In this document: piece after piece, positions 1-64,000 of the stretch
Layout of the letters: each line of letters starts with the position of its first letter
Numbering within the stretch: position 1 is the first letter of the stretch
The notes under the pieces: generated by a model
The model's database searches: none
What the model saw: the letters and a program-made list of their open reading frames with translations, nothing else
Told to the model about the DNA's origin: nothing
Translations under genes and position numbers: made by a program
DNA from: Sphingobacteriales bacterium
GTDB taxonomy: Bacteria; Bacteroidota; Bacteroidia; Sphingobacteriales; Sphingobacteriaceae
Direction: 5' to 3'
Assembly (NCBI GenBank): GCA_028288165.1
Contig: JAQBOG010000039.1
Location: 62,001 to 126,000, forward strand
Length of the DNA: 64,000 bases

Positions 1-226
1 AAACCTCTTTTGATTTATCGAAAATTGCATTAGCCCCGTGATTTTCATATACGTTTTTTAAAAAGTTAGTAAGTTCAATCCCGGTAGGCACTGTTTCCGT
101 AAACTCAATAAAATTTGCGAATAAATAATATACTTGAAGCAGGTAATCCCTTTCAGGGAATAGAACATTATCCAACTCAAAAATGAAAGCCTTCTTGGCA
201 GGATTTAGGTCTCCGTATGTTAGCAT
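1..226 (-). CDS. HAD-like protein, N-terminal part (cut by window edge)
   Basis: Reading leftwards from an ATG at 226 the frame stays open to the window edge for about 75 codons. Residues 14-24 read FIFELDNVLFP, which matches the first HAD motif (usually FDLDNTLFP), so this looks like a HAD-superfamily phosphatase or a relative. The nucleophile Asp is replaced by Glu, while the second Asp of the motif is kept. The ATG overlaps the TAA of the upstream gene by one base (TAATG), so the two are probably translationally coupled and transcribed with the LolD-type gene. The catalytic motifs III and IV lie outside the window, so activity cannot be judged. Confidence 0.7.
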   Translation of the reverse strand, partial: MLTYGDLNPAKKAFIFELDNVLFPERDYLLQVYYLFANFIEFTETVPTGIELTNFLKNVYENHGANAIFDKSKEV

Positions 227-714
227 TATATCGTAAATAAGGTGAGTTTAATTTCATCATTATGAAAAGTGAAATTAAATATCCCATTCATTTGTTCTTG
301 GGGTATGGGTAACTCTGCAGGGAAATTACCACCTGTTATTTTATTATCCTCCAAAACAATCACATTACTCGTATCATAGGTAGAATCGCCTGCATATTGG
401 TTTAACCATTGTTGATCAGGGATTACTAAAGTTATTCCATATTCGGCAAATAAAATTGCTGCTTCCGATAATGCAAAAACTTCCGTTTTATGAAGTGGAT
501 ACACTTTTGATACTTGATGATCCAAACAAACGCTCAACAGTTCATGCGCATAAGTAGGTGCATCACCTTGCGGGATTTTTATAAATTTCCGTGAAGAGGA
601 CGGTAGTTGTGGTAAGTCTTGATGATCTGCAAAAATAATGATATCACCCTTAACATACTGTTGTAAGCGATAAGCTTTAGCATCTGACGCTCCGGTAATT
701 AGTATAGAAGTCAT
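226..714 (-). CDS. Uncharacterised protein with Rossmann-like N-terminus
   Basis: This is a 162-residue protein that I do not recognise. The start MTSILITGASDAKAYRLQQY, followed by a strand ending in IIIFADH, resembles the nucleotide-fold domain that precedes ATP-grasp domains in carbamoyl-phosphate-synthase-like proteins. No ATP-grasp domain follows, so the protein is either a stand-alone pre-ATP-grasp domain or unrelated. It has no signal peptide or membrane segment. Its start lies one base after the stop of the LolD-type gene, and its stop overlaps the ATG of the HAD-like gene, so the three form one operon. A joint role with the HAD-like protein is inference from coupling only. Confidence 0.65.
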   Translation of the reverse strand: MTSILITGASDAKAYRLQQYVKGDIIIFADHQDLPQLPSSSRKFIKIPQGDAPTYAHELLSVCLDHQVSKVYPLHKTEVFALSEAAILFAEYGITLVIPDQQWLNQYAGDSTYDTSNVIVLEDNKITGGNFPAELPIPQEQMNGIFNFTFHNDEIKLTLFTI

Positions 715-715
715 G

Positions 716-1372
716 TTAATTAGTTATAATCTGTCCGTCTTTCATGAAAATTTTTCTGTCGGCTAAATTCGCCAGATTTTCATTATGCGTTACAATAATA
801 AAAGTTTGATTTAAACGATTTCGTAGATCAACAAACAAATTATGCAAGCTTTCAGCATTGGCCGAATCAAGATTGCCCGATGGCTCATCAGCCAAAATAA
901 TGGAAGGATTATTTATCATTGCCCTGGCAACGGCCACACGCTGCTGCTCTCCACCCGAAAGTTCAGATGGTTTATGATTTGCTCTGCTTTCAAGGCCAAG
1001 TAAATCCAGCAATTTCATTGCCCGGTGTTCTGCATCTTTCTTACTTGTTTTAGCGATATAAGCCGGAATGCAAATATTTTCGATAGCAGTAAACTCTGGC
1101 AAAAGATGATGAAATTGGAATATAAAACCAATATTTTCATTTCTAAAAGCACTTAATTTTTTATGGGATAAAGAGTTTATCGATACCCCCTTTATTTCTA
1201 CGATGCCAAAATCAGGTTTGTCTAGCGTACCAATAATATGTAACAATGTACTTTTACCAGCACCCGAGGCACCAACAATCGTAATAATTTCGCCTGTTTC
1301 AACTTCCAGGTTTACACCTTTTAGAATTTGCAAACTCCCGTAAGATTTTTTGATATCCTTGGCTTTTAGCAT
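716..1372 (-). CDS. lolD: LolD-type ABC transporter ATP-binding protein
   Basis: This is a 218-residue ABC ATPase of the MacB/LolD type. It shows Walker [10 protein letters not shown] at about residues 34-42, a Q-loop (FIFQFHHL), the signature LSGGEQQR, Walker [13 protein letters not shown] and the switch His in IIVTHNEN. LolD powers release of lipoproteins from the inner membrane with LolC/E-type permeases, and both the length and the EPSGNLD motif fit. No permease gene lies nearby, so the partner must be encoded elsewhere. The related FtsE and MacB ATPases cannot be fully excluded. It is the first gene of the three-gene minus-strand operon. Confidence 0.8.
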
Positions 1373-1528
1373 ATCGCGAAGATAATAAAGTATGCTAAAT
1401 CAAATACATATACAGCCATGTAAATAACAGAAGTGTTATTCGCGATTATCCGGATTTAAGCGGAACCGTACCAAGGCAGTTATGACAGATAACTAAACTC
1501 AATTAGTGATATTCTAAAAAATAGTGAT

Positions 1529-1637
1529 TTGGGCGTTCGGGCGGGCTGTACGTTACAATCTTTTTTGCCGCACCCTCCACTGCGTTTCAGGGACGGCAAA
1601 AAAGGATTTTCACTGCCATCTAACGCAAAACCTAGCA
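1529..1637 (+). repeat. Dispersed intergenic repeat, copy 1
   Basis: This copy starts TTGGGCGTTCGGGCGGGCT, then GTTACAATC, then a hairpin whose arms are CTTTTTTGCC and GGCAAAAAAGG, then GATTTTCAC and finally TAACGCAAAACCTAGCA. The ends carry a short inverted repeat (GGCGTT and AACGC). The hairpin loop is longer here than in the other five copies. It lies between convergent-facing non-coding flanks of lolD and ubiX. It explains the apparent short plus-strand reading frame in this region, which is not a gene. Confidence 0.85.
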
Positions 1638-1711
1638 AACCTAAACAAATCTCTTAAAGAATCTTTCTTGATCCTAATCGTAAATTTAACAGGGTTTAGG
1701 TTATTAATGAA

Positions 1712-2275
1712 CTATTCACCCCAGCGATAAGACTCATTTTCAAAACCTGCCAAATCCAAAACTCTGTTAATAACAGTAGCAGCTACCTCTTCCATGGTTT
1801 TTGGCAAACTGTAAAATGACGGATTAGCTGGACAAATTATCCCTCCAGCCTCCATCACAGTTTTCATGTTATTTATATGAATAAGACTAAAAGGAGTTTC
1901 TCTGGCTACCAAAATCAATCTTCTACGCTCTTTTAATATTACATCAGCAGCTCGGGTAGTCAAATCATTTGATATACCTGAGGCGATACGACCAAGTGTA
2001 CCCATAGAGCAAGGGCAAATGATCATGGTTTCGTACCCAGCAGACCCAGATGCAAAAGGTGCTGCAAAATTGCTCTTCTCATAAAACTTAAAATCGTAAT
2101 TTGAAAAGTCGCTTGTACCAAGTTCAAACTTCCAAACATCTTTCGCATTATCTGACATTACCACCCCGATCTCCTCTATTTGAGATTGTAACTTCAATAA
2201 CTTGTCAAATAAAACTTTTGCGTAAATGGCTCCACTTGCACCCGAAACAGCAACAACGATTTTCTTTTTTTGCAT
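1712..2275 (-). CDS. ubiX: Flavin prenyltransferase UbiX
   Basis: This is a 187-residue UbiX/Pad1-type protein. It transfers a dimethylallyl group to FMN to make the prenyl-FMN cofactor used by UbiD-type decarboxylases. The N-terminal VVAVSGASGAIYAKVLFDKL is the typical flavin-binding start, and the family motifs CPCSMGTLGRIASGISNDL, RAADVILKERRRLILVARETPFS and HINNMKTVMEAGGIICPANP are present. I chose the ATG at 2275, directly before QKKKIVVAVSGASG. A longer frame from 2368 would add 31 residues translated from a structured terminator and is unlikely. The RNA element just upstream may control it. No UbiD gene is in the window. Confidence 0.92.
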   Translation of the reverse strand: MQKKKIVVAVSGASGAIYAKVLFDKLLKLQSQIEEIGVVMSDNAKDVWKFELGTSDFSNYDFKFYEKSNFAAPFASGSAGYETMIICPCSMGTLGRIASGISNDLTTRAADVILKERRRLILVARETPFSLIHINNMKTVMEAGGIICPANPSFYSLPKTMEEVAATVINRVLDLAGFENESYRWGE

Positions 2276-2298
2276 AACCAAATAAAGGATTAAAAATA

Positions 2299-2367
2299 AA
2301 AAAAGGGCCGAATACAAGTATTCGACCCTACATCTACCTATGAAAAACATGCCCTTTTGGGAGGGCA
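2299..2367 (-). ncRNA. Structured RNA element, copy A (candidate sRNA or ubiX leader)
   Basis: Read on the minus strand this is a hairpin at 2352-2367 (arms GCCC and GGGC, extendable with wobble pairs), then a single-stranded linker containing CATAGGTAGATG, then a 12-bp hairpin at 2305-2330 (AGGGTCGAATAC with GTATTCGGCCCT, one G-U pair), then seven U. The last part is a near-ideal Rho-independent terminator. A TACATTTG box ends just before the first hairpin, so a transcript of about 69 nt is predicted. It ends 24 nt before the ubiX ATG, so it could be a free sRNA or an attenuating leader. I do not recognise it as a known RNA family. Confidence 0.6.
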
Positions 2368-2371
2368 CAAC

Positions 2372-2379
2372 AAATGTAC
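2372..2379 (-). promoter_or_regulatory. -7 box for RNA element A
   Basis: The minus strand reads TACATTTG, an exact match to the Bacteroidota -7 consensus TAnnTTTG. TTTT lies 20 nt upstream, where TTTG is expected. The predicted start is near 2367, the first base of the first hairpin of copy A. Confidence 0.5.
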
Positions 2380-2534
2380 ATATTTAAAATCAACGCATAA
2401 AATTTATTTTGAGATTCAGTTCAATTATCTAATACAAATTAACCTCATTATCAATTATTTAAACACCATTCCCGATTCAGAAGGACGACAGTTATGAGAA
2501 GTAAATTTCGTCTACCAAAATGGTAAACTTCTCG

Positions 2535-2604
2535 AAAAAAAGGGCCGAATAATAAATATTCGACCCTATATCTACCTATGAAAACATGTCCTTTGAGAAA
2601 GGAC
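2535..2604 (-). ncRNA. Structured RNA element, copy B (tandem paralogue of copy A)
   Basis: It has the same layout as copy A: hairpin GTCCTTT...AAAGGAC at 2588-2604, linker containing CATAGGTAGATA, terminator hairpin at 2541-2567 (AGGGTCGAATA with TATTCGGCCCT) and seven U. Relative to copy A, the second pair of the first stem changes from C-G to T-A on both sides, a compensatory change, while the linker and the terminator base are conserved. A further inverted repeat (GAGAAGT at 2496-2502, ACTTCTC at 2527-2533) follows. No exact TAnnTTTG box was found; TATGCTTTG lies upstream with one base too many. Confidence 0.5.
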
Positions 2605-2844
2605 AAATAAAATCAAACAAAGCATATGCCATCATTAAAAAATGTCCTTTTTGCCTAGCTAAGGCACTTACTTATCAGTTAATATTAAATATGTAGAAAC
2701 AATTACTCAAAAAGCGTAGAATAAATTTCTCAATACCACCTATTTGTGCAACAATTATCTTTTATCGACAGCTTAAATAAAATACTTAAAATGAGGGGTT
2801 TGTATCTCAATAACCTGCGGTTTTAAGCAAATGCCCATAAACAA

Positions 2845-2873
2845 AAAAAGCTTTCCTTTTAAGGAAAGCTTTT
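2845..2873. terminator. Bidirectional terminator of the truncated tRNA locus
   Basis: AAAAGCTTTCC and GGAAAGCTTTT form a strong stem with A and T runs on both sides. On the minus strand it follows the tRNA 3' scrap by a few bases, which is where a tRNA terminator normally sits. Confidence 0.75.
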
Positions 2874-2876
2874 AGG

Positions 2877-2901
2877 TGGATGGATGTGCAGAATTCGAAC
2901 C
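2877..2901 (-). pseudogene. 3' remnant of a tRNA gene
   Basis: On the minus strand the sequence reads GGTTCGAATTCTGC, then ACATCCA, T and CCA. This matches a T-loop (TTCGAAT), the 3' strand of the T-stem (TCTGC), a 7-nt acceptor strand, a discriminator base and an encoded CCA. The expected 5' T-stem, anticodon arm, D arm and acceptor 5' strand are absent. A terminator follows directly. It is therefore the 3' end of a tRNA gene whose body has been lost, as is common at integration or excision points. It does not match the 3' end of the tRNA-His gene further right. The isoacceptor cannot be told. Confidence 0.6.
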
Positions 2902-3178
2902 GTTTTGTGGATCAATTGATTGAAATCGGCAATTTTCAAAAATTCTTAAAAAGGATTGAGCTATATTATTTTATAATCGGACTCCAAATTTCTCTAAACC
3001 TTCCGACGGATATCGGGGAAACTGCAACTTAATTAAAACAAGAAGAACGGCTTCTTTAGTCCAGCACTATGATTCATTTATTACGCATTTAGAAAGGATG
3101 GTTTTAATCATAGAAGTATCATTGCATTCGCTTAGAGCTGTTTTCAGATTAAGAAAAATAAGAGTATTGGACTCTGTG

Positions 3179-4606
3179 TCAATAATTAGCTTCGACCGGC
3201 AATTGTTTAACCGCCCTTTTTGGAAGCAGGTACAACATATATGCCACTAAGACTAGGCACACTATACTCGCGGAAAGACTATATTCAAACGCTTTGGAAT
3301 AGTCAATACTTCTTTTGTTATCGTCAAGAACATAATAAAACACCCCGCCTAGAATGCTAATCCCCAAAGCAGAAGCGGTTTGTTGAAAGGTAGAGAACAC
3401 TCCCGCAGCAACTCCTGCAAACTTTTCAGGAATGCTGTTTAAACAAATGGTTAAAAGTGATGGCAACACAAGACCATTCCCAAGACCGTAAAGACCGATT
3501 AGCAAGTGTATATTCAGGCTGCTAACATATGTTTTAAAAAATAAAATCTGTAGTATGAACGAGAGTAGTATAATTAAAAGCCCGGCCTGTAATACACGCT
3601 TTCCATACTTTACAATCAGCTTTGCGGCGACTATGGACGATATCATAAATAAAATTGCGTGGAAAACGAAATAAATACCGCATTCTAGAGATGATATACC
3701 CAAGCCGTTTTGCAAATAAACAGCACTTATTAATAAAAATGAAGTATGCATCATAAAGTGAAATAAAACGGCCAGTAATCCAATATTAAACTCTTTTATA
3801 TTAAAAAGGCTGGTATCCATCAATGGGATTCTTCCAAGCAGCAGCTTTCGGCGTTGGATATATATGAAATAGCCTCCCATAACCACCGATAAGACAAGTA
3901 AACAAACGCTCCATAGCGGCCACCCCGCTTCACGTCCCTGAGTTAGCGGATAGATAAGGAAGGCGAGTGCAAGGGTTAGTATGACAGATCCTGAGTAGTC
4001 GAAATCTTGCCGAGTATCTTTTTCTGTTTCATTTAGAAACTTTCCAATAGCCCATAATGCCACAATGCCGACCGGTAAGTTAATTAAAAATATTAGCCGC
4101 CAGCCTGCAATACCCCATTCAGTATCAACAAGATATCCGCCTAATATTTGGCCAATAATGGCCGCAATACTTAAGGTGATGCCATACCATCCTATAGCTT
4201 TTGCTCTTTCCTTAGGATCTTTAAATAATATTTGAATAAAAGCAATGGATTGTGGAACCATAAAGGAAGAACTTATGCCTTGAAAAAACCGCATTATATC
4301 TAGTTGAACAGCTGTTTGAGAGAGTCCGCAGAGACAAGAAGTTAAAGTGAATAAAAACATACCCCAGAAAAAGACCTTCTTCTTACCCAAATAGTCTCCT
4401 GCTCTTCCACCGATGATCAAAAAAGATGCGCTGCCAAGCAAGTATCCTGCTATAATCAATTGAACTTCGCTATTGGTAGCATGAATCGCTTTTTCTATGC
4501 CAGGAATTGCCATATTAATAATAAATATGTCGATAACGTAAAGCAAAGGAGCAGATAAAACCACAAGCAGCGTAAACCACCTGCGGTTACTTTTTTTAAT
4601 ATCCAT
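3179..4606 (-). CDS. MFS multidrug exporter, DHA2/QacA-EmrB type
   Basis: This is a 475-residue, strongly hydrophobic membrane protein with about 14 predicted helices, the number typical of the DHA2 proton-coupled drug exporters. After helix 2 it has GGRAGDYLGKKKVFFWG, the MFS motif A loop, and DIMRFFQGISSSFMVPQS, typical of the EmrB/QacA group, follows. It presumably expels cationic or lipophilic compounds across the inner membrane; the substrate cannot be read from sequence. It starts 21 nt after the Ada-type gene, so the two are probably one transcript. No regulator gene is adjacent. Confidence 0.85.
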   Translation of the reverse strand: MDIKKSNRRWFTLLVVLSAPLLYVIDIFIINMAIPGIEKAIHATNSEVQLIIAGYLLGSASFLIIGGRAGDYLGKKKVFFWGMFLFTLTSCLCGLSQTAVQLDIMRFFQGISSSFMVPQSIAFIQILFKDPKERAKAIGWYGITLSIAAIIGQILGGYLVDTEWGIAGWRLIFLINLPVGIVALWAIGKFLNETEKDTRQDFDYSGSVILTLALAFLIYPLTQGREAGWPLWSVCLLVLSVVMGGYFIYIQRRKLLLGRIPLMDTSLFNIKEFNIGLLAVLFHFMMHTSFLLISAVYLQNGLGISSLECGIYFVFHAILFMISSIVAAKLIVKYGKRVLQAGLLIILLSFILQILFFKTYVSSLNIHLLIGLYGLGNGLVLPSLLTICLNSIPEKFAGVAAGVFSTFQQTASALGISILGGVFYYVLDDNKRSIDYSKAFEYSLSASIVCLVLVAYMLYLLPKRAVKQLPVEANY

Positions 4607-4627
4607 GAATTTTAGATTAAATAGAGA

Positions 4628-5692
4628 TTAGTAAAGAAGTCCGGTCGGATTATCAGTAGAGTTTGATCTTTCCAGATCAAGCAACCATTTCTTGCGCCAA
4701 ACTCCGCCACCGTAACCGGTAAGGTTTCCATTTTCACCTATTACACGATGGCAGGGTATTAAAATGGAAATTCTGTTCACTCCGTTTGCATTGCCAACAG
4801 CACGTAGCGCTGCAGGTTTGTTTAACGCAACGGCCTGTTGTTTGTAAGAGCGGGTTTCTCCATACGGTATAGTTTGTAACGCTTGCCATACAGCTTTCTG
4901 AAAAACTGAACCGGGAGCAGACAGCGGAACGGTAAACTCTTTCCTTTTCCCATCAAAATACTCATCCAACTCTTGCTTCAGTAAATTAGAGAAAACGTTG
5001 TGCCCTTGTATGATGGTGGCGTTCAGTATTTTCGCTAACCCTTTTAGTTCGGTCTCCAACATCTTGCGGTCAGTAAATTCCAATAGGCAAATACCTTCTT
5101 CAATAGCACAGGCTATCATAGTCCCAAGAGGTGTTTCAAGCCTGGTCATAGTAATGACTCTCTTATCCTTGCTATTGACCGGAGAAACTCCAAAAATGGA
5201 TTTAAATGAGTCTGTAAAACCACTTATTGACTCATATCCCGATTCAAAAGCAACGGATGCTATCGGTTCGCCCCTCTGGATTTTTTTAAAAGCAGTATTA
5301 ATACGAAACATTCGTTGATAGGCATGAAAGGTTATTCCATGATTCTTAAGAAACCACCTTCGGATCGCACTTGGCTCTATTCCTTTTTTAATCAAATCCC
5401 AATCTTTAAATTTTAAAACAGGATTTTTGTTTAATTCTTCAATAATCTTCTGGATATATTGTGGCGTTTCTCCAATTTTTTCTAAGGGATGACAAATTTT
5501 GCATGGTCTATAGCCTTTCAATATTGCTTCACGAGTAGATTTAAGAAATTCAACGTTTTCTATTTTTGGTTTTCGAGCAGTACAGGTTGGCCTGCAAAAT
5601 ATGCCGGTTGTTTTAACTGCCGTTATAAATGTTCCTTCAAAACTTACGTCTTTTTCGACAATAGCTTGGTACATGGTTTCTTCACTTAGCAT
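4628..5692 (-). CDS. ada: Ada-type alkylation repair protein and methyltransferase
   Basis: This 354-residue protein has the three-part Ada layout. Residues about 1-75 form the zinc domain with Cys33, Cys37, Cys64 and Cys67 (FCRPTC and CKIC), where Cys33 would accept methyl groups from phosphotriesters. Residues about 80-175 form an AraC-type helix-turn-helix (SVAFESGYESISGFTDSFK). Residues about 180-340 form the O6-methylguanine methyltransferase, with the active Cys314 in PCHRV. In the family, methylation of the N-terminal domain turns the protein into an activator of its own operon. The downstream MFS gene could be a target; that is inference. Confidence 0.92.
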   Translation of the reverse strand: MLSEETMYQAIVEKDVSFEGTFITAVKTTGIFCRPTCTARKPKIENVEFLKSTREAILKGYRPCKICHPLEKIGETPQYIQKIIEELNKNPVLKFKDWDLIKKGIEPSAIRRWFLKNHGITFHAYQRMFRINTAFKKIQRGEPIASVAFESGYESISGFTDSFKSIFGVSPVNSKDKRVITMTRLETPLGTMIACAIEEGICLLEFTDRKMLETELKGLAKILNATIIQGHNVFSNLLKQELDEYFDGKRKEFTVPLSAPGSVFQKAVWQALQTIPYGETRSYKQQAVALNKPAALRAVGNANGVNRISILIPCHRVIGENGNLTGYGGGVWRKKWLLDLERSNSTDNPTGLLY

Positions 5693-6119
5693 TCGATATT
5701 CTTTTCATCAAAGGTATTCCAGCAACCGGGCGCACGCAACCGAAAACTTAACAACTATTTTTTAATTCTATAGCTACCATTTCTTCATGACACTTTCTCT
5801 CCTCGTTCTGATGGATTATCCTTCGTGGTTTTTTGAAGTAGGATGAAATTATTATTAGATCGCGGCTCAAATGACGAGGGGAGTGTGCTTGCTGTTAAGA
5901 AGAGCATCGAAGCTGGACTTAACTTACCGTAAGTTCGACTATCAATGTGCTTCAAACTTTGTTTCTATATAACATTTCTATACGAGTTTACAGTAACTCC
6001 AGAAGTAACAGAATTATTTAAGCTAATTATCCTACACAATCCCTTAAAAGCAGGTTCTGAAGGTGGCCTCATGCCTTTTAATACGTTAAAAAGTGTGTCG
6101 GAGTTGTGTCGGAAAACAG
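5693..6119. other. Gene-poor interval between ada and tRNA-His
   Basis: I see no convincing gene here. Short frames on both strands run into the tRNA gene or have no start context and no family resemblance. Near 6090-6115 there is a short direct repeat (GTGTCGGA twice, 3 bases apart), which could be a trace of an integration site, but nothing confirms this. The ada promoter should lie at the left end; no exact TAnnTTTG box was found. Confidence 0.5.
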
Positions 6120-6147
6120 AAAAAGCAGGCTTATTTGCCTGCTTTTT
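6120..6147 (-). terminator. Terminator of tRNA-His
   Basis: An 11-bp stem AAAAAGCAGGC / GCCTGCTTTTT with a 6-nt loop, starting 8 bases after the 3' end of the tRNA on the minus strand. It ends in a T run. Confidence 0.8.
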
Positions 6148-6154
6148 GGTATTG

Positions 6155-6229
6155 GGTAAATGATGGGGCTCGAACCCACGACCCTCGGTACCACAAACCG
6201 ATGCTCTAACCAACTGAGCTACATCTACC
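6155..6229 (-). tRNA. tRNA-His (anticodon GTG)
   Basis: On the minus strand the cloverleaf is complete. The acceptor GTAGATG pairs with CATTTAC (one G-U), and the extra 5' G pairs with C73, which is the identity mark of tRNA-His. The D arm is GCTCAGTTGGTTAGAGC. The anticodon stem TCGGT/ACCGA holds loop TTGTGGT with anticodon GTG. The T arm is GTGGG-TTCGAGC-CCCAT. The CCA end is not encoded (CAA follows C73). Confidence 0.95.
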
Positions 6230-6516
6230 GTTTTGAGTGTTTGCAAAAGTAACTATTTATGGCTACTTCACAAACTTTTTGAAAATAGATTTTTCATTTG
6301 AATAGCTTTTTTAAACCTCATACTTCTATCCTATTGATATTCACCTAAGTTATGATGCTCATACTTGTTATTTTTTGGTAACAATGATTTAGATGTTTAA
6401 ACTACAAAATTTACAACAATCAGTACCTGATGAATTTGGAGTCAACTAACGGTTTTGTTAATCCGGATACTACAGCAACAAGAACAAAATCTTAATATTG
6501 CAGCTTATTATTTACA

Positions 6517-6987
6517 ATGATTGAATTATTTACTGATGGCGCTTCAAGCGGAAATCCTGGCCCCGGAGGCTTTGGAGTGATCCTCCGATCTGGCAGTCAC
6601 TATAAAGAAATATCCGCTGGCTTCAGAAAAACAACTAACAACCGTATGGAATTGATGGCTGTAATTGTTGGTTTGGAGGCGATTAAGAAACCTGGGCAGG
6701 CTGTAATGATTTATAGTGATTCAAAATATGTCATTGATTCAGTCGAAAAAAAATGGGTATTCGGCTGGGTAAAAAAAGGTTTTGCAGGCAAGAAAAATAA
6801 AGATCTTTGGCTTAGATTTCTAACCGTCTACAGTTTACACAATGTTAAATTCACCTGGGTAAAGGGTCATGCCGGACACCCCGAAAATGAACGTTGCGAT
6901 GTTTTAGCTGTAGAGGCTGCCAAACAACGTGAATTGTTTATAGATGAGATATTTGAGTTAGAAAATCAAAAAGGAAGTTTTTTCTAA
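6517..6987 (+). CDS. rnhA: Ribonuclease HI
   Basis: This 156-residue enzyme cleaves the RNA strand of RNA-DNA hybrids during replication and R-loop removal. All catalytic residues are visible: Asp7 (LFTDGASSGNPGPGGFG), Glu45 (NNRMELMA), Asp68 (IYSDSKYVIDS) and Asp128, with His118 in WVKGHAGHPENERCD. The basic handle region (WVFGWVKKGFAGKKNKDLW) is present, so it is the canonical type HI. It stands alone between tRNA-His and a small unknown gene. Confidence 0.95.
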   Translation: MIELFTDGASSGNPGPGGFGVILRSGSHYKEISAGFRKTTNNRMELMAVIVGLEAIKKPGQAVMIYSDSKYVIDSVEKKWVFGWVKKGFAGKKNKDLWLRFLTVYSLHNVKFTWVKGHAGHPENERCDVLAVEAAKQRELFIDEIFELENQKGSFF

Positions 6988-7072
6988 TACCCATCAATGT
7001 GAACTAATTGCATATTTAGCATAACCTTTCTGAGATAGTTTACGTTTAAAGGTAATTCAAACTTGTTTTTAG

Positions 7073-7330
7073 ATGTACAACAAAGAGTTATTCGAGAAGA
7101 TCCTACAGAAAGAAGGTGCCGTTGACGCAATTAAAGAAATATCTTATTCTTACAATATCCATAATCGCAACCAAATTAGTAAAGAGTGGAATGAAATTGA
7201 AGAGTTACTTTTAAATTTCAGCCTTAAAAGATTAAGCTTGAGCAATCAGCTTGAGCTAGAAGAAAACATAATTCGTCCTTTTGCTACTCCTGCAGCTATT
7301 GATGAATTAAAAAATTGTTTATTGAACTAA
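7073..7330 (+). CDS. Small hypothetical protein
   Basis: An 85-residue, mostly helical, charged protein (MYNKELFEKILQKEGAVDAI at the start, LELEENIIRPFATPAAIDEL near the end). It has no signal peptide, membrane segment or motif known to me. Codon use is like that of its neighbours, and it sits 85 nt after rnhA on the same strand with no terminator between them, which supports it being real and perhaps co-transcribed. Function unknown. Confidence 0.55.
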   Translation: MYNKELFEKILQKEGAVDAIKEISYSYNIHNRNQISKEWNEIEELLLNFSLKRLSLSNQLELEENIIRPFATPAAIDELKNCLLN

Positions 7331-7374
7331 ATCACAGAATCATTCAATTTTTTAAGATTCGGAAGCAATTGAGC

Positions 7375-7869
7375 TTATCTTCCGGAAAGCTCAATTATTT
7401 CCAAATCGTGTATATTTTCTTCTGTAATAGTAAACCTCATAAGAGTTCTTACCTTATGCCATCCTTGTTTCCCTGCCGCACCCGAATTAAGATGTAAACA
7501 AGATAATTTTTTATCAAACACCACTTTAAGTATATGTGAATGGCCTGAAATAAATAATTTGGGCGGCTTCGCCTGTATTTCTTTTCTTAAACTGGGAGTA
7601 TAATTTCCAGGATAACCACCGATGTGAATCATCCATACATCAACACCTTCACAAAAGAAACGGTTGCTTTCGGGGTAAACAGAACGGATATCTTGACCAT
7701 CAATATTTCCATATACACCTCGTAATGGCTTAAAGGAGGCTAGTTTATCAGCCAAGCTTAAATTACCAAAGTCCCCAGCATGCCATATCTCATCGCATAA
7801 ATCAAAATGCTTAAAAACAGCATCGTCCAAAAAACTATGGGTATCAGATATTAAACCAATGCGTTTCAT
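7375..7869 (-). CDS. YfcE/MJ0936-type metallophosphoesterase
   Basis: This 164-residue protein is a compact calcineurin-like phosphodiesterase. The two-metal site is complete: Asp9 and His11 (SDTH), Asp33 (HAGDFG), Asn55 (YGNID), His82 (IHIGG), His110 and His112 (SGHSH), followed by LNSGAAG. Family members hydrolyse phosphodiesters such as cyclic nucleotides or unknown small substrates; the physiological substrate cannot be read. Its 3' end contains one arm of an inverted repeat (TTGAGCTT at about 7368 with AAGCTCAA), probably a terminator shared with the convergent small gene. Confidence 0.9.
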   Translation of the reverse strand: MKRIGLISDTHSFLDDAVFKHFDLCDEIWHAGDFGNLSLADKLASFKPLRGVYGNIDGQDIRSVYPESNRFFCEGVDVWMIHIGGYPGNYTPSLRKEIQAKPPKLFISGHSHILKVVFDKKLSCLHLNSGAAGKQGWHKVRTLMRFTITEENIHDLEIIELSGR

Positions 7870-8038
7870 AATGTAAATTGAGTATCAGCCACAGAGAAGT
7901 ATCCCTTTAAAATCAAATATCAGGCTCTCGAAATCAAGTTTAATATAATTTTTCGGAATTCTCATCTTCATTTTATATTGATGGTCGGATTATTGATTCG
8001 TTGGTAATTACTAATCAATTAACAATTCATAAACAGCT

Positions 8039-8476
8039 ATGAAAACCTCCTTGTTATTCTCTTTTTTTATTTTATTTTTTTTGTCTACATCCTTTGCACA
8101 AAGCAAGGATAATATTTTAGGTAAATGGATAAGTGAGCATGGAAGTGGCAAAATCGAGATATTTAAAGAAGGTGAAGAATTTGCAGGAAAATTAATTTGG
8201 TTAAAAGAACCTTTAAATGAGGAAGGCAAACCTAAAACCGATGTACATAATCCAACAGAAGATTTAAGGTCAAGACCGGTTATGGACTTAGAGATTTTAA
8301 AAAACTTCACCTACAAGGGCGATGGCGAATACACCGACGGAACTGTTTACGATCCAAAATCAGGGAAAACTTACAATTGCAAAATGACCTTAAAAAGCAA
8401 GGATAAGCTCGAAATACGCGGATTTATGGGAATCAGCCTGATTGGAAAATCTGAAACGTGGACCCGGGTGGAGTAA
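8039..8476 (+). CDS. DUF2147 family exported protein
   Basis: A 145-residue protein with a signal peptide (hydrophobic residues 4-18, cleavage probably after SFAQ). The mature part has the DUF2147 pattern: ILGKWISEHGSGKIEIF, a central GKLIWL, then GTVYDPKSGKTYNCKM and a closing GFMGISLIGKSETWTRV. In the family these are small beta-barrel-like periplasmic or outer-membrane proteins of unknown function. It is monocistronic and convergent with the tRNA methyltransferase gene, with only 10 nt between the stops. Confidence 0.9.
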   Translation: MKTSLLFSFFILFFLSTSFAQSKDNILGKWISEHGSGKIEIFKEGEEFAGKLIWLKEPLNEEGKPKTDVHNPTEDLRSRPVMDLEILKNFTYKGDGEYTDGTVYDPKSGKTYNCKMTLKSKDKLEIRGFMGISLIGKSETWTRVE

Positions 8477-8486
8477 AAAGAACTTA

Positions 8487-9212
8487 TCAGAATATAGTTA
8501 AGAAGCTTTTTAGCAAATTCTTATAATCCATTGAATATTCTTTAAGCTTATTATATATCACAACTGTCTTATTAAATACAACTTCCTGTTCAAATCCAAA
8601 CGTTAATAATTCTCGATGTGGGATAGAATCACCAAACGATTGTATAGAAATCTGCTTTTGAAGAAACAAGTCAAAATCACCACTTAGTTCTTTAACCATA
8701 CTCGCTGACTCAATGGGCAATATTAATTCGATAAAGCCTTCCCTGTTTAGATGTGCCGAAGATAATTGAAGAAACCTTTCGAAAAAGTGTTTATCTGTAT
8801 GCCTTGCAAGCGTTTTGGTCGCGGAATTAGATTTTAAAGAATCTATAAAAAACGGTGGATTAGAAACAATTAGATCATATTTCTGGTCGTTGTTCTCATC
8901 TAAATGCTGTTGAAAAGAATCGGCATATACTGTGAGCCTTTCTTTAAACGGAGAATTGTTAAAATTTAGAGAAGCGGTTTGAGCAGCATCAACATCAATT
9001 TCTATTGCATCAACCTTTGCATGAGTAAACCTTTGTGCCAACATCATGGCAATTACTCCTGTTCCTGTACCAATGTCTAAAATAAAGTGGGGATTTGAAT
9101 GGGATGCCAATGCACCAAGTAAAACACCATCGGTGTTAACTTTCATCGCACAGCTTGACTGATCAACTGCGAATTGTTTGAAATGAAATATATTACTTTT
9201 CGTAGAGCTCAA
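8487..9212 (-). CDS. trmN: tRNA1(Val) A37 N6-methyltransferase (TrmN6/YfiC type)
   Basis: An about 241-residue SAM-dependent N6-adenine methyltransferase. It shows FHFKQFAVDQSSCAMKVNTDG, the usual start of the YfiC family, then the SAM loop LDIGTGTGVIA (about residues 45-55) and the catalytic NPPF motif (118-121). The family methylates A37 of tRNA1(Val). No ATG precedes the conserved N-terminus; TTG codons at 9212 and 9236 are the only sensible starts, and I prefer 9212, which leaves 12 residues before the conserved block. Either choice overlaps the 3' end of the VOC gene upstream, suggesting coupling. Confidence 0.85.
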   Translation of the reverse strand: MSSTKSNIFHFKQFAVDQSSCAMKVNTDGVLLGALASHSNPHFILDIGTGTGVIAMMLAQRFTHAKVDAIEIDVDAAQTASLNFNNSPFKERLTVYADSFQQHLDENNDQKYDLIVSNPPFFIDSLKSNSATKTLARHTDKHFFERFLQLSSAHLNREGFIELILPIESASMVKELSGDFDLFLQKQISIQSFGDSIPHRELLTFGFEQEVVFNKTVVIYNKLKEYSMDYKNLLKSFLTIF

Positions 9213-9582
9213 GTGGAAGATTATCTGGATCCGCAAAAAAGGTAAAGCGTTTACCTGTTAATTCATCAACTCTAATAGGTTCAATGATTACCCATTGTAA
9301 TTTAAGTTTTTCCACACATTCGTCGAGATTTGAAACTTCAAAAGCTAAATGTCTTAATCCACATGCTTCGGGTTTGGAAATTCGCTCGGGCGGATTAGGG
9401 AAGGAGAATAATTCAATTTGATACCTATCCCCTACTTTTAAATCAAGCTTATAGGAATCTCTTTCTTCACGGTATACTTCCGAAAGGATTTCAAAACTCA
9501 ATATTTTAGTATAAAAGTGCTTAGAGATTGTGTAATCAGAGCAGATAATAGCAATGTGATGTATGGAATTGATTTGCAGCAT
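9193..9582 (-). CDS. VOC family (glyoxalase-like) protein, YaeR type
   Basis: A 129-residue single-domain vicinal-oxygen-chelate protein. The metal ligands His9 (HHIAI), Glu57 (IELFSFP), His78 (LRHLAFEV) and Glu125 (PLELYE) are all present, as in GloA-like proteins and the YaeR/SMU1112c subgroup. Substrate unknown; a lactoylglutathione lyase would be unlikely without matching glutathione-binding residues. Its 3' end overlaps the start of the tRNA methyltransferase gene. Confidence 0.85.
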   Translation of the reverse strand: MLQINSIHHIAIICSDYTISKHFYTKILSFEILSEVYREERDSYKLDLKVGDRYQIELFSFPNPPERISKPEACGLRHLAFEVSNLDECVEKLKLQWVIIEPIRVDELTGKRFTFFADPDNLPLELYEK

Positions 9583-9816
9583 TTGAGTATTTTACAAATA
9601 TAGGTCATCAAAGGGCAGCTTTTGAAAAGTTTAGGGTGTAAAAAATCGGATGAAATTTGCCTTTCGACAATAAACCCGATTGTACTGAAAAGCCCGCATG
9701 CTTTGGCCTTTCGCAAGGGGCGGACTTGTAAGGGAAAGCGGGACTGACACTCTTAGAAAAGCACTGCCCGCAGGTTTACTAAAATGTCTTTTGTATTTAT
9801 AATATATAAGGAACGG
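9583..9816. other. Non-coding interval with a G+C-rich block
   Basis: No gene is supported. From about 9655 to 9775 the base composition rises sharply compared with the surroundings, with CCCGC and GCGGG words and a direct repeat of GCCTTTCG (about 9659 and 9705). It looks like a repeat element of a second type, but only one copy is in the window. Confidence 0.4.
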
Positions 9817-9842
9817 AAAAAGGCAAGAATTTCTCCTTGCCC
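9817..9842 (-). terminator. Terminator of tonB
   Basis: On the minus strand GGCAAGGAGAAATTCTTGCC forms a 6-bp stem followed by TTTTT, 59 bases beyond the stop of the TonB gene. Confidence 0.65.
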
Positions 9843-9900
9843 TGCTAACAACTACACAATAATCTGTTCTTTTCCCTTTTTATGCTTTAACCTATCCGCA

Positions 9901-10740
9901 TTACTCTGGTGATTGAAAATTGATAGGAATTGTATACATCACTCTTACGTTTTGATCGTTTTGGACGCCGGCTTTCCATTTTGGTGATTTTGAAAGTACT
10001 CTTACTGCTTCTTCATCACAACCGGCGCCAATGCCCTTCAAAATTTTAATGTTAGATAACTCTCCGTTCTTCTCTATAATGAAACTGATAGTGACTTTGC
10101 CGAAAATACCGGCTTCTGCTGCCATTTCAGGAAATCTTAAATTACGGCTTAAGTATTTTGCGAAAGCTGCTTGCCCCCCGGGAAATTCGGGATAAGCTTG
10201 GATTGAAGTTGATATATTATATACTGTATTGTCAATTACCGGAGTTTCAGCAATTCCTGTCCCGCCACCACCAGCAGGTATATCAATTGTATTTAACCCT
10301 GAACCTTGTTCACCTTTGGAGGTGACAGAACTAATTACTGCTTGGTTCAATTCTATCTGTGTTGGTGGTTCTGAGGTAACATGTTCATTTGATACAACTC
10401 TTAAAGGTTGGTTAGCTATAGTTGCTTGATGTTCAACTGGGGTTCTTGGAGCGGAAAGAGCTGCAGGCTCAACTGGTATCACCTTTTGAGGAGGTGGAGG
10501 GATTAGAGTAACTATAGTTTGATGATCGTCCATTTCAATTACATCTCCATTAAAAAATTGATCATACACCAACGGTGAAATAATCAAGCTTGTAAATAAA
10601 ACACTTGCAATAACTAAAGCCTTAATGGTAGTTTCATTATTATGTAGCCTTAATTCGTAAGCACCATACGTTTTGTTGCGATTTTGGAATACAAGCTCAA
10701 GCCACTCGGTCTTGTACAAATTTGAGGTAAAATTCATCAT
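9901..10740 (-). CDS. tonB: TonB family energy transducer
   Basis: A 279-residue protein that transmits proton-motive energy from ExbB/ExbD to outer-membrane TonB-dependent receptors. Residues 1-35 are cytoplasmic and include NKTYGAYELRLHNN, typical of Bacteroidota TonB proteins. One membrane helix spans about 41-60, followed by a proline-rich periplasmic linker (IPPPPQ) and a C-terminal TonB domain from about 187 (YPEFPGGQAAFAKYLSRNLR, then GKVTISFIIEKNG). No exbB, exbD or receptor gene is adjacent, so it acts as a stand-alone paralogue. It is divergent from glnN. Confidence 0.9.
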   Translation of the reverse strand: MMNFTSNLYKTEWLELVFQNRNKTYGAYELRLHNNETTIKALVIASVLFTSLIISPLVYDQFFNGDVIEMDDHQTIVTLIPPPPQKVIPVEPAALSAPRTPVEHQATIANQPLRVVSNEHVTSEPPTQIELNQAVISSVTSKGEQGSGLNTIDIPAGGGGTGIAETPVIDNTVYNISTSIQAYPEFPGGQAAFAKYLSRNLRFPEMAAEAGIFGKVTISFIIEKNGELSNIKILKGIGAGCDEEAVRVLSKSPKWKAGVQNDQNVRVMYTIPINFQSPE

Positions 10741-10927
10741 CAGCTAATAATTTTATGGTTATTTAATAATGAGATGCTTAAATCGAAGGCATTCCATAAC
10801 CAAAAAGCACTTTTATACAAAAAAATGTGTTTTTTAAGCAAAAACAAGTTTTTGAACGAAAACTGTCATTTTTGATATTTTTTAAAAAAATTTTGTCAAT
10901 TATTATAAAAATATACTCACATAAGCT

Positions 10928-10935
10928 TACTTTTG
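10928..10935 (+). promoter_or_regulatory. -7 box of glnN
   Basis: TACTTTTG matches TAnnTTTG exactly and lies 31 nt before the glnN ATG. No TTTG was found at the expected -33 spacing, so the promoter may need an activator. Confidence 0.5.
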
Positions 10936-10966
10936 TGCACAAACTTCATAAAAAATTAAGCAAAAC

Positions 10967-13153
10967 ATGTCTAATTTAAGATTTCAGGCTCTAAATGCTG
11001 TTCTTTCCAGGTCAATTCCTGACGTAAAGATCCCTTCTTCAAAAATTTCAGATTTTTATGGCTCAAACGTCTTTGATAAAAAGAAGATGAAAGACTTTTT
11101 ATCAAAGGAAGCTTTTCAAAGCATTAGTAACTCTATTGATTTGGCTGAGCCTTTAAATCGTGAAGTTTCTGAGCAAATTGCTACTGCAATGAAGTCTTGG
11201 GCTATGGCGAAGGGTGCTACCCACTATACCCACTGGTTTCAACCATTAACTGGCACAACTGCAGAAAAACACGATTCATTTTTTGAGCCCGGACATGATG
11301 GCCAAGCAATTGAGCGTTTTTCTGGCGATGCTTTAGTTCAACAAGAACCTGATGCATCCAGCTTCCCTAACGGAGGTATCCGTAACACTTTCGAAGCACG
11401 TGGTTACACTGCTTGGGATCCATCTTCTCCTGCTTTCATCATGGAAAGCAAATCAGGTAAAACTTTATGTATACCTACTGTATTCGTTTCTTATACAGGC
11501 GAAGCATTAGATTATAAAGCACCATTATTAAAAGCATTATCTGCTTTAGATAAAGCAGCTGTTGATGTTTGCCATTATTTTGATAAATCTATTGAGAAAG
11601 TAAATGCTTCTTTAGGTATCGAACAAGAATATTTCTTGGTTGACCTTGCATTATTCAATGCTCGTCCGGATTTATTATTAACTGGCCGTACTTTATTCGG
11701 ACACATGTCTGCAAAAGGACAACAATTAGAAGATCATTATTTCGGAACTATCCCTGAGCGTGTTTATGCTTACATGTTAGATTTCGAAACTGAAGCTTTG
11801 AAATTGGGTATTCCTTTGAAAACCCGTCATAACGAGGTTGCTCCATCTCAATTTGAGTGTGCTCCTATTTATGAGGAAATCAACTTAGCGATTGATCATA
11901 ATCAATTGTTAATGGACATCATGGAGAAAGTTGCGAAACGTCATAATTTCAAAGTTTTATTACATGAAAAACCATACGCAGGCGTAAACGGTTCAGGTAA
12001 ACACAATAACTGGAGTATCATTACCAACACTGGTAAAAACTTATTGTCTCCAGGAAAAACTCCTAAGAACAACTTGATGTTCTTAACCTTCTTCGTTAAC
12101 ACTGTACGTGCGGTTTACGAGCATGCAGATTTAATGCGTTCTTCTATTGCATCAGTATCTAACGATCACCGTTTAGGAGCTAACGAAGCACCTCCTGCAA
12201 TCATTTCAATATTCTTAGGCTCTCAATTAAATGATGTACTTGACGAAATTGAAACTTCACGTATCAGCAAAAAAATTAAAGAAGATAATGGTCTTTGGTT
12301 AGGTATTCCTAAAATTCCTCAAATTTTATTGGATAACACAGATCGTAACCGTACTTCTCCTTTTGCTTTCACTGGTAACAAATTTGAGTTCCGTGCAGTA
12401 GGTTCTTCTGCTAACTCATCTGCTCCAATGACTATTTTAAACACAGTAGTTGCTGATCAGTTGGTTAAATTCAAAGTTGAAGTTGATAAATTGATCAAGA
12501 AAGGTGAGAAAAAAGATATCGCTATCTTAACAATCCTTAAACGTTACATCAAAGAATCAAAAGATATCCGTTTTGAAGGAAATGGTTACAGTGATGAGTG
12601 GGAACAAGAAGCTGCTAAACGTGGTTTGTCTAACATCAAAACCACTCCTAAGTCTCTTGATGCTGATGTGAGTGAAAAATCAATGGAGCTTTTTGAAAAA
12701 ACAAAAGTATTCAGCAAACGCGAAGCTCATGCTCGTCATGAAATTAGATTAGAAAGCTTCTACAAAAAATTACAAATCGAAGCTCGTATTATGGGTGAGA
12801 TTGTAAACAACGTAATCATCCCTGCTTCAATTACATACCAAAGTAAATTAGTACAAAACGTTATCGGATTAAAAGAAATTGGTCTTGCTGAAGATACTTA
12901 TGCTGCTCAATTACAGATAATTAATAAATTATCAGAGCACATTAACTTTATCAAAACTAATGTTGATCAAATGATCGAAGAACGTAAAACAGCAAATGCT
13001 ATTGAAGATTTACGTGATAAATCAATTGCTTATGATGAAAAAGTGAAAACTTTCTTTGATCCTATCCGCTACCATGTAGATAAGTTAGAGCAATTAGTTG
13101 ACGATTCTCAATGGCCGTTACCTAAGTTCAGAGAGTTATTATTTATCAAATAG
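10967..13153 (+). CDS. glnN: Glutamine synthetase type III
   Basis: A 728-residue GSIII, the large glutamine synthetase common in Bacteroidota. It condenses ammonium and glutamate with ATP and is the main ammonium assimilation enzyme. Visible motifs: the N-terminal GSIII domain (HYTHWFQPLTG), LGIEQEYFLVD with metal-binding Glu residues, KTRHNEVAPSQFE, the ATP-site motif KPYAGVNGSGKHNNWSI, and EFRAVGSSANSS. Length fits GSIII (about 700-730), not GSI (about 450-470). The codon use is unusually regular, as in highly expressed genes. It is transcribed alone and followed by a hairpin terminator. Confidence 0.97.
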   Translation: MSNLRFQALNAVLSRSIPDVKIPSSKISDFYGSNVFDKKKMKDFLSKEAFQSISNSIDLAEPLNREVSEQIATAMKSWAMAKGATHYTHWFQPLTGTTAEKHDSFFEPGHDGQAIERFSGDALVQQEPDASSFPNGGIRNTFEARGYTAWDPSSPAFIMESKSGKTLCIPTVFVSYTGEALDYKAPLLKALSALDKAAVDVCHYFDKSIEKVNASLGIEQEYFLVDLALFNARPDLLLTGRTLFGHMSAKGQQLEDHYFGTIPERVYAYMLDFETEALKLGIPLKTRHNEVAPSQFECAPIYEEINLAIDHNQLLMDIMEKVAKRHNFKVLLHEKPYAGVNGSGKHNNWSIITNTGKNLLSPGKTPKNNLMFLTFFVNTVRAVYEHADLMRSSIASVSNDHRLGANEAPPAIISIFLGSQLNDVLDEIETSRISKKIKEDNGLWLGIPKIPQILLDNTDRNRTSPFAFTGNKFEFRAVGSSANSSAPMTILNTVVADQLVKFKVEVDKLIKKGEKKDIAILTILKRYIKESKDIRFEGNGYSDEWEQEAAKRGLSNIKTTPKSLDADVSEKSMELFEKTKVFSKREAHARHEIRLESFYKKLQIEARIMGEIVNNVIIPASITYQSKLVQNVIGLKEIGLAEDTYAAQLQIINKLSEHINFIKTNVDQMIEERKTANAIEDLRDKSIAYDEKVKTFFDPIRYHVDKLEQLVDDSQWPLPKFRELLFIK

Positions 13154-13280
13154 ATTTGAGATAATAGATTTGAGATTTGAGACATGGTCCCGGCATAGTT
13201 CGGGACTTTGTCGTTTTATTCCGTTTGATCCCATTTGATTTATATTTCTAACATCTCATATCTTATATCTCACATCTAAC
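13151..13280. repeat. Low-complexity arms flanking a terminator
   Basis: The left arm (13151-13183) repeats GATTTGAGA-like words. The right arm (13248-13280) repeats ATCTCAT, ATCTTAT and ATCTCAC words, roughly the reverse complement of the left arm. The glnN terminator lies between them. The layout resembles that at 18600-18898. Confidence 0.6.
13187..13210 (+). terminator. Terminator of glnN
   Basis: GTCCCG and CGGGAC form a 6-bp stem with an 8-nt loop, followed by TTTG, 34 nt after the glnN stop. The T tract is short, so efficiency is uncertain. Confidence 0.55.
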
Positions 13281-13283
13281 AAC

Positions 13284-13291
13284 TAAATTTG
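13284..13291 (+). promoter_or_regulatory. -7 box of purM
   Basis: TAAATTTG matches TAnnTTTG and ends only 6 nt before the purM ATG at 13298. The predicted start of transcription therefore falls at or next to the start codon, which would give a leaderless mRNA. Confidence 0.5.
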
Positions 13292-13297
13292 CGCCCA

Positions 13298-14476
13298 ATG
13301 TCCGATCTTAAATATAATCAACGCGGCGTATCTGCCGGCAAAGAAGATGTGCATAACGCCATCAAGAATATAGATAAGGGAATTTTCCCGCAAGCATTTT
13401 GCAAAATCATACCCGATATTTTAGGTGGTGATATAGATTGGTGCAACATTATGCATGCTGATGGTGCTGGAACAAAATCATCCTTAGCATATATATATTG
13501 GAAAGAAACCGGCGATATTTCAGTTTGGAGAGGTATCGCTCAGGATGCTATCATCATGAATCTCGATGATTTATTATGCATTGGTGCAACAGACAATATA
13601 CTTTTATCTTCAACAATTGGCCGGAATAAAAACCTGATACCAGGTGAAGTAATTGCCGAAATTATTAATGGGACTGAAGATATTTTATCTGAATTAAGAG
13701 AATTAGGAATTGGAATATATTCAACTGGTGGTGAAACTGCCGATGTGGGTGATTTAGTTCGCACCATTATTGTTGATTCTACGGTTACTTGCCGAATGAA
13801 CAGGTCAGAAGTTATCTCAAATGATCGGATCAAGCCTGGAGACGTGATTGTAGGCTTATCTTCTAGCGGCCAAGCAACCTATGAGCGAGAGTATAATGGC
13901 GGTATGGGTTCGAATGGGTTAACTTCTGCCCGTCACGATGTTTTTCATAAATATATAGCGGAAAAATATCCAGAAAGTTATGATCCATCTGTGCCTTACC
14001 AATTGGTTTTTGCAGGTAACAAAAAGCTAACCGATGAAATTTCAATTGGCGAAAATCAAACTATTACAGCTGGTAAACTGGTGCTTTCTCCAACCAGAAC
14101 CTACGCTCCAGTGGTAAAGAGAATATTAGATAGCTTACGTTCTCAAATTCATGGAATGGTGCATTGCAGTGGCGGCGCCCAAACGAAGGTGCTTCACTTT
14201 GTGGAAAACCTGCATATTATTAAAGATAACCTCTTCCCGATTCCTCCGCTATTCAAATTGATACAAGAGGAATCTGCTACCGAATGGCAAGAAATGTATA
14301 AAGTGTTCAATATGGGTCATCGTATGGAATTTTATGTTTCTCAAGATATTGCACAAGAAATTATTAATATTTCGAAAGAATTTAACATTGAAGCCCAAAT
14401 TGTTGGCCGCGTGGAAGCAGCCGATAAAAAGCAAGTGACTATCCGTTCTGAATTTGGGGAGTTTATTTATTTTTAA
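13298..14476 (+). CDS. purM: Phosphoribosylformylglycinamidine cyclo-ligase (AIR synthetase)
   Basis: A 392-residue PurM of the Bacteroidota type. It closes the imidazole ring of FGAM to give AIR in purine synthesis, using ATP. Visible: the N-terminal glycine-rich YNQRGVSAGKEDVHNAI, the metal-site stretch MHADGAGTKSS, DAIIMNLDDLLCIGAT, STGGETADVGDLVRT, VIVGLSSSGQATYEREYNGGMGSNG and GMVHCSGGAQTKV. I use the ATG at 13298; a TTG at 13289 lies inside the predicted promoter box. It is followed by repeat copy 2 and a terminator shared with the convergent peptidase gene. Confidence 0.93.
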   Translation: MSDLKYNQRGVSAGKEDVHNAIKNIDKGIFPQAFCKIIPDILGGDIDWCNIMHADGAGTKSSLAYIYWKETGDISVWRGIAQDAIIMNLDDLLCIGATDNILLSSTIGRNKNLIPGEVIAEIINGTEDILSELRELGIGIYSTGGETADVGDLVRTIIVDSTVTCRMNRSEVISNDRIKPGDVIVGLSSSGQATYEREYNGGMGSNGLTSARHDVFHKYIAEKYPESYDPSVPYQLVFAGNKKLTDEISIGENQTITAGKLVLSPTRTYAPVVKRILDSLRSQIHGMVHCSGGAQTKVLHFVENLHIIKDNLFPIPPLFKLIQEESATEWQEMYKVFNMGHRMEFYVSQDIAQEIINISKEFNIEAQIVGRVEAADKKQVTIRSEFGEFIYF

Positions 14477-14488
14477 TTAACCAATGAA

Positions 14489-14571
14489 TTGGGCGTTCGG
14501 GCGGGCTTTTGTTCCAATCTTTTTGCAGTAGAAGCAAAAAGGATTTCCACGCAATCCCTAACGCTCTAGCA
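14489..14571 (+). repeat. Dispersed intergenic repeat, copy 2
   Basis: TTGGGCGTTCGGGCGGGCTT at the left, the hairpin arms ATCTTTTTGC and GCAAAAAGGAT around a short loop, then TTCCACG, AATCCCTAACGC and CTAGCA. It starts 12 nt after the purM stop. Confidence 0.85.
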
Positions 14572-14600
14572 TACTTAAATAAGAATTTTAATTGCAAATA

Positions 14601-14637
14601 AAAACAAAAGCCTCCAAATTGGAGGCTTTTGTTTTTA
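14601..14637. terminator. Bidirectional terminator between purM and the S46 peptidase gene
   Basis: AAAACAAAAGCCTCC and GGAGGCTTTTGTTTT form a 15-bp stem with a 5-nt loop and T runs in both directions. It overlaps the stop of the minus-strand gene. Confidence 0.85.
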
Positions 14638-16851
14638 TTTTTTCATGATCATTTTATCTTTTATACTGAGTTTCGGTGGTGTATCACGTCTGATATCCAA
14701 CTCATTGATAATATTTTTAGCGCCTCCCAATACATCAATACACCATAATACAAAACGTGTATCCACAGAAATAGTTCGTTTGTAATTTTTATCGAAAGCG
14801 ATATCACCGCTCATAGCTTCCCAATTTCCGTCAAATGCTAAACCAATTAATTCGCCGTTGCCGTTAATTACAGGTGAGCCTGAATTACCACCAGTAATAT
14901 CGTTATTAGATATAAAATTTACTGGCAGTGTTCCATTAACCCCATATTCTCTAAAGTCCTTTTTAGCATATGCATCTAATAACGATTTAGGAAGATCAAA
15001 TTCATCATCACCTGGCTGGTATTTAGCCACCATTCCATCAATATTAGTCTGAATGTTATAGGTCATTCCATCCTTCGGGCTGTAATTTTGAATTTGTCCA
15101 TAAGAGATTCGCATGGTAGAATTTGCATCAGGATATATAGCAGCATTCGGATTCTTTTCCATCAATGCTTTCAAATATAGATTATCTAACTTAGCTCTTT
15201 GTGCAGCGTAATCTGTTATTATTGTACCAAAATTTGCCTTAGCATATTCTGATGGTAGCACATTCTTCGCATATAAGTACCCGGGATCTTTCTCTAAAAC
15301 CTCTTTATTAGGATTAGCCATAAATTGGCGTAATTTAACCGGGGTAATAAGTACACTTTTATCCCATAAATAATCAGCATACTTCTTAAAGGTTGCTTCC
15401 GGAGAGTTAGCCCAATAGTTTTCAGCAATTAAGGTTATAAACTTTGGATGCTGTGATTTGGGTACATCATTATAAAAGCTTGTTAATATTTGAGCAAATA
15501 TTTTCTTATCAGCAGTTTCATTGTAAGTTAGCTCATATGCATCCAAAGTTGCACTGGTCTCTTGTTTAACATTAGCAACATACGCCTGGTCGTCCTTTTT
15601 GGTTTGTAAGTTATTTATGGCGGTCGCAAACGTATTGGCATTATCTACCCAATTTACTGCGAGCAAACCATTAAATCCAGCATACACATTTTGTATTACA
15701 TACGGTTCATAGGTTTTATATGCTTTTTCATAATCAGAAAACAAGTTCGCATATTCAGGTTTGTTGGCTGCCCATTTAGTGAACTCAGCTTCTTGTTTCT
15801 GCTTTTCTTCGTAGATTTTATGACGCTTCAATTGTTCGGTTTGGCCGATGTAGTATTTCCAATAATTGGCAATATTTGCATATTCAGATGACAATTTAAG
15901 TCGGGTAGCCACATCCTTATCCATCTCTTCTTTCCAAGCTTTTAAACGAATATCCCGTAATTTTACGATCGTTGGATTAGCTAAATCTGTAGCTACTTTA
16001 ACGCCATAAGAAGTTAAATATCTGTCAGTCCTTCCAGGAAAACCATAAACCATGGCAAAATCACCGTTTTTAACGCCTTTTATGGATACTGGTAGAAACT
16101 TTTTAGGAGTATAAGGTTTATTGTTAGCGGCATATTGCGCAGGTTTGTTATCCGCACCAGCGTAAACCCGGAAAATAGAAAAATCCCCAGTATGACGCGG
16201 CCACTCCCAATTGTCTGTATCTCCGCCAAACTTCCCTATTGATTGAGGAGGTATACCAACTAAACGAATGTCGCTGTATCGTTCATATATAAAAAGTAAG
16301 TACTGATTTGCTTTGAAAATATCTTTAACCTCTGCCTCCAGATTTGTTCCCTGAGTAGCATCACCAATTAGTGTTCGGGTAATTTCGGCAACTTTAGCAG
16401 CTCTTTTTTCGAAAGGTAAGCCCTTAATCGCTTCCGATACTTGCGGAGTTACATCTGCCATACGGACTAAAAAACGTACAAACAATCCGGGTATCGGCTT
16501 TTCCTCGGCGTTAGATTTAGCATAAAAACCACTATCTAAAATGTTATTTTGAGGAGTAGAGTTTGAAGCAGCAGCATCGTACCCGCAATGATGGTTTGTA
16601 AAAATCAATCCGTTTTTCGACACAATTTCGCCGGTGCAAAATCCACCAAAAGAAACGATAGCATCCTTTAGCGATGCCTTATTTACGCTATAAAGGTCTT
16701 CAGGTGTTAACTTAAAGCCCTGTTTTTTCATTTGTTCGTAATTTTTACCAATTAACATTGGTAACCACATTCCTTCATCAGCCTTGGTATTAGGAATGTA
16801 TATTAGGATGATTAATAAAATTAACCATGCCTGTTTTAACTTATTTCTCAT
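14635..16851 (-). CDS. S46 family dipeptidyl peptidase, DPP7 type
   Basis: A 738-residue exported serine peptidase. A signal peptide (hydrophobic residues 9-21) is followed by the S46 start DEGMWLP. The catalytic His88 is in TNHHCGYD and the nucleophile Ser657 in GGNSGSPV. These enzymes remove dipeptides from peptide N-termini in the periplasm. In the well-studied Porphyromonas enzymes a Gly 18 residues after the Ser marks DPP7 (hydrophobic penultimate residues), while Arg marks DPP11 (Asp/Glu). Here the residue is Gly (AFDGNWE), so I infer DPP7-like specificity. Monocistronic. Confidence 0.92.
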   Translation of the reverse strand: MRNKLKQAWLILLIILIYIPNTKADEGMWLPMLIGKNYEQMKKQGFKLTPEDLYSVNKASLKDAIVSFGGFCTGEIVSKNGLIFTNHHCGYDAAASNSTPQNNILDSGFYAKSNAEEKPIPGLFVRFLVRMADVTPQVSEAIKGLPFEKRAAKVAEITRTLIGDATQGTNLEAEVKDIFKANQYLLFIYERYSDIRLVGIPPQSIGKFGGDTDNWEWPRHTGDFSIFRVYAGADNKPAQYAANNKPYTPKKFLPVSIKGVKNGDFAMVYGFPGRTDRYLTSYGVKVATDLANPTIVKLRDIRLKAWKEEMDKDVATRLKLSSEYANIANYWKYYIGQTEQLKRHKIYEEKQKQEAEFTKWAANKPEYANLFSDYEKAYKTYEPYVIQNVYAGFNGLLAVNWVDNANTFATAINNLQTKKDDQAYVANVKQETSATLDAYELTYNETADKKIFAQILTSFYNDVPKSQHPKFITLIAENYWANSPEATFKKYADYLWDKSVLITPVKLRQFMANPNKEVLEKDPGYLYAKNVLPSEYAKANFGTIITDYAAQRAKLDNLYLKALMEKNPNAAIYPDANSTMRISYGQIQNYSPKDGMTYNIQTNIDGMVAKYQPGDDEFDLPKSLLDAYAKKDFREYGVNGTLPVNFISNNDITGGNSGSPVINGNGELIGLAFDGNWEAMSGDIAFDKNYKRTISVDTRFVLWCIDVLGGAKNIINELDIRRDTPPKLSIKDKMIMKK

Positions 16852-17164
16852 TTAGCTCTTATTTCAATTGTTTTACGTCTAATATAAGTGTAACAAATAA
16901 TATACCTCAATTATAATGTCAAATTATTGAGACATAGGAAAGTACTTGCTCTAGTTTGTGCAGGTTATAAGTGGTAAAGTTCATTGCACTATGTGAAACT
17001 TCCAACTTTTGATAATTGTTACCTCTCACTTCAAAATATCAGGATAATTAATGTTGCGGATGGAGAATTTTAATCATAAAGTTACCTACTTGTAAATTTT
17101 AGCGTAATTATATAAACCTTTCACATTAGCTTGAACAAGATTTTATATAAAGCTTGTAATTTGT
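16852..17164. other. Intergenic region between divergent S46 and lpdA genes
   Basis: No gene or repeat was recognised. The region is A+T-rich and should contain the promoters of both flanking genes; only the lpdA -7 box at its right edge could be identified. Confidence 0.5.
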
Positions 17165-17172
17165 TAGATTTG
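17165..17172 (+). promoter_or_regulatory. -7 box of lpdA
   Basis: TAGATTTG matches TAnnTTTG, 38 nt before the ATG. A TTTT lies 20 nt upstream at the -33 position. Confidence 0.45.
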
Positions 17173-17210
17173 GCCTTTCTAAATTCGATCTAATACAACA
17201 AAATCAACAT

Positions 17211-18599
17211 ATGAACTACGACATTATAGTTATTGGAAGCGGGCCAGGTGGTTACGTTGCAGCTATTCGTGCCTCTCAATTAGGATTAAAAACCGCAATT
17301 GTTGAACGCGAATCTCTTGGTGGAATTTGTTTAAACTGGGGCTGTATTCCAACTAAAGCTTTGATAAAAAGCGCAAATGTATTTGAATATATTACCCATT
17401 CAGCGGATTACGGCATTAAAGTTCAGGGATCTGAAGTAGATTTTAACGGTGTGATTAAACGTAGCCGTGATGTAGCCGATGGCATGAGCAAGGGAATTCA
17501 GTTCTTAATGAAAAAGAACAAGATCGATGTGATTATGGGAACTGCCAAAATTAAAAAAGGCGGTAAAATTGAAGTAAAGGCAGCAGACGGTTCAATTAAA
17601 GAATATACTGCTAAAAGCACTGTTCTAGCCACTGGTGGTCGTTCCCGCGAATTACCAAACTTGAAACAAGATGGTAAAAAAGTAATTGGTTACCGTCAGG
17701 CAATGTCATTGCCTCAACAACCAAAATCATTAGTGGTTGTAGGTTCTGGTGCCATTGGAGTTGAGTTTGCATATTTCTATAATGCTATTGGTACTAAAGT
17801 TACTATTGTTGAATACTTAGAAAATATAGTACCTGTTGAAGATGAAGATATCTCTAAACAACTATTACGAAGCTTAAAAAAACAAGGCATTACTATACTA
17901 ACAGGAGCAAATGTAGAGTCGGTCGATACTTCTGGTAATGGCTGCAAAATAAAAGTAAAAACTGCAACAGGTATCGAAACTCTAGAAGCGGATATCGTTT
18001 TATCTGCAGTAGGAGTTTCTGCAAATATTGAAAACATTGGATTAGAAGAAGTTGGTGTTAAAACTGATAAAGGTCGGGTGTTGGTTGATGATTTCTATAA
18101 AACAAACATCGAAGGCGTTTATGCGATCGGCGATATTGTTAAAGGTCAAGCCTTAGCGCACGTTGCTTCTGCTGAAGGAATTATTTGTGTTGAAAAAATT
18201 GCGGGCCATCATCCGGAGCCATTAAACTACAACAACATCCCTGGTTGTACGTACTGCTCTCCAGAAATAGCATCTGTTGGTTATACCGAAAAAGCGGCCA
18301 AAGAAGCTGGATATGAAATTAAAGTCGGGAAATTTCCTTTTTCCGCATCTGGAAAAGCAAGTGCTGCAGGAACGAAAGATGGCTTTGTTAAAGTAATTTT
18401 TGATGCAAAATATGGTGAGTTCTTAGGAGCCCACATGATTGGTGCTAACGTTACTGAAATGATTGCTGAAGTTGTAGTTGCTCGTAAGTTAGAAACTACA
18501 GGTTTAGATATTGTTAAAACCGTTCATCCACATCCAACAATGAGCGAAGCAATTATGGAAGCTGCTGCTGATGCTTACGGAGAAGTGATACACCTTTAG
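17211..18599 (+). CDS. lpdA: Dihydrolipoyl dehydrogenase (E3)
   Basis: A 462-residue flavoprotein that reoxidises the lipoyl arms of pyruvate and 2-oxoglutarate dehydrogenase and the glycine cleavage system with NAD+. The FAD-binding GSGPGGYVAA is at residues 9-18, the redox disulfide Cys40-Cys45 in GGICLNWGCIPTKA, the NAD-binding GSGAIGVEFA near 180, the second FAD motif VYAIGDIV, and the catalytic pair His441-Glu446 in HPHPTMSEA. Length is standard. No E1 or E2 gene is adjacent, so it probably serves several complexes. Confidence 0.95.
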   Translation: MNYDIIVIGSGPGGYVAAIRASQLGLKTAIVERESLGGICLNWGCIPTKALIKSANVFEYITHSADYGIKVQGSEVDFNGVIKRSRDVADGMSKGIQFLMKKNKIDVIMGTAKIKKGGKIEVKAADGSIKEYTAKSTVLATGGRSRELPNLKQDGKKVIGYRQAMSLPQQPKSLVVVGSGAIGVEFAYFYNAIGTKVTIVEYLENIVPVEDEDISKQLLRSLKKQGITILTGANVESVDTSGNGCKIKVKTATGIETLEADIVLSAVGVSANIENIGLEEVGVKTDKGRVLVDDFYKTNIEGVYAIGDIVKGQALAHVASAEGIICVEKIAGHHPEPLNYNNIPGCTYCSPEIASVGYTEKAAKEAGYEIKVGKFPFSASGKASAAGTKDGFVKVIFDAKYGEFLGAHMIGANVTEMIAEVVVARKLETTGLDIVKTVHPHPTMSEAIMEAAADAYGEVIHL

Positions 18600-18640
18600 G
18601 TTGTGAGCGATAAGTTATAGGTTGTAAGTTGTATGTGACT
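18600..18640 (-). repeat. Left arm of heptamer repeat region
   Basis: TTGTGAG, TAAGTTATAGG and TTGTAAGTTGT words, which are the reverse complement of the ACAACTTAC words found at 18826-18898. Together the two arms form an imperfect inverted pair around the lpdA terminator and the 70-bp block. Confidence 0.55.
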
Positions 18641-18693
18641 TAGCATCTTAATAACTGTAATCTATGGTTTATAAGTTACTTAACATCCGGATA

Positions 18694-18722
18694 AAAAACC
18701 TGCTTCATTAGCAGGTTTCTTT
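18694..18722 (+). terminator. Terminator of lpdA
   Basis: AAACCTGC and GCAGGTTT form an 8-bp stem with a 7-nt loop, followed by CTTTATTT. Confidence 0.7.
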
Positions 18723-18756
18723 ATTTACATCTAACCATACGTCCCTGAACTCACAA

Positions 18757-18825
18757 CTTTTGTCTTGATCAGGATTTCAGGATTGAAGGATAAGGAGGAT
18801 TTTTCAAGCCTTAAAACTTATGACC
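18757..18825 (+). repeat. Seventy-bp repeat block, copy 1
   Basis: Begins ACTTTTGTCTTGATCAGG, contains GGATT at short intervals (GGATTTCAGGATTGAAGGAT), and ends AAGCCTTAAAACTTATGACCC. A near-identical copy with about four differences is at 32048-32118. Both copies are followed by ACAACTC-type arrays. Confidence 0.8.
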
Positions 18826-18898
18826 CACAACTCACACTCACAACTCACAACTTACAACTTACAACTTACAACTTACAACCCATAACTTACAACTAACA
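18826..18898 (+). repeat. ACAACTT/ACAACTC heptamer array
   Basis: About ten 7-bp words of the form ACAACTC, ACAACTT or ATAACTT in tandem with point variation. The array ends one base before the ATG of the SMR gene, so its 5' untranslated region is made of the repeat. Confidence 0.8.
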
Positions 18899-18899
18899 C

Positions 18900-19220
18900 A
18901 TGGCTTGGTTCTTTCTTATTCTAGGTGGTTTATTTGAAGTAGGCTTCACAACCTGCCTTAAATTATCCAATAATTTTACGAACATTAAGTGGAGCGTCGG
19001 GTTCTTTATTTGCATTACACTTAGCTTCCTATTCTTAAATAAAGCGGTGCAATCAATTCCTATGGGTACTGCTTATGCAGTCTGGACTGGCATTGGTGCA
19101 ACTGGTTCGGTTTTAATTGGAATTTTATTTTTCAAAGAACCGTCAGAATTCTGGAGAATTTTCTTCATTTTTATGTTAATTGCATCTATTTTAGGACTAA
19201 AGTTAGTTTCAAAGTCGTAA
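18900..19220 (+). CDS. SMR family transporter, Gdx/SugE-like
   Basis: A 106-residue protein with four membrane helices of the small multidrug resistance family. The central Glu13 lies in GGLFEVGFT, and the stretch SIPMGTAYAVWTGIGATGSV closely matches the guanidinium exporter Gdx (formerly SugE) rather than EmrE. It would work as a dual-topology antiparallel dimer exchanging guanidinium for protons. No guanidine riboswitch was recognised upstream, where the leader consists of a repeat array. Single gene, not a paired SMR. Substrate is inferred from sequence resemblance. Confidence 0.88.
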   Translation: MAWFFLILGGLFEVGFTTCLKLSNNFTNIKWSVGFFICITLSFLFLNKAVQSIPMGTAYAVWTGIGATGSVLIGILFFKEPSEFWRIFFIFMLIASILGLKLVSKS

Positions 19221-19400
19221 TATGTTTTTATAGCTCATAATTTTCAATATTAGGATATTTGTTAAGTCATTATTGCATCATTTAATTATAAATCTATATT
19301 AATGATTTAGATATTTTACCGGAAATACATTTCAAAAAACACAATAGAGAAATTTCCTGAAATCTATGATAGTTTCATTCCTTCTAACTAAAATATCCTG

Positions 19401-20243
19401 ATGAAGATTTTTACGATTGATACTGGTTTATTCAAGCTTGATGGGGGTGCAATGTTTGGGGTAGTACCAAAATCAATGTGGCAAAAATTGAACGCTCCTG
19501 ATGAAAATAATATGTGTAGTTGGGCGGCAAGGTGTTTACTACTTCAAGATGGACCAAATCTTATTCTTATAGACACCGGATTAGGTGATAAACAAAGCCC
19601 TAAGTTTTTCGATCGGTATTATTTACATGGAGATGATACGCTTGTCAAATCATTGGCGAAACATGGATTTAAGCGTTCGGATATTACCGACGTTTTTTTA
19701 ACACACCTTCATTTTGACCATTGTGGTGGTGCTATCATTCATGACGGCGAAAGCCTGGTGCCTGCGTTTGAAAATGCTGTTTATTGGAGTAATCGTAAAC
19801 ACTGGAATTGGGCAATTTATGCGAATGAGCGTGAAAAAGCATCTTTTTTAGAAGAAAACATTATTCCAATAAGGAACAGTGGCAAGCTACAATTTATTGA
19901 GGTACAGGATGGAGTATTTTTTACAGATACGATGAAAATCAGGTTTGTATATGGACATACTGATGCCATGATGTTACCACAAATCACATACAAAGGCAAA
20001 ACCATTTTATATGTATCTGATCTTATCCCTTCCGTAGCACACATCCCGCTTCCTTATGTTGCAGCATATGATATGTTCCCGATGCAGACACTTAAAGAAA
20101 AACAATTCTTTTTACAGGAAGCGTATGAGAATGATTACATCCTATTCTTTGAACATGATCCAGTAAATGAATGTGGAACACTTCAAAAAACTGACAAAGG
20201 ATTCAGAATAAAAGAGACTTTTAAATTATCGGATTTGGGGTAG
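19401..20243 (+). CDS. Metallo-beta-lactamase fold hydrolase
   Basis: A 280-residue MBL-fold protein. The zinc motif is complete: THLHFDHCGG (about residues 100-109), His in YGHTDAMM near 191, Asp in VSDLIPS near 210 and a final His in FEHDP. It has no signal peptide, so it is cytoplasmic. The layout resembles the quorum-quenching lactonase and alkylsulfatase-like branch, but no residue fixes a substrate. Monocistronic. Confidence 0.85.
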   Translation: MKIFTIDTGLFKLDGGAMFGVVPKSMWQKLNAPDENNMCSWAARCLLLQDGPNLILIDTGLGDKQSPKFFDRYYLHGDDTLVKSLAKHGFKRSDITDVFLTHLHFDHCGGAIIHDGESLVPAFENAVYWSNRKHWNWAIYANEREKASFLEENIIPIRNSGKLQFIEVQDGVFFTDTMKIRFVYGHTDAMMLPQITYKGKTILYVSDLIPSVAHIPLPYVAAYDMFPMQTLKEKQFFLQEAYENDYILFFEHDPVNECGTLQKTDKGFRIKETFKLSDLG

Positions 20244-20502
20244 ATTTTGGTGTCTATACGTTAATTTTTCTATGGTGAATTGTATAAAGGTAAATCGGTG
20301 AGGTGCCCAAGAAAATCGTTTTCCATCAACTCTAATATCTCTCAATTAAACTATAGTCGTCAAATACGAAAAGTTTTAATTGGTAAGTCAGAAACCCGTT
20401 GAAGTATTTGCCTTTATCATTTTACGAATTGAAAATCTAATATGTAAACCGTATTTTTAAGTTTATCAAAGTATTCTTTTCTTTTGTCACTACACCAATC
20501 TA

Positions 20503-23500
20503 ATGCAACTTACACGGTTAGAAATTAAAGGTTTTAAGAGCTTTGGTGATCAGGTTATAATCAATTTCAATGAAGGCGTAACAGCAGTTGTTGGGCCAAA
20601 TGGATGTGGCAAATCAAATGTTATTGATGCTATCCGATGGGTTTTGGGAGAGCAGAATACGCGAATGCTTCGCTCGGAAAAGATGGAAAACATCATTTTT
20701 AATGGCAATAAAACACGCCGACCATCTAATCTGGCAGAAGTATCCCTATCATTTAACAATACAAAAAACATTTTACCAACCCTTTATTCTGAGGTAACTA
20801 TTACCCGTAAACTCTATAGAACGGGAGAAAGTGAATACCGGCTGAACGATGTGCAATGCCGATTAAAAGACATCACCGACTTATTTTTAGATACCGGAAT
20901 TGGTTCTGATTCATATTCTATTATTGAACTTAAAATGATTGATGAAATCATTGCCAATAAGGAAAATTCCAGAAGAGCATTGTTTGAAGAAGCGTCTGGA
21001 ATATCTAAATACAAACTAAGGAAAAAACAGACTTTTAGCAGATTAAAAGATACAGAAGCCGACTTGAGTCGAGTGGAAGATATTCTCTTCGAAATTGAAA
21101 AGAACCTTAAAACGTTAGAAAATCAAGCAAAGAAAGCGGAAAGGTATTATGTTTTAAAAGATCAATATAAAGCGCTTAGTATAAAATTGGCGTCTTTCCG
21201 AATTAGTGGTTTTCGTGTCAAATTAGCCACGTTAGAGGAGCAAGAAATCAATCAATCAAGAGGAAGAACGCAAATCATTTCTGAAACGGATCAGCTACAA
21301 GCCACTCTTGCAATAAGTAAGGCAGAAAGCCTAATAAAAGAAAAAAACCTATCTCACCAACAAAAAACAGCAAACGAATTCATTTCAAAGATTAGAGCTT
21401 ACGAAAGTGAAAAAAAATTAAAGAATGAACAGCTTCGTTTTTTGGAAGATAAAAGATTACGATTAAGCGAAGAGTTAGAACGCGACAATAATCAACTGAA
21501 TCACGTTCTATATAACATTAAACGTTTAAATGAAGAGCATTTACAAGAAACTGAAAATCTAAACATCCTAAACATCGAACTTAGTTCGCGGAAGGACGAA
21601 CTAGACTATTTAAAAAATAATCAACAACGTCTGAAGCAAGACTTAGATCTTACTATTCATCAGAATAATGAACTTCAAAACCAGGTATATAAATTAGAGA
21701 AAGACGTTGCCATTTTAAATATTCAATTAGAGGCACTTGCTCAAGAAAGTAAGCGAAACGTTGCAGACACAGAATCTCGAGAGATTCAGATTTCAGAATT
21801 TAACAAGGTTATAGCCGATTTACAAGTTCGCTTTGAAACAAGGCAAAAAGAATTTGAGCTTTCTGAGAGACTTGAGTCGGATCTTCAACAACAGATTATT
21901 GAAATTATCGATTTGATTGCTTCAAAGAAAGAGGAAGCAAGTAAATTAAGCCGTAAACTTGATTCAAAGCAAAACGAATACAATTTAACTAAATCATTGG
22001 TTGATAACTTGGAAGGGTTTCCGGAATCTATCCGTTTTTTGAAAAAAAACGCGGGTTGGTCAAAGCAAGCTCCGCTACTTTCGGATGTATTTTTCTGCTT
22101 AGAAGAATATCGGGTGACACTTGAAAATTATTTGGAACCTGTAATGAATCATTACGTGGTTGAAAGTCAGCATGAAGCTATTCAAGCTATAAAACTATTG
22201 AGCGATTCGGGCATGGGAAAAGCTCATTTCTTCATATTAGATGCCCTCTCAAGGCTACAACAAGAGCATATATCTCTGCCACTTGCGTCTGAGAAAACAA
22301 ATTTAATTTCTGCTCTTGATGTGATAACGGTTAATAACAAGTACCGTCCGCTGTGCGAGCTATTGCTTAGCAATGTTTATGTTATAAAGTCGGAGTCTGA
22401 CGAATTACTTGAGGATCCGCTTCCAGAAAACAAGATGATCATTTTAAGTGCCGCTGGTAAATTTAGTAAATCCCGGATTGCCATGTCGGGCGGTTCGATT
22501 GGTTTATTTGAAGGGAAAAGAATTGGTCGGGCTAAAAATCTCGAAAACCTTTTAAAGGACATTAAAGAACTGGAAATCAATGCAAATACTCTTAGAAATT
22601 TAATTGAAACACAGAGTGAAAAGTTATTGATTTTAAAATCCTCAAGCAAAAAAATCAATATCGATTCTGCACGTCAAGATATTCACAGGCTTCAAAATGA
22701 ACTCATATCCGTGCAAACGAAGCAAGCACAATATGTGGCTTTCATTGAAAACAGTCAGAATCGGAAACAAGATATTGAACAAAAAATCCACTCTATAAAT
22801 CATGAACTTTTAGAGTCGAATCCGAAAATAAATGAGCTCAAAACTTTAAAAGAAATTAAACAAGATCAACTAATTGACTTACAGCAAGACTACAATGAGC
22901 TTGCAGAAACCATTAACGAAAAATCGACCACTTATAATCAAGAAAACATTGCCCTTCATCAGCAAAAAAATAAAGTAGCCAACTTAGAAAAAGATTTGGA
23001 ATATCGAGAAAGCCAGCTAAAAAACCTGCAAGCAAAAACTAATTCGAATACGGCCGAGCTGAAAAAAATTAAAATAGAAATAGAAAATACCTTACTGCAT
23101 GTAGATCATTCTGATGAAGATTTAACAGCTATGTACTCTCAAAAAGATGAATTAGAAAATGGCGTTAAAGAAGCAGAGGTGGAATATTATTCTTCAAAAG
23201 CTTTAATTACTGAAACAGAAAATACCATTACTGAACTACGGCGCAAACGAGACAACGCTGAGTTACTTCTTAGCGAGATCAAAGACCTCAAGAATACCAT
23301 TAAACTAGATTTAAATGCATTAAAAGAACGTTTATCAGTAGAGTTTTCAATTGATATTACAGATTTACTTGACGATGAACCATTACCCGAAGAAAACGAA
23401 AATGAGTTAAAGTCTAGAACAGAACGAATTAAAAAGCAGCTTGATGAGTTTGGAGCAATAAATTCGATGGCTATGGAAGCTTACCAGGAAATGAGTGAAC

Positions 23501-24054
23501 GCTATACTTTTATTAAAGTTCAGAAAACAGATTTACAAGATGCGAAAGTTTCTTTGATGCAAACCATTCGGGAGATAGAAGACACCGCCCGCGATAAATT
23601 CATGGACGCATTTACCAACGTTCGGGAGCACTTTATTCATGTTTTCAGATCTCTTTTTAATGATGAGGATAGTTGTGACTTAGTTTTAACAGATCCTCAA
23701 AATCCATTAGAGTCGGATATAGAGATTTTAGCCAGACCAAAAGGTAAACGCCCTCTTTCTATAAACCAATTATCGGGTGGTGAAAAAACATTGACTGCTA
23801 CTGCCTTACTTTTTTCATTATACCTTCTTAAACCTGCTCCATTTTGCATTTTCGATGAGGTAGATGCGCCTTTAGATGATACAAACATTGATAAGTTTAA
23901 TAATATCATTCGAAAGTTTTCTGATAAATCACAATTTATTATTGTGTCGCATAACAAACGTACTATTGCTAGTACAGACATTATTTATGGCGTTACCATG
24001 GTTGAGCAAGGTGTATCAAGAGTGGTAGCGGTGGATATTCGGGAAGTGGCATAA
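20503..24054 (+). CDS. smc: Chromosome segregation protein SMC
   Basis: A 1183-residue SMC, the core of the bacterial condensin that folds and segregates the chromosome with ScpA and ScpB. The N-terminal ATPase half has Walker A GPNGCGKSN at residues 31-39. Two long coiled coils flank a hinge at about 510-670 (GFPESIRFLKKNAGWSKQAP to GGSIGLFEGKRIGR). The C-terminal half has the signature LSGGEKTLTATALLFS and Walker B FCIFDEVDAPLDD. Length is normal. scpA and scpB are not in the window. Confidence 0.97.
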   Translation: MQLTRLEIKGFKSFGDQVIINFNEGVTAVVGPNGCGKSNVIDAIRWVLGEQNTRMLRSEKMENIIFNGNKTRRPSNLAEVSLSFNNTKNILPTLYSEVTITRKLYRTGESEYRLNDVQCRLKDITDLFLDTGIGSDSYSIIELKMIDEIIANKENSRRALFEEASGISKYKLRKKQTFSRLKDTEADLSRVEDILFEIEKNLKTLENQAKKAERYYVLKDQYKALSIKLASFRISGFRVKLATLEEQEINQSRGRTQIISETDQLQATLAISKAESLIKEKNLSHQQKTANEFISKIRAYESEKKLKNEQLRFLEDKRLRLSEELERDNNQLNHVLYNIKRLNEEHLQETENLNILNIELSSRKDELDYLKNNQQRLKQDLDLTIHQNNELQNQVYKLEKDVAILNIQLEALAQESKRNVADTESREIQISEFNKVIADLQVRFETRQKEFELSERLESDLQQQIIEIIDLIASKKEEASKLSRKLDSKQNEYNLTKSLVDNLEGFPESIRFLKKNAGWSKQAPLLSDVFFCLEEYRVTLENYLEPVMNHYVVESQHEAIQAIKLLSDSGMGKAHFFILDALSRLQQEHISLPLASEKTNLISALDVITVNNKYRPLCELLLSNVYVIKSESDELLEDPLPENKMIILSAAGKFSKSRIAMSGGSIGLFEGKRIGRAKNLENLLKDIKELEINANTLRNLIETQSEKLLILKSSSKKINIDSARQDIHRLQNELISVQTKQAQYVAFIENSQNRKQDIEQKIHSINHELLESNPKINELKTLKEIKQDQLIDLQQDYNELAETINEKSTTYNQENIALHQQKNKVANLEKDLEYRESQLKNLQAKTNSNTAELKKIKIEIENTLLHVDHSDEDLTAMYSQKDELENGVKEAEVEYYSSKALITETENTITELRRKRDNAELLLSEIKDLKNTIKLDLNALKERLSVEFSIDITDLLDDEPLPEENENELKSRTERIKKQLDEFGAINSMAMEAYQEMSERYTFIKVQKTDLQDAKVSLMQTIREIEDTARDKFMDAFTNVREHFIHVFRSLFNDEDSCDLVLTDPQNPLESDIEILARPKGKRPLSINQLSGGEKTLTATALLFSLYLLKPAPFCIFDEVDAPLDDTNIDKFNNIIRKFSDKSQFIIVSHNKRTIASTDIIYGVTMVEQGVSRVVAVDIREVA

Positions 24055-24184
24055 TTCTGATTTTCTAAATAATCAGCTAATAATGGTGGTATATTTATTG
24101 CCAATGCACCAAGGTAAATAATTCTGCAATCTCTTCTAGATGCTTTACCACAAACTCACACCTCAACATTCAACACTTTCGATA

Positions 24185-25087
24185 ATGAAATATTTAGTTT
24201 TAATTCTAGTTCTTCTATGTTCTGCTTACGCCAGCGCTCAAAACATCAATCGCAAACAACTTTTGCAGGATGTAGAAATTCTTTCGTCTGATGTGTATGA
24301 AGGCCGTAAAACAGGGACTATCGAAAATAAAATGGCCGCCAGATATATTATTCAGCGGTTCCAAAATATTGGATTAACCTTTTATCAGGACAGTTTTAAA
24401 CATCCTTTTGTATTCAAAAACAAATCTGGCGAAAACGTAAATGGGACGAACCTAATTGGCTACATAAAAGGTCGTAAGAAGGATGTAATTGTAGTTTCCG
24501 CTCACTATGATCACATTGGTATCACGAACAGTTTAATTAATAATGGAGCAGATGATAATGCATCAGGAGTAGCTGGAATGTTGGCAATCGCCGAATATTA
24601 TAAAAAACATAAACCCAAAAATACATTGTTGTTTATTGCTTTTGATGCGGAGGAAACGGGGTTAAATGGATCATATGCCTATATGAAGAATACAATTTTA
24701 GAGGAAAGCAGAATTAAGATGAATGTGAATATGGATATGATTTCGCATAATAACAAAGCCGAATTATATGCCGCAGGCGCCTTCAAGACGCCGGTACTAA
24801 AAACAGTTATTTATGGTGCTGATAAAGATACTGGTATCAAAATACTATTTGGGCATGATGAACCTAAACTTGGTATGGATGATTGGACCATGCAAAGCGA
24901 TCAAGCAGCATTTGCTCAAAAGAACATCCCTTTCATTTACTTTGGAGTTGAAGATCACAAGGATTATCACAAACCAACAGACGAATATCAAAACATTAAC
25001 AGGGATTTCTTTTACGGTGCTGCAAATGCTATCCTAAATAGTATAATCCGAATCGACAAAAAGTTGACGAATATAAAAACGAAATAA
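24185..25087 (+). CDS. M28 family exported metallopeptidase
   Basis: A 300-residue zinc aminopeptidase-like protein. A signal peptide (MKYLVLILVLLCSAYASAQ) supports the ATG at 24185 over the upstream ATG at 24140, which would put 15 polar residues before it. The two-zinc site is visible: SAHYDHIG, NGADDNASG (bridging Asp), FDAEETG (catalytic and binding Glu), MDMISH and DYHKPTDEY. M28 enzymes trim amino acids or act on cyclised N-termini; the substrate here is unknown. It probably acts in the periplasm or is secreted. Confidence 0.9.
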   Translation: MKYLVLILVLLCSAYASAQNINRKQLLQDVEILSSDVYEGRKTGTIENKMAARYIIQRFQNIGLTFYQDSFKHPFVFKNKSGENVNGTNLIGYIKGRKKDVIVVSAHYDHIGITNSLINNGADDNASGVAGMLAIAEYYKKHKPKNTLLFIAFDAEETGLNGSYAYMKNTILEESRIKMNVNMDMISHNNKAELYAAGAFKTPVLKTVIYGADKDTGIKILFGHDEPKLGMDDWTMQSDQAAFAQKNIPFIYFGVEDHKDYHKPTDEYQNINRDFFYGAANAILNSIIRIDKKLTNIKTK

Positions 25088-25104
25088 TAACACTTTCCTA
25101 CAGC

Positions 25105-25144
25105 AAAAAAGCCCCCGAAAATTAAGTTTTTCGAGGGCTTTTTT
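25105..25144. terminator. Bidirectional terminator between M28 and S41 genes
   Basis: AAAAAAGCCCCCGAAAA and TTTTTCGAGGGCTTTTTT form a long stem with one mismatch and a 5-nt loop, with A and T runs on the two sides. Confidence 0.85.
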
Positions 25145-25174
25145 CCAGGCTAAGGGTTACTCTTGAGTTATTCT

Positions 25175-26695
25175 TTACTTGAATTTTAGTAGACGATCAT
25201 TGATCATACCTTTAAATTTAGTCCTATCCAGCTCTTGAGTAAGCATATCAGCTTCTGAAGCCGTAAGTTTTTTAACGCTACTTATTGTTGGCCCTCCAGA
25301 AGGAGTTACAGAGAATGTTCCTTTCTCAGCAAAATTTAAAGCATATGACAAATATCGCTCAGAAGGATCACCAAACTCTTTTGTAATATCATCCAGATCC
25401 TCCTTGTCTACCGTCATCCCAGTAAAATAATCTCCTTGACTAAGAGAATTTTTGGTTTGAAATTGAGGGATATATAAATCGATTTGGTCAATATGTATCG
25501 GGAAGAAACCTACAGGTTTTCCATATGTTTTTCTGCCAATTAGTTTTACATCTAACACGGGTTTCAAATTATTGATAACCAATTCGCTCGCGGATGCTGT
25601 TGAACCTGTAACGATAAAATAAACCCGACTCACATTCAGATTACCACGTTTAGCAAACTTTTCCATATTATCTGCACTGGTTGGAGAGTAATCTAAGTCG
25701 GCATAGGTAGCAAATTTACCATTAACCCCATCCTTATAAGGTTGAACATGACCTGCATTATCAAACAGTGGTTGATTAACAAGTATGGATGCTTGACCAT
25801 CCTGCATGGTTTTCGTCCAGAAGGTAGTATACATTAAGCTACCAGTTTTACTCGCCGGAGCAATTAAATTAGTTAAAACATCAGCAGTTGATACCGACCC
25901 ACCTCCGTTGTACCTTAAATCAATAATTAGTTCAGAAACATTGGCATTAGCAAATTCTGTAAAAACGTTATCAAGCACTGACGATGCATTAGTAGTAAAG
26001 CTACTGAAAACTATGTATCCTACCTTTTTGGCACCAACGGTATAAACTTTTGAAAATTGAACAGGATTAATACTATAGGAGCCTTTATTAACAGTAACAT
26101 CTTCTGTGGTATTATCAAATTTTCTGACTGTTATTGAAACTGAGGGATGATCTCCAAATATGGCATCTACCACGAAATTAATATTTGCCTGTACTGAACC
26201 TATCAAATCTGTACGGCCATTTATTTTTGTTATTTGATAACCGCGTTTTAATCCTTTATCTGCTGCTGGAGAGGTTGGGGAAATATATTTAATTCTTAAA
26301 TCGTCTGAGCTGTTGTAGAATACCGAAAAACCGTAATCGCCACCTACACCACCTAATTCGCTAGATACTGTACCATCATCTACAAAAGAATATTTATCAA
26401 GTGGTGCATACGTTTTAATAGCCGCCAATTCATCATCAAAGTTATCTAGGTCTGTAGACTTACTAGTGAATTTTCGAGGATTAAATGTCTCGTAAGTTGG
26501 CAGCAGAGTATTCCACAAATAAGTATCCTTAGCATACAAAAAGATGGAATCTTTAGTTAACTCACTTCTTGTACCTGTGGTACCAGGAAGTGCTGGTTTT
26601 GGATCTTTTTTACAAGCCGATTGACTTATAATCAATATAAAAGCAAAAAAAACCAGACTATTATATTTAGCGAATTTAGTTAGCTGAACTTTCAT
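25175..26695 (-). CDS. S41 family peptidase lipoprotein with PDZ domain
   Basis: A 506-residue protein with a lipoprotein signal (hydrophobic residues 14-24, lipobox SQSAC, Cys28), so it is probably anchored in the outer membrane. A PDZ-like domain lies at about 120-195 (YGFSVFYN, PAADKGLKRGYQITKING). The S41 domain follows: IIDLRYNGGGSV, then the nucleophile in TGSTASASELVINNLKP and the general-base Lys in KTYGKPVG. It resembles C-terminal processing peptidases. Bacteroidota have many such lipoproteins, and substrates are mostly unknown. Monocistronic. Confidence 0.88.
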   Translation of the reverse strand: MKVQLTKFAKYNSLVFFAFILIISQSACKKDPKPALPGTTGTRSELTKDSIFLYAKDTYLWNTLLPTYETFNPRKFTSKSTDLDNFDDELAAIKTYAPLDKYSFVDDGTVSSELGGVGGDYGFSVFYNSSDDLRIKYISPTSPAADKGLKRGYQITKINGRTDLIGSVQANINFVVDAIFGDHPSVSITVRKFDNTTEDVTVNKGSYSINPVQFSKVYTVGAKKVGYIVFSSFTTNASSVLDNVFTEFANANVSELIIDLRYNGGGSVSTADVLTNLIAPASKTGSLMYTTFWTKTMQDGQASILVNQPLFDNAGHVQPYKDGVNGKFATYADLDYSPTSADNMEKFAKRGNLNVSRVYFIVTGSTASASELVINNLKPVLDVKLIGRKTYGKPVGFFPIHIDQIDLYIPQFQTKNSLSQGDYFTGMTVDKEDLDDITKEFGDPSERYLSYALNFAEKGTFSVTPSGGPTISSVKKLTASEADMLTQELDRTKFKGMINDRLLKFK

Positions 26696-26970
26696 AATTC
26701 ATTGAATTAACTTCTGTTTAGATTTAAATAGATTAAGGTACTGTAAGTGTGAGTTGGATAAAGGTAATTTAATAAATGTATCAATTAAATACGTTTTATG
26801 TTGGTTTAGATTCTATTACCCTGTTTGGAGAAGCAAACAATTTTTGTTCCGCAATGCTTTAAAAAAATTTTCATTGCCAAACCACCATAAATATTTACGC
26901 AGCTCTGATTATCAGAGTGATGAAATAGTGCAAGGTTTAATTTACTGATATTTTATTGAATATTTACGGT

Positions 26971-27052
26971 GCGTTAGAGATTGGCGTGAAAATCCTTTTT
27001 GCTTCCTACCAGCAAAAAGATTGTAACAGAAAGCTCGCTCGAACGCCCAAAT
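26971..27052 (-). repeat. Dispersed intergenic repeat, copy 3
   Basis: Inverted relative to copies 1 and 2: GCGTTAGAGATTGGCGTGAA, then AATCCTTTTTGC and GCAAAAAGATT around a short loop, GTAACA, and CTCGCTCGAACGCCCAAAT. It lies in the roughly 470-bp gap before asnS. The rest of that gap (26696-26970) holds no gene that I can support. Confidence 0.85.
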
Positions 27053-27139
27053 TTGTAAACTTAAATTTTTAAGAAAGCGAATGCTTATTTTTTTTGACTT
27101 ACATAAATTTTATAAAGTTTTAAATGACAGAACGATTTG

Positions 27140-27147
27140 TATTTTTG
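27140..27147 (+). promoter_or_regulatory. -7 box of asnS
   Basis: TATTTTTG matches TAnnTTTG, 17 nt before the asnS ATG. A TTTT lies 18 nt upstream of it. Confidence 0.5.
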
Positions 27148-27164
27148 CAGCCTAATTAAAGAAT

Positions 27165-28613
27165 ATGGCTAAGCGTACACGAATCAAAGATTTACTGAAT
27201 ACAACAGAATTTAATATCCCGGTTACGGTTATGGGTTGGATAAGAACCTTTAGAAATAATCAGTTCTTGGCTATTAATGATGGTTCGTGCATAAATAATA
27301 TACAAGCAGTTATTGATTTTACAAACACGGATGAAGCTTTATTAAAACGCTTAACCACTGGTGCTTCTGTTTCCGTTATCGGAGATTTAATTGAATCATT
27401 AGGGAAAGGGCAACGGGTGGAGATTAAAGTGACTACACTGGAGATATTAGGAGACAGCGATGCCGAAAAATTTCCGTTACAACCCAAAAAACACAGTCTG
27501 GAGTTTTTGAGGGAGATTGCTCACCTGCGGTTTAGAACAAACACTTTTAATGCAGTATTTAAAATAAGACATGCTTTAGCTTTTGCTGTGCACCAATTCT
27601 TCAATGAAAAAGGATTCGTATACATGCATACTCCTATTATTACGGCATCTGATGCTGAAGGAGCTGGTGAAATGTTTCGGGTTTCTACTATTGATCCGGA
27701 TAACATACCGCGTAACGAAGACGGAAGCATCAACTATAAAGAAGATTTTTTCGGTAAAGCTACTAATTTAACAGTTTCGGGCCAGTTAGAAGGCGAACTA
27801 GCGGCTATGGCTTTTGGTGACGTATATACTTTTGGCCCAACTTTCAGAGCAGAAAACTCAAACACAACCCGACATTTAGCGGAGTTTTGGATGATTGAGC
27901 CCGAGATGGCTTTTTATGATCTGAATGATAATATGGATTTAGCTGAAGAGCTTTTGAAATATGTGATTCGTTATGCCATTGACAATTGTGCAGAGGAGTT
28001 AGATTTCTTAAAAAACCGTTTACTGGAAGAAGAAAAGATAAAGCCGCAAGCAGAACGTTCTGAACTGGATTTATTGACCAAACTTAATTTTTGCTTAGAA
28101 AACAATTTTGAGCGATTAACTTATACAGAAGCTATTCAAATTTTAAGAAACTCTAAACCAAATCAGAAAAAGCAGTTTAAATACCTGATTGATAGTTGGG
28201 GTGCAGATTTACAGTCTGAACATGAGCGTTACCTGGTAGAGAAGCATTTCAAAAAACCGGTAATATTGACCAATTATCCGGCTGAAATTAAATCATTTTA
28301 TATGCGTTTAAATGATCCAGATGATCAAGGCAGAACTACTGTAAGAGCAATGGATATTCTATTTCCGGGAATTGGAGAAATTATTGGTGGTTCACAAAGG
28401 GAAGAAAGACTTGAAAAATTAGAACAACGTATGGATGATTTGCACATTCCGAAAGAGGAAATGTCATGGTATTTAGACACGCGTCGTTTCGGATCTGCAC
28501 CACATGCCGGGTTTGGTTTAGGGTTTGAACGTTTGGTTCTTTTTGTAACCGGGATGACCAATATTAGGGATGTAATTCCTTTCCCTAGGACTCCTAAAAA
28601 TGCTGAGTTTTAA
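27165..28613 (+). CDS. asnS: Asparaginyl-tRNA synthetase
   Basis: A 482-residue class IIb synthetase that charges tRNA(Asn). An N-terminal OB-fold anticodon domain covers about residues 15-105 ([20 protein letters not shown]). The class II core follows: motif 1 in [25 protein letters not shown], motif 2 [25 protein letters not shown], and motif 3 [18 protein letters not shown]. The insertion between motifs 1 and 2 ([20 protein letters not shown]) is typical of bacterial AsnRS and separates it from AspRS. It is monocistronic, with its own promoter and terminator. Confidence 0.96.
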
Positions 28614-28656
28614 GGCAATTTGTATTTAAATAAGGTCGTAACATCTAATATTACTT

Positions 28657-28688
28657 TAAAAGTCTGTGGAAATTTCCCAGACTTTTTT
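28657..28688 (+). terminator. Terminator of asnS
   Basis: AAAAGTCTG and CAGACTTTT enclose an inner palindrome GGAAATTTCC and are followed by a T run. Confidence 0.8.
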
Positions 28689-28818
28689 GCTTTATTCAAG
28701 CTGCCTTATAATTTTACAATAATACTCTGTCTGTTATACTATTAGGGCATGATTTTTTATGTATAGGTTAAATCTTTGATCCTCCAAAGATTTATATCTC
28801 ATAATTAAAAATTTCTAG

Positions 28819-31224
28819 ATGCTGCGTTGGATTAGAATCATTTTAAAAGTTACAGGAATTTTATTAGTCCTATTGCTTATGATTTGGATGGGTGTTGCCG
28901 CTTATGTGCAACTGAATAAACAGTATCTTCTTAAAACAGTAACCAAACAGTTAAATGAGGAGTTAAGCGGTAAACTCACCATCGAAAAAATGGAACCTGC
29001 TTTAATCAAGGGTTTCCCGGGTATTTCTGTTTCATTGAAAAACGTGCTGTTAAGAGACAGTTTATGGAGTCAGCACCACCATGACCTATTGAAAGCTGAA
29101 GAAGTTTATATATCAATAGACGCCATATCTATTATAATCGGAAGCCCCACTATTAAAAATATAACGGTTAACAAGGGTAATATTTACTTATTTACAGACA
29201 GTTTAGGATATAGTAATACCAGTTTATTAAGAAATAAATCTTCAGATACCTCCTCTAAAGGGGGAAACGGTAAAAAGCTTAATCGTTTAAACCTGAATGA
29301 CGTGACGGCTATTTATGAGAATAAATCGAGATTTAAGTTATTTAGCCTCTACATCAACAACTTTAATGGTAAGATAACATATCAAGAAAATGGATGGTCG
29401 GCCAATGCGAAATTAAATACGTTGGTAAATAACTTAGCCTTTAATACCAATAAAGGCAGCTTTTTAACAAATAAAACCCTTGCTTTTGACATAATGCTCC
29501 TGTTTAATAATAAGAATCAGGTGCTTTCGGTTCCGAAACAAGAGATTAGAATAAATGACAACCCGGTTAACTTAGGGGCGAATTTCACTTTAGCAAGCAA
29601 AGTATCTGACTTTAATTTAAATATTGATGCAAAATCAATCACACTAAAAGAGGCATCAGAGCTGCTTCCAAGGGCAATAGCTCAAAAACTAGATCGGTAT
29701 ATCCTGGAAAATCCTGTTTCTGTTCAGGCAGAAATTAAAGGAAAACTAAAACACGAAAAAGACCCATCAGTGAAGATTTATTGGCAAACTAAAAACAACG
29801 TTTTGAAATATAATAATGAAACTATCACGAATTCCAACTTCTCGGGATATTTCAACAACCAGGTAAAAAAGGAGCTTCCGCGAGTTGACAGCAATTCTGT
29901 TATTAGCTTTTACCAGATGAAAGGTACTTGGATGGATATTCCCTTTCAAGCGGATTCGATTATCATTAGTAATTTAACCAAACCAATTTTGATCGGTAAG
30001 TTTGTTTCTAATTTTCCGCTAACAAAGTTGAACCCGATAATAGGAGAACAAACGTTTTCCTTCAGAAATGGAACAGCGCAACTAAATCTTTTTTATCAGG
30101 CTCCATTTAATCAAAGAACTTACAGTAACCGATTTATTACAGGCAGCATCAAAATCAAAAATGCAGCGGCAACTTATAAACCTCGTAACCTCTCATTCAA
30201 AAATGTGCGATTAAACCTTGATTTTAAAGGCCAGGACCTCTATGTAAATGACATGCAGGTAGAAAGTGGCAACAATAAATTATACATGAATGGTTCCGTC
30301 AAAAACGTAACGAATTTTTACTATACAAATCCGTCGAAAATATTGCTAGACTGGAATATAAGTAGTCCGCAAATAAACCTTGGCGAATTTTTAGCATTTC
30401 TTGGTAAACGGAAAAGCACTAAAGCACCTCAGAAAAACTTGAATTCCATGTCAAGGCAGCTTGATATAATGCTCGATGAGGCAAGTGTACACATGAAAAT
30501 GAAGGTGAATCATGTAATTTTTAAAAGGTTTGTTGCAGAAAATGTCATTTCAAATATTGTTCTTAAACAATCGGGGATTGAGATTAGAAACGTCAGTTTA
30601 AGACACGCAGGTGGTAGTTTAAAAATAAATGGGAATATTGATCAGAGTGGGGCATATAATAGAATGAATGTGAATACTCAGATTGATAAAGCGAATATCC
30701 AACAGTTATTTTATGCATTTAACAATTTCGGGCAAACTTCCATAACTGATAAGAATATCAGTGGCACTTTCAACGCCATTGTAAATGCTTCTGGATCAAT
30801 TAAGGACGACGGAACCGTTGTTCCGCGATCAATAAAAGGGACAGTAAATTTCAATTTGCGCAACGGAGCACTTATTAATTTTGAACCGATCCAAAACGTT
30901 GGAGCTTTTGCTTTCCCTAATCGGAATTTTAAAAATATAACCTTTGAGAATCTACAAAATACGCTTACAATTAATGGAAACAGTGTAACTATTCCGCCCA
31001 TGCAGATTTCATCAAGCGTAATAAACGTTTTCTTGGAAGGCGTTTATGGTTTTACTTCCGGAACTAACATCGCGTTGCAGGTGCCCTTAAGAAATCCCAA
31101 AAGAGATTCTATGATAGTTAATAAAAGTGAAAAAGATAAGCGTGCTAAAAAAGGAATTGTTATTAATCTTCACACTGTAGAAGGCCCAGATGGTAAAGTG
31201 AAGCTTAAGTTAGGGAAGAATTGA
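28819..31224 (+). CDS. AsmA-like protein
   Basis: An 801-residue protein with one N-terminal membrane helix (residues about 9-30) and a long periplasmic part rich in beta strands. The start of the periplasmic part (LNEELSGKLTIEKMEPALIKG) matches the AsmA N-terminal domain, and NFNLRNGALINFEPIQNVGAF near 675 matches the AsmA_2 region. AsmA proteins are long beta-groove proteins proposed to carry lipids between inner and outer membrane. Length and order of parts fit the Bacteroidota members. Monocistronic. Confidence 0.85.
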   Translation: MLRWIRIILKVTGILLVLLLMIWMGVAAYVQLNKQYLLKTVTKQLNEELSGKLTIEKMEPALIKGFPGISVSLKNVLLRDSLWSQHHHDLLKAEEVYISIDAISIIIGSPTIKNITVNKGNIYLFTDSLGYSNTSLLRNKSSDTSSKGGNGKKLNRLNLNDVTAIYENKSRFKLFSLYINNFNGKITYQENGWSANAKLNTLVNNLAFNTNKGSFLTNKTLAFDIMLLFNNKNQVLSVPKQEIRINDNPVNLGANFTLASKVSDFNLNIDAKSITLKEASELLPRAIAQKLDRYILENPVSVQAEIKGKLKHEKDPSVKIYWQTKNNVLKYNNETITNSNFSGYFNNQVKKELPRVDSNSVISFYQMKGTWMDIPFQADSIIISNLTKPILIGKFVSNFPLTKLNPIIGEQTFSFRNGTAQLNLFYQAPFNQRTYSNRFITGSIKIKNAAATYKPRNLSFKNVRLNLDFKGQDLYVNDMQVESGNNKLYMNGSVKNVTNFYYTNPSKILLDWNISSPQINLGEFLAFLGKRKSTKAPQKNLNSMSRQLDIMLDEASVHMKMKVNHVIFKRFVAENVISNIVLKQSGIEIRNVSLRHAGGSLKINGNIDQSGAYNRMNVNTQIDKANIQQLFYAFNNFGQTSITDKNISGTFNAIVNASGSIKDDGTVVPRSIKGTVNFNLRNGALINFEPIQNVGAFAFPNRNFKNITFENLQNTLTINGNSVTIPPMQISSSVINVFLEGVYGFTSGTNIALQVPLRNPKRDSMIVNKSEKDKRAKKGIVINLHTVEGPDGKVKLKLGKN

Positions 31225-31294
31225 AGTATTACAAAATTCGTTTCGCTATTTTTCATAGAGCATGAAATTAATATCGTCTAATTTTGAAGAATAA

Positions 31295-31459
31295 TTACTC
31301 CCACTCATCTCTCATTTTCCGTTGCACTTCTAAAGGGTCGCTTTTTAGTTTCAAGGTTCCTAGATATTTATATGGGTCAAATTTTCTAGAATTTGTAAGT
31401 TGAGATAAAATCTTTTCGATTTATGTTTTATCAGTCCCCTTTTTAATCATCATTACCAT
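31295..31459 (-). pseudogene. Antitoxin-like small gene with an internal stop
   Basis: On the minus strand a 55-codon frame starts at ATG 31459 and ends with TAA at 31295, but contains an in-frame TAA at 31421-31423 (codon 13). The first part reads MVMMIKKGTDKT. After the stop the same frame continues to KFDPYKYLGTLKLKSDPLEV and ends QRKMRDEWE. That ending (one or two residues of linker, then DPLEVQRKMRDEWE) resembles small Bacteroidota antitoxins that precede PIN-domain toxins. A single C-to-T change at a CAA codon would explain the stop. No toxin follows; the AsmA-like gene on the other strand lies there instead. Confidence 0.5.
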
Positions 31460-31492
31460 ATATGTATGTTCAATTAAAGGTTATTAAAGTTA

Positions 31493-31978
31493 TTAATGAT
31501 TTAGCCTTAAAAGTTCTTCCAAATTTAAATGTTCTGTAACCATTTGCAAGTTCCCATCCTCATCTACAGGCCACTGACTTTTAGGTCTGTCCCAATATAG
31601 TTCTACCCCATTTCCATCAGGATCATTCAAATACAAAGCTTCGGAGACGCCATGATCTGCTGCTCCGGTTAAGGGATATTTTGCATCGATTAACCGTTTT
31701 AGTATTTGTGCTAAATCTTTCCTGTCGGGATACAAAATAGCTGTATGAAAAAGGCCTGCAGCATGCTGGGGAGCAGGAGGTGCATCTTTAGAATACCATG
31801 TATTTAAACCAATGTGATGATGATAACCGCCTGCAGAAATGAAAACAGCTTGAGATCCATACCGCTGCATGATCTCGAAACCCAGTAAACCATGATAAAA
31901 TTCTAAAGCACGATCCAGATCAGAAACTTTTAAATGTATGTGCCCTATACGGGTGGAGGAAGGAATTTTGTAATTCAT
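31493..31978 (-). CDS. VOC family protein, catechol-2,3-dioxygenase-like
   Basis: A 161-residue vicinal-oxygen-chelate protein. Its motifs GHIHLKVSDLDRALEFYHGLLGF, YHHHIGLNTWYS, GLFHTAILYPDR and YLNDPDGNGVELYWDRP match the CatE-type 2,3-dioxygenase group, whose Bacillus relatives are about 280 residues, so this is a half-length, single-module form. The metal ligands (His15, an internal His, Glu near 127) are present. Whether it opens aromatic rings or does another VOC reaction cannot be told. Confidence 0.82.
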   Translation of the reverse strand: MNYKIPSSTRIGHIHLKVSDLDRALEFYHGLLGFEIMQRYGSQAVFISAGGYHHHIGLNTWYSKDAPPAPQHAAGLFHTAILYPDRKDLAQILKRLIDAKYPLTGAADHGVSEALYLNDPDGNGVELYWDRPKSQWPVDEDGNLQMVTEHLNLEELLRLNH

Positions 31979-32047
31979 TTTTTTTTAATTTTAGTATATA
32001 GTAGTAAGTATTGAGTAGAAATCACAACTTAAAACTTACAACTTAAA

Positions 32048-32118
32048 ACTTTTTGTCTTGATCAGGATTTCAGGATTGAAGGATAAGGGGGATTTTTTAA
32101 GCCTTAAAACTTACGACC
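32048..32118 (+). repeat. Seventy-bp repeat block, copy 2
   Basis: Near-identical to 18757-18825 and in the same orientation: ACTTTTTGTCTTGATCAGG at the left and AAGCCTTAAAACTTACGACCC at the right. It is preceded by ACTTACAACTTAAAACTT words and followed by the ACAACTC array. Confidence 0.8.
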
Positions 32119-32222
32119 CTGAACTCGAAACTCACAACTCACAACTCACAACTCATAACTCATAACTCACAACTAACAACTCACAACCCACAACCCACAA
32201 CTCACAACTCACAACTCACAAC
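32119..32222 (+). repeat. ACAACTC heptamer array
   Basis: About fourteen tandem 7-bp words, mostly ACAACTC, with ATAACTC, ACAACCC and ACTAACA variants. It ends directly at the stop codon of the minus-strand flavoprotein gene, so it forms the start of that gene's 3' untranslated region. Confidence 0.85.
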
Positions 32223-33863
32223 CTAAAGAGTATAACTACTCGCTGAATGCATTTCTACGCTTCCAACATTATTGAACTGTGGCTTAAAGGTTTCAGGTGT
32301 GCTTAATGCCATATCCAATTCATATTGCAATGGATAAGGAGTATCAATTAAACTTCCTATCGGGATGTATGGATAACTTTCTGCATACGTTTGGATAAGG
32401 TTTTGTCCAATGCGGCGACAAATGAAAGAACGATGAATATCATCTGGATGGCCTAAACCTGCGGCACCAATCAATTGAACCGCACTGAAAACTGTTGTTT
32501 TATGAAAATTATAAACCCTCACCTTTTTATCCTCTACAACTAAGCCTTGGGTAAGGTTAGGATCTTGTGTCGCAACACCTGTCGGACAGGTATTACTATT
32601 GCATTCCAACGCTTGGATACATCCTAGCGCAAACATCATTCCCCGAGCAGCACTACACATATCTGCACCTAACGCAAAGTTTTTTACCATATCAAAGCCG
32701 GTTGAAATTTTTCCTGAAGCAATGATTTTGATATTTTTTTTCAGATTAAATCCAGTTAAAACATCATAAACGAAGGCAACAGCATCCCGCAAAGGCATTC
32801 CAACTGAATTACTGAACTCCTGCGGAGCCGCTCCTGTTCCTCCTTCTCCCCCATCTACGGTGATAAAATCAGCATAAATTCCTGTTGAAACCATAGCCTT
32901 GCAAATCGCCAAAAACTCGCTTTTATTCCCAATGCATAATTTAAAACCAACAGGTTTTCCGCCAGACAAATCCCTCAATTTTTTTATAAAAAAAACCATT
33001 TCTAATGGCGTTGAAAACGCAGAATGTGATGGCGGAGATATTACATCTTTTCCCATTTCTACCAAACGAATTCGAGCCACTTCTGGAGTAACTTTCTTTG
33101 CAGGTAAAATTCCACCATGACCAGGCTTGGCCCCTTGCGATAATTTAATCTCAATCATTTTTACCTGTGGAAGTACCGCTCGTTCTGCAAAAGCATCTGG
33201 ATTGAAGGTGCCATCTGTCTGTCTGCAGCTGAAATATCCTGTTCCAATCTGCCAAATAATATCTCCTTTAGATTCTAAATGATGGTTGCTTAATCCTCCT
33301 TCACCCGTATTATGGGCAAAATTACCAAGTTTGGCACCACCATTTAACGCTAGAATAGCATTTTCACTTAATGAACCAAAACTCATTGCAGATATGTTAT
33401 AAACGCTCGCAGAGTAAGGTTGTTTGCAATCTGGGCCACCCACTAAAACTCTCGGAGATAAATCTAAATCTTCAGGATGGATAGCTGCAATGCTGTGGTT
33501 CAACCATTCATACCCGTTTTCATACACATCTAACTGAGTTCCGAACGGCATGGTATCATCTACTTTTTTTGCTCGTTGATATATTAACGAACGATTTAAA
33601 CGATTGTAGGGCTTCCCGCTCGTATCAGTTTCAATAAAATATTGTGCAATTTTTGGCCTCAAATCTTCCATGAAATATCGAAGCCTGCCAACTACGGGAA
33701 AATTGCGCATGATGCTATGCTTGGTTTGAATCATGTCATAAACACCCATGATTATTAATGGCACAAATACAATCGCAGCCCATAAAAAACTGGATCGATA
33801 AATGCCCCCAGCAATTATTACTATAGAAACGGTAACAGCTAAAACTATAAATATTTTTCTCAT
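32223..33863 (-). CDS. FMN-binding glutamate synthase-like membrane protein
   Basis: A 546-residue protein. Two N-terminal hydrophobic segments (residues about 3-22 and 24-43) are followed by a GltB-type TIM barrel: SAMSFGSLSENAILALNGGAKL, QIGTGYFSCR, AKPGHGGILPAKKV, FITVDGGEGGTGAAPQEF, IASGKISTGFDMVKNFALGAD and CNSNTCPTGVATQDP. This is the synthase domain without the glutaminase domain. The Cys pair in CNSNTCPTG fits the family's Fe-S or disulfide site. The reaction of these stand-alone membrane forms is not settled. It may be co-transcribed with the downstream VOC gene, although the repeat array lies between. Confidence 0.85.
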   Translation of the reverse strand: MRKIFIVLAVTVSIVIIAGGIYRSSFLWAAIVFVPLIIMGVYDMIQTKHSIMRNFPVVGRLRYFMEDLRPKIAQYFIETDTSGKPYNRLNRSLIYQRAKKVDDTMPFGTQLDVYENGYEWLNHSIAAIHPEDLDLSPRVLVGGPDCKQPYSASVYNISAMSFGSLSENAILALNGGAKLGNFAHNTGEGGLSNHHLESKGDIIWQIGTGYFSCRQTDGTFNPDAFAERAVLPQVKMIEIKLSQGAKPGHGGILPAKKVTPEVARIRLVEMGKDVISPPSHSAFSTPLEMVFFIKKLRDLSGGKPVGFKLCIGNKSEFLAICKAMVSTGIYADFITVDGGEGGTGAAPQEFSNSVGMPLRDAVAFVYDVLTGFNLKKNIKIIASGKISTGFDMVKNFALGADMCSAARGMMFALGCIQALECNSNTCPTGVATQDPNLTQGLVVEDKKVRVYNFHKTTVFSAVQLIGAAGLGHPDDIHRSFICRRIGQNLIQTYAESYPYIPIGSLIDTPYPLQYELDMALSTPETFKPQFNNVGSVEMHSASSYTL

Positions 33864-33974
33864 GTTAACTTGTTAGGACAATCTATAAACTTAAGAGATT
33901 TAAGCGTATGTAGCGGGCAGTTGTCCATATTTTTACAAAGCAAAAACCTATCCTAATTACTATCATCTATTTTC

Positions 33975-33982
33975 TACTTTTG
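33975..33982 (+). promoter_or_regulatory. -7 box upstream of the Sua5/YciO gene
   Basis: TACTTTTG matches TAnnTTTG and ends 4 nt before the ATG at 33987. Transcription would start at or very near the A of the start codon. Confidence 0.5.
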
Positions 33983-33986
33983 TATT

Positions 33987-34607
33987 ATGCTAATTAAAAT
34001 CTATCCTGAAAATCCCAATGAAAAGTTTATTCAACAAGCTGTAGATGTACTTAAAAAAGGCGGATTAATTATCTATCCAACAGATACTGTTTATGGCTTA
34101 GGATGTGATATAACCAATCAGAAAGCCATTGAAAAAATTTGCAGAATACGGGGCATCAAACCAGAAAAAGCGAATTTTTCTTTTGTTTGTTATGACATAA
34201 GCCATATTTCCGATTACATAAAACCGATTGATAATGAGACGTATAGAATCCTAAAAAAAGCACTCCCAGGAGCATTCACTTTTATATTCAATGCCAATAA
34301 AAATGTTCCTAAACTTTTAAGTTCTAATAAAAAAACGGTAGGAATCAGAGTACCCGACAATAACATAGCACGGGAGATTGTAAAAGCACTTGGCAACCCC
34401 ATTATATCCACGTCTATTCGAGATGACGATGAAATCATTGAATATTCTACCGACCCGGAACTGATTCATGAGAAATTCGAAACCGTTGTAGATCTGGTGA
34501 TTGATGGTGGCTACGGCGAAAATATCCCTTCAACTATTGTTGATTGTACAACCGGCAATTTCGAAATTATAAGACAAGGTATAGGAGACTTGGACTTATA
34601 CTTATAA
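33987..34607 (+). CDS. Sua5/YciO/YrdC family protein
   Basis: A 206-residue protein with the YrdC fold: an N-terminal KGGLIIYPTDTVYGLGCDI, PEKANFSFVCYD, LPGAFTFIFNANKNVP, and VGIRVPDN, ending in GYGENIPSTIVDCT with EIIRQG. In Sua5/TsaC these motifs bind threonine and ATP to make threonylcarbamoyl-AMP for the t6A37 modification of tRNA. The length (about 206) and KAN in place of KPR in the PEK loop fit the YciO branch, for which the in vivo role is less clear. Monocistronic. Confidence 0.85.
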   Translation: MLIKIYPENPNEKFIQQAVDVLKKGGLIIYPTDTVYGLGCDITNQKAIEKICRIRGIKPEKANFSFVCYDISHISDYIKPIDNETYRILKKALPGAFTFIFNANKNVPKLLSSNKKTVGIRVPDNNIAREIVKALGNPIISTSIRDDDEIIEYSTDPELIHEKFETVVDLVIDGGYGENIPSTIVDCTTGNFEIIRQGIGDLDLYL

Positions 34608-34645
34608 TTTGCAAATTCGACTGTAGATATTCTAAAAACGTTAGT

Positions 34646-34734
34646 TTGGGCGTTCGAGCGGGCTTTTTGTTACAATCTTTTTGCGAAGGGTGCAAAAAGG
34701 ATTTTCACGTCAATCCCTAACGCAAAACCTAGCA
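34646..34734 (+). repeat. Dispersed intergenic repeat, copy 4
   Basis: Best-preserved copy: TTGGGCGTTCGAGCGGGCTT, TTGTTACAATC, hairpin CTTTTTGC / GCAAAAAG, GATTTTCACGTCAATCCC, then TAACGCAAAACCTAGCA. Confidence 0.9.
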
Positions 34735-34841
34735 TAATCAATAAGGATATCAATATAAAACATCTTTCTTAGGCCTACCAAAGGGTTTTAAAATCCAGCC
34801 CACACTATAATTTTCAAATTCGGATTTGTCTTAAAACAAAA

Positions 34842-34867
34842 AAAACGGACTGGTAATAGTCCGTTTT
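34842..34867. terminator. Terminator of the trp operon (bidirectional)
   Basis: AAAACGGACT and AGTCCGTTTT form a 10-bp stem with a 6-nt loop, 37 nt beyond the trpA stop, with a T run on the minus strand. Confidence 0.8.
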
Positions 34868-34903
34868 AAATCAGTTATTTTTTTTTACACTGCGCTCAGT
34901 TGG

Positions 34904-35674
34904 TTACTTCCTAATCGTAGCAACAAATTCAGGTATCCGATTGATTGCATCTGGAGTATCCAAAAACTTAACAAATGCACTTCCTACAATGGCTCCTCTA
35001 GTGAATTCGGCAGCTTTGTTGAAACTATTATGATCATGAATCCCAAACCCGATCATTGTCGGATTATTTAATTCCATCTTTTGTAATCTTGCGTAATAAG
35101 CTTCCGAAGAGGTATTTACATCTAGGTTTTTGCCGGTGGTTGAAGATGATGAAAGAAGATAAATGAATGAATTACTCAATTTATCTATTTTTCGAATCCG
35201 TTCTTCAGAAGTTAGCGGTGTAATTAAAAAGACATTGCTTACATCGTGATCTAAAAAGCAATCTTTATATAGTTCCTCATATTCGTACATTGGTAAATCT
35301 GGAACAATAACACCGTCTACGCCAGCCTCTGCACAGGCTTTACAAAATTCCGGAACACCGTATTGCAAAACAGTGTTAAAGTAACCCATTAACAAAACGG
35401 GGATAGATACTCGATTTCTAAGTTCCTTTAATTGTTCAAACAGTAACTTCAGAGTCATGCCGTTGTTCAGAGCTTTTAAGGAGCTATTCTGAATAACCGG
35501 ACCGTCTGCTAAAGGATCAGAGTATGGAAAACCAATTTCAATAAAATCTACACCAGCTTTCTCTAAACCTTCAGCGATATCCAAGGTGCTGTTTATATCA
35601 GGGTAACCTGCAGTATAATAAATCGATAATAGTGGTTCTTCCTTTGTATTAAAAAGTTGATGAAGTCTGTTCAT
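34904..35674 (-). CDS. trpA: Tryptophan synthase alpha chain
   Basis: A 256-residue TIM-barrel enzyme that splits indole-3-glycerol phosphate into indole and glyceraldehyde 3-phosphate and passes indole to TrpB. Catalytic Glu46 (FIEIGFPYSDP) and Asp57 (LADGPVIQ) are present, together with VDGVIVPDLP and the phosphate-binding GFGI and GAIVGSAFVK loops. It is the last gene of the operon and lies 71 nt after trpFB. Confidence 0.95.
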   Translation of the reverse strand: MNRLHQLFNTKEEPLLSIYYTAGYPDINSTLDIAEGLEKAGVDFIEIGFPYSDPLADGPVIQNSSLKALNNGMTLKLLFEQLKELRNRVSIPVLLMGYFNTVLQYGVPEFCKACAEAGVDGVIVPDLPMYEYEELYKDCFLDHDVSNVFLITPLTSEERIRKIDKLSNSFIYLLSSSSTTGKNLDVNTSSEAYYARLQKMELNNPTMIGFGIHDHNSFNKAAEFTRGAIVGSAFVKFLDTPDAINRIPEFVATIRK

Positions 35675-35745
35675 TTGGGTTATAAGGTATCAGGTTTAAA
35701 GTATGAGGAAGATATGACTCATCCACAGCTACTCAAGCCTTTGTA

Positions 35746-37566
35746 TTACAAATTAAAATATTTCATATATGTCGCTAAATCTTTATCACCACGACCAGAT
35801 AGGCATACAACAACCGTTTCATTGCCTTTAAATTTCATTTTTTCTAAATAAGCTAGCGCATGAGCAGACTCAATAGCGGGAATGATCCCTTCCGTTTGGG
35901 CTAGTAGTAGGCCAGCATCTAAAGATTCTTGATCTGTAATACTTACATATTGAGCTCGTTTAGTTTTGAATAAATGGGCATGTTGCGGGCCAATTCCAGG
36001 ATAGTCTAAACCCGCTGAAATCGAATAAGGTTCAGTTACCTGGCCATCTTCTGTTTGCATCAAGATAGAACGACTACCATGTAAAACACCCTCTCTGCCA
36101 AGTGCTGTAGTTGCTGCTGATTCACCACTATCTACTCCCAATCCGGCTGCTTCTACCGCAATTAATTTAACATGCTCATCATCTAAAAAATTATAGAACA
36201 TACCAATAGCGTTACTACCACCACCCACACAAGCTAAAACATAATCTGGATACTCCGAACCTGTTTTCTCTTTCAATTGCCATTTAGTTTCTTCAGAAAT
36301 AATGGATTGAAAACGTGCAACCATATCCGGATACGGATGAGGTCCCACCACCGAGCCGATAATATAATGAGTGTCTTCAGGATTGTTAATCCAATCCCTC
36401 ATGGCTTCATTAGTAGCGTCTTTTAATGTTTTACTACCAGAAATTGCAGGAACCACCGTAGCTCCCATCATTTTCATCCTGGCTACATTTGGCGCTTGGC
36501 GTTCAATGTCTATTTCACCCATATAAACCACACATTCTAAGCCTTTTAAAGCACAAACTGTTGCGGTTGCAACTCCATGCTGACCAGCACCTGTTTCTGC
36601 AATTATTCGCTTTTTACCCAAGCGTTCAGCTAATAATATCTGCCCGATAGTATTATTTATTTTGTGTGCGCCTGTATGATTTAAATCTTCTCTTTTTAAA
36701 TAAATCTTTGCACCATATTTAGCTGATAATCGCTCAGCTAAAAATAATGGAGAAGGCCTACCCACATAATCTTTTAATAATTGATTAAACTCTTCTTGAA
36801 ATTTTGGTTCATATATTATTTTAAGATATTCCTTCCGTAAATGCTCTACGTTCGGATAAAGCATTTCTGGAATGTATGCACCTCCAAAATCACCGTAATA
36901 ACCTTTTTCGTTTACATTATAACTCATACTTTCTGTTTCCTTAAGGATAGGCCTTAATTTATTAATAGCTAATTTTAATTTTTCAATATCTTTTTTTGCA
37001 GGTTCAGATTCAAAACAACTGTTTAAATCTACTGCATAAAGTCTGTCGTCATTGATTGCCAAAACTTTATCTAAGTTTTCTAATCCCAAACCTCCACTTA
37101 AAAAGTAAGGTTTCGAAAATGTGTATTTTTCCAAAACCTGCCAATTAAATGTTAAGCCAGAGCCACCATGAGCCTTCGTTTTGGTATCGAATAAAAAGTA
37201 ATTCACTGAATCAAGGTATGGTAACAGTTGATTAAAGTCGAATGCTTCATCAACACCAAAAGCTTTGATAACTTCTACTCCAGATTCAGCAATTTTTAAA
37301 CATGTATCAGATGTTTCTGATCCATGTAATTGAACCGCTTGTAAGTGGTACTTTTTGATGTAATCTAAAATTACGGATGCATTTTCATCTACAAAAACGC
37401 CTGTTTTTTTGATGCATGAGGGAATATCCTTGATAGTTTGTTCGTCGATTTCTGCGACAAATCTTTTAGATTTATCATAAAATATGAATCCTATATAATC
37501 AGGATTAAGTAAAACCAAATCCCTGATATTGTCAGGATATTTCATTCCACAAACTTTTATTTTCAT
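35746..37566 (-). CDS. trpFB: Fused phosphoribosylanthranilate isomerase and tryptophan synthase beta chain
   Basis: This is one 606-residue frame containing two full-length enzymes. Residues 1-210 are TrpF ([14 protein letters not shown], with catalytic Cys6, and VDLNSCFE near 180 with catalytic Asp180). Residues 214-606 are Trp[15 protein letters not shown], the PLP lysine 302 in [37 protein letters not shown] and GRGDKDL. The TrpB part begins MSYNVNEKG exactly where free TrpB proteins begin, and AAGGAA lies upstream of that internal ATG (36927), so separate initiation of TrpB is possible. The start overlaps trpD by 4 nt (ATGA). Confidence 0.92.
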
Positions 37567-38549
37567 GCTACCAGTTTTTTGAAACTATTCAATGCATTTT
37601 TATTAAGCAAAGATTCTTCTGCTTCATAAAAGCAATCTGCAAAAGAGATATCAGGCTTAATCGTCTTGATAGCAAGGGCAGCATTACATAAAACCACATT
37701 GTTTTGTTCAGCAGTTCCTGATCCGTCTAATACCGATGTGAAAATTTTTGCAGATTCTTCAACCGTACTTCCACCGGTGATGGTGTTGGCATTTATATAA
37801 TCAAATCCTAAATTTTTGACCGAGTAGTTCTGTTCGCCTTTATTAGAAAAGGTTTTAAAATCACAGGTTAGTGAAACTTCATCATAACCCTCAAACGCAT
37901 GGATAATAGTGTATTTTTTATCAGATTGCTGATACAAGTAAGCATATAATCGTGCTAGCTCCAAGCTAAATACGCCAACCAATTGGTGTTTCGGCTGAGC
38001 TGGATTAACCATTGGACCTAACATGTTGAAAAACGTTTTCACTCCTAGTTCCCTTCTCAACGGAGCCACATTTTTCATTGCCGGATGAAAAAGAGGTGCA
38101 TGAAGAAAGCAAATTCCGGCGTTATCCAGACTGTTTTTTAATTCATCTACAGCATTTGTAAACTTATATCCTAGATATTCCATCACATTGGAGGACCCAC
38201 AACCAGATGACACCCCGTAATTTCCATGTTTAGCTACTTTATATCCTGCTCCTGAAACTACAAAGGAAGCTAGCGTTGAAATATTGAACGTGTCTTTACC
38301 ATCTCCTCCGGTTCCGCATAAATCTATCAATTCATAATCAGAAAGATCGGTTCGTAAGCAAAGCTCAAGCATGGCATCCCGAAAGCCCCCTAACTCTTCA
38401 ACAGTTATATTGCGCATACAGTAGGCTGCCATAAAAGCAACCATTTGTGAATTATTATATTTCCCTAACGAGATGTGTGTAAAGATTTCCTTAGCCTCTT
38501 GTCGGCTAAAAGTTTTCTGCTCAAACAGATGGTTTAGTATTGTTTTCAT
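37563..38549 (-). CDS. trpD: Anthranilate phosphoribosyltransferase
   Basis: A 328-residue enzyme that joins anthranilate to PRPP, the second dedicated step of tryptophan synthesis. The PRPP-binding region reads [20 protein letters not shown] (about residues 78-97), followed by [37 protein letters not shown], and NMLGPMVNP. It is the first structural gene after the attenuator. trpE, trpG and trpC, usually in the same operon in this phylum, are missing from this locus. Confidence 0.95.
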
Positions 38550-38698
38550 TCCAAGAATATTAGGTAGATATTAACTTACTATATTACTTCTTCTTGTTAG
38601 ATATTTAATACACAAGCAAGTAAAATAATCCACTTAAATTGATATTGTTTGTTTAAAAAGTACAATTTATTTGATTCGTTTTAGAAAAATGGCAAACT

Positions 38699-38725
38699 AA
38701 AAAAGGGTTGCTTTGCAGCAACCCC
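38699..38725 (-). terminator. trp attenuator terminator
   Basis: On the minus strand GGGTTGCT and AGCAACCC form an 8-bp stem with loop GCAA, followed by six T. It lies between the Trp-rich leader frame and trpD. Its 5' arm (GGTTGCTG, 38716-38723) can instead pair with CAGCAATC inside the leader frame (38773-38780), giving the alternative antiterminator. Confidence 0.85.
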
Positions 38726-38757
38726 TTTGTAGTAGTTTCTTTAATGAAAAAAGAACG

Positions 38758-38832
38758 CTAAATACTTTTTATGATTGCTGAAGGATAAGTTTCATGCCAC
38801 CACCAAATAATATGAGCGTTTTTAATTTTCAT
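38758..38832 (-). CDS. trpL: trp leader peptide
   Basis: A 24-codon frame, ATG at 38832 to TAG at 38758. Codons 10-12 are three consecutive TGG (IIWWWHETYPSAIIK in the middle of the peptide). Codons 18-20 (TCA GCA ATC) contain CAGCAATC, complementary over 8 bp (one G-U) to the 5' arm of the terminator downstream. When charged tRNA-Trp is scarce, a ribosome stalled at the Trp codons would leave this segment free to pair and prevent termination. When Trp is plentiful the ribosome covers it and the terminator forms. The role is inferred from this arrangement, which is the classical attenuation design. Confidence 0.85.
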   Translation of the reverse strand: MKIKNAHIIWWWHETYPSAIIKSI

Positions 38833-38839
38833 TGCATAG

Positions 38840-38871
38840 CAAATATGAATAATCTTTTCTTTAGGTGCAAA
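38840..38871 (-). promoter_or_regulatory. Promoter of the trp operon
   Basis: On the minus strand TTTG (38868-38871) lies 20 nt before CATATTTG (38840-38847), matching the Bacteroidota -33 and -7 elements with one mismatch in the latter. Transcription would start around 38835, just ahead of the leader ATG at 38832. Confidence 0.55.
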
Positions 38872-38892
38872 CCTTTTAGGTAATTTTAAAAA

Positions 38893-39780
38893 ATGAAGGC
38901 AAGCAAACGATCCATAAAGTTATTGCGAATACAGAGAACATTCGGAAAGGCCTCCTTTATATTTGCTGGGATACTCTTGGCAGCTTTCGGTTTAAAAGGC
39001 TTTTTACTACCAAATCACTTTATTGATGGAGGCATAACAGGTATTTCTCTATTAGTGAGTAATCTAACCGGACTCCCTGTATCAATTTGGCTTATCGTAT
39101 TTAACATTCCTTTTATTTTTTTGGGTGCCAAACAGATTAATAAACAGTTTGCTATAAATACATCATTGGCCATAATAACGCTAGCCGCCGTCATTTTCTT
39201 TATCGATTTTCCAGTTATGACTAAGGATAAATTACTGATTTCTATCTTCGGTGGCTTCTTTTTAGGATCAGGCATTGGCTTAGCCATTAGAGGCGGATGT
39301 GTAATTGACGGAACAGAAATACTTGCTGTTTACTTAACTCGAAGAAGCTTTTTATCAATCGGTGATATAATCCTTTTGATTAATGTTTTAATCTTCTTAG
39401 TGGCAGCATTTATTTTAGGTAAAGAAACCGCTATGTATTCTATTTTAACCTATTTATCAGCTTCAAAAACAGTCGATTTTATTATCCAGGGAATTGAAGA
39501 ATACACAGGCGTAACCATAGTATCTTCGAAAAGCAAACAAATTAGGGATGTAATTACTAACGTTTTAGGACGTGGTGTAACTATATATAAAGGTGAAAGA
39601 GGGTTTGGCAACTCACAATATCAGAACAAAGATATCGACATTATATTCACTGTGATAACCCGCTTGGAAGTTTCCAGACTAAAAGATGAAGTAACAAAGA
39701 TTGATCATAAGGCATTTATATTTATGAATTCAATAAATGAAACAAAAGGAGGAATTATTAAAAGTCGTCCGCTTCATTAG
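38893..39780 (+). CDS. YitT family membrane protein
   Basis: A 295-residue protein with about five to six membrane helices in residues 18-205 and a C-terminal DUF2179 domain (about 210-290, VTNVLGRGVTIYKGERGFG). Conserved family motifs GFLLPNHFIDGGITGISLL and GCVIDGTEILA are visible. The family occurs widely in Bacteroidota and Firmicutes and has no established transport function. It is divergent from trpL and ends 3 nt before the KirBac gene, so the two form an operon. Confidence 0.88.
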   Translation: MKASKRSIKLLRIQRTFGKASFIFAGILLAAFGLKGFLLPNHFIDGGITGISLLVSNLTGLPVSIWLIVFNIPFIFLGAKQINKQFAINTSLAIITLAAVIFFIDFPVMTKDKLLISIFGGFFLGSGIGLAIRGGCVIDGTEILAVYLTRRSFLSIGDIILLINVLIFLVAAFILGKETAMYSILTYLSASKTVDFIIQGIEEYTGVTIVSSKSKQIRDVITNVLGRGVTIYKGERGFGNSQYQNKDIDIIFTVITRLEVSRLKDEVTKIDHKAFIFMNSINETKGGIIKSRPLH

Positions 39781-39783
39781 TAT

Positions 39784-40719
39784 ATGAGAGAACAAAGTAA
39801 GTTAGGCAACGATCTGGGTTTTGGAGTAAAACCAACGGTAAATGATCAGCCGATTATGAACCGTGATGGGTCAACTAACATAAAAAGGAAAGGCCTCCCT
39901 GTTATTAGAAATGCGGACACTTACAACTCCTTAATTACCATGAGTTGGAGTAAGTTCCTGTTTTTGATTCTAGTTGCTTACCTTGCTATCAATACACTTT
40001 TTGCCTACCTATATATGCTTATCGGTATTGAGCATTTAAATGGTGTAGTGCCCGGTGCTTGGCTTAATAACTTTTTCGATGCATTCTTCTTTTCTGCTCA
40101 AACCATTTCAACGGTAGGTTATGGGCACATCAGTCCGAAAGGTTTCATAACAAGCTTACTAGCTGCTATCGAATCTATGTTAGGTTTACTATCCTTTGCT
40201 TTAGCAACAGGTTTGCTGTATGGGCGATTTTCACGACCGTCTGCTAAAATCATGTATAGCGAAAACATGGTTATTGCACCGTTTGAAGATGGTGAAGCTC
40301 TAATGTTCAGACTTGCCAATTATAGAAGTAATCAACTTATTGAGATAGAAGCACAAGTTCTATTTTCGATGAATGTAAACGAAAATGGTAATGTATTTCG
40401 CAAATACTGGCCCTTGAACTTAGAACGGAATAAAATCAGTATTTTAACTTTAAGTTGGACAGTTGTGCATCCAATAAACAGTGAAAGTCCTTTATGGGAA
40501 TTGACAACGGCCGATCTAAAGGAAAATAAAGCTGAATTTATTATTTTCCTCAAAGCCTTCGATGACACATTTTCTCAAACAGTTCACTCCAGAACTTCCT
40601 ATAGCTATGAAAGAGTTGTTTGGAAAGCAAAATTTAAATCAGCTATTGAAACCGATTCTAACGGCATTTTAACATTGGATATGGGAGCGATCAGCGATTA
40701 TGAACTATTAACTCACTAA
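39784..40719 (+). CDS. Inward-rectifier potassium channel, KirBac type
   Basis: A 311-residue channel. Two membrane helices (about 56-80 and 126-148) flank a pore helix and selectivity filter TVGYG (residues 110-114). The C-terminal cytoplasmic immunoglobulin-like IRK domain follows (about 160-305: NMVIAPFEDGEALMFRLANYRSNQ, LTLSWTVVHPI, SYSYERVVWKAKF). Prokaryotic Kir channels pass K+ and respond to lipids and pH. It sits directly after the YitT gene. Confidence 0.93.
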   Translation: MREQSKLGNDLGFGVKPTVNDQPIMNRDGSTNIKRKGLPVIRNADTYNSLITMSWSKFLFLILVAYLAINTLFAYLYMLIGIEHLNGVVPGAWLNNFFDAFFFSAQTISTVGYGHISPKGFITSLLAAIESMLGLLSFALATGLLYGRFSRPSAKIMYSENMVIAPFEDGEALMFRLANYRSNQLIEIEAQVLFSMNVNENGNVFRKYWPLNLERNKISILTLSWTVVHPINSESPLWELTTADLKENKAEFIIFLKAFDDTFSQTVHSRTSYSYERVVWKAKFKSAIETDSNGILTLDMGAISDYELLTH

Positions 40720-40733
40720 GTTCTAGACTTTTT

Positions 40734-40821
40734 TTGCGTTAGGGGGTGAAGTGAAAATCCTTTTTGCCCTCTTTCTTCGGGCAAAAAGATTGTAACGAAA
40801 CACCCGCTCGAACGCCCAAAT
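40734..40821 (-). repeat. Dispersed intergenic repeat, copy 5
   Basis: TTGCGTTAGGGGGTGAAGTG, AAAATCCTTTTTGCCC, loop, GGGCAAAAAGATTGTAACG, and CCCGCTCGAACGCCCAAAT. The hairpin stem is extended by GCCC/GGGC compared with the other copies. It lies 14 nt after the KirBac stop. Confidence 0.88.
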
Positions 40822-40966
40822 AAATATATTATAGCAATAAGCCCTTCATGAAGTTTGAATCGATATTTTAATTTGCAAGTAACATTTGTTTACAAATTGG
40901 ATCAAACGGCCAACAACAAAGCCTAAATTGTTGCATTATTAAAACAGTTGTATCTAATAATACTTC

Positions 40967-40974
40967 TATTTTTG
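40967..40974 (+). promoter_or_regulatory. -7 box of the mlaEFD operon
   Basis: TATTTTTG matches TAnnTTTG, 17 nt before the mlaE ATG. TTG lies 16 nt upstream, slightly short of the usual spacing. Confidence 0.5.
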
Positions 40975-40991
40975 CGCATCGACTATAAATA

Positions 40992-41804
40992 ATGAGTTCA
41001 CCAAACGGAAATTTGAATCCAAAAACGAGGAAGTATTTTATCTCAAGGAGGGTAGATAGTATATTTATCAGTTTACACGATGTATATCAATTTATCATCC
41101 GGTTTTTTAAAGAAGCGGCACTTCCACCTTATGAACTCAAAGAACTTTCCAGACAATGTTATGAAGTAGGCTACCGCTCACTACCGCTTATTTCATTAAC
41201 TGGTTTCATAACTGGATTCGTTTTTACCAATCAATCGAGACCCTCATTATCGGAGTTTGGAGCAACTTCCTGGCTACCTTCACTTATCTCTATAGCTGTT
41301 GTAAGAGCATTAGCTCCATTAGTAACCGCATTGATAGCTGCCGGAAAAGTTGGTTCGAATATGGGTGCTGAATTGGGCTCAATGAAAGTAACCGAGCAAA
41401 TTGATGCTATGGAAGTTTCAGCAACAAACCCATTTAAATTTCTGGTTGTAACCCGGGTAATGGCAACCACCTTCATGATTCCCTTGCTGGTAGTTTATAC
41501 GGCAATGGTAGGTTTATTGGGCTCATATTTAAGTGTGCACGCGAACGAACAAACTAGCTGGCCAGCATTTTTTACGCAAGTTTTTGAATCAATATCGTTT
41601 CTTGATTTGTTTTCGACCATGATTAAGTCTACCATATTTGGTTTTACAATAGGTTTGGTGGGATGTTATCAGGGATATAATTCGTCAAAAGGAACTGAAG
41701 GAGTTGGTAGAGCCGCAAACTCGGCTGTTGTTGCGGCCATGTTCCTGATTTTTATCGAAGAAATAATTATTGTACAAATTGTAAATGCTATCCGAATAGC
41801 ATAA
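40992..41804 (+). CDS. mlaE: MlaE-type ABC permease
   Basis: A 270-residue integral membrane protein of the MlaE family, the permease of the Mla phospholipid transporter that keeps the outer membrane asymmetric. The N-terminal amphipathic segment, GYRSLPLISLTGFITGFV, the family motif ALAPLVTALIAAGKVGSNMGAELGSMKVTEQIDAMEVSATNP, and the C-terminal GCYQGYNSSKGTEGVGRAANSAVV are present. First gene of a three-gene operon, 8 nt before mlaF. Confidence 0.93.
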   Translation: MSSPNGNLNPKTRKYFISRRVDSIFISLHDVYQFIIRFFKEAALPPYELKELSRQCYEVGYRSLPLISLTGFITGFVFTNQSRPSLSEFGATSWLPSLISIAVVRALAPLVTALIAAGKVGSNMGAELGSMKVTEQIDAMEVSATNPFKFLVVTRVMATTFMIPLLVVYTAMVGLLGSYLSVHANEQTSWPAFFTQVFESISFLDLFSTMIKSTIFGFTIGLVGCYQGYNSSKGTEGVGRAANSAVVAAMFLIFIEEIIIVQIVNAIRIA

Positions 41805-41812
41805 GTATCCTG

Positions 41813-42589
41813 ATGAAGAACAATAACGTTAATATCAATAAAGAAAATCCATTAATTTCTATTCGCGGATTGACTAAATCCTTTGGCGAAATGGATGTTT
41901 TAAAAGGAGTTGACATTGATGTTTATCAGGGAGAAAATTTAGTAGTTCTTGGACGTTCAGGTACTGGAAAATCAGTTCTTATTAAAATAATTTCAGGCTT
42001 ATTACTACCTGACCAGGGCACGGTAATGGTTCTTGGGAAAAACGTTCCCGAATTAAAGGGAAAAGACTTGATTGACCTTAGATTGAAGGTTGGATTTTCT
42101 TTTCAAAATAGTGCTCTGTACGATAGTATGACAGTACGAGAAAACCTTGAATTTCCGTTGGTTAGAAATTTTAGAAAACTAACGAAAGCTGAAGTAAATA
42201 CGTCTGTTGAAGAAGTATTAGATGCCGTAGGATTATCACAAACCATCAATCAAATGCCGTCGGAACTTTCTGGCGGGCAGCGTAAACGGATTGGTATTGC
42301 CAGAACTTTAATTTTAAAACCTGAAATAATGTTGTACGATGAACCTACTGCAGGTTTAGACCCGATAACATGTTTGGATATAAACGGTTTAATTAATGAA
42401 GTCCAAGAAAAGTATAGAACAACATCCATTATTATTACTCATGATTTAACCTGCGCAAAAGCTACAGGCGATCGGATAGCCATGTTGCTTGAAGGTCAAT
42501 TTCAACGTGAAGGAACTTTTGATGAAGTTTTCGAAACGGACGATATAAGGATTAAACCTTTTTATGATTATAACTTTACAGATATATGA
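41813..42589 (+). CDS. mlaF: MlaF-type ABC ATPase
   Basis: A 258-residue ATPase of the Mla transporter. Walker A GRSGTGKS is at residues 47-54, then a Q-loop (SFQNSALYDSMTVREN), the signature LSGGQRKR and Walker B IMLYDEPTAGLDP, and the switch His in IIITHDL. SALYDSMTVREN is characteristic of the Mla/Mkl ATPases. Its stop overlaps the mlaD start by 4 nt (ATGA). Confidence 0.93.
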   Translation: MKNNNVNINKENPLISIRGLTKSFGEMDVLKGVDIDVYQGENLVVLGRSGTGKSVLIKIISGLLLPDQGTVMVLGKNVPELKGKDLIDLRLKVGFSFQNSALYDSMTVRENLEFPLVRNFRKLTKAEVNTSVEEVLDAVGLSQTINQMPSELSGGQRKRIGIARTLILKPEIMLYDEPTAGLDPITCLDINGLINEVQEKYRTTSIIITHDLTCAKATGDRIAMLLEGQFQREGTFDEVFETDDIRIKPFYDYNFTDI

Positions 42590-43578
42590 AATCAGAAAAT
42601 AAACGCTCCGTTTTAGTTGGAATTTTTATACTCGTTGGTATATTATTATTTGTTGGTGGCGTATTAACATTAGGCGGCAAACAAAAGAGATTTGTTAAAA
42701 CTATTACACTAACTGCCATATTTGACAATATCGGCGGGCTACAAACTGGAAGCAATATTTGGTATTCGGGCGTGAAGATTGGCACCGTAAAAAAGATCAA
42801 GTTTACAGGCAATTCCCAAGTAGAGGTAACATTAAATATTGAGGAGGAGTCTCAAAAGTTTATCGGTCGGGATTCGAAAGCACGATTGAGTTCTGATGGT
42901 TTAATTGGGAACAAAATTATTGAAATATATAATGGTAACCCCAGAAATGGCATAGTTGAAGATGGAGACCAGTTGCATGTTGAGAAAGCCTTGAGCACGG
43001 AAGACATGATGAAAACCTTACAGGAAAACAACAAAAATTTGCTCGGCATTACCTCTGATTTTAAATTATTAAGTCTAAAAATTAAACGTGGGGAAGGTAC
43101 TATTGGCGCTTTTTTATCAGATTCGCTTTTAGCCGAACACTTCAAAAGCATCGTATCGAATTTGCAGATGGCATCTACAAATACAAACAATGTTACCCAA
43201 CAAGTTTCTAAATTTGCATCTAAGCTCAATAACAAAAGCGGCCTTGCAAACCAGCTACTTACGGATACCGCTGTTTTCAGGAATTTGAAAACCTCGGTTG
43301 CTGAACTTCATAAAGCAACCACATCTGCTGCTTTATTATCTGAAAATTTAAAAAATGTAAGCAACCGCTTAGATGATAAAAATAATGCTATAGGGGTTTT
43401 ATTAAATGATCCGGAGGCTGCTGCTACCTTAAAAGGCACACTCGGGAATTTAGAGACAAGCACTAAAAAACTAGATGAAAATATGGAGGCTTTACAACAT
43501 AACTTCCTTTTAAGAGGTTTTTTCAAAAAGAAGGCTAAACAACAGCTTAAAGACAGTTTAGCTGTCTCCCAAAAATAA
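42586..43578 (+). CDS. mlaD: MlaD-type MCE domain protein
   Basis: A 330-residue protein. A single N-terminal membrane helix (about 8-27) anchors it in the inner membrane, followed by one MCE domain (about 36-115: ATIFDNIGGLQTGSNIWYSG, KIGTVKKIKF) that binds phospholipid in the periplasm, and a helical C-terminal tail of about 180 residues (longer than in E. coli MlaD). The longer tail resembles MCE proteins that build an extended tube. MlaB and MlaC partners are not in the operon. Confidence 0.9.
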   Translation: MKSENKRSVLVGIFILVGILLFVGGVLTLGGKQKRFVKTITLTAIFDNIGGLQTGSNIWYSGVKIGTVKKIKFTGNSQVEVTLNIEEESQKFIGRDSKARLSSDGLIGNKIIEIYNGNPRNGIVEDGDQLHVEKALSTEDMMKTLQENNKNLLGITSDFKLLSLKIKRGEGTIGAFLSDSLLAEHFKSIVSNLQMASTNTNNVTQQVSKFASKLNNKSGLANQLLTDTAVFRNLKTSVAELHKATTSAALLSENLKNVSNRLDDKNNAIGVLLNDPEAAATLKGTLGNLETSTKKLDENMEALQHNFLLRGFFKKKAKQQLKDSLAVSQK

Positions 43579-43620
43579 ATTTAAACCATAATATTCTTAC
43601 ATTTTCATCTGCTAAAAGGA

Positions 43621-44523
43621 ATGAAAATTGAGATGCTTAAGTATCATTTACTTAAAAAGCATATTATGGACTTAGTTTCAGAAAAAGAACCACAAAAACA
43701 GGAACATCAACCCGGTGTTGAGAAGGAAATGACTCCTTCTCCTGAATATGTCAGGAAAAACTATAAAGCATCTGGAAAACTTCAGGCTAAAACAGCATTA
43801 ATTACCGGTGGTGATAGTGGTATCGGCCGGTCTGTTGCCGTACACTTTGCAAAAGAAGGCGCTGATGTAGCTATTATATATCTAGAAGAAAATACTGATG
43901 CTGAAGAAACCAAACGATTAGTCGAATCTGAAGGTCGGAAATGCATACTCTTAAGGGGAGATGTGAGCCAAAAAGCTTTCTGCATTACAGCGATTGAACA
44001 AACGGTGAAAGAGCTTGGCGGACTTAACATATTGGTAAATAATGCTGCAAAGCAATTTCCTCAAGAAGAGTTAGAATCAATCGATGAACAGCAACTCGAA
44101 ACTACTTTCAAAACAAATATTTTCCCTTATTTCTATCTGTCCCAGGAGGCTCTTAAGCATCTACAAGATGGGGATACCATCATCAACACCACATCAGTAA
44201 CTGCATACCGTGGAAGTGAGCATTTGATTGATTATTCTGCCACCAAAGGTGCTATCGTTACTTTTACAAGATCGCTATCCAAAAATTTAGCACAAAAAAA
44301 CATTCGAGTTAACGCCGTGGCACCTGGCCCAATCTGGACTCCTTTAATCGTTTCTACATTTGAAGAGGAAAAGATTAAAAGCTTTGGGCAAGATACGCCG
44401 ATGGGCAGAGCTGGCCAACCTTCAGAAGTTGGACCGGCTTATGTATTTCTTGCCTCAGAGGACTCATCTTATATTACTGGACAAATCATCCATGTAAATG
44501 GTGGTGAAATTGTAAATGGTTAA
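43621..44523 (+). CDS. SDR family oxidoreductase
   Basis: A 300-residue short-chain dehydrogenase. A polar N-terminal extension (about 45 residues, with PSPEYVRKNYKASGKLQ) precedes the Rossmann domain: TGGDSGIGR (NAD(P)-binding), NNAAK, a catalytic Ser in NTTSVTAYRG, YSATKGA (Tyr and Lys), and PGPIWTPLI. This extended form is the YhdF/YhxD general-stress type, annotated as glucose 1-dehydrogenase-like without firm substrate. A second ATG at 43666 (MDLVSEKEPQ) is a good alternative start, because AAAGGA touches the first ATG with no spacer. Confidence 0.85.
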   Translation: MKIEMLKYHLLKKHIMDLVSEKEPQKQEHQPGVEKEMTPSPEYVRKNYKASGKLQAKTALITGGDSGIGRSVAVHFAKEGADVAIIYLEENTDAEETKRLVESEGRKCILLRGDVSQKAFCITAIEQTVKELGGLNILVNNAAKQFPQEELESIDEQQLETTFKTNIFPYFYLSQEALKHLQDGDTIINTTSVTAYRGSEHLIDYSATKGAIVTFTRSLSKNLAQKNIRVNAVAPGPIWTPLIVSTFEEEKIKSFGQDTPMGRAGQPSEVGPAYVFLASEDSSYITGQIIHVNGGEIVNG

Positions 44524-44531
44524 TCCGAAAC

Positions 44532-44563
44532 AAAATCCTGCTTCACAATTTGAACAGGATTTT
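44532..44563 (+). terminator. Terminator of the SDR gene
   Basis: AAAATCCTG and CAGGATTTT form a 9-bp stem with a 14-nt loop, followed by GTTTATTTTT, 9 nt after the stop. Confidence 0.7.
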
Positions 44564-44617
44564 GTTTATTTTTATTATACTTGAGGTATTATAGATTTAT
44601 AGGTTTAAAAACTATAC

Positions 44618-45268
44618 ATGAGTCAGGCATTAGTAGAAGAATATATTCAAGCAGGCGATGCTAAGGCTTTAGAAAGCTTGTTACAAACCAATCCAGCTCT
44701 GGCAACTGAATCAACAAGCCACCAGGTATCACCCTTAATGCTATGTTGTTACTACAAGAAGCCCGAACTCGCCGTCATAGTTGCGAACCATTTAACAAAC
44801 ATCTCTTTCTACGAAGCTGCTTCTATAAACCGAGTTGATCTGGTAGCGAAGCATTTACATCAATCCCCTGATCTCATTGAAGAATATTCTAGTGATGGCT
44901 TTACAGGTTTGGGATTAGCCGCTTACTTTGGGAATGAGGATGTAACTCGTTACCTTCTTTTAAATGGTAGCAACCCCAATATTCCATCGCAAAATGGATA
45001 TAATGTCTTCCCGATCCACTCCGCTATCGCTAACAACCACACTATAATTGCTAAAATGCTTTTAGAAGCCGGGGCAAATGTAAATGTACAACAAATGGCG
45101 GCTGTTACACCTTTACACTCTGCCGCAAAAAACGGAAATATAGATCTTATTATATTATTACTAGAAGCTGGAGCGGATATTACCGTTGAAATGGAGGGTG
45201 GCAAAATACCTGCAGATTTGGCCGCTGAGCAAGGCTTTACAGAACTTGCTAAAATTCTTGCTTTTTAG
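44618..45268 (+). CDS. Ankyrin repeat protein
   Basis: A 216-residue protein with about five ankyrin repeats. The clearest are at about 86-118 (DGFTGLGLAAYFGNEDVTRYLLLNGSNPN), 124-155 and 160-190 (TPLHSAAKNGNIDLIILLLEAGAD). It has no signal peptide, so it should be a cytoplasmic binding protein; its partner is unknown. Its stop TAG overlaps the stop TAA of the convergent pspC-like gene by two bases. Confidence 0.88.
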   Translation: MSQALVEEYIQAGDAKALESLLQTNPALATESTSHQVSPLMLCCYYKKPELAVIVANHLTNISFYEAASINRVDLVAKHLHQSPDLIEEYSSDGFTGLGLAAYFGNEDVTRYLLLNGSNPNIPSQNGYNVFPIHSAIANNHTIIAKMLLEAGANVNVQQMAAVTPLHSAAKNGNIDLIILLLEAGADITVEMEGGKIPADLAAEQGFTELAKILAF

Positions 45269-45486
45269 TAATCCCAAATTCGTGTCCGAATTCTTTTAAC
45301 GTAACCGCGGATATCTAAAACAAAAGCAGCCATAAAGTAAAAAATAAGAGGGAAGCCGACTGCTAGAAAAGACGAATAAATAAAAAACAATCTGATTTTA
45401 GAAATAGAAATATTCAATCGCTCTCCTACATAGGCGCACACACCAAAAGATCTTTTTTCAAAAAATGTAAGTAATCTCTGTAACAT
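45265..45486 (-). CDS. PspC domain protein
   Basis: A 73-residue protein with the PspC domain: GVCAYVGERLNISISKIRLFF, then a hydrophobic helix (SSFLAVGFPLIFYFMAAFVL). In the phage-shock system PspC senses envelope stress; small stand-alone PspC proteins are common in Bacteroidota and their role is unclear. I use the ATG at 45486, which has GAAGG five bases upstream; an ATG at 45504 and a TTG at 45510 are also in frame. It lies downstream of the DUF2851 gene, 41 nt away, and is probably co-transcribed. Confidence 0.8.
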   Translation of the reverse strand: MLQRLLTFFEKRSFGVCAYVGERLNISISKIRLFFIYSSFLAVGFPLIFYFMAAFVLDIRGYVKRIRTRIWDY

Positions 45487-45527
45487 TCTACCTTCAATAT
45501 ACATTTTCAAATCTTCTATTTAATTCC

Positions 45528-46814
45528 TTAATTATTTGTGCTCAATAGTTTAATTCCAATACCACAAGATAAACATTTTTTTTGATCGCAATATGAGCCT
45601 TTTAATTGCAGTAATGCTTGGGAAGTAAATGCCTTGTCGGTTGTTAATCCCAATTTTTTAAACCTAATTAAAATTTCATTGCTTTCTGATGGCAAGGTTT
45701 CTAATAGCACTATTGCATCACTAATGTAGTTAGGAAGTTTAAAAAACTTCCCATATGCAAATAGAAACACTGCAATTGTATTGATCAAAATATTATATAT
45801 CGATTGCTTACCCAAATTCTTGGAAGAAAACTTTGAAGTACTATCGAAAATAAAATGAGTGTCCCAGTAAGAGTTTAGGCTTAAACCTTCGAATATCTTA
45901 GTTAAATTATCTACATTTTTAGTCTCAAGTATTGTTGAGAACAGATGGTTAGTAGTCAAAATCAATGCCGAGAACTGGGCTAACCTGATCGTAGGAAAAT
46001 TTTGTGGTCTCATTCTCATGAATTTCCATGATGCGGTATTGATTGGCTTTATATCATATTTTTTTTGGAGATATTTATATTCTGCTAAAAGGGTTTTAGG
46101 ATAATTATCTACCTGTTTCTCCGACAATAAACCGGCTTGTCCAAAAAGTAATGCTTCTACTTTTATCGGTTGGTCTTTATTTTTAGCTATTAATTGTGGT
46201 GGAAGTGCACGGGATAACATCTCAAATGGAAGTGCGTTTGTCTTAAAACCGAAATTTTTAGCAAGCATAATATAAAATGCATCGTCCCAGCTTCCGTTAA
46301 ACTCAATAAGTAAAGCTGTTACTTGTTCAATTTTATGCTCTAACCTTTCCATTAATGTTCTGGAAAGCCAGTTTTTGATATGAAATTGATCTACGGTGCT
46401 TATTAATTGTTCACAGGGAATCCAATTAAGATTCCGCATCAACAACGAATATTTGGAAATAACCTCCGCTGAGATTAGATTTTTGAGAACAAGTACTGGA
46501 ATTTTTGTTCCATTAGTTCTAAAAATGTCTTGGGTATGCTTATAAACAACATGTAGAATTACATTATCGTAAGCCTCATCTGTATGATGTTTGTGAATTA
46601 TCCAATCCGAGGAAATTAGATGAACCTCAACGTTTCCAACCCATAAAGTTTCGCCAATTTTAATCTTCGAATTCTCAAAGTCTGGCCCCGCATGGGAATT
46701 ATGGATTCCAACAGCAGTTATCTCAAGAGATTCGCCATCCTGTGTTGTGAGATTTTGCAACTTAAATAACCGGAACTTCCAGACATAATGTAGGAAATCT
46801 TCATTAAAATCCAT
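45528..46814 (-). CDS. DUF2851 family protein
   Basis: A 428-residue cytoplasmic protein of a family found almost only in Bacteroidota. The N-terminal motifs HNSHAGPDFENSKIKIG, WVGNVEVHL and SSDWIIHKHHTDEAYDNVIL are strongly conserved in the family. The end carries a Cys-rich motif (CDQKKCLSCGIG), which may bind a metal. Function is not known; the spacing of acidic and basic residues in the N-terminal part would be compatible with a nuclease-like fold, but this is speculative. Confidence 0.88.
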   Translation of the reverse strand: MDFNEDFLHYVWKFRLFKLQNLTTQDGESLEITAVGIHNSHAGPDFENSKIKIGETLWVGNVEVHLISSDWIIHKHHTDEAYDNVILHVVYKHTQDIFRTNGTKIPVLVLKNLISAEVISKYSLLMRNLNWIPCEQLISTVDQFHIKNWLSRTLMERLEHKIEQVTALLIEFNGSWDDAFYIMLAKNFGFKTNALPFEMLSRALPPQLIAKNKDQPIKVEALLFGQAGLLSEKQVDNYPKTLLAEYKYLQKKYDIKPINTASWKFMRMRPQNFPTIRLAQFSALILTTNHLFSTILETKNVDNLTKIFEGLSLNSYWDTHFIFDSTSKFSSKNLGKQSIYNILINTIAVFLFAYGKFFKLPNYISDAIVLLETLPSESNEILIRFKKLGLTTDKAFTSQALLQLKGSYCDQKKCLSCGIGIKLLSTNN

Positions 46815-46870
46815 GACTAAACCTAGTCAAAATAACCAACATATCTGGTCTGGATAATTAGATGAACGAA

Positions 46871-47300
46871 TTATTTTATCGGGGTTAAAAAGAAAATCCG
46901 CCTAGTAAATTTATGCTGGGAAAGACTTAATATCCAATGATAGCGATTGGGTTTAAATTCCGGGCAGTCCGGGATATCACTGCTTATACCCATTTCTGGA
47001 TATTCAATGTATTCTGCGTACCATTTGATGGCGCCTAAAATCACCTGCCGCCCTTGATCGTTATATCGTAATATTTCAAATACTAGTGAATTTCCATGGC
47101 CATCCCAATAGAACTAGATTTCATTTTAAATGGAGCAGTTATAAAACGTGTTACTTTAATTCTCAACATACTATCCCAAAAACCAATCACGTCCTTTTCA
47201 CTTTATTCAACAACAGAATATTTATTTGCTAGTCTATCCGAAACTCTTTGTTCAGAAAATTCACATATGCATTGACTTTAATACCATTAATCGTAAGTGA
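46871..47300 (-). pseudogene. Decayed protein-coding gene of unknown family
   Basis: This 570-bp gap has no intact gene, but the minus strand carries coding-like pieces. From a TAG at 47114 to a TAA at 46871 an 80-codon piece reads WDGHGNSLVFEILRYND, then QGRQVILGAIKWYAEYIEYP, and ends RRIFFLTPIK. In another frame just upstream is WDSMLRIKVTRFITAPFKMK, and further up NAYVNFLNKEFRID. The pieces are in an order that would fit one protein interrupted by at least two frameshifts or stops. I do not recognise the family. Two or more sequencing errors are less likely, given the intact neighbours. Confidence 0.4.
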
Positions 47301-47385
47301 TGTAAGAGTGCATCATCGTTTTGGAGATAATGGCAATCATTAGTAAACACTATTATTGAAATGATTGTTAAATCTTGAATTTGGC

Positions 47386-48216
47386 CTAAATCAATCCTAT
47401 TTTCTCTAATTCAATAACCATTTCTTTTTGAATCTTCAAGGCCTCTTCCCTAGCCTTCTCTGCAAAGTCGTTACCCTTTGAAGCATAAATTATAGAACGA
47501 GAAGAATTAACTAGTAAACCACAATGCTGATTAATACCATATTTACAGACATCTTGCAGATTGCCTCCTTGTGCGCCTACTCCTGGTACGAGAATGAAAT
47601 TGTCCGGCGCATGTTTCCTTATATTCTGAAATTCTTCTCCTCGGGTTGCGCCCACCACAAACATTAATTTGCTACTATCTGCCCATTCATGAGCTTTACT
47701 TATAACAGATTCATATAGATAACCCTGTTCAGATTTCAAATATTGAAAGTCTTTACCTCCTCCATTGGATGTTAAAGCAAGTAAAATGACCCACTTATCC
47801 TCAAAGCTTAAAAAAGGCTTTACAGAATCAGAGCCCATATAGGGCGCAATGGTAATCGCATCAAAACTCATCCCGGATGCTTCTTCATCGAAAAAAGCTT
47901 TCGCATACATTGATGATGTATTGCCGATATCCCCTCTTTTAGCATCAATGATACTTAAGCAGTCTTTGGGTAAATGCTGCCAGGTTTGAATTAAGCTCTC
48001 CCAACCTTTAACACCTCGACTTTCATAAAAGGCGCTGTTTGGCTTATAGGCTACGCAAAGATCTTCGGTAGCATCAATTATTTGTCGATTGAATTCGAAA
48101 ACTGGATCTTTAAAATCAAACAAAAATTCTGGTATCAGGTTAATATCCGTATCCAAGCCAACGCATAAAAAAGATTTTTTCTTTTTTATTTGATCTGTAA
48201 GATTTTGAAAGTTCAT
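47386..48216 (-). CDS. pyrF: Orotidine 5'-phosphate decarboxylase, type 2
   Basis: A 276-residue enzyme that makes UMP from OMP, the last step of pyrimidine synthesis. The start FLCVGLDTDINLIPEFL, the substrate-binding KPNSAFYESRG and the catalytic stretch IIDAKRGDIGNTSSMYAKAFF (Lys and Asp residues) mark the longer type 2 form rather than the about 230-residue E. coli form. VPGVGAQGGNLQDV and VNSSRSIIYAS form the phosphate loop. Monocistronic. Confidence 0.95.
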   Translation of the reverse strand: MNFQNLTDQIKKKKSFLCVGLDTDINLIPEFLFDFKDPVFEFNRQIIDATEDLCVAYKPNSAFYESRGVKGWESLIQTWQHLPKDCLSIIDAKRGDIGNTSSMYAKAFFDEEASGMSFDAITIAPYMGSDSVKPFLSFEDKWVILLALTSNGGGKDFQYLKSEQGYLYESVISKAHEWADSSKLMFVVGATRGEEFQNIRKHAPDNFILVPGVGAQGGNLQDVCKYGINQHCGLLVNSSRSIIYASKGNDFAEKAREEALKIQKEMVIELEKIGLI

Positions 48217-48444
48217 AAAATAAAAATTTGAGCGAAAATAGTTAAAGATGGCAGTACAAGAAAAAAAAGAATAAAAGTTTTGATTATTTCAATTAATTGT
48301 ATAAAATTGTGGTGTTATCTCAAACTTATCTCTGGATATAGTTTACCCATCCAATTTTATCGTCAAAACTCGCTTTAATTTGTTTTGGTTTACTTTCAGA
48401 ATATTCTTTAGAACTAAAATCCCAAAAAACATAAATTATAATTA

Positions 48445-50070
48445 ATGCTTGATATTAATAAATTGAACGATAAGCTCGTGTCTGAGCTACGTGAAATTGC
48501 TCAAAACTCTGGTATTCCTGGCACTGAAACACTTCGTAAGCAAGAGTTGATTAGTAAAATAGTAGAAAAAAATACACCAGCAGTTAGTGCTGCTACAGAA
48601 TTACCTTTGACTGCTGAAAATACCGATACAGAAAAACAAAGAAAAAGAATCCGTACTATAAAAAAAGCTAAGCCAGAAATTAAAACTGCTGAATCTGCAA
48701 TTGAAGATACCAGAGTTTTTGATCTTCCGGAGGAGGACGAAGTGAGGATTGAAGAACCAGCTGATATAGTTGCTACTGAAGTTGCTGAAGTTCAAAAACC
48801 AAATATAATTAAAGAAGCAGCTAACCAAATAGGTACGTCAATACCTCAAGCTGCTACAGTTAATGCTCAAACCCCTGAAGCGAGAAAATTTGATCGTAGA
48901 CCACATAATCAAAATCAACAAAACAGAAATCAAGAAGCTCCAATTAATATGGACTTTGATAACGTAATCGTTAACGAAGGAATTCTTGAAATTATGCCAG
49001 ATGGATACGGTTTCCTTCGTTCCTCAGATTATAACTATTTATCTTCTCCTGATGATATTTATGTTTCTCAATCACAAATAAAATTATTTGGTTTAAAAAC
49101 GGGTGATACTGTTAGAGGAAGTATAAGACCGCCAAAAGAGGGTGAAAAATATTTCCCATTAGTAAGGGTTGAGGCAATAAACGGCCGCATTCCTGCAGAT
49201 GTTAGAGATCGTGTACCGTTTGACTATTTAACACCATTATTCCCGACGGAAAAACTTAATTTATTTGCGGATGGAGGGAACTACTCCACCCGGATAATGG
49301 ATTTATTTACTCCAATCGGCAAAGGTCAAAGAGGATTAATAGTGGCGCAACCCAAAACGGGTAAAACCATGCTTCTAAAGGACGTAGCAAACGCGATAGC
49401 AAAGAATCACCCGGAAGTATACCTCATTATTCTTTTGATTGATGAGCGCCCTGAAGAGGTTACAGATATGGCGAGAAGCGTACGTGCAGAAGTTGTTTCT
49501 TCAACATTTGACGAACCTGCAGAACGACATGTAAAAATAGCTAACATCGTACTTGAAAAAGCAAAAAGAATGGTTGAATGTGGCCATGATGTAGTAATTC
49601 TTCTTGATTCGATTACCCGTTTAGCAAGAGCATATAATACTGTAGCCCCTGCATCAGGCAAAATATTATCTGGTGGTGTGGATGCAAACGCCTTGCACAA
49701 GCCAAAACGTTTCTTTGGAGCTGCTCGTAACATTGAAGATGGTGGCTCATTAACAATTTTAGCTACCGCATTAACTGAAACGGGCTCGAAAATGGACGAA
49801 GTTATTTTCGAAGAATTTAAAGGTACTGGTAATATGGAGCTTCAACTAGATAGGAAACTTTCAAATAAACGAATGTTCCCTGCTATTGATCTTACAGCTT
49901 CAAGTACTCGACGTGATGACTTATTATTAGACAGAGAAACTCTTCAAAGAATCTGGATTTTACGTAACCATCTTGCTGATATGAACTCCCAAGAATCAAT
50001 GGAATTCTTGTTGGCTCAAATGCGTGGGACTAAATCTAACGAAGAGTTTTTGATTTCAATGAATTCATAA
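48445..50070 (+). CDS. rho: Transcription termination factor Rho
   Basis: A 541-residue hexameric RNA helicase that ends transcription. It has an N-terminal Rho_N domain (residues 1-37, [29 protein letters not shown]), a polar, acidic, disordered insert of about 120 residues with an Asn/Gln-rich end, the RNA-binding cold-shock domain (about 175-245, [21 protein letters not shown]), and the ATPase core with Walker A PKTGKT, Walker [16 protein letters not shown] and the R-loop [21 protein letters not shown]. The insert is common in Bacteroidota and may form condensates or bind RNA. Monocistronic. Confidence 0.96.
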
Positions 50071-50129
50071 ATTCTTAAAGCTATGAGTAGTACAAATACT
50101 ATTCGTAGCTTCAAACTTTCAAAGAGCTT

Positions 50130-50828
50130 ATGAAGAAACATATACCCAATGCTATTACCTGTTTAAATTTACTTAGTGGCTGTCTTGGTATTGTTTACGC
50201 TTTTCAGGATAATTTAATCTTTGCTGGTTATGCTATCGTAATAGCAGCTATATTTGATTTTTTAGACGGAATGTTCGCCCGTTTATTAAAGTCCTATTCA
50301 GATATAGGTAAAGAATTAGACTCACTTGCCGACATGGTTAGCTTCGGCGTTTTACCTTCAGTAATCATCTATCGGTTATTTTTACAAGCTCCTCAATTAG
50401 AAGGATTAAGTACCTATTTAAATTACACAGCGTTTATTATTGCTATATTTTCAGCCTTAAGGTTAGCGAAGTTTAATGTAGATACTCGGCAGTCAGAAAA
50501 TTTTATCGGCCTACCCACTCCAGCTAACGCATTATTAATAGCCTCGCTACCTTTGATAATTGCTGAAGGGAACCCTTTTATATCTTCTTATATCCTAAAC
50601 CCCTTCTTCTTATTTGTATTTAGCCTGGGAATGAGTATGCTTTTGGTTACAGAAGTGCCTTTAATATCTTTAAAATTTAAAAATCTCCAGATTACTGACA
50701 ATCTCTTCCGTTACATCCTGGTTTTTTCAACCCTAATACTCGTTGTCATTTTTAAATTTTTAGCAGTACCAATAGTAATTTTTCTCTACTTTATATTGTC
50801 AATAATTCAATTCCGTTCCATCAAATAA
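50130..50828 (+). CDS. pssA: CDP-diacylglycerol-serine O-phosphatidyltransferase
   Basis: A 232-residue membrane enzyme that makes phosphatidylserine, the precursor of phosphatidylethanolamine. The CDP-alcohol motif is complete: Asp43, Asp46, Gly47, Ala50, Arg51, Gly60, Asp64 and Asp68 (DFLDGMFARLLKSYSDIGKELDSLAD). About six to eight membrane helices. PssA of this type, as opposed to the E. coli peripheral enzyme, is the common form outside enterobacteria. It starts 59 nt after rho. Confidence 0.93.
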   Translation: MKKHIPNAITCLNLLSGCLGIVYAFQDNLIFAGYAIVIAAIFDFLDGMFARLLKSYSDIGKELDSLADMVSFGVLPSVIIYRLFLQAPQLEGLSTYLNYTAFIIAIFSALRLAKFNVDTRQSENFIGLPTPANALLIASLPLIIAEGNPFISSYILNPFFLFVFSLGMSMLLVTEVPLISLKFKNLQITDNLFRYILVFSTLILVVIFKFLAVPIVIFLYFILSIIQFRSIK

Positions 50829-51046
50829 ATTACAGCATTCATAAAGTAATTCCACCAAATAATAATTTGCGGGAATTGAATAGCAATGCTGCTTTTTTGA
50901 AAAACCACTTTGTAAGTAGGACGGAAAAAATTTGTGTTACATTAAAAAAAGAAATTTCTAATGCAATTTTAGCCAAGAAAAGTAAACAAGCTGTAAAAAG
51001 CTAGTGGCTAATTCAATAATGATTTTACAGATTTACAACAAGGGGT

Positions 51047-51433
51047 TTAACCCGCTTGTTGTAAATCTTCTTTCACACGTTCAAGCTTAACAAACAATTG
51101 TTTGCTTATCGCTTGGATACTTTTAAAAGCTGCGTCTATTTCTTCAACGTTATTCTGATTTCTCGCTTTACCTTCAATTTCAGCCATGCTGTCTTTTGCA
51201 GATTCTAAGCCCATAAAAGCAAATGTTGGCTTAATTTTGTGAGCAATATCTGCTACTAACGTCCAGTTTTTAGCATCAATAGCCTCAGCCATTTCCTGAA
51301 CATAACCTGGTGTTTGTTCAAGAAACATATCAATCATTTCGATCATAAATTCTGAGCTACCACTGGCAATATCACTTAGGTATGATAGATTGATTTCTAA
51401 ATCCTGAGAATCTTCTTTTATAGGGTCTAACAT
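51047..51433 (-). CDS. Hpt domain protein
   Basis: A 128-residue four-helix phosphotransfer protein. The phosphorylated His65 lies in ADIAHKIKPTFAFMG, the usual Hpt motif (HxxK). It would relay phosphoryl groups between a hybrid sensor kinase and a response regulator, neither of which is nearby. It lies 9 nt after folK and is probably co-transcribed, although the functional link is not obvious. Confidence 0.85.
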   Translation of the reverse strand: MLDPIKEDSQDLEINLSYLSDIASGSSEFMIEMIDMFLEQTPGYVQEMAEAIDAKNWTLVADIAHKIKPTFAFMGLESAKDSMAEIEGKARNQNNVEEIDAAFKSIQAISKQLFVKLERVKEDLQQAG

Positions 51434-51442
51434 GGGTCTATA

Positions 51443-51934
51443 TTAAATGTTAAAATTTAGTTGTTGTACGGGTAATGTATCCGTTAGGTTTTGAAATAAT
51501 TCTTTAATTGTTTTATTTAGTTTAGGATGAATAAAATCAGGTACGATCTCCATTAACGGCATTAAAGTAAAACGTCTTTTATGCAATTCAATATGTGGGA
51601 TCTTTAAATCAGCTTCATCAATAATATCATTTCCGTAAAATAAAATATCGATATCAATTGTACGGGATCCCCATTTCTCTGATCTCTTTCTTCCTAAAAA
51701 ATTTTCTATTACGCTAATATTTTTTAAAAGTTGCCGCGGATTACAGAGACTTTCAATAACGATAACCTGGTTAATAAAGTCAGGCTGATTATAATTACCC
51801 CAAGCTGCCGTTTTGTATAGAGAGGATGAAACTTTAACTTTCCCCATATTGGCTTCAATTAAACCAATAGCCTGTTCAATGTTATTGATACTGTTCCCCA
51901 AATTACTTCCTAATAGTATATAAACATCTTGCAT
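51443..51934 (-). CDS. folK: HPPK (6-hydroxymethyl-7,8-dihydropterin pyrophosphokinase)
   Basis: A 163-residue folate-synthesis enzyme transferring pyrophosphate from ATP to the pterin alcohol. The start VYILLGSNLGNSINNIEQAI, the substrate loop YKTAAWGNYNQPDFINQVIVIE, RKRSEKWGSRTIDIDILFYG (metal-binding Asp residues) and the C-terminal IPHIELHKRRFTLMPLMEIVPDF are complete. Divergent from sppA. Confidence 0.95.
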   Translation of the reverse strand: MQDVYILLGSNLGNSINNIEQAIGLIEANMGKVKVSSSLYKTAAWGNYNQPDFINQVIVIESLCNPRQLLKNISVIENFLGRKRSEKWGSRTIDIDILFYGNDIIDEADLKIPHIELHKRRFTLMPLMEIVPDFIHPKLNKTIKELFQNLTDTLPVQQLNFNI

Positions 51935-51990
51935 AAATCATCATGATCTATTTATATAATAATGTAACAAACCAACATTTCATTAATCTG

Positions 51991-51998
51991 TATATTTG
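51991..51998 (+). promoter_or_regulatory. -7 box of sppA
   Basis: TATATTTG matches TAnnTTTG and lies 32 nt before the sppA ATG. No clear -33 element. Confidence 0.4.
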
Positions 51999-52030
51999 TA
52001 AACTTACATAAATAAAGTGTACACCCTATA

Positions 52031-53785
52031 ATGAAACAATTTTTCAAATTCCTTTTTGCCTCGATGCTTGGCTTCATATTGTCATTCTTGTTATTATTTT
52101 TCATACTAATTGCAATTGTGGCAATTTCGAGTGGTGATGAAAATGCCGAAGTTGCAGACAATTCTGTAATGCATATCAATTTAGATTATCCGATTAAAGA
52201 ACGGACAGTGAAAAGTCCCTTTGCTAAATTTGGCTTTTTAGGATTCGATTCTAAAAAGACGCTGGGTTTGAATGACATTTTGGCGAACATTAAAAGTGCC
52301 AAAACCGATGATAGAATCAAAGGTATATACATTGATGCTTCTTCTGTGTCAGCAGGCTTTGCTACGATTGAAGAAATAAGATATGCGTTGTTAGACTTTA
52401 AGAAATCTGGAAAGTTTATAATTGCTTATAGTGAAGTTTATTCCCAAGGAGCGTATTATTTGGCGTCTGCAGCTGATAAAGTATATTTAAATCCGGAAGG
52501 ATTGATAGATTTTAGAGGCTTTAGTTCTCAAATACCATTCTTTAAGGGTGCACTCGATAAGTTAGAAATTGAAGCGCAGGTTATAAAAGTGGGCACTTAC
52601 AAAAGTGCGGTTGAGCCATTTATATTAGATAAAATGAGCGATCCAAATAGGAAACAAGTTACTTCGTTTTTAGGCTCCTTATACGATCATTTTTTAAACG
52701 GAATATCTAATTCTAGAAAGGTTCCGAAAGACACCTTGTTTAATATTGCCAATAACGCGTTAGTCAGAAATGCAAACGATGCTGTGAAATATAAGCTTGC
52801 CGATGGTTTGAGATATAAGGATCAAGTATTGGATGATTTGAAATCACGCACAGGTCTGGATAGAAAAAAAGATTTAAAATCAATTAGCCTTGAAGAATAT
52901 TCATCATCCTCTGAAGAAGACAATACATCAGACAACAAAATTGCTATCATTTATGCTTCTGGAGAAATCACAGGTGGCGAAGGTGACGAAAACACCATGG
53001 GTTCTGAACGCATTTCAAGAGCAATAAGAAAAATTAGATTCGATAATAAAATTAAAGCAGTTGTTTTAAGAATCAATTCCCCTGGTGGAAGTGCATTAGC
53101 ATCTGATGTAATTTGGAGAGAGGTTGTACTTACGAAAAAGATAAAACCTGTAATTGTTTCTATGGGAGATGTTGCAGCTTCTGGCGGTTATTACATTGCC
53201 TGTGGTGCTGATTCAATATATGCTGAGCCTAATACGATTACCGGTTCCATTGGGGTTTTCGGTATCATTCCAAACATGCAGAAGTTTTTTAACAATAAAC
53301 TTGGGATCACGTTTGACGGTGTCAAAACCGGACAGTTCGCTGATTTAGGTAGCGTAAATAGACCTCTTACCGACTTTGAAAAATCATTGATTCAAAAAGA
53401 AGTGAATAATATATATAGCGGCTTCACAAAGAAAGTAGCTGAAGGACGTAAAAAAACACAAACATATATAGATAGTATTGGTCAGGGTAGAGTGTGGAGC
53501 GGAAAGGAAGCTTTAGGGATTGGACTTGTTGATAGACTTGGGAATATCAATGATGCAATTAAATCAGCTTCAAAAAAAGCAAAACTAAAAGATTACAAGG
53601 TTGTGGAGTATCCATCGCAAAAAGATCCAATCAAATCATTTCTTGATCAGTCAAGTAATGATGTTAAAATGTATTTTGTTAAGCAAGAGTTAGGAAGCAA
53701 TTATCTTTATTATGAGCAATTGAAGTCAGCTTTGAAATTTAGTGGTATCCAAACCCGCTTACCTTATGACTTTATCATTAATTAA
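52031..53785 (+). CDS. sppA: Signal peptide peptidase SppA, long form
   Basis: A 584-residue inner-membrane serine protease that degrades cleaved signal peptides. One N-terminal membrane helix (about 9-31) is followed by two S49 modules. The catalytic Lys of the long form lies in the N-terminal module (VGTYKSAVEPF near 195) and the nucleophile Ser in the C-terminal module (GDVAASGGYYIACGAD near 382). This Lys/Ser split over two modules is as in E. coli SppA. Monocistronic. Confidence 0.93.
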   Translation: MKQFFKFLFASMLGFILSFLLLFFILIAIVAISSGDENAEVADNSVMHINLDYPIKERTVKSPFAKFGFLGFDSKKTLGLNDILANIKSAKTDDRIKGIYIDASSVSAGFATIEEIRYALLDFKKSGKFIIAYSEVYSQGAYYLASAADKVYLNPEGLIDFRGFSSQIPFFKGALDKLEIEAQVIKVGTYKSAVEPFILDKMSDPNRKQVTSFLGSLYDHFLNGISNSRKVPKDTLFNIANNALVRNANDAVKYKLADGLRYKDQVLDDLKSRTGLDRKKDLKSISLEEYSSSSEEDNTSDNKIAIIYASGEITGGEGDENTMGSERISRAIRKIRFDNKIKAVVLRINSPGGSALASDVIWREVVLTKKIKPVIVSMGDVAASGGYYIACGADSIYAEPNTITGSIGVFGIIPNMQKFFNNKLGITFDGVKTGQFADLGSVNRPLTDFEKSLIQKEVNNIYSGFTKKVAEGRKKTQTYIDSIGQGRVWSGKEALGIGLVDRLGNINDAIKSASKKAKLKDYKVVEYPSQKDPIKSFLDQSSNDVKMYFVKQELGSNYLYYEQLKSALKFSGIQTRLPYDFIIN

Positions 53786-53805
53786 ATTAAGACCTTAAAA
53801 GAGTT

Positions 53806-53835
53806 AAAAACCCTTCAATATTTGGAGGGTTTTTT
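53806..53835 (+). terminator. Terminator of sppA
   Basis: AAAAACCCTTC and GGAGGGTTTTT form a stem with one mismatch or wobble and an 8-nt loop, followed by a T run, 20 nt after the stop. Confidence 0.75.
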
Positions 53836-53855
53836 AATTTTAACAAATTTCTACT

Positions 53856-55550
53856 ATGGAGAACAAAGCCATTGCTCGTACCCTTCGATTATTTAGCCAA
53901 CTAATGGAACTTCATAATGAAAATCCCTTTAAAGTCAAATCACTGGCTAATTCAGCATTTAAAGTTGATAAACTTCCATACACTTTATCGAAAAAAAGCC
54001 TAAAAGAAATGGAAACCATTGACGGGCTTGGGAAAAGTACGGCGGCAAAAATTTGGGAATTAATTGAGACCAATTCTATTGCTGAAATGGAAACGCTTAT
54101 TCAAAACACTCCAATCGGCATTGTAGAAATATTGCAACTTAAAGGAGTTGGCCCTAAGAAAGTGCTGGTGATTTGGAAACACTTAGGTATAGAAAGCATT
54201 GGTGAACTTTATTATGCATGTAACGAAAACCGCTTAATTGAAGCAAAAGGTTTTGGGTTAAAAAGCCAGGAAGAAATTAAAAAAATTATTGAATTTAAAA
54301 TGGCTAGCCTCGGTCGTTATTTATATGCCCGGATCGAGAATTTTGCCGAAAGTTTACTAGTTTCCCTTAAAGAATCATTTAAGATTGAACATCTACTGTT
54401 AACAGGGGATTACCGTCGAAGGTGTGAAATAATAGAAGGTTTGGATATTTTAATAGCAACAAACTTGAATGAGTTGAGCTTGGGGCTTATTGAAAGTGCT
54501 GGCTTAACTATAAAAGAGAAAAAAGAAAGCAGCATCATTTGTACTAGCAATGATGGGATTGAGATTTTTATAACCTTTTGTAATGAGCCTGACTTTGGAT
54601 GGAAATTGTTAAAAACTACAGGTAGCCCAGAACATGTTGCCACAATCGAAAAACTCGTCATTTCGCTTGACTTAGTAAGCAAAACAGAAATAGAAATTTA
54701 TGCCTTAGCAGGATTAAAGTACATTGAGCCTGAATTAAGAGAAGGCAAAAACGAAATTCAGCTCTCAAAAGAAGATAAGTTACCGACACTTATCACCTTT
54801 TCAGATTTAAAGGGAACGGTACATAATCACAGTACCTGGAGTGATGGAGTGCATACGATTGAAGAAATGGCTATTTATTGTCGGGATGAATTAAATCTTC
54901 AATACTTAGGTATGTGTGACCATTCGAAGTCTGCATTTTACGCTAACGGCTTGAATGAAATACGAGTTGCTGCACAACAACGAGAGATTGATGAATTGAA
55001 TAAAAAACTAGCGCCCTTCTATGTATTTAAAGGAATTGAATCCGATATTCTTTATGACGGCTCATTGGACTATAGCGACGAAGTACTGGCTTCATTTGAT
55101 TTTGTAGTTGCTTCGATTCATTCGGTTTTAAAAATGAGTGAAGAAAAGGCAACGGAAAGACTGATCAAAGCAGTTGAGAATCCATATACCACTATTTTGG
55201 GACACCCTACTGGCAGGATGCTTTTAACACGTAGCGGTTATTCTATTGATCATAAAAAAGTGATTGATGCCTGTGCAGACAATAAGGTAATCATTGAGAT
55301 TAATGCCAATCCTTTACGTTTAGACATCGATTGGCGTTGGCACCAGTATGCTATTGAAAAAGGGGTTATGTTATCGGTAAATCCGGATGCACACCGGATT
55401 TCAGGGTTTAATGATATGCACTACGGGGTTTTAGTTGCAAGAAAAGGAGGAGTAGAGGCAAAAAACTGTTTAAATACAATGAGTTTAGAAGAGGTGAAGA
55501 TTCTACTTGAAAATAAAAAAGCAAGAACTTCATTTAGTTTAAACCATTGA
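53856..55550 (+). CDS. PolX-like protein with PHP domain; polymerase site altered
   Basis: A 564-residue protein with the layout of bacterial PolX: an N-terminal DNA-binding 8-kDa-like and helix-hairpin-helix part (1-150: ETIDGLGKSTAAKI, LQLKGVGPKKVLVIW), a polymerase-beta-like palm (about 180-300), and a C-terminal PHP phosphoesterase domain (320-555). The PHP metal ligands look intact (His323 and His325, MCDHSKSA, GIESDI, SIHSVL, GHPTGRMLL, NPDAHR). In the palm, the usual GSxRR and DxD motifs read GDYRRR and GLD (Gly195, Asp197), and the third Asp is Glu236. The polymerase is therefore probably inactive, while a PHP nuclease role in repair is plausible. Confidence 0.85.
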   Translation: MENKAIARTLRLFSQLMELHNENPFKVKSLANSAFKVDKLPYTLSKKSLKEMETIDGLGKSTAAKIWELIETNSIAEMETLIQNTPIGIVEILQLKGVGPKKVLVIWKHLGIESIGELYYACNENRLIEAKGFGLKSQEEIKKIIEFKMASLGRYLYARIENFAESLLVSLKESFKIEHLLLTGDYRRRCEIIEGLDILIATNLNELSLGLIESAGLTIKEKKESSIICTSNDGIEIFITFCNEPDFGWKLLKTTGSPEHVATIEKLVISLDLVSKTEIEIYALAGLKYIEPELREGKNEIQLSKEDKLPTLITFSDLKGTVHNHSTWSDGVHTIEEMAIYCRDELNLQYLGMCDHSKSAFYANGLNEIRVAAQQREIDELNKKLAPFYVFKGIESDILYDGSLDYSDEVLASFDFVVASIHSVLKMSEEKATERLIKAVENPYTTILGHPTGRMLLTRSGYSIDHKKVIDACADNKVIIEINANPLRLDIDWRWHQYAIEKGVMLSVNPDAHRISGFNDMHYGVLVARKGGVEAKNCLNTMSLEEVKILLENKKARTSFSLNH

Positions 55551-55603
55551 CAGGATTTCGACTTCAAACTAATTTAGTCAAAAAACGATATCTGGTTTGT
55601 TTC

Positions 55604-55683
55604 AGCGTTAGGGATTGACGTGAAAATCCTTTTTGCTTCTACCGCAAAAAGATTGCAACAAAAAGCCCGCTCGAACGCCCAAA
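55604..55683 (-). repeat. Dispersed intergenic repeat, copy 6
   Basis: AGCGTTAGGGATTGACGTGA, AAATCCTTTTTGC, loop, GCAAAAAGATTGCAACA, then AGCCCGCTCGAACGCCCAAA. Shortest loop of the six copies. Confidence 0.88.
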
Positions 55684-55711
55684 TACTTCTTTTAATTAAA
55701 TGCAAGCATTT

Positions 55712-57910
55712 TTACAAAAACAAAAGTCCGTTTTCTTTTAACTCCCGACAGGTATTACTATAAATAAAGGATTGGAAAGGGCCATCATGACGGCTTTCGA
55801 AATTTTGTTCAATTTCCTGATAAGTACAAAGAATAGCATTTTTGATAGATAGCTTTGGTAGAACCTCGAAAAGCCAGTTGCCCCAATCTTCTCTTACATG
55901 AATCAGTACGTCTTCCTTTTTATTACAGATGATCAATTTTGCCATCTTCACCTCTTGATCCTTCACTTTTTTTATATAATATTTAATTGACGGATTATTT
56001 CCCATCCACAAAATACGGCTACTTGGCTTTAGGTTTTTAGCCTCAGGATATGCTAAAGCATTCTCAATAAAATTAGGTGCAACAGTTGTTTTTGGCACCT
56101 TAAAATCAAACCATTGGCTTAACTTGTATTCAAAGCATAAACCATGCATGTAGTTAAAAAGTGATTTCCGTAAGCCCTCGCTAAAAGATTCATGATCTGT
56201 ACCTTGGGGATCGATAAACTCAAGGTCGTTATTAGCAAAAGTTCCAACCACATTAGTGGTTCTTTGTACCATAAACTTTTCTGGGTTTAAACCAACCGGA
56301 CTATGGGCTGTCATGGCAAATTGATGCCAAAAACCCGATTGTACCACCCCATTCATAAATAATTGCCTAACAATTTCAAGTGAATCAATTGTTTCTTGAG
56401 CGGTTTGAGTGGGAAAACCGTACATCAAATAAGCATGCACCATAATGCCGGCTTGTGTTAAATTATCGCAAACTCTTGCAACTTGTGTTACTGTAACTCC
56501 TTTATCAATTAAAATTAATAATCTGTCTGACGCTACCTCAAGACCACCTGAAATAGCAATACAGCCAGCATCACGCATAAGGACGGCTAAATCGGCCGTA
56601 AAACTTTTTTCGAACCGGATATTTGTCCACCAGATAATTGTTAGGTTTCTACGAATTATTTCTATAGAAAGATCACGAAGTAATGCTGGAGGTGCAGCTT
56701 CGTCGACAAAATGAAAGCCATTCTGACCAGTTTGCTTCACGATTTCCTCAATACGATCACATAAAATGGCGGCAGTGATTGGCTCGTATCTTTGAATATA
56801 ATCCAGGGAAATATCACAAAAAGTACATTTCCCCCAATAACAGCCATGTGCAAGGGTGAGCTTGTTCCAACGGCCGTCGCTCCATAATCGATGCATTGGA
56901 TTTACAACCTCAATTACAGAAAGATATTTGTTTAATAACAGATCAGAATAATCCGGTGTACCTACATCTCTTTGGGAGTAATCTAATTCTAAGGAGCTGT
57001 TGAAATATTTTACCTCGCCATTGTCTAAGGCAAAAGTTCTTTTTAAATCTTCTTTATTGCGTTCGCCTTTTAAGTGCTCAATGAGGTGATAGATAGGTGC
57101 TTCGCCATCATCCAGCGTGATAAAATCTAAAAAGTTAAACACACGTTCATCCGTCAACGACCTGAGTTCGGTATTTGCATAACCTCCCCCTAAGGCAACT
57201 TTAATTGCCGGATGGACGCGTTTAATCCATTGCCCGCATTTAAATGCGCTATATAAATTACCTGGGAAAGGCGCTGATAGAGCAACAAGATCGGGCTGAA
57301 TGTTATTAATTTTTTCTTCCAGAATGCGGATTAGGATTTGGTCAATAAAGCTATCCTCTTTATTAAGGGCATTGTTAATTTCATCAAATGTTGATGCGGA
57401 TCGCCCCAATCGCTCGGCGTAGCGGCTAAATCCAAAATGTGGATCAATTGCCTCTATAATTAAATCGGATACGTCTTCCAGATAAAGTGTTGCAAGGTGC
57501 TTGGCTTTATCACGCGTGCCCATCGTTCCGAAAGCCCATTCAAGATCATCGGTTTGAGCAAAACGAGATGCTTCAGGTAAATAATTTCCTTCGCAGATTA
57601 ATAGCGCAAGTGTTGGATTATTATCTTGGAGAAAGTCGATAACAAGACCAATCGTATTAATATAACTATTTTTGAGGTTGACTATCCGTTGGCTGTTCTC
57701 GGAAAGCTCAATGCCTCTTTGTTGAACTTCATTAAATAAGTCCGTTAATCCTTTTTTGGAAAAAAGTTCAAGTATAACTTCAATGCCCAAATCCGTTTGA
57801 TATGATGGGATGCTTTTAGTATTTAAAAACCCTTTTAAATAAGCCGTAGCCGGATAAGGGGTATTTAATTGTGTGAACGGAGGGGTGATAAATAATACTT
57901 TAAAATTCAA
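55712..57910 (-). CDS. B12-binding-type radical SAM protein of unknown function
   Basis: A 732-residue protein. The N-terminal part (1-310) resembles a B12-binding domain of the Rossmann type (VLFITPPFTQLNTPYPATAYL; PDLVALSAPFPGNLYSAFKCG; VALGGGYANTELR). The radical SAM barrel starts at about 350 with Cys357, Cys362 and Cys365 (GCYWGKCTFCD). The Fe-S motif is CX4CX2C, not the usual CX3CX2C. The typical VDEAAPP, GLEVASDRLL and YLMYGFPTQT segments follow. A C-terminal domain of about 150 residues is unassigned. The frame opens at TTG 57910; no ATG is available. Substrate unknown; no RiPP precursor or methyl acceptor gene is nearby. Confidence 0.85.
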   Translation of the reverse strand: MNFKVLFITPPFTQLNTPYPATAYLKGFLNTKSIPSYQTDLGIEVILELFSKKGLTDLFNEVQQRGIELSENSQRIVNLKNSYINTIGLVIDFLQDNNPTLALLICEGNYLPEASRFAQTDDLEWAFGTMGTRDKAKHLATLYLEDVSDLIIEAIDPHFGFSRYAERLGRSASTFDEINNALNKEDSFIDQILIRILEEKINNIQPDLVALSAPFPGNLYSAFKCGQWIKRVHPAIKVALGGGYANTELRSLTDERVFNFLDFITLDDGEAPIYHLIEHLKGERNKEDLKRTFALDNGEVKYFNSSLELDYSQRDVGTPDYSDLLLNKYLSVIEVVNPMHRLWSDGRWNKLTLAHGCYWGKCTFCDISLDYIQRYEPITAAILCDRIEEIVKQTGQNGFHFVDEAAPPALLRDLSIEIIRRNLTIIWWTNIRFEKSFTADLAVLMRDAGCIAISGGLEVASDRLLILIDKGVTVTQVARVCDNLTQAGIMVHAYLMYGFPTQTAQETIDSLEIVRQLFMNGVVQSGFWHQFAMTAHSPVGLNPEKFMVQRTTNVVGTFANNDLEFIDPQGTDHESFSEGLRKSLFNYMHGLCFEYKLSQWFDFKVPKTTVAPNFIENALAYPEAKNLKPSSRILWMGNNPSIKYYIKKVKDQEVKMAKLIICNKKEDVLIHVREDWGNWLFEVLPKLSIKNAILCTYQEIEQNFESRHDGPFQSFIYSNTCRELKENGLLFL

Positions 57911-57933
57911 CTTATTGCATTTAATTCTGAGTG

Positions 57934-57941
57934 CAAAGTTA
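57934..57941 (-). promoter_or_regulatory. -7 box of the radical SAM gene
   Basis: On the minus strand TAACTTTG matches TAnnTTTG, 23 nt before the TTG start at 57910. Confidence 0.45.
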
Positions 57942-57949
57942 GCTATATG

Positions 57950-57980
57950 GTATCAAGTATTGAGTATCAAGTATCAAGTA
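57950..57980. repeat. Short array of AAGTATC/TTGAGTATC words
   Basis: GTATCAAGTATTGAGTATCA followed by AGTATCAAGTA: three to four 7-9 bp words in tandem, directly upstream of the radical SAM promoter box. Confidence 0.65.
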
Positions 57981-58001
57981 GTTTGGCTGTCATCATTTGG
58001 A

Positions 58002-59084
58002 TCAATCCCACAGATGCTTTCCTTCGATAAATGCAATTAAATCATCAGCCATCACTTTTTGTTCTTCTACTTTAGGATGGCCGGGCGTATTTTTATATGG
58101 GAAGAAATGAGTATAAATTTTATTATCCTTTAAGTTGTTAACAGCACTTTCTATATATCCTGGCCATGGGGAGCCTTTTTGAGTAGCATCCATATTTCCA
58201 AGAGCACAAATAATGTGAGCTTTGGGGTACTTACTTCTAATGCTTTTAACAAGATCCTGATAATGTTTAATTATGGTATCCGACGAAGGCTTTGCTTCTC
58301 CGAATCGGTGTTTAAATTCCGGATGATCTGTCTTTTTAATTATCCATGAATCATTTTGAAATAGATTGATGACCACGATTTGTGGTTTGTAGTTATTAAA
58401 ATCCCATTTCAAGGTCGCAGAAGTTGCATCCAAGCGATCATACATTTCAGACATGATCAGCGGGAACCAGCTTACTAATATGCCGATGCCGCTTTTAGCA
58501 ATGCAATTATAATCTGCATTAAAATGACGGGCAGTAATTGCATCATAGGCAATATAGTTATCTTCAAATTCTGGTGCTCCAGAATCTTTACCAGAATAGT
58601 CTAACGCTCCAAATCCACACGTTATTGAATTACCGTAAAATTCAATTCTGCGTTTTGGCGCTTTCACTTTCTTCAATTTATTGCCCTCAATTACTTCAAA
58701 ACCATATAACCATGTTTTACCCCACTCCCATTCTGTCTTCTTGAATAATTGAACGGTATGTAAGCCATAATTAAGATTACTTGCTAGCACATACTCCTTT
58801 TTTTGAGTATCTGGCTTTAGTGGTACGATCTTTCCATCGATGATTATATTATAATAATTCTGGTTCTTTTCATCCTTAAGTGTGGCTTTTAACCCCGTGC
58901 CTTTAAACTTTATAGTAACTGATGAACCGGGCCAACTCAAAATTGTCGCTGAATCTTTTTCCGTAATGATCCTTCCCATGTAATGCAGGGATGCATTGCT
59001 AGGACTTACTTTTAGTTGAGCAAAAGAACTTAACGAAATCAGAATCAGTATCGAGGAGGTAAAAAACTTTTTGGCTGTGAACAT
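58002..59084 (-). CDS. SGNH-fold esterase, CE2 type
   Basis: A 360-residue exported esterase with a signal peptide (hydrophobic residues 9-21, cleavage after SFAQ). An N-terminal jelly-roll domain (about 25-140) is followed by an SGNH domain with nucleophile Ser153 (EFYGNSITCGFGALDY), a block III Asn-Asp (NLFQND) and catalytic His336 (TPGHPKVEEQ). This two-domain layout is that of carbohydrate esterase family 2, deacetylases of plant xylan or glucomannan. No other glycan-degradation genes are near, so the in vivo substrate is open. Monocistronic. Confidence 0.87.
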   Translation of the reverse strand: MFTAKKFFTSSILILISLSSFAQLKVSPSNASLHYMGRIITEKDSATILSWPGSSVTIKFKGTGLKATLKDEKNQNYYNIIIDGKIVPLKPDTQKKEYVLASNLNYGLHTVQLFKKTEWEWGKTWLYGFEVIEGNKLKKVKAPKRRIEFYGNSITCGFGALDYSGKDSGAPEFEDNYIAYDAITARHFNADYNCIAKSGIGILVSWFPLIMSEMYDRLDATSATLKWDFNNYKPQIVVINLFQNDSWIIKKTDHPEFKHRFGEAKPSSDTIIKHYQDLVKSIRSKYPKAHIICALGNMDATQKGSPWPGYIESAVNNLKDNKIYTHFFPYKNTPGHPKVEEQKVMADDLIAFIEGKHLWD

Positions 59085-59209
59085 ATTTTAAAAATGTATG
59101 CTAAAGTAATAACAAATAAATTGCAAACGCATTTCAGCGTTAAAAGATTAACGCTTCATAAAATCTCCAATAAAATCTGTTAATTTTATCGGACTACAAT
59201 TTATACAAT

Positions 59210-60178
59210 TTGGAGAAGAGAGGCCTTAAAATTCTTATCATTCGTTTTAGTTCTATTGGGGATATTGTGCTGACAACACCGGTTATCAGATGTCTAAAAC
59301 AACAACTAAAAGATGCAGAGGTACATTATTTGACTAAAAAAAATTTCAAAGCTGTTCTAGCGCATAACCCATACATCGATAAATTACATTTATTAGATCA
59401 CGATCTTTCCAAAACTATAAGTGAACTTAAAGCTGAAAAATTTGATTGTGTAATTGATCTTCATCACAACCTCAGAACGTTTATTATTAAAACCAGGCTC
59501 GGCGTTAAAAGCACCTCATTTGATAAACTTAATTGGCAAAAATGGCTTTTGGTAAATCTTAGAGTCAATAAAATGCCTAATATTCATATTGTTGACCGGT
59601 ATTTAGATACAGTTCAACTTCTGGGAGTTAGCAATGATGGACTGGGCTTAGATTATTTTCTAGCTTATGATTATTCGTTATCAGATTTACTTCCAACAAC
59701 ACATCAAGGTTTCTTAGGATTGGTAATTGGAGCACAGCATGCTACTAAACGTTTGCCAACTAATAAACTGATTGAACTCTGCCAAAACTTGAATAAACCA
59801 ATTGTGTTACTAGGTGGTAAAGAAGATTTCGAACGTGGTGAACAAATCGCCCATAGTAATAATCATGTGTTTAATGGTTGTGGTAAATTTTCGCTCGATC
59901 AATCTGCATATCTTGTAAAAATGGCTACGTCGATCATCACGCATGATACTGGTTTGATGCATATTGCATCTGCTTTTAATAAACCTATTGTTTCCGTTTG
60001 GGGTAATACAGTGCCGGAATTTGGGATGTATCCATATCAGGTGAATAAGTCAATTATTGTCGAGGTTAATGGATTACCGTGCAGACCATGTTCAAAGATT
60101 GGTTATCAAAAATGCCCGAAAGGACATTTTAAATGTATGAATGACATTAATGTCATTGATATATCTACCTTTGTTTAA
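59210..60178 (+). CDS. Glycosyltransferase family 9 (heptosyltransferase-like)
   Basis: A 322-residue GT-B enzyme of family 9, which adds ADP-heptose or a related sugar to the LPS core. The N-terminal ILIIRFSSIGDIVLTTPVIR and the C-terminal donor-site motif HDTGLMHIASAFNKPIVSVWG are typical. LPCRPCSKIGYQKCPKGHFKCM near the end contains a Cys cluster seen in many GT9 proteins. The frame has no ATG before the conserved N-terminus; TTG at 59210 gives MEKRGLKIL. Its stop overlaps the start of the sixA-like gene (TAATG). Confidence 0.85.
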   Translation: MEKRGLKILIIRFSSIGDIVLTTPVIRCLKQQLKDAEVHYLTKKNFKAVLAHNPYIDKLHLLDHDLSKTISELKAEKFDCVIDLHHNLRTFIIKTRLGVKSTSFDKLNWQKWLLVNLRVNKMPNIHIVDRYLDTVQLLGVSNDGLGLDYFLAYDYSLSDLLPTTHQGFLGLVIGAQHATKRLPTNKLIELCQNLNKPIVLLGGKEDFERGEQIAHSNNHVFNGCGKFSLDQSAYLVKMATSIITHDTGLMHIASAFNKPIVSVWGNTVPEFGMYPYQVNKSIIVEVNGLPCRPCSKIGYQKCPKGHFKCMNDINVIDISTFV

Positions 60179-60672
60179 TGAGCAAAAAATTACTAGTCGT
60201 TCGTCACGCTAAATCTGATTGGGAAAGTGACATTAAAAGAGATTTTGATAGGCCTTTGAATAATCGTGGTGAAAAAAATGCCCCAGAAATGGCCCAACGA
60301 TTAGTTAAAAAGAATATAATTCCAGAAAAAATTGTTAGCAGTCCGGCTTTAAGAGCAATCACAACTGCAGGCATTTTTGCCGAAGCTTTTGGATATTCTA
60401 AACCAGATATACTTCAAGAACCCAAAATTTATGAAGCCTCTGCTTCAAGATTGCAAAAAATTATTAATGAATTACCCAACCAGTATGATTTTATTGCACT
60501 TTTTGGGCACAACCCCGGCTTGACTGAATTAGTGATTAACCTAAGCAATGCAGACATTTATAATATACCTACTTGCGGAATGGTTCTTTTAGATTTCCCT
60601 TATGACGATTGGAGGATGATCACTCAAGGAAGTGGCGAGAAGCTTTTTTTCGATTTCCCAAAGAATATTTAA
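60178..60672 (+). CDS. sixA: SixA-type histidine phosphatase
   Basis: A 164-residue phosphatase of the histidine phosphatase (phosphoglycerate mutase-like) superfamily. The catalytic RHG-like motif reads RHAKSDWES with His10. SSPALRAITTAGIFAEAF and the second His in LFGHNPGLTELV are present. SixA removes phosphate from phosphohistidine on Hpt domains or, in E. coli, from the nitrogen PTS. Whether it acts on the Hpt protein at 51.0-51.4 kb is an open question. It is translationally coupled to the GT9 gene. Confidence 0.87.
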   Translation: MSKKLLVVRHAKSDWESDIKRDFDRPLNNRGEKNAPEMAQRLVKKNIIPEKIVSSPALRAITTAGIFAEAFGYSKPDILQEPKIYEASASRLQKIINELPNQYDFIALFGHNPGLTELVINLSNADIYNIPTCGMVLLDFPYDDWRMITQGSGEKLFFDFPKNI

Positions 60673-60679
60673 GATTTAA

Positions 60680-60715
60680 GCGGTCAGCTATGAGCAGTCA
60701 GCGGTCAGCCTATAG
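60680..60715. repeat. Short array of GGTCAGC/TATGAGC words
   Basis: GCGGTCAGCTATGAGCAGTC and AGCGGTCAGCCTATAGC: four to five 7-bp words in tandem between the convergent sixA and dprA genes. Confidence 0.65.
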
Positions 60716-60761
60716 CATTTCTAATAGATTGATATTTCGTCAGTCATTGTTGAAAGCTCAA

Positions 60762-61856
60762 CTATGCCATTTTGTAAATTTTACCTGGCAATGAAACTAC
60801 AATTCCTTGCATTTCTAATCCTAAAAGTGTGACTGACATTTTACTTTGAGATAATTTACTCAAGATTGAAAGTTCGTCTATTGCAGTCATTCCTTTATCA
60901 GCTAACACATCCGTAATCTTTCGTTCATCTGCAGATAAATCAAGCATTAGACTTATTTGAGGCTTATTTTTGGATGCTTGTACTTCTTTCCAACCCAATA
61001 AGTACTCCAGATCAGAAACTCCTGAAATTAGGTTAGCACGATTTGTTTTGATCAGGAAATTACAACCAGAACTAAATTCATCATGCACTCTGCCCGGAAA
61101 AGCAAAAACATCCCGATTATAAGAATTTGCAATTTCAGCAGTTATTAAAGCACCTCCTTTAATATTTGCTTCAACTACAATAGTCGCATCAGCCATACCA
61201 GCTATTATTCGATTTCGTTTTGGAAAGTTTTCACGGTCAGGGTTTGTTCCCGATATAAATTCTGTTAATAAGCCTCCGCAGGAAAGCATTTTTTCAGCCA
61301 GGCTTCTATTTACTGCCGGATATATCCTATCCAAACCGTGACCTAAAACGCCAATGGTTGAAATTTCATTTTTAATGCATTCCTTATGCGCCATGCTATC
61401 AATACCATGTGCCAATCCGCTCACTACTAATGGATTATGCACCTTCAAATCAGCCATCATCACCCTACAGATATCTCTTCCATAATCTGATGCATTTCGT
61501 GTACCCACAACACTGATTACTTTTTGCGAATTGAAATCAGCTGATCCTTTGAAGTACAACATAATTGGAGCATCAGCACAATTCCTAAGTCTTTGTGGAT
61601 ATTCTCTATCCAGCACAAAGAATGATTGAATTTTATATTTTTCTATGAAATCAATCTCCTGTTCAGCTCTTTTAAAAACCGAATGATTGATAATTGAATC
61701 AGCTGTTTTTGAACCGATTCCGGGGATATTCGTTAAGTGCGACTTTTTGTTTTTGAAAACCTCCTCAGCAGACCCACAGTGGCTTAATAGCGCTCGGGCC
61801 ATAACATGGCCGATCCCCGGAATACATGTTAATGCAATTTGATGAAGCTTAGACAA
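60762..61856 (-). CDS. dprA: DNA-processing protein DprA
   Basis: A 364-residue protein that loads RecA on incoming single-stranded DNA in natural transformation. An N-terminal helix-hairpin-helix region (IALTCIPGIGHVMARAL, NIPGIGSKTADS) is followed by the Rossmann DprA domain: VVGTRNASDYG, VSGLAHGIDSMAHK, VLGHGLDRIYP, ENFPKRNRIIAG and NIKGGALITAE. A C-terminal winged-helix domain (about 300-360) ends it. I chose TTG 61856, which gives MSKLHQIALT as in relatives and lies one base after the rsmG stop; a TTG at 61895 would overlap rsmG. Confidence 0.9.
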   Translation of the reverse strand: MSKLHQIALTCIPGIGHVMARALLSHCGSAEEVFKNKKSHLTNIPGIGSKTADSIINHSVFKRAEQEIDFIEKYKIQSFFVLDREYPQRLRNCADAPIMLYFKGSADFNSQKVISVVGTRNASDYGRDICRVMMADLKVHNPLVVSGLAHGIDSMAHKECIKNEISTIGVLGHGLDRIYPAVNRSLAEKMLSCGGLLTEFISGTNPDRENFPKRNRIIAGMADATIVVEANIKGGALITAEIANSYNRDVFAFPGRVHDEFSSGCNFLIKTNRANLISGVSDLEYLLGWKEVQASKNKPQISLMLDLSADERKITDVLADKGMTAIDELSILSKLSQSKMSVTLLGLEMQGIVVSLPGKIYKMA

Positions 61857-61857
61857 T

Positions 61858-62490
61858 TTATTGAGCTGGAAAGTAAATAACGAACTTCGTTTCAAAATAA
61901 TCCTCTTTGAAATAGTCCTTTACGGGATATTGAGTGATATTTTTCAAGCCCGACTGCTTTAACTCTTCAGTAAGATCGCCACCTTTTAAATACAATACCC
62001 CATTTTTAAGTTGATTAGTCGATTTGCTATTAAATTTATCGCGAATCCAAGGATAAAAGTCTTTTAATTGAGTAACAGCTCTGGAAATAACGAAATCAAA
62101 TTGGTCATTAATTTGTTCGGCACGAGCATGTGTAGCTACCAGATTAGTTAATTCTATTGCTTTAGATACTTCATTCACAACCTTAATTTTCTTACCAATA
62201 GAGTCTACCAAATGAAATTGTGTTTCTGGGAATAAAATGGCCAAAGGAATTCCGGGAAACCCTCCACCAGTACCTACGTCAAGAATTTTTTCATTCGGTA
62301 AAAAGGAAATAACCTTGGCTATTGCTAATGAATGTAAGACATGATGAAGATACAGTTTGTCGATATCCTTTCGGGAAATGACGTTAATTTGCGAGTTCCA
62401 GTGTTTATACTGTTCCTCTAACTGGTTAAACTGTTTTTTTTGATTTACGCTAAGATCGGGGAAGTACTGGAATATAATATCAGAAGTCAC
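61858..62490 (-). CDS. rsmG: 16S rRNA (guanine527-N7)-methyltransferase
   Basis: A 210-residue Rossmann methyltransferase that modifies G527 of 16S rRNA. KILDVGTGGGFPGIPLAILFP is the SAM site, and VISRAVTQLKDFYPWI and the final FKEDYFETKFVIYF fit the family. The start codon is GTG at 62490, overlapping the 3' end of the sigma factor gene by 11 nt. Confidence 0.93.
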   Translation of the reverse strand: MTSDIIFQYFPDLSVNQKKQFNQLEEQYKHWNSQINVISRKDIDKLYLHHVLHSLAIAKVISFLPNEKILDVGTGGGFPGIPLAILFPETQFHLVDSIGKKIKVVNEVSKAIELTNLVATHARAEQINDQFDFVISRAVTQLKDFYPWIRDKFNSKSTNQLKNGVLYLKGGDLTEELKQSGLKNITQYPVKDYFKEDYFETKFVIYFPAQ

Positions 62491-63094
62491 TACGTAAGTT
62501 TTTCTTTTTTTGATTCATAACGTTTGATAAAAGATCTCTGGCTCTAAACAACTGAGCTTTTACAGTACCTAATGGTAGATCGAGCTGGTTAGCGATCTCT
62601 TCATATGAAAGTTCATCAAAATACCTAAGAATAATTAACGTGCGATAACGTGATGGGAGTTTATCCACAATATCCTTTAATTTTTCGTTTTGCTGTTTTT
62701 TGATAGATATTTCTTCTGGATCTAACGTATCAGATCGTATTTGCAATGGTCTGTCGTCCCCTTCATCATCCACCATGCTATCCATTGAAACAACGTTCAA
62801 GCGCTTTTTACGAATAAAATCAATGCAGTTATTGGTAGCAATTCTGAAAAGCCAGGTACTGAATGCAAAATCAGGTTTGTATTTCTCTATATTCTCGAAT
62901 GCTTTTCCAAAAGTTTCTACGGTCATGTCCATCGCATCGTCTTTATTATTCACCATCTTCAATGACATGAAATATATAGACTCTTTATATCGTTGCATTA
63001 ACTCAGCAAAAGCCTTCTGCTCTCCTTCTTTAGCTCTGCAAACGAGGTTAAAATCATTCTTAGCATTTGCCGAAAAATTTGGATTTACTTCCAT
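62480..63094 (-). CDS. ECF-type RNA polymerase sigma factor
   Basis: A 204-residue sigma-70 family protein with only regions 2 and 4. Region 2 (about 28-100) reads ELMQRYKESIYFMSLKMVNN, AFSTWLFRIATNNCIDFIRKK. Region 4 (about 145-198) reads DKLPSRYRTLIILRYFDELS and YEEIANQLDLPLGTVKAQLF. A linker of about 40 residues is acidic. No anti-sigma factor gene is adjacent, which is unusual for the ECF group. It overlaps both neighbours, the GT2 gene (10 nt) and rsmG (11 nt). Confidence 0.92.
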   Translation of the reverse strand: MEVNPNFSANAKNDFNLVCRAKEGEQKAFAELMQRYKESIYFMSLKMVNNKDDAMDMTVETFGKAFENIEKYKPDFAFSTWLFRIATNNCIDFIRKKRLNVVSMDSMVDDEGDDRPLQIRSDTLDPEEISIKKQQNEKLKDIVDKLPSRYRTLIILRYFDELSYEEIANQLDLPLGTVKAQLFRARDLLSNVMNQKKKNLRSDF

Positions 63095-64000
63095 TGAACT
63101 TTTTTCTTAAAAATTGTTAGCAGACTAAGTACGAGTATATAAAAATAATAAATGAAATCGAAAAGTGGAAGCCACCATTTCAAATCATCATAATTCAGTT
63201 TCTTAAATATAGGGAAATAAACGATTGCCAAAGCTAAAAGTCTTATAATATATAAAGAAAGTAAAAACCACCATTGAGCTTTCAGGGCAATCAGGGCAAA
63301 TAATAACGCGTAAAATAGCATGGCAGAACCTGATTGAACGGTAAGCATTCTCTTATGTTCTGATTTATAAACCTTGCCCGCTCCCAAGTGTCGCCGTTTC
63401 TGTTTTATATATTGTGAAAACGTTCTTTTAGGCTCTGACCATACTTGAGCATCGGCATCTATCTCAATTACAGCATTTTGGGGTGTCGCATTCTGATTTA
63501 CAAAAAGATCATCGTCCCCGGAAGGAATATGCATATGAGCCGCAAAACCTTTCCCTCTAAAAAATAGCGATTTGGTGTAAGCCATATTTCTACCAACTCC
63601 CATATAAGGACTTTTCGCTAAGGCGAATGATAAATAATTGAGTGCCGTAAAAAAGGTTTCAAAACGGATCAACATGTTTACAAAGCCCTTCACCTTTTCA
63701 TACGGAGAATAACCCAATACAATTTCAGTAGAACCAGTGAAATTTCGTTGCATCTTATAGATCCAATCTTTGGATGAAGGTCTACAATCAGCGTCAGTAA
63801 AAATTAAATGTTCATTTTGGGCAGCTTTAATCCCCATAGTAACGGCAAACTTTTTACCTGTTTTGAACCGTTCATGTTCATTTATAGTAACAATTTTCAG
63901 TTGAGGATATTTACCGGAAAAATCTCTTAAAACTATATCAGAATTATCATCTGAACAATCGTTGACAACTACAACTTCATAATTCTCATAATTTTGCTCT
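63085..64000 (-). CDS. Family 2 glycosyltransferase (5' end outside window)
   Basis: The frame is open to the window edge. The first visible residues read EQNYENYEVVVVNDCSDDNS, a GT2 nucleotide-sugar site, followed by the metal-binding DADCRPSS near residue 75 of the fragment, a second Asp pair (IPSGDDDLFVNQNA) and the acceptor motif QKRRHLGAGK, equivalent to QxxRW of processive GT2 enzymes. Two to three C-terminal membrane helices follow. It is a membrane-bound glycosyltransferase of unknown product. It starts the GT2, sigma, rsmG, dprA operon. Confidence 0.88.
   Translation of the reverse strand, partial: EQNYENYEVVVVNDCSDDNSDIVLRDFSGKYPQLKIVTINEHERFKTGKKFAVTMGIKAAQNEHLIFTDADCRPSSKDWIYKMQRNFTGSTEIVLGYSPYEKVKGFVNMLIRFETFFTALNYLSFALAKSPYMGVGRNMAYTKSLFFRGKGFAAHMHIPSGDDDLFVNQNATPQNAVIEIDADAQVWSEPKRTFSQYIKQKRRHLGAGKVYKSEHKRMLTVQSGSAMLFYALLFALIALKAQWWFLLSLYIIRLLALAIVYFPIFKKLNYDDLKWWLPLFDFIYYFYILVLSLLTIFKKKVQWK

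Follow-up and report, generated by a model that had tools for sequence, protein, structure and literature searches.

In the trpL leader of Escherichia coli, the Trp codons are located in arm 1, the 1:2, 2:3 and 3:4 helices are mutually exclusive, the choice between them is kinetic and the free RNA terminates. The window analysed here, a 64,000 nt stretch of a Sphingobacteriales genome taken as a whole, contains a leader upstream of trpD on the minus strand that is predicted to share this arrangement, with Trp codons in arm 1, exclusive 1:2, 2:3 and 3:4 helices, a kinetic choice and termination when ribosome-free. A preliminary description made from the sequence alone had called it the classical proteobacterial design, and our analysis likewise suggests that it works as the textbook E. 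coli switch does. It differs from E. coli trpL in its near-leaderless ORF without a Shine–Dalgarno site and in its three consecutive Trp codons. The Sphingobacteriaceae leaders more broadly differ in that the position of the stop codon varies, arm 2 lies either inside or after the ORF and the sequence is unrelated. Taken together, the evidence below indicates that a ribosome-mediated tryptophan transcription attenuator very probably controls trpD-trpF/B-trpA.

Rfam family RF01692 (Bacteroid-trp) is a Bacteroidete tryptophan peptide leader RNA (Weinberg et al. 2010, PMC2864571). The window element resembles it in several respects: a Trp-codon leader lies near the 5′ end, its Trp codons belong to the 5′ strand of a long hairpin, and the start of a GGCUUGUC-type terminator is shared. 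The window has the architecture that characterizes the family, a long hairpin with the Trp codons on its 5′ side and a terminator after it. The RF01692 consensus displays the 1:2 fold and not the antiterminator. The window element scored 19.5 bits against a gathering score of 49 and was therefore not filed as a member. Among flavobacterial trpE leaders, 10 of the 11 scanned were above the threshold. Sub-threshold matches beside trp genes in the Sphingobacteriaceae were located before trpD, not trpE, the best reaching 45.7 bits (genome G036), and a leader at a contig end in genome G034, for which no adjoining gene was seen, scored 53.7 bits. The window element is unannotated, and its kind is already partly described as RF01692. 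Neither the enterobacterial Trp_leader model (RF00513, up to E = 10) nor the T-box covariance model had a match in the window.

In Flavobacterium psychrophilum, which belongs to the same phylum as the window, 'strong clues' for leader-peptide attenuation at amino-acid operons have been reported; the structured 5′ elements that it names include those upstream of pheA and hisG, whereas its main text does not name trp (PMC9723704). According to a survey published in 2010, its own hisS case in Firmicutes was the first leader-peptide system to be shown beyond the Proteobacteria and Actinobacteria. No paper devoted to Trp attenuation in the Bacteroidota was returned by text searches; Lopatovskaya et al. 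2010 may hold earlier predictions.

Leader anatomy and the trpD operon

All of the attenuator parts listed in the preliminary description were recovered on the minus strand. The promoter, read from sequence, consists of a −33 TTTG (38868–38871) and the −7 element CATATTTG (38840–38847), which is of the Bacteroidota TAnnTTTG type, with a spacer of 20 nt between 38871–38868 and 38847–38840. The leader ORF (38758–38832) encodes MKIKNAHIIWWWHETYPSAIIKSI in 24 codons, from an ATG at 38832 to a TAG stop at 38760–38758, and carries in frame the three consecutive TGG codons (38797–38805) of the predicted stall site. The 5′ side of the leader had been described as very short, which stands in that the ORF is near-leaderless, with the spacing corrected: the ATG is 7 nt past the TTTG of the −7 box. 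Judging from this promoter, transcription would start within a few nucleotides of the leader ATG.

The antiterminator arm CAGCAATC (segment 2; 38773–38780), assigned from sequence and constrained folding, lies inside the ORF and is complementary to the terminator 5′ arm segment GGTTGCTG, its alternative partner, over 8 bp including one G-U pair, as previously proposed. Its distance from the last Trp codon is 16 nt, where 13 nt had been given. Sequence and folding place the intrinsic terminator, segments 3:4, at 38699–38728 (AAAGGGGTTGCTGCAAAGCAACCC and a T run), reading GGGTTGC-TGCAAA-GCAACCC-TTTTTT with its 3′ end at 38699. The 1:2 hairpin (38754–38820) was present in both the MFE and centroid folds and pairs the arm AACGCU..AUAUU plus the Trp codons with the antiterminator arm plus AGUAU..AGCGUU; its inner part is weak in the window's own leader (UGAA/UUCA). 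A model in which the inner hairpin was compatible with the antiterminator was dropped, and addition of the pre-Trp arm gave the full 1:2 helix. The fold of the 148 nt leader, far more favourable than that of shuffled sequence (z = −5.15), and a genome-wide search for the TTTG-ATG-TGGTGG pattern, in which, among the matches listed, an in-frame WWW occurred only in the two trp leaders, both argue that the leader did not arise by chance.

The elements expected of a trpL-type leader were therefore found together: a trp gene preceded by a short ORF that looks translated and has its Trp codons in a cluster, an intrinsic terminator ahead of the first structural gene, a 1:2 hairpin involving the Trp codons and, from folding and comparison, a terminator-excluding antiterminator arm that would be freed by a stalled ribosome and covered by a finishing one.

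The first gene of the controlled operon is trpD, encoding anthranilate phosphoribosyltransferase (37563–38549; Pfam PF00591 and PF02885), which starts 149 nt from the terminator. It is followed on the same strand by a single 606-aa ORF containing both trpF and trpB (35746–37566; PF00697 and PF00291) and by trpA (34904–35674; PF00290). In 43 of 43 named relatives trpF and trpB are separate genes; the 606-aa frame reflects either a genuine gene fusion or an indel in the assembly of this MAG. A gene for a YitT/DUF2179 membrane protein (38893–39780, plus strand) is divergent from the leader ORF, with a gap of approximately 60 bp that contains the promoter. The Flavo-1 RNA motif (RF01705) also occurs five times in the window, at 1535–1630, 26969–27044, 34652–34728, 40731–40813 and 55600–55676.

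Conservation and covariation in relatives

To compare relatives, 60 genomes were searched and 80 named loci were fetched; the Sphingobacteriaceae sampled included Pedobacter, Mucilaginibacter, Sphingobacterium, Parapedobacter, Pelobium and others. The Trp block was present in 73 of 76 Sphingobacteriaceae trpD upstream regions, and in nearly all of these trpD leaders an antiterminator arm and a covarying terminator were found downstream of it. In some relatives the block is interrupted (Trp-Arg-Trp or Trp-Cys-Trp). A clear Trp block was not seen in the trpD upstream regions of L122 and L030; the absence at L025 is apparent only, the region being cut by a contig end, and the genome concerned has a leader of the same type at a different contig end. 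The preliminary description had named the trpD upstream regions of relatives as the place where the model could fail, and there the Trp codons proved to be conserved, as did the two alternative pairings, with covariation. Its expectation that a pause hairpin was unlikely did not hold, since the family has a long, conserved and covarying 1:2 hairpin whose 5′ arm includes the Trp codons and whose 3′ arm includes the antiterminator arm.

Of 70 leaders scanned, 41 had a TTTG 18–20 nt upstream of the −7 box, and 37 of the 41 leaders having both boxes used CATATTTG or CATCTTTG as the −7 box. The median distance from the −7 TTTG to the ATG was 9 nt in 71 trpD leaders and 6 nt in trpE leaders. The leader stop codon was found 6 to 39 nt past the Trp block, so that some species have the antiterminator arm within the coding sequence and others have it beyond, which shows that selection acts on the RNA and not on the peptide tail. 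Outside the Trp codons the peptide showed little conservation across the family, and the RNA arms were conserved mainly where they pair.

Among 60 leaders, 98.1% of terminator cells were paired and compensatory changes were present. For the terminator and inner hairpin together, 86.8% of cells were paired, dropping to 28–54% in slid structures, and 73 cells were changed on both sides compared to 26 in shuffled data, with none of 500 shuffles reaching 73. RNAalifold on alignment A2 recovered the terminator as the sole element because the arms of the inner hairpin shift register between genera, and swap tests were therefore used in its place. In these, 0 of 5000 swaps reached the cognate pairing for the inner hairpin, and likewise 0 of 5000 for the antiterminator. 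The outer 1:2 stem, formed by the pre-Trp arm and the segment after the antiterminator arm, also covaries (0 of 5000 swaps, 71 distinct leaders) and does so too in 14 diverse representatives; swap tests ignore the full tree, and the representative-only tests lessen the concern over kinship without removing it.

The antiterminator core had 85.9% of cells paired in the 60 leaders, compared to 28–45% when slid. Column counting within the trpD set gave weak covariation for the antiterminator because its core is nearly invariant there, and its covariation support comes from comparison of sequences across lineages. In 18 leaders of different lineages, the mean energy was −13.7 kcal/mol for cognate arms versus −9.1 kcal/mol for swapped arms (0 of 20,000 swaps reached the cognate value), and the arm sequences were fully changed between lineages with the pairing retained. 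As judged by covariation, textbook ribosome-mediated Trp attenuation is conserved across the Bacteroidota, a phylum with unusual promoters and scant Shine–Dalgarno use, in which most of the leaders sampled go undetected by the sole Rfam model, RF01692.

Predicted switching and alternative explanations

Constrained folding was carried out with the ribosome footprint of E. coli and with RNA polymerase positioned just short of the terminator 3′ arm. For the window RNA, the probability of the antiterminator was 0.99 with the ribosome stalled on any of W1–W3, 0.00 once it had reached the stop codon and 0.00 for ribosome-free RNA. Across the family, occupancy of the terminator 5′ arm by upstream RNA was higher in the stalled state than at the stop codon in 70 of 71 leaders, with means of 0.79 and 0.37 respectively. 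Once the full terminator had been made in the window RNA, it won at equilibrium in every ribosome state; the switch must therefore depend on kinetics, as it does in E. coli.

From these results and the leader anatomy we infer stalling, termination and a response to tryptophan in vivo as follows. When charged tRNA-Trp is scarce, the ribosome would stall at the Trp codons (38805–38797), opening the 1:2 hairpin and leaving CAGCAAUC free. The freed CAGCAAUC would pair with GGUUGCUG as RNA polymerase makes the latter, ahead of the terminator 3′ arm, and an antiterminator formed before that arm exists would result in read-through. With ample tryptophan, the ribosome would reach the UAG, its footprint would extend over most of the antiterminator arm and 3:4 would terminate. 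Without a ribosome, the arm would be trapped in the 1:2 hairpin and termination would again be favoured. That stalling on Trp codons exposes the arm and completion of the peptide covers it had been suggested from the outset, and both the family comparison and the constrained folding support it.

Control could instead be translational or Rho-dependent, with stalling altering access to the start site and not intrinsic termination, and the start-codon region of the leader is indeed paired in ribosome-free window RNA (P = 0.96). This pairing is not conserved, the median being 0.15 over 73 leaders, and start-codon sequestration was dropped as a mechanism for this reason; what the family does conserve is the GC-rich stem with its T run (98.1% of cells paired), which makes control of this kind very unlikely. 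The conserved grouping of elements also bears on whether the terminator belongs to an upstream or independent transcript, with the Trp-rich ORF a coincidence and the trpD promoter further downstream. The 149 nt between terminator and trpD in the window would leave room for another promoter; however, the upstream gene (38893–39780) is divergent, and Trp block, hairpin and terminator are kept together in 73 leaders, in several of which the terminator is only 10–20 nt before trpD. We consider a coincidence of this kind scarcely credible.

It is also improbable, to a less extreme degree, that the leader RNA released by termination, or the peptide it encodes, acts in trans in the manner of Sinorhizobium rnTrpL/peTrpL, besides or instead of attenuation at trpD. 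A role in trans would predict conserved unpaired sequence, but the family has a poorly conserved peptide and arms conserved mainly as pairing, and Rfam sRNA-family matches in the window were far below threshold. In its favour, the leader peptide of Sinorhizobium is reported to have roles in trans (PMC7298713), and termination at 38699 would release an RNA of approximately 140 nt.

The trpE leader and the split pathway

The trpE, trpG and trpC genes are located elsewhere in the same genome and are preceded by their own leader, MIKQINTRGWWWPSLKQALGNQVFC, which contains WWW, and their own terminator (minus strand; L032 2908–3165 on contig C3 of genome G000). The arms of this attenuator are unrelated in sequence to those of the trpD leader, being GCGCCGGG / CCCGACGC as against GGCAAUC / GGGUUGCC. 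By inspection, a clustered Trp leader was present in 41 of 45 trpE upstream regions of the genome set. In the Cytophagales, Flavobacteriia and others, trpE and trpD are in one operon and a WWW leader precedes trpE in 32 of the 33 loci that contain this upstream region (the row for L132 is spurious, and the region is missing from L161).

One tentative reading, which we would put at somewhat below even, is that the ancestral trp operon was split in the Sphingobacteriaceae, that the trpD half retained the ancestral Bacteroid-trp leader and that trpE gained a second attenuator with unrelated arms. If so, two separately evolved Trp sensors would keep both halves of the pathway in step. A description of a split pathway with one attenuator per half was not found in the literature searched. 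Two unlike attenuators on a split pathway provide a clean natural case for the origins of such switches and for the coupling of translation to transcription at a near-leaderless ORF.

Two observations were made at other leaders. Upstream of hisG, on contig C37 of the same genome, there is a His-rich leader ORF, MNRLLSHHVHLHHHLRVML (L182, approximately 1223–1282, plus strand), with an overlapping hairpin; a clear terminator was not seen at this leader. Upstream of trpE in L131, L139, L143 and other Flavobacteriia, a TCGTGA-type arm complements the terminator loop and the start of the 3′ arm, not the 5′ arm, and is a possible variant antiterminator.
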